Positions 1 to 23,052 of a stretch of DNA of 23,052 bases are shown one piece after another. Origin of the DNA: a virus. Each line of letters begins with the position of its first letter. Position 1 is the first letter of the stretch. Location: positions 1 to 23,052 of IMG/VR virus record IMGVR_UViG_3300046808_000965, one strand, 5' to 3'. Below the pieces are notes generated by a model. The model ran no database searches. It was given only the letters and a program-made list of their open reading frames with translations, and was not told where the DNA came from. The position numbers and the translations under genes are program-made.

Positions 1-115
1 AGACGACCTCGATCGGCACCTGGTCGCGGCGTTTTAAGACGAGCGTCTGGAGCGCGACATTCGACGCGGCGCTTTTAACGAACCGCCGGTTTTTGGAGTC
101 GAGGAAAAGTTTCAT
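1..115 (-). CDS. Partial hypothetical tail-region protein (N-terminus only)
   Basis: The reading frame begins with ATG at 115 and is open to the left edge, giving 38 residues that start MKLFLDSKNRRFVKSA and end in QVPIEVV. The codons are ordinary for this window. It is the last visible gene of the tail module, lying downstream of the Cys-rich protein after a 48-base gap. There is no Shine-Dalgarno sequence; a perfect hairpin directly abuts the ATG. I do not recognise the family. From its place it could be a baseplate, fibre or receptor-binding component, but that is inferred from position only. The C-terminal part is missing because the window ends. Confidence 0.7.
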   Translation of the reverse strand, partial: MKLFLDSKNRRFVKSAASNVALQTLVLKRRDQVPIEVV

Positions 116-133
116 GCCGCTCGAGCGAGCGGC
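116..133 (-). promoter_or_regulatory. Start-abutting hairpin
   Basis: The minus strand reads GCCGCTC-GCTC-GAGCGGC, a perfect 7-bp stem with a 4-base loop, ending at the base before the ATG at 115. The octamer TTTGACAC (136-143) lies just upstream. It may hold down initiation of the following gene. A T-rich tail is absent, so it is not a classical terminator. Confidence 0.5.
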
Positions 134-163
134 GGGTGTCAAATCGGGCGGCTCTCCGAGCGT

Positions 164-445
164 TTACTGGAGCGGCTCGGAGGCGGCTTCCCACTTCCCG
201 AGCGGACATCTCTCGGTGGCCATTCGCAATTTTGCCCAGGTCGAGCATCCGCACCTGCGGCAGCGGCCGGTTTTGTTCAGTGCGGCGGCATCCCACTCGG
301 GACAGGCGCGGCAGGTGGCTTCGCGCTTGGCGAGGATTTCGGGCTGGGTGGTAGCGAAGCCGCTGCGGGCGAAGCGATGCGCGGCTTGGCCGAATTTGGC
401 AAAAGCATTTTCGCGAAATGCAATGATGTGCTGTGGGAGATTCAA
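164..445 (-). CDS. Small Cys-rich (zinc-ribbon-like) phage protein
   Basis: About 93 residues. The second half holds CRAC, then CRRCGC about 15 residues on, and a terminal CPLGKW. This is the layout of small zinc-ribbon proteins often found near phage tail genes. I chose the TTG at 445 because it forms a TTGA overlap with the stop of the upstream gene, matching the ATGA/GTGA overlaps used across this genome. A second TTG at 493 would add 16 residues but cause a 52-base overlap. No Shine-Dalgarno is seen for either. Metal binding is inferred from the cysteine spacing; the function in the virion or cell is unknown. Confidence 0.7.
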   Translation of the reverse strand: MNLPQHIIAFRENAFAKFGQAAHRFARSGFATTQPEILAKREATCRACPEWDAAALNKTGRCRRCGCSTWAKLRMATERCPLGKWEAASEPLQ

Positions 446-978
446 GAGAAGGTCAGAGTAACTGTTGCTTTTTCTTCTTCGAAAGAAAGCCAATCAGCGG
501 GATAAACGCGACCATTTATTGAAACGCTTGAATTTGCGTATTCGGTAACACCGCACCGCATCAGTATTTGCCCACCGATAGATCCGTCCATAATTTCGAA
601 ATAAATAAAGCCTTCATCAGTAATATAAACATTTGCAAACATTGTGTATTCAACTAAAAATCCAGATGAATTTGTTACTGATGAATCATATTCAGATTCT
701 CCACAATTTGGAGTAAACACAACACCCTTCTCCCCCGTTTCAGGATCAGGGCAAGACCCGTTGGCTATATTAAATGTTCCGCTTCTTTGTGGAATCCAAT
801 CTTGAAAAGCTGGCCAAGTGTAATCAATTTGTAATGTCGTCCAATTTAATAAAATGCCCTGCAAGGCGGGGGACGGCGCTACGCACCCACCCCCGCAACA
901 CGCGCACTCGACGGCGCGGAGGCCGGGGGAGTCGGTTTTGATCTTGATGGCTCCGGAGCTGGATCGGCCGAGGGTCAT
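442..978 (-). CDS. Hypothetical tail-associated protein with Cys cluster
   Basis: 178 residues. The N-terminus is basic and Ser/Gly-rich, followed by a cysteine cluster (VECACCGGGCV, about residues 23-33), then an aromatic and beta-rich body with further single cysteines. No transmembrane segment is visible. It sits in the distal tail or fibre region between a fibre-like protein and a zinc-ribbon protein. Its DNA from about 470 to 850 is clearly more AT-rich than its neighbours, suggesting that the body was exchanged separately. The ATG at 978 overlaps the stop of a tiny upstream frame (ATGA-type). I do not recognise the family; a structural tail-tip or fibre role is only positional inference. 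Confidence 0.65.
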   Translation of the reverse strand: MTLGRSSSGAIKIKTDSPGLRAVECACCGGGCVAPSPALQGILLNWTTLQIDYTWPAFQDWIPQRSGTFNIANGSCPDPETGEKGVVFTPNCGESEYDSSVTNSSGFLVEYTMFANVYITDEGFIYFEIMDGSIGGQILMRCGVTEYANSSVSINGRVYPADWLSFEEEKATVTLTFS

Positions 979-1052
979 ACGAAGGCGGAGAGGGGAAGGC
1001 GGAGACCGGAGAGGGATTTCCGGTTTTCGGTCTCAGGTTTCCGGTCTTTCAT
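975..1052 (-). CDS. Possible 25-aa leader-like small ORF
   Basis: A 25-residue frame, beginning MKDRKPETENRK and ending LPLSAFV, fills the gap between two tail genes. Its ATG follows the upstream TGA by one base and its own TGA overlaps the next ATG. That perfect tiling suggests translational coupling. The sequence is low complexity, however, and similar KPET-RKTEN wording appears inside the 208-aa tail protein at about 2190-2220. It may therefore be a spacer repeat that happens to be open. No function can be given. Confidence 0.35.
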   Translation of the reverse strand: MKDRKPETENRKSLSGLRLPLSAFV

Positions 1053-1053
1053 G

Positions 1054-1758
1054 TCAGCATTCCTCCGTGGCGATCCATTGCAGCGCGCCTTCCACCGCGC
1101 CGAGGACATGGGTGCCGGTGGCTGGTTGCGGTGGAATGTATGAGCCCCCGCCGAGGGCTTCGAGAGCATCCAGCCTTGCATCGATGGCATCAAGGTCTGG
1201 CTGCATGCATATTTTTACATCCACGCAAATCTCAGAAAATGAAAGGCCTCCATTTAGATAAACGCTTCCTTCTGTTTCTGGGATAAAATTCCAAGCCGCT
1301 CCGTCATAATAAAGCAGAGCTTTTGAAGAGGGCGTGATGAAGCTCCAAGATTGGGAAGCTGCATCCCATCTCAAAATTTGATTTAATTCTGTTGGGGTGA
1401 CTAGCACATAGGTCTGCGAGTTCGTATCCCATTGCAATAACTGCCCGGGAGAAGTGCCATCCGGCAGCACGGGCTTTGCCCAAGCCCAAGCGCCATCTAC
1501 GAAGCCGAGGCGGTAGGTTTCCCCGTCTTGAGGCGGGGGAGGGTTAAATATGATCTGCCTTTGCTGGTGTCCGCCTGCTCCTGTTTTTTCTGAAATCAGA
1601 AAAGGTTGGGGGTTCCCAGCGTCATCGAGCGCAGGAGCTTCGAGGAGGCCGAAAACGAAATTCTTATCAAGATCGGAAGCGCTAATTTGCACGGGATAAC
1701 CACCGCCTGACGCCGTGCTTTTTATTTTGTCGCTGAATAAAACAGGGGGCGCGGTCAT
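1054..1758 (-). CDS. Putative tail fibre or distal tail protein
   Basis: 234 residues. The middle part contains three loosely repeated strand-turn units (LLQWDTNSQTY, ILRWDAASQSW, LLYYDGAAW), a pattern seen in fibre or carbohydrate-facing beta repeats. Near the C-terminus, PDLDAIDARLDALEAL looks like a short trimeric coiled coil, followed by a glycine/proline-rich linker and a final domain. The ATG at 1758 shares ATGA with the upstream stop. It lies after the tape measure and a 208-aa protein, where host-recognition proteins are commonly coded. The fibre role is inferred from repeats, coil and position, and no named family is recognised. Confidence 0.6.
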   Translation of the reverse strand: MTAPPVLFSDKIKSTASGGGYPVQISASDLDKNFVFGLLEAPALDDAGNPQPFLISEKTGAGGHQQRQIIFNPPPPQDGETYRLGFVDGAWAWAKPVLPDGTSPGQLLQWDTNSQTYVLVTPTELNQILRWDAASQSWSFITPSSKALLYYDGAAWNFIPETEGSVYLNGGLSFSEICVDVKICMQPDLDAIDARLDALEALGGGSYIPPQPATGTHVLGAVEGALQWIATEEC

Positions 1759-2381
1759 GCGACTAATGCGGTTCGTTGGTAGCTGATTTGGATCTCATCG
1801 ATGGTCCCGAAATTTGACCGAGACACGCTGACGATTTCGTTCGTCCACTGCAGGGTCAAAAAAAGCACAGCCCCGGGAGCCGGGGTGCCGGTCATTTTTC
1901 TGGAGCGGAGGCTTGAGCTCATTAAATTTTGCTGGCCTTGTGAGAGTGTCAGATAGTCTTTGGAAGAACTCGGCAGTGTCGTAAATAAGGTCAAGACATC
2001 GACGAGCCAGGTCTCGGTGATTGTCCAATTATAGTTTGTTTGTGGTGGCCCAGCGAATTCCTGCGAAAAGGTTTTTGATAGAACCACAAGATTAACGCCG
2101 AGGGTGCTGCTGCCCTCATTATACAACGGATGGCCGGTATAAAGATCTGTAGTAAAATCTTGAGAGTATGCGGAGAACGGGATTTCCAGCCACCCGTTTT
2201 CCGTTTTACGGGTTTCCGGCTTCGGCCAAACGCTGCCGAAAGTTTGCATTAAAGAGTTCGCGGCCGGGAGGGTGCTCTCAAGCGAAACCACGGTGCCGCT
2301 GATTTTTTTTAGACCAGACGGATAAACGGTCTCAGTCTTTCCGGGCAGTAGGATCGGAAAATTTCCGTAAGTGGTTGGCAT
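1755..2381 (-). CDS. Hypothetical distal tail protein (208 aa)
   Basis: 208 residues, directly downstream of the tape measure gene with only a 4-base gap, which is the usual place for a distal tail or tail-tip component. The sequence is rich in Thr, Ser and aromatic residues with predicted beta character. It contains the odd stretch KPETRKTENGW near residues 54-64, resembling the tiny frame at 975-1052. No signal peptide, membrane segment or catalytic motif is visible. There is no Shine-Dalgarno upstream, so translation is probably coupled to the tape measure gene. The function is inferred from order only. Confidence 0.6.
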   Translation of the reverse strand: MPTTYGNFPILLPGKTETVYPSGLKKISGTVVSLESTLPAANSLMQTFGSVWPKPETRKTENGWLEIPFSAYSQDFTTDLYTGHPLYNEGSSTLGVNLVVLSKTFSQEFAGPPQTNYNWTITETWLVDVLTLFTTLPSSSKDYLTLSQGQQNLMSSSLRSRKMTGTPAPGAVLFLTLQWTNEIVSVSRSNFGTIDEIQISYQRTALVA

Positions 2382-2385
2382 GGAT

Positions 2386-4701
2386 TTAGGCGGTAAGGGC
2401 GTGGGTGGGGAGCTTGGGTTCGATTGTTTCGACGACGCGCTTGATGGTTTCGACGAATCCTTTTATTTCGCCGAGGATTTTGCTGCCTTCGCCGGTTGAG
2501 ACGGCGAGGTCGATGTTTTCCTTGAGCTTGGATTTGATCGACTCGATGGAGGCGGTGGCGTCGAGGTTGATGGTCTGCTGGGTAGAGCCGAGCTTTGTGA
2601 TTTCGGCCTGGATGTTTTGCAGGGAGTTCTTGCCGCCTTTTTCATCGATGGGCTGAATGCCGGTGAGTTCGCCGCGTTTGCTGGCGATATAGTCTAGGAT
2701 TTGCTGCATCTGCTCGCTGCCGGTGGAGCCGAGGTTTTTGATGCCGAGTTCACGCGCGACATCGGGGAAGGATTTGTTTTTGAGGTCCACGCCGATGTAT
2801 TCGCCGAAGGCGGTGATTTCCTTGCGGGCGTCGGCGGCTTGTTCCTTGGCGCTCTTAATGCCTTGGGAGGGATCCACGCCTTTGATGTAGTCGAGCCAGG
2901 TGGCGAAGGACTTGGCGGCCTCGGCGGCTTTGCTGGCCTCGGCTTTGGCTTCGGATACGGTGGTCTTGTCCACCTTCACGGCAGCGGCGGCGTTTTTGGC
3001 GTTGACGAAATTCGTGGCGAGGACTCCGGCTTCTTCTTTGGTGACGCCGAGGGTTTTCACATAGTCGTCGGCGAGCTTGGCGATCTCCTCGGTCGCCTTC
3101 TTGCGCTCAAGGTCTTTTTCGAGGGAGGCCACGAGTTCGGTGTTGCCTGCGGCTTTGGCGGCGTTGAGCTGGGTCTCGAGCTCGATGATGGCGGTCTTGT
3201 CGGCCTTGGCTTGGGCGTCTGCGGCGGCTTGCTGGTCTTTTAATTCTTGGCGTTTTGCAAGCTCGGCCTCGGTCTGGGCGGCTTGCGTCGCGCGCTCGGC
3301 GGTGGTGGCTGCGGTGGCGGCGGTGACTTTACCCTCGAGTTCGGCGACTTTGTTTTGCTGGGCGCCGAGGTCGTCGAAGAGCGAGGGAACTTTAGCGTAA
3401 TTCTTCTCAAATGTGTCAGGAAATGCTTTCCCGGCCTTAACGAATTGATCCGAGATTCTGCCGCCTGCGCCTTTTAGCGAGTCTTCAATTTTATTGGCAG
3501 CGGTATTGGCATCATTTGCTGCTGTGTTTAGCTGCAAAGCGATTCCTTCAGTGAGCCAATTCCCAGCTAAAGCATTAGCCAGATTCCTTTGAATTGTGAC
3601 CGACAGCTTGTTTGCTAAAAATTCAAAAGAAGAGACGACGGTTGTAAATAAAGCGCCCGAGCTGTTGAAAATCTCGGCAAGAAATTGCCCGGCGGATTGA
3701 AATGCGGCTATCAGTCTTTTGTAAATCTCATCGGCGGTCTGCATCGCCTGGAGCTTGAGGCTTTCCCAAAACACCTCAAAGGCGAGCCCAGCTTGGCCGA
3801 TGGAAATGGCATCCACGGCGGCTTGGAATCCTTTCATGGCTTGCTGTCCGCCGAGGAAGGAGTCGGCGAGCTTTTGGCCTACGGCTGCGGCGTCGATGCG
3901 GGAGAGTGCGCTGGTGATGGCGTCGATGGCTGGGAGGGCTTTGTCGAGGATGCCTGCGGCGAAGTCGCGGACTTTCTGCGAGATGATGAGGAAGCGGTCG
4001 CCGACGGCGTCGAAGACATTGGCTCGGCGGTCCATAATGTCGGCCATGCTCCCGACGGTGGCGCGGGCTTCGTCCATTTCGCCCGAGAAATTGGTGAGCA
4101 GCGGGAGGAGTTCCGCGCCGGATTTGCCGAAGACATCGATGGCGGTGGCGGCGCGTTTGGTGGGGTCTTCGATGCTGGTGAGGCCGGAGGCGACGAGGGC
4201 GAGCTGCTCGGTGGGTGTCTTCCCGGCGAGTTCTTCCATGGAAAGGCCCATGCGACCAAAGGCGGCGACGGCTTCTTTGCTGCCTTCGCCTGCGCCGAAA
4301 ATGTTGTTTTGGAGTTTGGCCAGGGCGGGGCCGACTTTGTCCGCGCCCGCGCCGGTGTTATCGAAGGCGCGTTGGAGGAGGAGGAGATTGCCGGCTGTCT
4401 CGCCGGTGGAGGCAGAGAGGTCGGAGAGGGTGCCGCCGAGGTCGAGGGCGGCAGAGAAACCTTCCACGACTTTTTGCGCGCCGGCAAAAACGCCATTCAC
4501 CACAGAGCCGAAAACATTAACAGCGGCCTGCCCGACCGCGACGGCTCCGGCCATTTTGCTGAAGCTCGCGCCGAAGGATTCGCCGGAGTCGGCTCCGGAT
4601 TTCTCAATTTTTTTGAGAGAGTTTTGGATTTCGTTGAGGCCGCGCTCGATGCCGTCTGTCTCGGCTCCGATCTTGACTGTGATTGCGTTTCCTTCGGCCA
4701 T
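2386..4701 (-). CDS. Tail tape measure protein
   Basis: 771 residues, the longest product in the window. The N-terminus (ITVKIGAETDGIERGLNEIQNSLKK) is the typical opening of tape measure proteins. Gly/Ala-rich hydrophobic segments follow at about residues 50-90, then a tape-measure-like core (around LLLLQRAFDNTGAGADKVGPAL), and long Ala/Lys/Glu-rich coiled coil from about 430 to 600. Such proteins set tail length; at the usual ~0.15 nm per residue this one suggests a tail of roughly 110-120 nm. DNA coding for about residues 325-435 is much more AT-rich than the flanks, which looks like an exchanged module. The ATG follows the upstream TGA by four bases without a Shine-Dalgarno site. Confidence 0.93.
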   Translation of the reverse strand: MAEGNAITVKIGAETDGIERGLNEIQNSLKKIEKSGADSGESFGASFSKMAGAVAVGQAAVNVFGSVVNGVFAGAQKVVEGFSAALDLGGTLSDLSASTGETAGNLLLLQRAFDNTGAGADKVGPALAKLQNNIFGAGEGSKEAVAAFGRMGLSMEELAGKTPTEQLALVASGLTSIEDPTKRAATAIDVFGKSGAELLPLLTNFSGEMDEARATVGSMADIMDRRANVFDAVGDRFLIISQKVRDFAAGILDKALPAIDAITSALSRIDAAAVGQKLADSFLGGQQAMKGFQAAVDAISIGQAGLAFEVFWESLKLQAMQTADEIYKRLIAAFQSAGQFLAEIFNSSGALFTTVVSSFEFLANKLSVTIQRNLANALAGNWLTEGIALQLNTAANDANTAANKIEDSLKGAGGRISDQFVKAGKAFPDTFEKNYAKVPSLFDDLGAQQNKVAELEGKVTAATAATTAERATQAAQTEAELAKRQELKDQQAAADAQAKADKTAIIELETQLNAAKAAGNTELVASLEKDLERKKATEEIAKLADDYVKTLGVTKEEAGVLATNFVNAKNAAAAVKVDKTTVSEAKAEASKAAEAAKSFATWLDYIKGVDPSQGIKSAKEQAADARKEITAFGEYIGVDLKNKSFPDVARELGIKNLGSTGSEQMQQILDYIASKRGELTGIQPIDEKGGKNSLQNIQAEITKLGSTQQTINLDATASIESIKSKLKENIDLAVSTGEGSKILGEIKGFVETIKRVVETIEPKLPTHALTA

Positions 4702-4705
4702 AGTG

Positions 4706-5326
4706 TCAGGCGGCTTTCAAGCCAGGGTATTTTGCGGCGAGTTCCGAGGTTTTCTGGAAGACTCCGAGGCGGAGGTTTTTCTTAAAGAAGTTCGTGCGGC
4801 CGCGCATGGCCGCGCGCAGGGCATCGACCACGCTAGGGGAGTAGGTGCGGGAGTTTGTGATCTCGATGTGGAAGGCGTTGCCCTCTTGCTTTTCGGAGCC
4901 TTGGGCATTCTCGGGGTAGTCGCCGCTTTTCGTCGTGGCCTTGGCAACATAGTTCGGAACGGAGATTTCGATGCCGAGCTTTTCGGCGATCTGCACCCAC
5001 GATTTTTTCGAGAGGCCACGGGCATCCTTTCGGCGCTTGATGGAGTTTTTGATCTGGAGCTGGAGGGCTTTCCAGATCGTGTCTGGATAGCGGTTTTTCA
5101 TGAAGTAGCGCTTGCCGTTCAGCGTGCGCACAGGCTTGGCGTTGACATTGGCCTCGATGAGCTTGACCTGAGCGGTGGCGGTTTTTTTCGCGGCGGCCTG
5201 GAGGATGGACTTGGTCTCGGCGCGGATGATTTCAGCAAACGAAAACCCTGTGATTTTCGACATCTCCCGCATGGCGCGGGAGAAGTCGCTGGTCACGACA
5301 TTGATGCTTTGGGATTTTTTTGCCAT
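4706..5326 (-). CDS. Putative tail completion or minor tail protein (206 aa)
   Basis: 206 residues, basic, with an alpha-helical N-terminus (SDFSRAMREMSKITGFSFAEIIRAETKSILQAAAKKT). This resembles the opening of tail-completion proteins of the HK97 gp10 type, though the match is not firm. The ATG at 5326 shares its first base with the final base of the upstream TAA (TAATG), so translation is coupled to the frameshifted chaperone. Its place between the chaperone pair and the tape measure is unusual, because in lambda-type phages the chaperone frameshift product is normally next to the tape measure. An alternative is a chaperone partner or tail-tube cap. Confidence 0.6.
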   Translation of the reverse strand: MAKKSQSINVVTSDFSRAMREMSKITGFSFAEIIRAETKSILQAAAKKTATAQVKLIEANVNAKPVRTLNGKRYFMKNRYPDTIWKALQLQIKNSIKRRKDARGLSKKSWVQIAEKLGIEISVPNYVAKATTKSGDYPENAQGSEKQEGNAFHIEITNSRTYSPSVVDALRAAMRGRTNFFKKNLRLGVFQKTSELAAKYPGLKAA

Positions 5327-5550
5327 TAGGTCAGTTTTTCAAATGCGGCATCTATGGCAGCGAGGGAGTCAAAATCCACCTTGCGGGAGTTGCGGGTCCA
5401 GGTGCGACGGCGGCCGTGGGCGGCGTCGTCGGCATGGATGATTTGGAGGCCTGCGGCGAAGGGGAGGTCTTCGAGGATTTCGCGGAAGCCCCAGCCGGTG
5501 ATTCGAGCGATGCGGTAAACATAGCCTGCTAGCCAGCCGGGGCTGTTTAG
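5326..5550 (-). CDS. Frameshift extension of the tail chaperone (T part of GT)
   Basis: The -1 frame relative to the short chaperone is open from the slippery site to TAA at 5326-5328 and adds 74 residues starting LNSPGWLAGYVYRIARITGW. The expected fusion with the 130-residue upstream part is about 204 residues. No good start codon lies at the beginning of this frame, so frameshifting is the natural way to express it. The WGFREILEDLP segment is like the T domains of other chaperones, which recruit the tube and tape measure. A short inverted repeat (CAGCC-CC-GGCTG) begins 4 bases after the heptamer. Confidence 0.8.
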   Translation of the reverse strand, partial: LNSPGWLAGYVYRIARITGWGFREILEDLPFAAGLQIIHADDAAHGRRRTWTRNSRKVDFDSLAAIDAAFEKLT

Positions 5551-5939
5551 TTTCCCGAGGCGGACTTTCCGCCTTGGGTCTCGGAGAAGCTGGCGAAATA
5601 CTCGTTGGTCCGCTCGAGGCAGAGCTTTTGGAGTTCGGCGATCTCGGAGGCGGTGGGGTTTTGTTTTTCCATCCAATCGTCGACGGCGATGGCGAAGCGG
5701 GAGAAGTCGTTGACCACGGAGCGCACGGAGGCTTTCGGCGCGCTGTGGATGAAGGCGAAGCCGCCGGATCGCCAGAGGATATCCATCTCGGGAGAGAGGA
5801 TTTTGTTTCGTTGCATCCAGGAGATTTCCAGCGCGGCGGTTGGTCGCATTTCCCATCGGGAGAGTTTTTGAGGTCCGCTGGTCATGGCTTGCTCGCGGAG
5901 GGCTTCGTCGTCGGTGAGGAGGTCGTTGGTATCTGTCAT
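5547..5939 (-). CDS. Tail assembly chaperone, short form (gpG-like)
   Basis: 130 residues, acidic N-terminus (MTDTNDLLTDDEALREQ), then a helical body, ending SETQGGKSASGN. It lies after the tail tube candidate and upstream of the tape measure, the usual place for the G component of the G/GT chaperone pair, which binds the tape measure during tail assembly. The last codons contain the slippery heptamer GGGAAAC just before TAA, so part of the ribosomes should shift to the -1 frame and make the longer product. There is no Shine-Dalgarno; the ATG is preceded by a C/A-rich leader. The assignment rests on position and the frameshift site rather than sequence similarity. Confidence 0.8.
   Translation of the reverse strand: MTDTNDLLTDDEALREQAMTSGPQKLSRWEMRPTAALEISWMQRNKILSPEMDILWRSGGFAFIHSAPKASVRSVVNDFSRFAIAVDDWMEKQNPTASEIAELQKLCLERTNEYFASFSETQGGKSASGN
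5550..5556 (-). other. Programmed -1 ribosomal frameshift site GGGAAAC
   Basis: On the minus strand the codons read TCG GGA AAC TAA, so the heptamer G GGA AAC is in the phase required for tandem -1 slippage. The zero-frame stop follows immediately and may promote slipping. The heptamer is the same class as the lambda G/T site (GGGAAAG). Seen directly; its use is inferred from the open -1 frame downstream. Confidence 0.85.
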
Positions 5940-5961
5940 GTGTTTGTCGTGGGTTGGTTGG
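5940..5961 (-). promoter_or_regulatory. C/A-rich leader of the tail chaperone
   Basis: The 22 bases between the upstream TAA and the chaperone ATG contain ACCAACCCACGACAAA and only one G. The same 16 bases occur in front of the 52-aa gene (12039-12054). No Shine-Dalgarno is present. It probably acts as an unstructured ribosome entry region or as a site for a dedicated factor. Confidence 0.5.
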
Positions 5962-6363
5962 TTAAAGAAATTTTGCGAAGCGCTTCTTGTCGGCTTCGGT
6001 GGCGTTTTCGGAGATGCTCACGATCTTGCCGTTGCGCTCGAAAACGATCTGGCGGGGGATGGCCTTGATGGCGGTGAGGAGTTGATCGCGGTTGCGCAGG
6101 GCGGCGAGCATGTAGGACACGGGAGACTCGGGGTTTTTCTCGATGAAATCCTCGCTGGCGAAGGCGCGCATGACCTCGTCGGCTTGCTGGCCGCTGGTGG
6201 GGTGCGCGGCTTTGAAGTGGAAGACGGTGCTCTCGTCTCCGCTCTCGCGCTTGATGCGGGTCGCGGGGGCTTTGTCGCTCTCGAACTCAAAGCCGAGGGC
6301 CGTGAGGATGCTGGCGAGCTTGAGGTCGCGCGTGTTGAAAATGGCAATGTGTCGTGGGTGCAT
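5962..6363 (-). CDS. Hypothetical protein of the tail module (133 aa)
   Basis: 133 residues, soluble, mixed alpha/beta. The start MHPRHIAIFNTRDLKLASILTALGFEF suggests a small nucleotide-independent fold with a helix followed by a beta segment; the C-terminal 40 residues are helical and charged. It lies between the tail tube candidate and the chaperone pair. I do not recognise the family. A 30-base hairpin lies in the gap before its ATG (6363) and there is no Shine-Dalgarno. A tail-assembly role is positional inference only. Confidence 0.65.
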   Translation of the reverse strand: MHPRHIAIFNTRDLKLASILTALGFEFESDKAPATRIKRESGDESTVFHFKAAHPTSGQQADEVMRAFASEDFIEKNPESPVSYMLAALRNRDQLLTAIKAIPRQIVFERNGKIVSISENATEADKKRFAKFL

Positions 6364-6378
6364 TTCTCGTGGGGTGCG

Positions 6379-6408
6379 GCCGGGGAGCCGCTAGGCGACT
6401 GCCCCGGC
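6379..6408 (-). promoter_or_regulatory. Strong hairpin in the gap after the tail tube gene
   Basis: The minus strand has outer arms GCCGGGG and CCCCGGC, then inner arms AGTCGC/GCGGCT (one G-U pair) around a CTA loop, with a single bulged C. It follows the tail tube stop by 14 bases and precedes the next ATG by 15. There is no T tract, so it is more likely an RNA stability, processing or attenuation element than an ordinary terminator. Confidence 0.5.
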
Positions 6409-6422
6409 GCGGAGGGTGGGGA

Positions 6423-6791
6423 TTAGGAGGCGGTCATCGCGGTGCCGTAGCTGCGGAGCGTCGCGCTGACGGTCTCGAACTGCTCGGCGGCGAAGCTGGT
6501 TTCCAAGCTGGTGCAGATGGTGGTCGAGCCGAGGGATGTGCCTTGGGGCATCGTGATGGAGGCGGTGCCGCCAACGGTCAGCGAAAAACTGCCGGTGCGC
6601 ATGCCTTCGACGCTGACCTCTTGGATGGGCTCGCCGACTGCTACGGCAACGACGCTGCCCTGGTCGTCTTTCACCTCTTGGACATCGGCGGATTCCGAAA
6701 TCGAAAAGCCGGTGACGATGAGTCCGGAAACATCCGGTGTTCCATAAGTGGCCGAAGAGACGGCCGATGAGCGGTAGATTGAAGCTGCCAT
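6423..6791 (-). CDS. Probable major tail (tube) protein
   Basis: 122 residues, rich in Ser, Thr, Gly and Val with strong beta character (GLIVTGFSISESADVQEVKD, SFSLTVGGTASITM), as expected for a small tube subunit. It lies after the neck genes and upstream of the chaperone pair, the normal position for the tube protein of siphoviruses. The long C/A-rich leader is shared with other genes expected to be highly expressed, such as the capsid. No Shine-Dalgarno is visible. The tube role is inferred from position, size and composition; a minor tail structural protein is the alternative. Confidence 0.65.
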   Translation of the reverse strand: MAASIYRSSAVSSATYGTPDVSGLIVTGFSISESADVQEVKDDQGSVVAVAVGEPIQEVSVEGMRTGSFSLTVGGTASITMPQGTSLGSTTICTSLETSFAAEQFETVSATLRSYGTAMTAS

Positions 6792-6825
6792 GATTTTGAG
6801 TTGGTTGGGTTGGGTTGCGGGTTAC
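6792..6825 (-). promoter_or_regulatory. C/A-rich leader of the tail tube gene
   Basis: The 34 bases before the ATG include AACCCAACCCAACCAACTC with almost no G, and no Shine-Dalgarno. Together with the capsid and chaperone leaders it forms a recurring CCAACC-type initiation region. Confidence 0.5.
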
Positions 6826-6841
6826 GGAGAGGTGGCGGGTG

Positions 6842-7249
6842 TCAAATCGCGGACTCGACGAGGCCGAGGGTCAGCGCGGCTGTGGTGAGCCAGCGGCCGT
6901 CTTGCTGGCTCTCGGACCAGGTGCGGAGGTCGGCGCCGGCGAGGGTGAGCGGCGCGGCGAAGGAGGCGGCGAGTTGGTCGGCGGCGAGGAGGGAGGTTTT
7001 GAGCGACGAGGCGAGGGCGGCGTGGGTATCCAGCGCGGCCTCGACGACGCTCGGGGTGGCGAGGACGATGGAGGCGGTGACTTTGTAGAGGCCGCGAACG
7101 ATGGCCTCGGTGCTCTCGACGCCGACGATCAGGACGGGCTGGTCGTTGGCGATCGGGTCGCTGCTCTGGCCGGTGTGGACGGGGATGCCGTCAAAGGCGG
7201 GCGTGGCGCGGAGCCACGCGGCGAGGGAGGTTTCGACTTCTAAATTCAT
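6842..7249 (-). CDS. Putative tail terminator or neck protein
   Basis: 135 residues starting MNLEVETSLAAWLRATPAFDG. The ATG at 7249 was chosen because it forms an ATGA overlap with the head-closure gene and has GGAGG seven bases upstream; a longer open frame upstream is only out-of-frame reading of that neighbour. The protein has a helix, beta strands (VLIVGVESTEAI, KVTASIVLAT), a helical Ala-rich middle and a final strand pair, compatible with lambda gpU-like or similar tail terminators. It lies between head closure and tail tube. The gene ends in TTTGACAC, where TGA is the stop. Confidence 0.6.
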   Translation of the reverse strand: MNLEVETSLAAWLRATPAFDGIPVHTGQSSDPIANDQPVLIVGVESTEAIVRGLYKVTASIVLATPSVVEAALDTHAALASSLKTSLLAADQLAASFAAPLTLAGADLRTWSESQQDGRWLTTAALTLGLVESAI

Positions 7250-7572
7250 TGGCCACCTCCGGCGGGGCTGACGGTGGCGGTGTATTCGGCGGGGTTGTTG
7301 AGCGATTCGCCGACTTGCTGGACGAGGTAGCTGCGGCCGTGGAAGTGGATCGATTCGCCACGGCGTGGGGCGCTCTCGAGGTCGCTGGCTTGAAAGCGGA
7401 CGGTGAACTCGCCACCCTGGCGGAGGCCGCCGCTTTCGAGATCGAAGGAGACGGCGACGGGGGAGATGCAGGCGCGGAGATCCTGCGCGCGGAATTTTAC
7501 CGGAATGCCGAGGAGCGAATTGCGCGCGGAGGCGGCGAGGGTTTCGAGGCGGCTCTTTTGAGATGGCGACAC
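7246..7572 (-). CDS. Putative head-closure / head-tail joining protein
   Basis: 108 residues. From about residue 35 the pattern VAVSFDLESGGLRQGGEFTV, then APRRGESIHFHGRSYLVQQV, looks like the small beta-barrel of head-tail joining proteins (lambda FII or SPP1 gp16 class), which close the portal after packaging. The start is GTG at 7572, embedded in a perfect hairpin. It is the first gene after a strong terminator behind the capsid gene, so its level is probably set lower than capsid. The family call rests on fold-like pattern and position. Confidence 0.6.
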   Translation of the reverse strand: MSPSQKSRLETLAASARNSLLGIPVKFRAQDLRACISPVAVSFDLESGGLRQGGEFTVRFQASDLESAPRRGESIHFHGRSYLVQQVGESLNNPAEYTATVSPAGGGQ

Positions 7573-7589
7573 GCTTCTCGCTGCGTGTC
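7568..7589 (-). promoter_or_regulatory. Hairpin enclosing the GTG start of the head-closure gene
   Basis: Minus-strand arms GACACGC and GCGTGTC form a perfect 7-bp stem with an 8-base loop. The GTG start (7572-7570) lies inside the second arm, and TTTGACAC (7585-7592) overlaps the first. The start codon would be masked in the RNA. Confidence 0.5.
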
Positions 7590-7590
7590 A

Positions 7591-7634
7591 AAAAGCAAAA
7601 CGCCCCGCCGGGAGTGAGAACCGGCGAGGCGTTT
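7591..7634 (-). terminator. Rho-independent terminator after the capsid gene
   Basis: The minus-strand RNA has arms AAACGCCTCGCCGG and CCGGCGGGGCGTTT (14 pairs including one G-U) around a 9-base loop, followed by TTTTGCTTTTT. It lies 29 bases past the capsid stop. It should cut or reduce read-through into the neck and tail genes, leaving a capsid-rich transcript. Confidence 0.85.
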
Positions 7635-7663
7635 GCGGGCTGGTGTTGTCGGGTGTCGGGTAA

Positions 7664-8509
7664 TTAGTCGACCATCAGGGCCATCGTGCCATCGGTGAGG
7701 CCGGCGGCTGCGCCGAACATCACTTCCAAGGAAGCGATGAGCGAGCGGGTGCTCTTGTCGCTATACACATTGTAAGCGATCGAGAGGCCGATCTGATCGA
7801 GGGTGACAGAGTCGCTGACGAGGTAGTCGTTATCCGCAAGGGCGGGGACGGCTGCGGCCATGACGAGCGCCTCTGGGGAGCATGCGAAGCCGTAGAGGCC
7901 CGCTTCACCGCCGAAGCTGGTGGCGTAGTGGACGCCGTTCTCGAAGCCGTAAGCTCCGTCGCCGAGGTTGAGGGCGGTGGTGCTGGTCGGGATGAGTTGG
8001 CTGTAAACAACGGGCGAGACAACGAGGCCTTTGCGGGCGCTCTTGTGGACGGCTGCCCACAGGCTGGCGAGGTCGCCGCTGGCGGCGTTCACGCTCGAGG
8101 GAGCTGCGGTGACAACGGCGGCGCCGAAGTTCGCGACAGTCACGGGAGTCGTGGCGAGGGTCCAGATTTTGTCCGCGATCGCATCCAAATTGATTTGGAT
8201 GAGGCGCTCCAAGCGGTGTGCAGATTGGAGGTCGCTGTAGCTGAGGCCGAAGGGCTGGTAGATGTGATCGAGCGAGACCGTGGCTTTGCCGAGGGTCGTG
8301 CCGCCGATCGAGTTGAAGGTGGTGGGGTTCACCGAGGTGCTGGCAGTCGCGGAAGCGATTGGCACATGGACGGTGTCTTTTGGCTTCTTAACATCCGAAG
8401 AGAAATCGGAGGCGAAGAGGTTGAGCGCGCTGAGGCGCTTGCTGAGGACGGTTTTGGTCTGCTGAGCGATGGAGTCAGCAACCAGGGCGCTGTCGAATGT
8501 ATTGGGCAT
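7664..8509 (-). CDS. Major capsid protein
   Basis: 281 residues. It follows the protease/scaffold gene, the regular head order, and is followed by a terminator. The sequence has an N-terminal helical arm (QQTKTVLSKRLSALNLFASDFS), an extended region around KKPKDTVHVPIASATASTS, a helical spine-like segment (RLERLIQINLDAIADKIWTLA) and a beta-rich C-terminal part, consistent with an HK97-type shell fold. Its C/A-rich leader, with CCAACC repeats and no Shine-Dalgarno, is the longest in the window. The capsid call rests on order, size and overall pattern; no specific family signature is certain. Confidence 0.85.
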   Translation of the reverse strand: MPNTFDSALVADSIAQQTKTVLSKRLSALNLFASDFSSDVKKPKDTVHVPIASATASTSVNPTTFNSIGGTTLGKATVSLDHIYQPFGLSYSDLQSAHRLERLIQINLDAIADKIWTLATTPVTVANFGAAVVTAAPSSVNAASGDLASLWAAVHKSARKGLVVSPVVYSQLIPTSTTALNLGDGAYGFENGVHYATSFGGEAGLYGFACSPEALVMAAAVPALADNDYLVSDSVTLDQIGLSIAYNVYSDKSTRSLIASLEVMFGAAAGLTDGTMALMVD

Positions 8510-8541
8510 TTTGTTGGTGTTGGGTTGGTGGTTGGGTTCTC
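8510..8541 (-). promoter_or_regulatory. C/A-rich leader of the capsid gene
   Basis: Directly before the ATG lie repeats of the kind AACCCAACCACCAACCCAAC, ending in ACCAACAAA, with almost no G for about 28 bases. An AAGGAG element is present but roughly 30 bases upstream, too far for a normal Shine-Dalgarno. Confidence 0.55.
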
Positions 8542-8547
8542 CTTGGC

Positions 8548-9645
8548 TCAGGCCTTGGAAATTTTATTGCGGTGCTGCCAGATGGCGGCTTTGTGTTTTT
8601 CGAAGAGGAGCGAGGCGGCTTTGCGGTCGCCGGCCTCGACTGCGGCCAGGTATTCGGCAACGGGATCGGCTGCCTCTGACGCGGAATTTTCGATGAGTGG
8701 GACGATGCGGGCGGGAGCGAGGCCGAGGCTGCGCTCGAGGCGGGCGAGGTCTTGGGTGACGCCGTCGAACTTCGCCCGGTAGGCGGAGGCTTCGGCGAGG
8801 GCGCTGTCTAGCTTCGCAGAGAGTTCGTTGTATTTGGCGAGGATGGAGTCGGCGGCGCTGGCCTTGGCTTGCGGCTCGGCGACTGGCTCGGCGGGGATTT
8901 CCTCAACGACCGGCTCGGCGGCGACTTCTTCCGAGACGGGAGTCTCGATGACTTCGGGCGCGGGAGTTTCGGCGTTTTCGCTCACGATGCTAGCCTCGGG
9001 GGTCTCGACGACCTCGGGCTGTTCGGGCGTTTCGGTGACTACTGGTTCGGTCATGCCCTTGGCGAATTTGTCAAATCGAGCGCGCAAACTTTCCGGTGTT
9101 GCGGTGGCTGCGGCGGCCACGCCTTCCTCGATGGCGTCGGCAAATCCGAGCGCGACGGCTTCGACGGCATCGAGCCAGGTCTCGGCATCCATCATCTCGG
9201 CGACTTGGTTTTGATCCATGCCGGTCTTCCGCACATACGCGTTGACGAGGGTGCTCTTCAGTTTGTCGAGGAGGTCGGCTTCTTTGCGGAGCTGGTCGGC
9301 ATCGCCAGCAGAAATCGTCCACGGGTTGTGGATCATCATGAGGGCGTTGTCGGCGATGTAGACTGGCGCTCCGGCCATGGCGATGACGCTGGCCATCGAG
9401 GCGGCGAGCGCGTCGATGTGGACGGTCAGCCCGCCTTTGTGGCGGCGAAGTGAGTTGTAGATGGCGGAACCTTCGATAACCGATCCACCGGGTGAATTGA
9501 TCCGAAGATGGATGTGTTGGCCGTCGAGCTTGGCGAGGTCGGAGAGGAATTCTTTTGAGCCTGCGCCGAAAGCACCGACCTCGTCATAGAGATGAATCGT
9601 TGCTGTGCCGTCGTTGGATTTTTCCAAAGCATAAAATTTGGTCAT
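8548..9645 (-). CDS. ClpP-like prohead protease fused to scaffold-like C-terminus
   Basis: 365 residues from the ATG at 9645, which shares ATGA with the portal stop. Residues 1-172 are a ClpP-fold serine protease: INSPGGSV oxyanion region (50-57), nucleophile Ser83 in AASMAS, His106 in MMIHNP, and an acidic third residue (Asp153 or Glu155) in MMDAETWLDA. From about 190 to 280 there is a Pro/Glu/Val-rich linker, then a charged coiled coil (about 285-335) and a short basic tail. This arrangement is known in phages where the protease cleaves its own scaffold during head maturation. The C-terminus as scaffold is inference from composition and the lack of a separate scaffold gene. Confidence 0.9.
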   Translation of the reverse strand: MTKFYALEKSNDGTATIHLYDEVGAFGAGSKEFLSDLAKLDGQHIHLRINSPGGSVIEGSAIYNSLRRHKGGLTVHIDALAASMASVIAMAGAPVYIADNALMMIHNPWTISAGDADQLRKEADLLDKLKSTLVNAYVRKTGMDQNQVAEMMDAETWLDAVEAVALGFADAIEEGVAAAATATPESLRARFDKFAKGMTEPVVTETPEQPEVVETPEASIVSENAETPAPEVIETPVSEEVAAEPVVEEIPAEPVAEPQAKASAADSILAKYNELSAKLDSALAEASAYRAKFDGVTQDLARLERSLGLAPARIVPLIENSASEAADPVAEYLAAVEAGDRKAASLLFEKHKAAIWQHRNKISKA

Positions 9646-11096
9646 GATGGGATTGGGGTTGAGGTGAGTTGGCTTTGCTGGTTGGGGAAGACTTGGCCGA
9701 GGTCGAGGCCGAGGGCTTCGCACTTGGCTTTGCGGCGGACATAGGAGGCGAGGATGTCGTCCTCTTCGGCTTCGGCATCGAGGCCGTGCATGTTGCAGTA
9801 GCGCTCCCAGCTCAGATACCCGGAGTCGAGGAGCTGGGCATACAACCTGCCATCTCTCCCATTATCGACCGTGATCTTGCGGGGGGTGACCCACTCGACG
9901 CGCCACCAATCATCGCCGGGATAGGGCAGGCGACCGGCTTGGATTTCCTGCCACACCCAGTATTTCCACGCGGGGAAACAGAATTGATCGATGACCATCT
10001 GCTGAATGCGGTCGAGGAAGTTCTGCGCGACTTCGAGGAGGGCGCGGGTCTCGGTGCCTGCGAGGCCGACGAGTAGCATCATTGCCTCTGGAGGCACGCC
10101 AACAGCGCGGGCGATGTCGCTCGTGTAGTCGCGCATGAGCGGCTCAAACCAAGCGCCTGGAGATTCGTTTTTGAAACTCTGGATAGACTCGCCCGGCTTT
10201 AGGCGGGCGATGATGTTCCCATTGTAAAGGTTGTCCGTGCTGATTTCGTCACCTGCGGAATTGGTGATCCTTGTCGCGCCGAGGCCGATTTTTTGCGCTT
10301 CGTTGCTGTTGATGACATAGCCAATCTGCGCCTGCATTTTGGTGCTGCCTTTTGCGTAGGCTTTCGTCTCGCTTTGGTCTTGCGCGGGGATGATGGCGGA
10401 GTGGAGCCACGAGACTCCGCGCGGCTGGCCGATCCGGCGGACATGGCGGATGTGCATCATGTCGTCGGCGGGGACATCGACGAATTTGCCGTTGGTGCGG
10501 TCGGTGATGACGCGGTAGCTGCGGGGCGCGCCAAAGCGGTCGAGGAGGAGGCCGTCGAAAGCGTAGTCGGGGGAGTTCAGCGTATTGCCGACGCTCTCGC
10601 CGCCGATGAAGCGGAAGCGTGCGCCGTCGGTGCCGGTGACGAGCTTCTGCGCGAAGACATCGCCATCGAGTGCGACCTGTCGGACGATGAGGGATTGCGC
10701 GGAGTAGAAATTGACGGAGTCGCTGGCGTCGAATGCCCAGGCTTCTCCGCAGGCGCGGTCCTCGAAATGGCGCTCGGCGATGCGGTTCCACGCGGGGTCG
10801 GTGGTGCGGGCTTTCGGGACGATGCCGAGGCCGATGGCGCGCTGAGCGATGTGCTCGATGATGTATGTGACAGAGGGGATGTTGTTGTAGAGCCAGCGGG
10901 CTTTGCGGATGAGCTCCTCGCGGGTGCGGGGCGTGACTTCGCGCTTGGGGTCAACGGTGTTGACGAAAATCAAGCTGCGGGCGGTCGAGTGCTCGGCGGC
11001 CTCGAACGCGGCGGCTTGGGCGTCTAGTTTGCGCGGACGGCCGGCGCCGGGGCGGGTGCCTCCCCATCCACTTGATTTCTTGATTTTCGAGGGCAT
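9642..11096 (-). CDS. Portal protein (lambda gpB family)
   Basis: 484 residues. Recognised by the lambda-type portal pattern: RARWLYNNIP-like helix near 68-74, IRHVRRIGQPRGVSWL (about 218-233), a long middle with MRDYTSDIARAVGVPPEAMMLL, and the aromatic WKYWVWQEIQAGRLP. The ring sits at one head vertex and is the DNA channel for the terminase. The N-terminus is odd: GWGGTRPGAGRPRK is an AT-hook-like basic motif not required in portals. The ATG at 11096 lies in the loop of a perfect hairpin. It is followed by the protease, as in lambda-type head modules. Confidence 0.93.
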   Translation of the reverse strand: MPSKIKKSSGWGGTRPGAGRPRKLDAQAAAFEAAEHSTARSLIFVNTVDPKREVTPRTREELIRKARWLYNNIPSVTYIIEHIAQRAIGLGIVPKARTTDPAWNRIAERHFEDRACGEAWAFDASDSVNFYSAQSLIVRQVALDGDVFAQKLVTGTDGARFRFIGGESVGNTLNSPDYAFDGLLLDRFGAPRSYRVITDRTNGKFVDVPADDMMHIRHVRRIGQPRGVSWLHSAIIPAQDQSETKAYAKGSTKMQAQIGYVINSNEAQKIGLGATRITNSAGDEISTDNLYNGNIIARLKPGESIQSFKNESPGAWFEPLMRDYTSDIARAVGVPPEAMMLLVGLAGTETRALLEVAQNFLDRIQQMVIDQFCFPAWKYWVWQEIQAGRLPYPGDDWWRVEWVTPRKITVDNGRDGRLYAQLLDSGYLSWERYCNMHGLDAEAEEDDILASYVRRKAKCEALGLDLGQVFPNQQSQLTSTPIPS

Positions 11097-11104
11097 TGCC
11101 CTCG
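11088..11104 (-). promoter_or_regulatory. Hairpin with portal start codon in its loop
   Basis: CGAGGGC-AAT-GCCCTCG on the minus strand is a perfect 7-bp stem. The A and T of the portal ATG are in the loop and its G is in the stem. TTTGACAC lies just upstream at 11110-11117, its TGA being the stop of the previous gene. Confidence 0.5.
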
Positions 11105-11112
11105 GCGGCGTG

Positions 11113-11388
11113 TCAAACGGGGGAGGTCACTGCGCCGAAGTTGGCGAAGGTGCCGAGCTGGCGGCCGTGGGTGCCTTCGGAGAGGAGTTCTTCGACGGCT
11201 TGGAGGAGGAGCCACTTGGGGAAAGAGACTTGGCCGGACGAGGATGTTCCTTCGGTGCCGATGCTGGTAATGACGACTTCCTCGGTGGCCGACGCGAAGG
11301 TCGAGAGCGCGAGGGCTTCGAGTTCGGCATTTGATTTTGTGCGGCGGAGGAAGGATTTCACGCCGGAGATTTTGTCGAGTTCGGTCAC
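11113..11388 (-). CDS. Small head-module protein upstream of portal (gpW position)
   Basis: 91 residues from a GTG at 11388. A basic helix (DKISGVKSFLRRTKSNAELEALAL) is followed by a short strand region (EEVVITSIGTEGTSSSGQVSF) and a second helix (PKWLLLQAVEELLSE). The helix-strand-helix order and place just before the portal recall lambda gpW, the small head-completion protein, but I see no firm sequence match. The stop TGA is part of TTTGACAC. The start codon is the end of a perfect hairpin. Confidence 0.6.
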   Translation of the reverse strand: MTELDKISGVKSFLRRTKSNAELEALALSTFASATEEVVITSIGTEGTSSSGQVSFPKWLLLQAVEELLSEGTHGRQLGTFANFGAVTSPV

Positions 11389-11403
11389 GCCGGAGGGGGC
11401 GTG
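11386..11403 (-). promoter_or_regulatory. Hairpin ending in the GTG start of the 91-aa gene
   Basis: Minus-strand CACGCC-CCCTCC-GGCGTG; the last three bases of the second arm are the GTG start codon. TTTGACAC (11401-11408) overlaps the first arm. Confidence 0.5.
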
Positions 11404-11693
11404 TCAAAAGATTAACCACGGAGGACACGGAGAGCACGGAGGGGGACGGGAGGGTTTGCGGAATTTGGCAAATCTGTCGGCGGGATGTTTAGATTTTGCC
11501 TTAAAACTCAAAGCACGCTTGAGCTTTGGCGTAAATTTTAAGCAAAGCGTGTTATACTCGTGAGCGAATAACCGGAATTTATACCTCGGCGCGGATAGTT
11601 TTGTCGGAAATTCGGGGGTGTTTTTCCGACATCGTGTAAAGGGATCGGCTTTTGTTTATCGCGTGCCGGGCGACATGATAAAAATCTGGCGAT
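11389..11693 (-). other. 305-bp gap without a convincing gene
   Basis: This stretch separates the RHH gene from the head genes and is more AT-rich than its surroundings. It holds the dispersed repeat at 11413-11444, an inverted repeat with arms CACGCTT and AAGCGTG separated by about 25 bases (about 11512-11550), and a 17-codon frame at 11579-11633 that I do not accept as a gene. TATAAC- and TATACT-like boxes occur near 11555 but lack good -35 partners. It is a plausible place for control of the head genes. Confidence 0.5.
11413..11444. repeat. Dispersed 'CCACGGAGGACACGGAG' repeat unit
   Basis: The plus strand reads TAACCACGGAGGACACGG followed by AGAGCACGGAGGG. Repeats of this wording are widely scattered in many bacterial genomes and are the source of spurious 'NHGGHGEHGG' proteins. 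Finding it in a phage intergenic gap suggests acquisition from a host chromosome. Its function is unknown. Confidence 0.6.
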
Positions 11694-11882
11694 TTATAGT
11701 TTCGACTCGATGTATTTCCCGCGACTCTGGTCGCCTCGGTCGCGGTCGAGCTTTTGCCAGCTCTCCGGTTGCATGGAGACGCTGCGGGTGACGGCTGTCC
11801 GGCCTTTGGCGTTTTTGTTTTTGCTTCCGGTTTTGCGGCCGGCACCTTTGCGCGGGCCGCCGTGGGTGGGCTTTTTGGTCAC
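11694..11882 (-). CDS. Small ribbon-helix-helix DNA-binding protein
   Basis: 62 residues. The N-terminus (THGGPRKGAGRKTGSKNK) is a basic GAGR motif; it is followed by TRSVSMQPESWQKLDRDRGDQSRGKYIESKL, the strand-helix-helix pattern of RHH (CopG/Arc-like) repressors, including the SRG turn before the last helix. The start is GTG at 11882 with a GTGA overlap to the upstream 52-aa gene. It is followed by a 305-bp gap carrying inverted repeats, so it may regulate the adjacent head operon. That role is inferred. Confidence 0.75.
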   Translation of the reverse strand: MTKKPTHGGPRKGAGRKTGSKNKNAKGRTAVTRSVSMQPESWQKLDRDRGDQSRGKYIESKL

Positions 11883-12037
11883 TTCTTGGCTTTTGAGGTT
11901 TTGAGGTTTTGGGCGAGGAGGATTTCTTCGGATTTTTGGATGGCGAAAGTCAGTTCCTCAAGCGTGTTTTTGAGCTGCTTGCCGAAGATCACGAAGTAGG
12001 CGAGCGCATTGTAGAGTTGTTTGTCGTTGGTTTTCAT
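11879..12037 (-). CDS. 52-aa hypothetical protein
   Basis: The 52-residue frame from ATG 12037 starts MKTNDKQLYNALAYFVIFGK and continues as an amphipathic helix (KNTLEELTFAIQKSEEILLAQ), ending in a Lys-rich tail. It overlaps the RHH gene by four bases (GTGA), which argues that it is real. The 16 bases 12039-12054 are identical to part of the chaperone leader. There is no Shine-Dalgarno. The function is unknown; a small helical partner of the RHH protein is conceivable. Confidence 0.65.
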   Translation of the reverse strand: MKTNDKQLYNALAYFVIFGKQLKNTLEELTFAIQKSEEILLAQNLKTSKAKK

Positions 12038-12059
12038 TTTTGTCGTGGGTTGGTGAAAT

Positions 12060-12326
12060 TTATTTTTTGGAAGTCCATTCGCCTGTTGTTCTAAGGGATT
12101 TTATCATCTCCCTCAAACCGGCATCAGCGGCGAGAAGCTTTTCAACCGCGTCGTCTTTGTCTTTAGCTTCAGTGGCCACCCATGATTTCGGCAAGCCACC
12201 TCGGCGGGCGTTGCAGTATCCCCATGAGAAACGAGTCTCGAAAACATAGCCAATTTGGACGCCATCAGCGGTGACTTTGAATGTTGCGCTGTCTTTGTGC
12301 TTTGTCGGTGTAGTTGTAATTTTCAT
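12060..12326 (-). CDS. Hypothetical 88-aa protein
   Basis: 88 residues from the ATG at 12326, beginning MKITTTPTKHKDSATFKVTADGV and ending TGEWTSKK. The N-terminal half looks like beta strands (FKVTADGVQIGYVFETRFSWG), the rest helical (DKDDAVEKLLAADAGLREMIKSL). The upstream bases are A/C-rich (ACGACAAAACAAAAAACC) with no Shine-Dalgarno. A promoter-like pair lies about 50 bases upstream, so this is probably the first gene of a transcript. DNA here is AT-rich. I do not recognise a family. Confidence 0.65.
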   Translation of the reverse strand: MKITTTPTKHKDSATFKVTADGVQIGYVFETRFSWGYCNARRGGLPKSWVATEAKDKDDAVEKLLAADAGLREMIKSLRTTGEWTSKK

Positions 12327-12372
12327 TTTTGGTTTTTTGTTTTGTCGTAGCCGTGGTGGCTTCGATATGGAC

Positions 12373-12400
12373 AATCTACACGCTCTTGATTTCTCGTCAA
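12373..12400 (-). promoter_or_regulatory. Candidate sigma-70-type promoter
   Basis: On the minus strand TTGACG (12400-12395) and TAGATT (12378-12373) are separated by 16 bases. An AT-rich tract immediately upstream (about 12401-12440) could act as an UP element. It points toward the 88-aa gene and the head genes beyond, about 45 bases before the ATG. Confidence 0.5.
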
Positions 12401-12473
12401 CAACTTTTTTTCAAATAAATGAAAATAATTTTGGTGGCTTGCGGAGCCGCTTAAAACCTAGCTCGGCGGGCGG

Positions 12474-12509
12474 GTTCGGGGAAAAGTTCGGGGAAAAGTT
12501 CGGTGAAAA
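12474..12509. repeat. Three tandem 12-bp repeats after the 70-aa gene
   Basis: The plus strand has GTTCGGGGAAAA twice and GTTCGGTGAAAA once, head to tail, adjoining the stop of the 70-aa gene. A short stem (GGCT/AGCC) follows about 30 bases further along the minus strand. The array could be a protein-binding or replication-slippage site. Confidence 0.7.
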
Positions 12510-12510
12510 G

Positions 12511-12723
12511 TTAGGACATCCCGAAGATTTTCATAAGGTCGGCAACGCCTTTTGAGTCGGTGACCGGCGGGGCTTCGTTCTCCTCTTCGCCTTCGTGCAG
12601 AGCCAGGTCCCATGTCTGATCGAACATCTTGCGGAGGCCGCGCGCGCTCATCGTCACATTGCCGTCTCCCGCGAAGCTGGGATTTTTTGCCGTGTATATT
12701 TTCCAGAGTTGGGATTTTTTCAT
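12511..12723 (-). CDS. Small terminase-adjacent protein (70 aa)
   Basis: 70 residues from ATG 12723, which shares ATGA with the large-terminase stop. The sequence runs MKKSQLWKIYTAKNPSF, then MSARGLRKMFDQTWDLA, with an acidic stretch (EGEEENEAPP) and a short C-terminal helix. Small proteins with this type of opening occur next to terminase genes in other phages; I recall the pattern but not a characterised role. Size and place also resemble lambda gpW, though the sequence does not clearly match. Tandem repeats lie directly behind its stop. Confidence 0.7.
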   Translation of the reverse strand: MKKSQLWKIYTAKNPSFAGDGNVTMSARGLRKMFDQTWDLALHEGEEENEAPPVTDSKGVADLMKIFGMS

Positions 12724-14399
12724 TTGAATTCGATGGCTCCGGCTTTGCGGAGTTGTTGGGCGCAGGCGTAGTTGAGGCGAACGGAGTCGGCGAAGTGGTC
12801 GCCTGCGACCGAGCGCCATTCTTTGCGGCCTTTTTTGCTGACGATGATTTTTTGCCCCATGAAGGCGGATAGGAATTCTTCGCCTGAGTCTTTTGGGAAA
12901 AATAGAAAGGGGGATTTCCGCTTAGCGATGCGGTCGATGAAGAGGGAGACTTTCGAGGCGAATTCGTTGACGGTGTAGAGCGGCATCGTCGGGTATTCCT
13001 TCAGCACGCTTTCGCTGATGCTGCCGAAATTCGCGCCGGAGCCTTTGGCGGGGAAAAAGAAATTCCCCGAGAGATAGCAGGCGCGGTAGACGGCGTTGGC
13101 GTTGAAGCCCGAATCAAGGAGGCCGCCGATGGGAGTGACTTCCCTACCGTCGGGCGTTTTGAATTTCTGCGACTGCGCGATCTGGATCATGTCGTCGATG
13201 CCGGTGACGGTGCCGTAGTCGAGCACATAGGAGTCTCCATTTTCCGAAAAGGCCATGGTCGTCCAGTGCGAGGTGTCTTGGCCGACATCCGCTGACAGGG
13301 TGATGGCGACGGGCTCGATGGGGCAGGCTCCTCGGAGGTAGTCTTTGCGACAGGCGAGCACCTCGGCGCTGGTGGCTCCGGTGCCTTGGACTGTCCACCG
13401 GCGGGCGTTGCGCTTCTGGATGAATTGCTTCATCGCCTCGGTGTCTCCGGCCTTGCGGTCGAGATCGGCCTTGACCCACTCGACTGCGAGCGATCCCCAC
13501 GGAATCCACCAGACGGCAGAGGCATCGTAGTGGAAAGCGATTCGCCCTGGCGCGCCGTGCGAGGTGACGGTGTAGCGGGAGCCGGATGAGAGGGCGCGGC
13601 GGATGCGGGGGTCGTCCATGTATTCGTGCGAGCAGGTCGGGCAGACGAGGCGGGCGCTTTTGGCCACGCGATCCCAGAGCATGGCACCATTGGCGTCGGT
13701 CTCACGGTCGAAGGCTATGTTTTTGAAATCCCACGGATGCACCTCGCCGCATAGGCACTGCCAGGAGAATTCTCGCTTTTCGCAGAGGTCTTCCGCGTCG
13801 TGGAAATCGTCGCCTTCCTCACCACCTTGCGAGACGAGGATGCGGCGGGCATTCCAGCGGTCGTGAGTTCGCCGGCGAAATTCCTCGAGCATGCCGCGCT
13901 TCCAACGCCACACCTCGTCGGCGATGGCCCACCGGATGGATTTCTCCTGGAGGCTGGTGAGGTTGGCCCCGCCGATGAAGAGGGGCATGTGGGGAAAGAG
14001 GATTTCCGTCTTGCGCTTTTGGTGTCGGTCTTTCGGGAAGAGCTTGGCGACTGATGGGATGGCTTCCAGCATCGGACCGAGGCGCGACTCGGCCCACTGC
14101 TTGGCGGTCTTGTCGGTCTGGCCGGTCACCAATGTCGGGCCGGGGTTCTCGCTGATGATCCACGCCAGAAGCGCCTCGAATAGCGTCGTCTTGCCGCTGC
14201 CGACAGGCGCGCAAATGATGATCTCGTCGTTGGTGTCTTTGGCGATTTCCTCGATGGGCTCGTTCATCCATTGCGCTGTCGTGGAATCGAATTGCGTATT
14301 CCGCGCGGAATGCGGGACGACGACATGCCGAGACATCCATTGCACCGGACTGAGCCGCTCACCGGGGTTGACTCCGAGTTTGAAGAATTCTGCGATCAT
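12720..14399 (-). CDS. terL: Terminase large subunit (GpA family)
   Basis: 559 residues from the ATG at 14399, which shares ATGA with the small-terminase stop; a longer upstream open frame lies within that gene and is rejected. The ATPase half has Walker A APVGSGKTT (64-72) and a Walker B region IRWAIADEV (155-163). Four cysteines (215, 217, 253, 256) form the zinc-binding insert typical of lambda gpA relatives. The nuclease half has acidic residues in LSADVGQD (Asp371), LLDSGF (Asp429) and GDHFADS (534/538). It pumps DNA into the prohead and cuts the genome ends. Confidence 0.95.
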   Translation of the reverse strand: MIAEFFKLGVNPGERLSPVQWMSRHVVVPHSARNTQFDSTTAQWMNEPIEEIAKDTNDEIIICAPVGSGKTTLFEALLAWIISENPGPTLVTGQTDKTAKQWAESRLGPMLEAIPSVAKLFPKDRHQKRKTEILFPHMPLFIGGANLTSLQEKSIRWAIADEVWRWKRGMLEEFRRRTHDRWNARRILVSQGGEEGDDFHDAEDLCEKREFSWQCLCGEVHPWDFKNIAFDRETDANGAMLWDRVAKSARLVCPTCSHEYMDDPRIRRALSSGSRYTVTSHGAPGRIAFHYDASAVWWIPWGSLAVEWVKADLDRKAGDTEAMKQFIQKRNARRWTVQGTGATSAEVLACRKDYLRGACPIEPVAITLSADVGQDTSHWTTMAFSENGDSYVLDYGTVTGIDDMIQIAQSQKFKTPDGREVTPIGGLLDSGFNANAVYRACYLSGNFFFPAKGSGANFGSISESVLKEYPTMPLYTVNEFASKVSLFIDRIAKRKSPFLFFPKDSGEEFLSAFMGQKIIVSKKGRKEWRSVAGDHFADSVRLNYACAQQLRKAGAIEFK

Positions 14400-14800
14400 T
14401 CGTCGGAGAGCGTTTTCAGCACGCGGCTTATTTCGTCCTCGAGGATCGGGACCATCTGCGCCGCCGATAGCCCCTCGAGTCTGCCAGGCAATGCGCCCAC
14501 CCACGAAAGGAGTTGAGCCTTCACAGCCATGCCGAGAGCAATCATTTCTTCCTCTACTTTCTCCTTGGCAATGTGTTTCCCCTTCGTGACCTCAAGCAGG
14601 TATTCGATCCGGTCGCCCTCGAGCTTGAGCTTCCTCAGCCTCGCCGCCTTCATGTCCTCCACCGGCATTCCGGTCGTATCGGATTCGGCGGCGAGGTTGC
14701 GAGCCTGCCGTTTCGTCACAGCAAGCTCGTCGGCAATGCGATCCGTCACCGGATTGCGCGGGCGACCCTTGCCCCGCTTTTGGGTTTTCTTGGGTGTCAT
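14396..14800 (-). CDS. Terminase small subunit (probable)
   Basis: 134 residues. A basic N-terminal tail (TPKKTQKRGKGRPRNP) precedes an HTH-like segment (TDRIADELAVTKRQARNLAAE), then a long helical region (DMKAARLRKLKLEGDRIEYLLEVTKGK) that fits oligomerisation and terminase contact, as in Nu1-type small subunits. It is directly upstream of and coupled to the large subunit. It would recognise the packaging site, which may therefore lie nearby. A TATAAT hexamer overlaps its start but has no convincing -35 box. Confidence 0.82.
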   Translation of the reverse strand: MTPKKTQKRGKGRPRNPVTDRIADELAVTKRQARNLAAESDTTGMPVEDMKAARLRKLKLEGDRIEYLLEVTKGKHIAKEKVEEEMIALGMAVKAQLLSWVGALPGRLEGLSAAQMVPILEDEISRVLKTLSDE

Positions 14801-14868
14801 TATAGGGAAATGGGAATTTTATTGCTCACACGAAACTAACGAGCGACTGGCAAACTGCTTGGGTCGAG

Positions 14869-15321
14869 TCAGTTGGTAGGGTTCCCATGCCCACCCCCTC
14901 CAATGAGCGACCGAATCCTCTGCGCTTCCTTCTCCATCGGTTCAAGGAGATTGAGCGCAGCGTTGAGCCGGGCGCTGTCCCATGTGGTGACTTCCTCGTC
15001 CATCTTCCTTTGCCACAAAAGGAATCTCTGATTGATCCCCTCGATGGTCACAATCGCCTTGGTTTTGTCCGCAGGGTTTAGGCTGGGTTTGGCCTCAGGC
15101 AAGGATAGCCCGAGGTCAAACTCCAGTTGCGCCTCGGTGTCTGCCGTGAATTCCATCCCCCACCTACCATTGCTGTAATCTCTCGACTGTTGTAGCCACT
15201 TAGATGCAGCCCTTTTACAGGTAAGGATGTCGCGGTGGATCACCGTCCATTCGGCAGGTGTGAGTGTTTCCGGCAAGGTTAACCCCGCCAGCGTGAACAT
15301 AGTGTTGTCTATTAGTTGCAT
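14869..15321 (-). CDS. Hypothetical 150-aa protein upstream of terminase
   Basis: 150 residues. The N-terminal part (LPETLTPAEWTVIHRDILTCKRAASKWLQQSRDYSNGRWG) has the W-spaced helical pattern seen in phage regulatory proteins that bind near packaging or replication genes. The remainder is helical, with a Gly-rich end. The ATG at 15321 overlaps the end of the previous gene by ten bases and is preceded by an A/C-rich leader (ACCAAACAAAAACAACC). A 68-base gap separates it from the small terminase. The function is unknown. Confidence 0.65.
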   Translation of the reverse strand: MQLIDNTMFTLAGLTLPETLTPAEWTVIHRDILTCKRAASKWLQQSRDYSNGRWGMEFTADTEAQLEFDLGLSLPEAKPSLNPADKTKAIVTIEGINQRFLLWQRKMDEEVTTWDSARLNAALNLLEPMEKEAQRIRSLIGGGGHGNPTN

Positions 15322-15848
15322 GGTTGTTTTTGTTTGGTTTTCAGTTTTGCTATTGCGGCCGCTTTCATGGCCGTAAATGGGTCAGTCGCTTTCTCTTTAA
15401 AGATTGCGCGTGCGGTGTTTTTCTTTCTAAACTTAAGATTATCGAAAGCCCCTTGTTTCCCGCTCAAGGTATCGCGCCACCCAACGACATAGTGCGACAT
15501 GAGCGCCCGAGTGACGCCTAACTCTTCCGCGATCTTGGACTGAGATTTCGCGCCGTTGAGCTGGTCAAGACCGGCGGCAAAAGCCAGCGCGCAAACCATG
15601 ACCGGCATATTCCCGCCATCGATTAGATTCGAGACTACCCGACCAAGGATCAGCGCCTGGTGTTCGCGCAAAGCCTTGTCTCGGTATTCCATCACTCCCC
15701 TCGCCTGCCTGGGCGTGACGCCTAACATATCGGCAAGGATCTCCTCCTCGGTGTCGATCTCGCCGGCATAGTCGTGGTAATAAACCGCACCGGCCGCGTG
15801 GAGCCGGTCGGCCTCGGATGGAAATGTTGGGTGGGCGTGTGGGGTCAT
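15312..15848 (-). CDS. Putative DNA-binding regulator with two HTH segments
   Basis: 178 residues from ATG 15848 (ATGA with the upstream stop; GGAGG seven bases before). Two helix-turn-helix-like segments are visible: EEEILADMLGVTPRQARGVMEYRD (about 36-59) and SKIAEELGVTRALMSHYVVGWRD (about 104-126). The C-terminus is strongly basic. It may be a ParB/KorB- or late-regulator-like DNA-binding protein acting at the packaging or late region; no exact family is assigned. Confidence 0.68.
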   Translation of the reverse strand: MTPHAHPTFPSEADRLHAAGAVYYHDYAGEIDTEEEILADMLGVTPRQARGVMEYRDKALREHQALILGRVVSNLIDGGNMPVMVCALAFAAGLDQLNGAKSQSKIAEELGVTRALMSHYVVGWRDTLSGKQGAFDNLKFRKKNTARAIFKEKATDPFTAMKAAAIAKLKTKQKQPCN

Positions 15849-16078
15849 TTGAAAGCCTCCGTCTTGATGTTCTCGCTGCAAACATTCACGCCATCCGCGA
15901 GTTCTATGAACCAAGGGCTTTTGAAAAATCGGACCGCGCTGTCCTTGGCGTCTTGCGCGACCACGGTGGCGTATTGGCTTTTATAGTCGGTCTTTCGGTC
16001 AATGTCGTCGTAGGCTTCGAGAATGATCCGCGCGGCCAGCGCGCGGTAGCCATAGTCATGGTCGGCGTTTTTGGTCAT
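15845..16078 (-). CDS. Hypothetical 77-aa protein
   Basis: 77 residues, coupled on both sides by ATGA overlaps, with GGAGG seven bases upstream of the ATG. It starts MTKNADHDYGYRALAARIILEAYDDI, a charged helix, followed by mixed segments including FFKSPWF. No membrane segment or known motif is seen. It belongs to a run of small genes between the resolvase and the HTH regulator. Confidence 0.7.
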   Translation of the reverse strand: MTKNADHDYGYRALAARIILEAYDDIDRKTDYKSQYATVVAQDAKDSAVRFFKSPWFIELADGVNVCSENIKTEAFK

Positions 16079-16344
16079 TTCCAGCCCTCCAAAGCCTTGC
16101 GAGCCATGGCCCGCAGTTCCTCCCTCGCCTCGTCGCGCTCGCGTTCTATTTTATCAATACGATCATACCAACAATCCGTAACTCGCTCTAAATTTTGCAA
16201 ATAAGTTAGCGAGTCAATAAATCCATCTGCGTGATTTCGTTCAATCCAGCGGTGTATTGAGGAGAGTTCCTCCCGCGCCTCGTCGCGCTCGCGGACGACT
16301 CGATTCCATGAGGATGCGTCAATGGTGATTTTTGGCTCGCTCAT
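16075..16344 (-). CDS. Small coiled-coil protein with duplicated RERDEAREEL segment
   Basis: 89 residues, mainly coiled coil. The decapeptide RERDEAREEL occurs twice, at about 18-27 and 68-77, each encoded by nearly identical 29-base DNA. The segment between them (NHADGFIDSLTYLQNLERVTDCWY) is coded by more AT-rich DNA, as if inserted between the repeats or left after internal duplication. AGGAGG lies eight bases before the ATG at 16344, and the gene overlaps both neighbours by four bases. The function is unknown. Confidence 0.7.
   Translation of the reverse strand: MSEPKITIDASSWNRVVRERDEAREELSSIHRWIERNHADGFIDSLTYLQNLERVTDCWYDRIDKIERERDEAREELRAMARKALEGWK
16115..16293. repeat. Direct 29-bp intragenic repeat
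   Basis: Copies at 16115-16143 and 16265-16293 differ by one base and lie 150 bases apart, in the same reading frame of the 89-aa coiled-coil gene. Recombination between them would remove exactly 50 codons in frame. Confidence 0.8.
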
Positions 16345-16772
16345 TTGCCTGCCCTCCTGGCGAACTCCGCGATGAGGAGAGCGTCCGCGATGGCGTGCGT
16401 GACCTTCAGCGCCGGGAAAAGCTCCTGCGCCCGGCGCTTCGACACATTCTTGTCTCCCTTAGTAAGACACCCCATTGCCTTCTGCCACATGGCAGGCCTC
16501 ACGCGCTCGTAGGGGACGCCCAGCGCCGTCAGAGCCATCTGAAGGCGTCCATACCCCTCGCCAAAGGTGAACGCGCTTTTAACGCCCATTTGCGGACTGC
16601 TGTGGACTAACTCCAGCGTGGCCCGCGCGTCGAACAGGTTGATCGAGTCCCGAAGGAGATCGATGAGGTCGCGGTCCGTTTCGGGCATTTTGTGCGCCCA
16701 CGGTTCGCCGCTGGATGGGATAAATGCGATGCCGCCGGACAAGCCGGGGTCGATGCCGATGTATAGTTTCAT
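16341..16772 (-). CDS. RuvC-type Holliday junction resolvase
   Basis: 143 residues. The RNase-H-fold signature starts with GIDPGLSGGIAF (Asp8), followed by TLELVHSSPQMG (Glu54) with the downstream FTFGEGYG segment, and THAIADALLIAEF near the C-terminus (His126, Asp130). These are the metal-binding acidic positions of RuvC-like junction nucleases. The enzyme would resolve branched recombination or replication intermediates before packaging. It is coupled to the helicase gene (ATGA), and a CCAACCAACC leader lies inside the last codons of the helicase. Confidence 0.9.
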   Translation of the reverse strand: MKLYIGIDPGLSGGIAFIPSSGEPWAHKMPETDRDLIDLLRDSINLFDARATLELVHSSPQMGVKSAFTFGEGYGRLQMALTALGVPYERVRPAMWQKAMGCLTKGDKNVSKRRAQELFPALKVTHAIADALLIAEFARRAGK

Positions 16773-18073
16773 TTCTTATTGGTTGGTTGGGTTTCTCTCT
16801 CGTCCCGTGGGACAAATTGTGATATCGCGCCGTGCATCAGGATCGGGAACGCCCCGCCTCGCTCGCCCTCGCGGTTCTTGACCACCGTCAGCCAGCTCCC
16901 GGTGTCGCCGTGGCCGATGAACCACACATGGTCCGAGTGGTGGCCGATGGCCCGCGACTCCCGCAGTTTCGGCGGGTTGTCGTCGTTGAGTTGGGAGGCC
17001 GTGACCACCGCCACATTCAGATGAATGGCGAGGGATTTGAGTCGCTTGGTGAGTTCCGAGACATGCTGCTCCCGCGTCTCGTTGCTGCCTAAAGCCCGGA
17101 GGTGGACGAGTTGGACATAATCGACAATGACGATGTCCGCCTTGTCCTTGGCCACCAGCTCGCGCACGGCGCCATCGATCTGCTCCCACTCGGTGAGCGT
17201 GCTCTCGACCTCAAGCGCGTAGTGCGCCAGCTCGGCCGTGGCCGCTGTGAATTTGTTGAGGTGCTCGTTCTTGGTGTCCGCGCGGTTCACATACTTGAGG
17301 ATGCCGATGTTAAAGCCACACATGGCCGAGAGGATCCGGCCCACGACCTGAGTCGCCGGCATCTCGAGCGAGAAGACCGCCACGCGCTTCCCAGCCCGCA
17401 GAGCATGGAGCGCCATTTGAATGAGCATGATCGACTTGCCGCCCGAGGTCGGAGCCGCCACGGTCAGGAGTTCCCCCCGCTTGAGTTGTGCCGTGCGATC
17501 CAGTTCGCCCAGGCCGGTGCCGAAGGTCTCCGTCGGCTCGGTCTTTTCCATTTCGATGGTCAGGTTTTTGATGATGTCCTTCAGCCCCGCCCGCTGCGTG
17601 TCCTGCATCGCCGCCGTCTCGGTCAATACCTGCGCCAGCCCCGCGATGTCCCCCTCCTGCCGGAGAAAACCCTCCTCGGCCTTGCGGACCGCCGAGAGCG
17701 CCGTGCGGTAACGCCGCGCGTCCATGAGGTATCCGCGGTGCCATGCCGCCGTTCCCGGGTCGCCCGTCGGCATCACCGTGCTGAGATCGATCAACTCCTG
17801 AGCGCCCCCCGCGTCGTCGAGCAACCCCTGCCGGTCGAGGAGGGACTGAACGGCGAAGAAATCCGTCGAGACGCGCGCCTCGTGGAGTTCCCGGATCGCG
17901 CGGAGGATGATGCGGTGCTTCTCGTAAAAAAACAGATCCTCGGGCCAGCTCATCGCGTCCAGGCAGGCAAAGTTTTGGAGGAGGCACGAGATGGCCGCCC
18001 GCTCGCTCGATTCGCTCAATGGCACCGCCGCCTTTGGCATAGGGAGGATCTTTTGTTCGATCATTGCGTTCAT
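16769..18073 (-). CDS. dnaB: Replicative DNA helicase (DnaB family)
   Basis: 434 residues. The N-terminal DnaB domain covers about residues 18-105 (SERAAISCLL, YEKHRIILRAI). A linker of about 60 residues leads to the RecA-like motor, with Walker A APTSGGKS (207-214), FSLEMPATQV, Walker B DIVIVDYVQL (313-322) and VVTASQLN. It unwinds the phage replication fork as a hexamer. Slightly shorter than cellular DnaB, as usual for phage versions. The start at 18073 shares ATGA with the initiator-like gene, which likely loads it. Confidence 0.95.
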   Translation of the reverse strand: MNAMIEQKILPMPKAAVPLSESSERAAISCLLQNFACLDAMSWPEDLFFYEKHRIILRAIRELHEARVSTDFFAVQSLLDRQGLLDDAGGAQELIDLSTVMPTGDPGTAAWHRGYLMDARRYRTALSAVRKAEEGFLRQEGDIAGLAQVLTETAAMQDTQRAGLKDIIKNLTIEMEKTEPTETFGTGLGELDRTAQLKRGELLTVAAPTSGGKSIMLIQMALHALRAGKRVAVFSLEMPATQVVGRILSAMCGFNIGILKYVNRADTKNEHLNKFTAATAELAHYALEVESTLTEWEQIDGAVRELVAKDKADIVIVDYVQLVHLRALGSNETREQHVSELTKRLKSLAIHLNVAVVTASQLNDDNPPKLRESRAIGHHSDHVWFIGHGDTGSWLTVVKNREGERGGAFPILMHGAISQFVPRDERETQPTNKK

Positions 18074-18525
18074 AGGGACAGGACGGGCGCGTTGCCGTAG
18101 GCAACCGCCTTTATTATCTTCTCTTCTCTGGTTACAGATTTGTTACGCTTGTCCCGTAACTTCTCCGTAACGGCATCGTTGCCGCGTTTCTTGGCCATTC
18201 TCAACGCCGCAAGTGCTCGGTCTTTAGATGTTTGGCTGTTGTGGCGGTCGAAGTTTACAAACTCGATTTTGTCGCCTTTCACAATCAACCAACCGCATTT
18301 TGCCATCGCTTCATCGAAGGTCGGCGTGTGCGTGATTTCGCGGATGATGCGCAGTGCCGTAACACCCGTTACGCCGTCAGCGTAACAATTCCGTGACGCC
18401 CACGCCCACACCTTCACGAGCTTCCCGACCACCGCGTCGAGGTCGAGGCCGGTGTGGTCGGCAATCGCCGCCACCTCGACCTTCTCGTGTAGGTGGTTCT
18501 CTACTTTGATCCATTCTCCTGCCAT
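18070..18525 (-). CDS. Phage replication initiator / helicase-loader-like protein
   Basis: 151 residues. The N-terminal part, EWIKVENHLHEKVEVAAIADHTGLDLDAVVGKLVKVWAW with a following GWLIVKGDKIEFVNFDRHN segment, has the winged-helix pattern of phage replisome organiser proteins. The C-terminal part is Lys/Arg-rich and short, so no separate DnaD-like second domain is seen. AAGGA lies upstream of the ATG at 18525. It immediately precedes and overlaps the helicase gene, as expected for an initiator that recruits it. A replication origin may lie in or near it, but I see no clear iterons. Confidence 0.78.
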   Translation of the reverse strand: MAGEWIKVENHLHEKVEVAAIADHTGLDLDAVVGKLVKVWAWASRNCYADGVTGVTALRIIREITHTPTFDEAMAKCGWLIVKGDKIEFVNFDRHNSQTSKDRALAALRMAKKRGNDAVTEKLRDKRNKSVTREEKIIKAVAYGNAPVLSL

Positions 18526-18526
18526 A

Positions 18527-18742
18527 TTATTTCCTTCCCTTTCTGGGGTTCATTTCCGCGTCCACGAGATACTCCCGCACCCGTGCCAAATCCGCCTCGG
18601 CCCTTTCCATGTCCTCCAGCGCATAGGTAGGCTGGTAGGGAGGGAATGGCTTGCCCCGGTGCAACCGAGGCCCGATCGGGCACTCGTTCGCACACAGGAC
18701 CAGCCGGACGGAGAGGCGGATATGGCGGGGATCATCGGGCAT
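18527..18742 (-). CDS. Small hypothetical protein (71 aa)
   Basis: 71 residues from ATG 18742, which directly follows the upstream TAA (TAAATG). It begins MPDDPRHIRLSVRLVLCANEC and ends in a charged helix (ALEDMERAEADLARVREYLVDAEM) and basic tail. Two overlapping frames in the same stretch have no fitting starts or ends. Its stop is one base before the initiator gene, whose AAGGA site lies in its last codons. The function is unknown. Confidence 0.62.
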   Translation of the reverse strand: MPDDPRHIRLSVRLVLCANECPIGPRLHRGKPFPPYQPTYALEDMERAEADLARVREYLVDAEMNPRKGRK

Positions 18743-19036
18743 TTAGCTATTGCTTCGCTTCCAACCCTTTTCTTTAATGACCGCTTCAGCAAAAAGCCGA
18801 AGTCTATGTGGTGTCATCCAACTTTTACTGCAAAGATGCAGAATCCAGTCAGTTAAACCCGCCCAATCATTTATTCTTTCAAGTGAAATCTCATAGGCAT
18901 AACCGCCCCACAACATTTCTATGTATCCATTTTGGATACAAATCTTTGACTTATCAACTTCAGCTTGTTTTATAACATCGCCAAGGTCAGTAAACCGATT
19001 AAATGTTGAAGCTTTTATGGCGTCTAAAAGTTCCAT
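18743..19036 (-). CDS. Hypothetical 97-aa phage protein
   Basis: 97 residues from the ATG at 19036, five bases after the SSB-like stop; an upstream extension lies within that gene in another frame. The C-terminal segment (LTDWILHLCSKSWMTPHRLRLFAEAVIKEKGW) resembles a small phage protein type found next to replication genes, with the W-HL-K-W pattern. DNA from about 18760 to 19040 is AT-rich, unlike both neighbours, suggesting separate acquisition. No Shine-Dalgarno is visible. The role is unknown. Confidence 0.66.
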   Translation of the reverse strand: MELLDAIKASTFNRFTDLGDVIKQAEVDKSKICIQNGYIEMLWGGYAYEISLERINDWAGLTDWILHLCSKSWMTPHRLRLFAEAVIKEKGWKRSNS

Positions 19037-19041
19037 AACGC

Positions 19042-19473
19042 TTAAAACGGAATCTCGTCCGCTTCCGCTGGGGAGGTTTTGGGTTTTGGAGCCGATTCGG
19101 TCGGCAACATCCACCGCTCGATCTTGTTGAAGCGATGGCCGTTATCCGTTCCCTCCTCTTCGCCGAGGAGCGCCCAGGCGCTCACGCCGACCAAATCCTC
19201 CGCCTCGATGGTCACCTCTTCGCCAGGCACAACCGCCTGCCCGCAGGCCGCGCGGAATTGGTCGATCTTCCAAGCCGCCTTCGGCGTGAAGGTCAGGTGC
19301 TCATGGATTTCTGGCCCCTTGTCGCCGTTGGCAAGTATCACCTTGCAGATGAGTTTGATCATCTGGTTGCCCGCTTGGCTCAATTTCTCCACCGCGCTGA
19401 CGACCTCGAGCTTGTATTTTCCCGGCTCTACAAAATAAACCGGCTTAGGTTCTGTCTGTGTGTATGTTGGCAT
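19042..19473 (-). CDS. Single-stranded-DNA-binding-like protein (DUF669 type)
   Basis: 143 residues. A beta-rich body with VEPGKYKLEVVSAVEKLSQAGNQMIKL, HEHLTFTPKAAWKIDQF and SAWALLGEEEGTDNGHRFNKIERW is the pattern of DUF669-like phage proteins, thought to bind single-stranded DNA. A flexible Pro/Lys-rich linker follows, and the protein ends EADEIPF, nearly the acidic tip (DDIPF) by which bacterial SSB recruits partners. It sits beside the nuclease and Sak4-like genes. The SSB role is inference from these features. Confidence 0.75.
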   Translation of the reverse strand: MPTYTQTEPKPVYFVEPGKYKLEVVSAVEKLSQAGNQMIKLICKVILANGDKGPEIHEHLTFTPKAAWKIDQFRAACGQAVVPGEEVTIEAEDLVGVSAWALLGEEEGTDNGHRFNKIERWMLPTESAPKPKTSPAEADEIPF

Positions 19474-19476
19474 AAG

Positions 19477-20487
19477 TTATTTTTTGGTTTTGATTTGGCG
19501 CAGGGTGGTTATGGGTGACCCTGCTTTCACCGCTGATTCATCCACCTCCACGCCGGAGTCGGCGCAGAATTGGCGAAAGTTCTTGCCGCTCATCTTGCCG
19601 CCGAGGGCGAGGATGAGCGTTTCCTTGGAAACATTGGCCGCTGCCTTGGCGATGGCATCGGCTTCGACATAATCGCGGCCGGCCATGCTCGAGACCTTCC
19701 AGCCGGGGATTTCCTCCCCGTCGGAAAGCCGCGCCTTGAGGAGTTCGATCAACGGATCCGCGAGGTGCTTCTCCGCCGCTTTCCAGTTGGCGGCGAAGAC
19801 CGAAAGCTGAACCGGGTCCGCCGCGATCTCCGCGCGGATCTCGTCCAGCGCCCGCTCGCCCTTGACCAAAGCCAAAGCGCCCTCCGCCTGCCGCACGATC
19901 GCCGAGCACCCATTGAAATGGGCGCACCATTCGCAATACTCGCAGGGTGTCGGCTTTGCCGACGCGCTCGTCGCCTCCGAGACCCACCCCGCCGTGATGC
20001 GCTCCGCATCCTCTTTGGTGAACTCATAAGTGCGGCGTTGCTTTTGATCCACATACAGCACATGAGCCGTCCAGCGCTGTGCGAAATTGTCCTCCATGCA
20101 GGCCAGCGAGTAGGCAGCCATTTGCTCGCGGTAGTTGCGGATCTGGCCCGTCTTAATATCCGCCACCCAGCCGCGCGTGCGGCAAATCGCATCCGCCGTT
20201 CCCAGCTTCGAAAGCCCCGGCACCGCAAGGCCGAGAAATTCCTCCCGAGTCTCGACAGGGTAGCCCGCCGAGAGGTCGAGAAGTTGATTCCGGCCCCACT
20301 CTGACACCCGCTGATCCTCCGGAGTCAGTTGCTCATAAAGCTCATAGTCGCACTGCACCGCTCCACGGATCGCCGCGTCGAGGAGCGTGCCCCGCTGAGC
20401 CGCCGCCGAGGCCCCTGACGCCCCGACAAATGTCGGGCACGCCGCCAGCTTTGGCCCAGCGGAGGGTGAAAGCTCCCGCGCTTTCAC
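19477..20487 (-). CDS. PD-(D/E)XK nuclease with Fe-S cysteines (Cas4/RecB-like)
   Basis: 336 residues. The nuclease core has GTADAI (Asp99), WVADIKTGQ (Asp110, Lys112) and EQMAAYSLA (Gln122, Tyr126). The cysteines Cys17 and Cys182, 185, 188, 194 (PCEYCEWCAHFNGC) fit an iron-sulphur cluster as in Cas4 and AddB nucleases. The usual His in the N-terminal RG-T-H motif appears replaced (RGTLLDAAI). The C-terminal 130 residues are an extra domain. Start is GTG with GGAGG seven bases upstream, sharing GTGA with the ATPase stop. It likely resects DNA ends for the neighbouring annealing or recombinase proteins. Confidence 0.88.
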   Translation of the reverse strand: MKARELSPSAGPKLAACPTFVGASGASAAAQRGTLLDAAIRGAVQCDYELYEQLTPEDQRVSEWGRNQLLDLSAGYPVETREEFLGLAVPGLSKLGTADAICRTRGWVADIKTGQIRNYREQMAAYSLACMEDNFAQRWTAHVLYVDQKQRRTYEFTKEDAERITAGWVSEATSASAKPTPCEYCEWCAHFNGCSAIVRQAEGALALVKGERALDEIRAEIAADPVQLSVFAANWKAAEKHLADPLIELLKARLSDGEEIPGWKVSSMAGRDYVEADAIAKAAANVSKETLILALGGKMSGKNFRQFCADSGVEVDESAVKAGSPITTLRQIKTKK

Positions 20488-21425
20488 GCTGCCACCTCCA
20501 TCGGAGTCGCCTGCTCCGCCTCACGCGCCACTTTGATAAAATGGTCGATCCGCGCCGCCACTTTCGCCAGATAGTCCGGCGCACAATCGCGCCAGGTCTG
20601 ACCGCTCGTGATGACCCCGCGCCCGAGGAGGAAACGATTCACCGTGCCCTCGTTCGCCTCGAGTTCCTTCTCCCAGCGCTCGGCCGATGCCGTCGCCACC
20701 TTCGCCGGAGCCGCGGGCTTCGCCGGTGCAAATAAATGCGCCACCGAATTCCACTCCATCGGCAATTCCTCGGCGAGACCGCTGCGGGTCTTGGCATCAT
20801 AGGCCGCCGAGTGCGTGGTCAGAATGATGCGCTGCTTCCCGCCCGTCCCCTTGGCCTTGCCGTTTTCGGTCTCGATAACCTTGGTCTTGAATCGGAAAAA
20901 CCAAAGTTCATCCGCCCATTCTTTCACGAGCGGAGAGCACTGCTTGCTCATCTTTAGCTCGTAACGGTCATAGGCCGTCATGAGATCGGGCGGCTCGACG
21001 CGCTGCACCTTCGAGTGCGCCAGGAGAACGACATGTTTGCCATTCGCGATCAGCGAATCCAGCGCCGTAAGGAGTCGGCTCATCCGCTCCGCCACCTGCA
21101 CCCAGCCCTTGCCATAGCCGAAATCCTCGATGCTGGTCTTCTTCGTGGTGGCCAGAAGATCCTCCACGCAAAGCCGCTCGGCCCAATCCGCCGAGTCGAT
21201 CACGACCGTCTCGTAATGGGTTCCGGCCGCGTCCTTGAGCGCCTGATGCAAATCCGCCCACTTATCAATCGCCACGCGATCCACATCGAGGTGAGCCGTG
21301 CCAGCTTCGATGTCCAAGAACAATGGGGAAGGGAACTGCGCGGCAAATGTCGTCTTGCCAACCGATTCCACTCCGTAAATCACGACTCGCTGTGGTCGCT
21401 GTTGTTTTCCAGATATAATTTTCAT
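20484..21425 (-). CDS. Sak4-like RecA-family ATPase
   Basis: 313 residues. P-loop GVESVGKTT (18-26), the FLDIEAGTAHL segment, Walker B TVVIDSAD (73-80), and a later VVLLAHSKV motif match the AAA_24/Sak4 group of phage RecA-like proteins, which promote single-strand annealing together with an SSB-like partner. The C-terminal third is Ala/Pro-rich, ending in a small helical domain. It heads a tight cluster of nuclease and SSB-like genes, forming a recombination set. The start has GAAAGAG nearby as a weak ribosome site. An 109-base gap lies upstream. Confidence 0.88.
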   Translation of the reverse strand: MKIISGKQQRPQRVVIYGVESVGKTTFAAQFPSPLFLDIEAGTAHLDVDRVAIDKWADLHQALKDAAGTHYETVVIDSADWAERLCVEDLLATTKKTSIEDFGYGKGWVQVAERMSRLLTALDSLIANGKHVVLLAHSKVQRVEPPDLMTAYDRYELKMSKQCSPLVKEWADELWFFRFKTKVIETENGKAKGTGGKQRIILTTHSAAYDAKTRSGLAEELPMEWNSVAHLFAPAKPAAPAKVATASAERWEKELEANEGTVNRFLLGRGVITSGQTWRDCAPDYLAKVAARIDHFIKVAREAEQATPMEVAA

Positions 21426-21534
21426 GTCACTCTTTCGTTGTTAGTTTTGCGCGTTGTGTGGGATGCGCGCCCCCCTTGGCTCCTGCCCTCTCAGGCGAAG
21501 CGGAAATTCATTCGTTATTCGTGAATGGCGTATC

Positions 21535-21726
21535 TCATTCGTCGGACGGCGAGTAAGTCAGGCAGCTCCACCGAAGCTCGGTCTCGGCTCGGAGCGCCGC
21601 CGCGAAGCAGTCCACGCAGAGCGGCCCGAGGTCTTTGTCCACGAGGTTCGCCACCACGGTCTTGCCCTCGGCCGTGCAGAGGTGGCAAAAGCTCGAGTCC
21701 ACGGAGGCGTTTTCGATGAGGTCCAT
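21535..21726 (-). CDS. Small zinc-finger-like protein
   Basis: 63 residues with FCHLC and, about 20 residues later, LCVDC, a two-CxxC zinc-binding layout. The rest is acidic or helical (CFAAALRAETELRW). It begins at 21726, five bases after the upstream stop. The 109-base gap behind it contains only short frames and a weak ATTC/GAAT inverted repeat. Role unknown; early position suggests a takeover or regulatory protein. Confidence 0.65.
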   Translation of the reverse strand: MDLIENASVDSSFCHLCTAEGKTVVANLVDKDLGPLCVDCFAAALRAETELRWSCLTYSPSDE

Positions 21727-21731
21727 GGCGC

Positions 21732-21893
21732 TCAGTCCCGGTCATCGAATTCCCTCCACCGGCGCTCCCGTTCCTTGCGGCGGTTCTCCATGTCGCGGAA
21801 GCGGTTCAAAATCGTCTGCTGGCCACTCCAGTAAGCGGCGCACACCGACCCGAGCGTCACGATCGCCAGAATGAAACCTTCCCATGCGCTCAT
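21732..21893 (-). CDS. Small single-span membrane protein (53 aa)
   Basis: 53 residues starting MSAWEGFILAIVTLGSVCAAYW, one transmembrane helix, followed by a highly charged basic coiled tail (FRDMENRRKERERRWREF). GGAGG lies eight bases before the ATG at 21893, which shares ATGA with a 35-aa membrane protein; a longer upstream frame is not supported. A holin-like or superinfection-exclusion role is possible, but its early position argues against a late lysis gene. Confidence 0.65.
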   Translation of the reverse strand: MSAWEGFILAIVTLGSVCAAYWSGQQTILNRFRDMENRRKERERRWREFDDRD

Positions 21894-21997
21894 CGTGCGA
21901 GCCTCCCGGTGATCGCCAGTAGCAAGACCGGCACAGCGATGATCTGAATAAAGTCGAGTGCGTAGCCGAGACAGCGGAGCGTCGTATCGGCGTCCAT
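21890..21997 (-). CDS. Tiny membrane protein (35 aa)
   Basis: The 35-residue frame from ATG 21997 reads MDADTTLRCLGYALDFI and then IIAVPVLLLAITGRLAR: a short N-terminus and one hydrophobic span with a positive end. GGAGG is eight bases upstream, and the start shares TAATG with the previous gene and ATGA with the next. That precise spacing and the ribosome site support reality despite the size. It may act with the 53-aa membrane protein. Confidence 0.6.
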   Translation of the reverse strand: MDADTTLRCLGYALDFIQIIAVPVLLLAITGRLAR

Positions 21998-22146
21998 TAT
22001 TTGGCCCTCCGTTCAAAGACCACCGCGAAAGGCGTGACCTTAAATGTGCGCCAGAATTTCAGCCGCGCCTCGGCCGGCGTGCTGGCGTGGATATAATCGC
22101 CGAAGGGTCCAAAAACCCCGTTGGCGGTGCAGAGATACAGGTTCAT
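21997..22146 (-). CDS. 49-aa hypothetical protein
   Basis: The frame from ATG 22146 gives 49 residues beginning MNLYLCTANGVFGPFGDYIH and ending VTPFAVVFERRAK. It overlaps both neighbours (ATGA and TAATG), with AGGA near the start. Beta-strand, helix (STPAEARLKFWRTF), beta-strand order suggests a compact small domain. No family is recognised. It belongs to the early small-gene cluster. Confidence 0.6.
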   Translation of the reverse strand: MNLYLCTANGVFGPFGDYIHASTPAEARLKFWRTFKVTPFAVVFERRAK

Positions 22147-22373
22147 GGTTGTTTCCTACTGGTTGCTGTGTTGCGGCGATTGGCGCCACGGCCGATCCGG
22201 CCCATGAGCCACTCGCGAAAGCTGTGTCGGGAGATGTGCCAACCGCCGGTGCGCCCGAATGGCAGCGTCGCCAAAAACTCCCCTTGCCGAATGTGCGGAT
22301 AGAGACCGCGCTTGGTCAGCCCGCACTCTTGGCAGGCTTCTTCGATGCTCATGAACTCCTGCGAGAAGATCAT
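22143..22373 (-). CDS. Excisionase-like / MerR-type HTH protein
   Basis: 76 residues. MSIEEACQECGLTKRGLYPHIRQGEFLATLPFGRTGGWHISRHSFREWL has the order of winged HTH excisionases and phage helix-turn-helix-17 proteins: HTH helices, a short wing with R-G-W, and a closing helix. GGAGG lies eight bases before the ATG at 22373; an internal ATG at MSIEEA is an alternative. If it is an excisionase, a missing integrase should exist outside the window; alternatively it is a transcriptional regulator of the early operon. Confidence 0.75.
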   Translation of the reverse strand: MIFSQEFMSIEEACQECGLTKRGLYPHIRQGEFLATLPFGRTGGWHISRHSFREWLMGRIGRGANRRNTATSRKQP

Positions 22374-22549
22374 TTCGCGGCCTCCCGTTTGGCGGCCCGG
22401 CTTTCTTTAAGCGCCAGTTGCTCGATGGCATGCGCCACCACCCGACTCAGCGGCACTTTTACGCCGCCATTTTCAGCGCGGGTTTTCACATAATCCCAGA
22501 CCTCGGAAGGCAGGCTTATGGAGACCGCTTTGTGCTTCTTGTTTTGCAT
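22370..22549 (-). CDS. Ribbon-helix-helix repressor, leftward
   Basis: 59 residues from ATG 22549. HKAVSISLPSEVWDYVKTRAENGG is the RHH strand and first helix, followed by the VPLSRVVAHAIEQL second helix and a Lys/Ala-rich tail. A longer frame upstream runs into the operator-like repeats and is rejected. It is the first gene of the leftward block. The strand and helices match those of the divergent 22714 gene, so the two look like paralogues. Likely autoregulatory through the TTGCCAA sites ten bases upstream. Confidence 0.78.
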   Translation of the reverse strand: MQNKKHKAVSISLPSEVWDYVKTRAENGGVKVPLSRVVAHAIEQLALKESRAAKREAAK

Positions 22550-22558
22550 GCCCAGCAA

Positions 22559-22587
22559 CATTGCCAATCTTGCCAATGTTGGCAATG
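22559..22587. promoter_or_regulatory. Operator-like TTGCCAA array
   Basis: Perfect 9-bp arms CATTGCCAA (22559-22567) and TTGGCAATG (22579-22587) enclose a further TTGCCAA (22570-22576) that pairs with the second arm around TG. This gives two direct copies and one inverted copy of TTGCCAA just upstream of the leftward RHH gene. It would suit paired binding of RHH dimers. Confidence 0.7.
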
Positions 22588-22679
22588 CAATAAGCAAAAC
22601 ACCCCATCTCTAAATGTTATTTTTTTGTTGACATCCGCATGGGGACTAGGTTTGCGGGCGAAAAAATATTTTCACAATT

Positions 22680-22707
22680 TTGCCAACATTGACGACCGTG
22701 CTAAATT
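22680..22707 (+). promoter_or_regulatory. Candidate rightward promoter with operator half-site
   Basis: TTGCCA (22680-22685) and TAAATT (22702-22707) are 16 bases apart and point at the rightward RHH gene. TTGCCAACATTG here is the exact inverted copy of 12 bases at 22574-22585, so the -35 region overlaps an operator half-site. Transcription would start at or just before the ATG at 22714, giving an almost leaderless message. Confidence 0.45.
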
Positions 22708-22713
22708 CTATTC

Positions 22714-22980
22714 ATGAAAACGATCAAGACTCAGAATGTTTCCATTCCCGTGGAACTTCACGATTGGGTCACAAAAAAGATGGAAGAAACTAAGCTTTCA
22801 ACCCCATGGGCGAAGGCCACATTTTCCAGCATCGTGGAGCACGCATTGACCGAGCTTCGTAACAATGAGCAACAGGGAAAAGGCCAGCCGGATGTTGGTG
22901 TCGTGATGAGTCCAGCGTCCGGAACTTCCGTTTCTGGTCGCTCAACAGCTACGACGAAACCCTCCCTGAAGGCTGGGTAG
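22714..22980 (+). CDS. Ribbon-helix-helix regulator, rightward (possibly frameshifted)
   Basis: 88 residues as read, the only plus-strand gene accepted. Residues 6-50 (TQNVSIPVELHDWVTKKMEET, then FSSIVEHALTEL) match an RHH domain and align with the leftward RHH protein. After residue 56 the sequence turns low complexity (MSPASGTSVSGRSTATTKPS), unlike a real C-terminus. The codons there, CAG GGA AAA GGC, contain GGGAAAA, and the -1 frame from this point is open to the end of the window with normal codon use. So the gene is either disrupted, miscalled at a homopolymer, or uses a programmed -1 shift. Confidence 0.7.
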   Translation: MKTIKTQNVSIPVELHDWVTKKMEETKLSTPWAKATFSSIVEHALTELRNNEQQGKGQPDVGVVMSPASGTSVSGRSTATTKPSLKAG

Positions 22981-23052
22981 GGCAGATCCACGACCTCACG
23001 CAAGACAACCCTGCTCCTGTAATGCGCTGGCCCGATTTACTCGGGGGGGGGG
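22882..23052 (+). other. Open -1 frame continuing the rightward RHH gene (partial)
   Basis: After a -1 slip at GGGAAAA, the frame codes RPAGCWCRDESSVRNFRFWS and then NSYDETLPEGWVGQIHDL, continuing past VMRWPDLL to the window end without a stop. It has no start codon of its own. Codon choice is typical of the window (mostly C or G at third positions). I do not recognise the domain. Confidence 0.45.
23043..23052 (+). other. Terminal ten-G run
   Basis: The window stops in ten consecutive G residues. Poly-G at a contig end is typical of low-signal calls in two-colour sequencing, so these bases should not be trusted as biology. Confidence 0.7.

Follow-up and report, generated by a model that had tools for sequence, protein, structure and literature searches.

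Putative programmed -1 ribosomal frameshifting adds a conserved domain to a ribbon-helix-helix regulator of phages of Verrucomicrobia-type bacteria

The window analysed here is a whole IMG/VR virus record of 23,052 bases, and its ribbon-helix-helix (RHH) gene RHH2 very probably yields two proteins, RHH alone and RHH plus a further domain, by programmed -1 ribosomal frameshifting. This reading was obtained by comparing sequences, without expression or proteomic data. Most ribosomes would remain in the 0 frame as far as the TAG at 22978; their product, 88 residues long, would be an RHH DNA-binding protein whose tail is unstructured. Some ribosomes would slip one base back on G_GGA_AAA, with the Gly and Lys tRNAs re-pairing on GGG and AAA. 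The slipped product would then carry the same RHH unit followed by a conserved C-terminal domain of ~35-60 residues, with the predicted junction ...QQGKRPAGCWCR.... The fused frame, the shift site and its phase, the conserved 0-frame stop and the lack of an alternative start can be read directly from the aligned loci; slippage on the ribosome, and its rate, are inferred from conservation. In tailed phages, the known cases of programmed frameshifting are mainly in structural and assembly genes. If real, a frameshift conserved in protein, shift site and stop, and lying beside an integrase, would tie translational recoding to a lysogeny switch.

The RHH2 gene, its two reading frames and its relatives

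The features of the gene are as follows.

22714-22980, + strand: RHH2, 0-frame product of 88 residues (open reading frame list and AlphaFold; N-terminal domains of relatives match Pfam RHH_1 above the cut-off)
Residues 7-54 of RHH2: RHH-like unit, made of an extended stretch and helices at 13-29 and 37-54, followed by a disordered tail, residues 55-88
22875-22881, + strand: G_GGA_AAA slippery heptamer, in phase (X_XXY_YYZ)
22875-23052, + strand: -1 frame with the conserved C-terminal domain (GKRPAGCWCRDESSVRNFRFWSLNSYDETLPEGWVGQIHDLTQDNPAPVMRWPDLLGGG...), truncated by the window edge
22978-22980, + strand: 0-frame TAG stop, built from the -1-frame codons GTA and GGG, its A fixed in most relatives
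23043-23052, + strand: poly-G run ending the window; 8-17 G in many relatives, giving a poly-Gly end of the -1 product

The initial annotation had placed GGGAAAA in the exact 0-frame phase at residues 55-56 of the open reading frame 22714-22980, and this was confirmed (CAG GGA AAA GGC at 22875-22881). Its statement that the -1 frame runs open and startless to the window edge also held: the frame is open right after the TGA at 22866-22868 through the window end, and no ATG, GTG or TTG lies ahead of the conserved core. Since there is no start codon, the domain escapes ordinary gene calling. The contig is cut inside the poly-G run, before the gene is complete. L002, part of a 34.4-kb contig that is identical over 22714-23052 and 99.6% identical across 5.3 kb, shows how the -1 frame continues: it terminates there as ...DLLGGGGRG*, with its stop codon (TAA) 9-11 bases past the window end. 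The poly-G tract (5330-5347 in L002) is conserved near the -1 ORF end in many relatives and is interrupted in places, and its variable length changes the last residues of the -1 product. Many contigs stop at this tract; the homopolymer is real in relatives. Across the 5.3 kb, L002 shows 20 differences from the window, every one of them inside a 94-base stretch, 19720-19813, as if by recombination or mixed assembly.

Relatives were collected with the 0-frame protein, which found 8 viral loci, and with the -1-frame domain alone, which found 65 and then 80 viral-contig loci plus a few in Verrucomicrobia MAGs. After duplicates were removed, ~87 related loci from viral contigs and Verrucomicrobia MAGs were analysed. 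The fused-protein query found no relative in genome_contigs, and tBLASTn against named phages and plasmids gave nothing useful. The carriers of the RHH2-type gene are phages of Verrucomicrobia-type bacteria. The N-terminal parts of the loci formed 17 clusters, of which 16 were RHH-like and one was a remnant. At every locus with intact upstream sequence, the ~35-residue domain sits in the -1 frame of the upstream RHH-like gene. Since the upstream gene was absent from the domain query, the constant -1 phase is not an ascertainment effect. The loci share ancestry, so the counts of phase and heptamer are not independent.

The main alternative in the initial annotation was a base lost from the G/A run, that is, a sequencing or assembly error splitting one ordinary gene. 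GGGAAAA is indeed homopolymer-rich, and one relative, L009/L054, did lose one A from an A-run early in RHH2, which puts the RHH start out of frame with the RHH body; this copy is either broken or misassembled. However, no extra base was found in close relatives; in other contigs, at 51-100% identity, the gene is again divided over two frames with an unchanged phase, and only L009/L054 carries an additional indel, elsewhere in the gene. Dozens of contigs with the same arrangement, together with a 0-frame stop that is itself conserved via biased codon choice, refute this alternative, and we give it next to no chance.

Shift site and selection on the two frames

We then counted the XXXYYYZ heptamers from which a -1 slip can reach the domain. 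Across the 87 loci, 88 were in the slip phase, compared with 17 and 10 in the other phases, and at least one in-phase heptamer was present in 66/87 loci (15 and 9 for the other phases). The shift phase was the same in all intact loci. GGGAAAA, the most common in-phase heptamer, is kept in 15 of the 16 N-terminal RHH types, and GGGAAAG, GGGAAAC, GGGAAAT, AAAAAAA or CCCCCCT substitute for it in some lineages. The programmed -1 frameshift in an RHH regulator that had been proposed is therefore supported, having been refuted, as far as sequence alone can tell, neither by the frame of the relatives nor by the conservation of the heptamer. The remaining 21/87 loci lack a perfect in-phase heptamer, including the L150 cluster, an entire RHH type with none, and in most of the 21 the only candidate sites are Z_ZZN tetramers, A_AAG in several loci and A_AAA or C_CCC in others. 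A_AAG is a known minimal -1 site, and ribosomes in E. coli are very prone to shift on G_GGA_AAG (PMC5009743).

Transcriptional slippage, rather than ribosomal frameshifting, could also give the fused frame, as it does in some bacterial and IS genes (PMC5009743), and L048 has an 8-A run. Nevertheless, such slippage is efficient at runs of ~9 A or T (PMC5009743), while most loci have only 4 A, and the conserved feature is the phase of the heptamer, which is relevant to ribosomes. We regard transcriptional slippage as barely tenable.

The -1 ORF might instead be a gene in its own right, translated through non-canonical initiation or through reinitiation. Near-cognate codons occur in the relevant stretch at 55/87 loci, and AGGGAAAAGG is Shine-Dalgarno-like. 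Against this, an ATG, GTG or TTG is found in the stretch at only 12/87 loci, at unconserved positions, and none is found in the window; moreover, if the gene were separate, nothing would require it to keep one phase relative to 16 different RHH types. Independent initiation is accordingly held to be very improbable.

A stem lies downstream of the heptamer.

22888-22922, + strand: candidate 11-bp stem that begins 6 nt downstream of the heptamer (CCGGATGTTGG / CCAGCGTCCGG); no covariation support

The stem region in the window folded with a z of -2.35. Relatives retain 7-11 of the stem pairs, yet shuffled sequences pair almost equally, and covariation across the relatives gave no support. The RNAalifold consensus was weak and unlike the hand-drawn stem, and Rfam gave no match. 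The stem is thus a plausible candidate only for a stimulator of the shift.

Selection was assessed on a 25-codon ungapped core with nearest-neighbour pairs. In the -1 frame, 151 synonymous changes were counted against 76.4 expected (z 11.0), whereas the 0 frame gave 91 against 88.8 expected (z 0.3). Restricted to the overlap, the -1 frame still gave a z of 6.9. In group 2 alone, whose 12 sequences are too uniform, it gave 1.3-2.0. None of the reverse frames of the region exceeded a z of 1.6, so reverse-strand coding is unsupported. The synonymous excess in the -1 frame and its absence in the 0 frame show that the -1 frame encodes a protein under strong selection, and that the residues of the 0-frame tail are not selected. 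The tail had been described as low complexity with a stop at 22980, which was right in substance: residues 57-88 have a pLDDT below 50 and show no selection at the amino-acid level, and it is the stop codon that is selected.

The 0-frame TAG is formed from an xTA codon of the -1 frame and the G that follows it. Where domain codon 17 encodes V, I or L, it is xTA (GTA, ATA, CTA or TTA) in 34/36 unique sequences and in 48/55 of a larger set; the usage of xTA codons in ten long genes of the window is 2-4%. In lineages with Thr, Ala or Ser at codon 17, the 0-frame stop is mostly a TGA within DLT, and the leucine there is CTG (read CTG-AC) in 11/11; in sequences with an earlier 0-frame stop, CTG at this leucine occurs in 2/32. 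Termination of the short form inside the domain therefore appears, on codon choice, to be under selection. No other single observation argues as strongly for the importance of both products as the maintenance of the 0-frame stop by biased codon choice.

Another explanation is that the domain is not translated from the phage RHH gene but belongs to a host gene, whose 3' end the phage carries at attP and which integration would restore. The missing start codon, the conservation at the protein level and the adjacent integrase would all fit, as would two domain copies between ordinary chromosomal genes in a Chthoniobacter MAG. However, no host gene with the domain in frame was found either in genome_contigs or in 384 genomes of the class. 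The chromosomal copies are either RHH genes with an in-phase GGGAAAA (L087 and L088) or remnants (L079, and L081 with a decayed RHH end). Nor does a host-gene end predict the constant -1 phase, the fixed 0-frame stop or the conserved shift site, and we give it very little weight.

It is also conceivable that the frameshift is real but that its product matters merely by being made, through nascent-protein degradation or as a ribosome sink. This has been proposed, untested, for lambda cI (PMC5009743), and the function of the domain is unknown. The strong conservation of the domain at the amino-acid level argues instead for a folded or binding function, so a role through synthesis alone seems unlikely to us, and a functional RHH-plus-domain protein is preferred.

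Predicted protein products and known recoding systems

In the AlphaFold model of the 0-frame product, an extended stretch precedes two helices, at residues 13-29 and 37-54 (pLDDT ~80), and the tail is disordered from residue 55. Slippage at residues 55-56 would thus fall just past the RHH unit. RHH2 of the window had no Pfam match, and its monomer model had no significant PDB match; among its relatives, L154 and L166 pass the RHH_1 cut-off, and RHH1 of L088 passes those of both RHH_1 and RHH_5. The C-terminal domain (~35-60 residues) has the consensus CWC...R.FR.W..NS....LP.GW.G.IHDLT, and its model consists of one helix plus loops at a modest pLDDT of 71. Searches of the domain against Pfam, PHROGs and PDB sequences gave no usable match, and a fold search with the models of both the 0-frame product and the domain found nothing significant.

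The shift site of the lambda G/GT tail chaperone, G_GGA_AAG, is of the same kind as that of RHH2. As proposed for RHH2, lambda G/GT has a short 0-frame product and a rarer C-terminally extended product (PMC5009743). Unlike lambda G/GT, the RHH2 0-frame product is an RHH DNA-binding regulator beside an integrase, and the phage has a separate, likely frameshift of the tail-chaperone type.

5326-5939, - strand: tail-chaperone-like gene upstream of the tape measure, with an in-phase G_GGA_AAC (5550-5556) directly before the stop and an open -1 frame

This combination of G_GGA_AAC and an open -1 frame in the gene preceding the tape measure is the usual tail-chaperone layout and serves as an internal control; the gene likely holds a second, classical frameshift in the same phage.

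Regulators and DNA-binding proteins have been linked to frameshifting before. In IS elements, it fuses the DNA-binding OrfA product to a catalytic domain (PMC5009743). RHH2 differs from IS1/IS3 OrfA-OrfAB in being RHH-type, in gaining ~35-60 residues that are not a catalytic transposase core, and in belonging to a phage and not an IS. FseA, the excision activator of ICEMlSymR7A, is made by a +1 shift (PMC5009743). As in our reading of RHH2, a frameshift there makes a transcription regulator, and FseA controls the excision of a mobile element; however, the shift is +1, the protein family is another and FseA is an activator. The cro gene of Lactobacillus phage A2 is, as is inferred for RHH2, a lysis-lysogeny regulator gene with a -1 frameshift; the shift was reported for decoding in E. 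coli and seems to play no part in L. casei, the phage's own host (PMC5009743). Its shifted product is 12 aa shorter, without a conserved extra domain. The initial annotation had held that a phage repressor with two products would be new. Given the A2 cro, FseA and IS precedents, wholly new is too strong, since the mechanism is known; what stands as new is its inferred use here, by which a phage RHH regulator gains a conserved domain through frameshifting. No paper combining programmed ribosomal frameshifting with ribbon-helix-helix was found in the open literature, subscription papers being outside the search.

Gene neighbourhood and a possible switch

The region upstream of RHH2 contains the following features.

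22370-22549, - strand: RHH1, divergent partner RHH protein, encoded by the gene that opens the early leftward operon; starts with Met at 22549 or, in a possible longer form, with TTG at 22597
22143-22373, - strand: HTH_17 protein (excisionase/AlpA-like), gene 2 of the early operon (E 8.9e-8)
22556-22587, no strand: operator-like repeats (TTGCCAATGTTGGCAA palindrome) near the RHH1 start; no binding data
22680-22691, no strand: matching operator-like site TTGCCAACATTG just 5' of RHH2, overlapping the sole promoter-like match

A 12-base inverted repeat, CAATGTTGGCAA/TTGCCAACATTG, lies at both ends of the divergent intergenic region between RHH1 and RHH2. Wherever a viral locus extends far enough, an integrase adjoins the RHH2/domain gene; L002 has a convergent tyrosine integrase after the -1 frame (Phage_integrase E 1.2e-7). 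A divergent RHH-type gene was present in most loci inspected, and none was found at L019 in an ATG-only scan. RHH1 was closer to its own RHH2 than to the RHH2 of other phages (53.5 vs 35.6), and 0/20,000 permutations gave a value as high.

P22 Arc and Mnt are RHH phage repressors, and lambda CI and Cro are divergent regulators with operators between them. A CI/Cro-like layout, in which divergent paralogous regulators have repeats between them and one of them opens the early operon, is present here at the level of sequence. Like lambda CI/Cro, RHH1 and RHH2 are divergent paralogues with putative operators between, and the RHH fold inferred for them is that of P22 Arc/Mnt. Judged from this layout, RHH1 would occupy the Cro position and RHH2 the CI position. 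That RHH2 is a phage repressor is likewise inferred, and not demonstrated, from its divergent RHH partner and its integrase neighbour. We know of no conserved frameshift-encoded isoform for RHH phage repressors (Arc/Mnt) or for lambda CI/Cro.

We speculated that the two isoforms act as a lysis-lysogeny switch at the putative operators that separate RHH2 from the divergently transcribed paralogue RHH1, an inference that we favour only slightly. The short form would bind DNA, and the long form would add a contact, either by oligomerisation or by binding the integrase or a host factor. The shift rate would set the ratio of short to long isoform. A broader proposal, which remains tentative and falls somewhat short of an even chance, is that this temperate phage family holds a fixed dual-frame cassette joined to at least 16 RHH specificity heads, in which frameshifting sets the short:long repressor ratio, and thereby the lysis-lysogeny decision, independent of immunity specificity.

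Several flanks of the related loci were also recorded. In the L055-L074 group, the nearby integrase of several group 2 phages is encoded on the opposite strand, and the gene directly after the domain is small and lipoprotein-like. In a Chthoniobacter flavus MAG, the RHH/domain region survives as two chromosomal remnants, L079 (2237-2400) and L081 (1400-1680); genes for a transporter permease and an ilvD-like dehydratase lie beside them, and the two remnants have a 3' flank in common, GTAATTTT..AGTTTTTAACAAACAAA. In L088, from a host genome, and L133, on a 57-kb phage contig, a small gene (YHVEFFKTR.FSGTVD...EGWVL) lies 3' of the domain, and we presume that it resembles DUF4177-type proteins.
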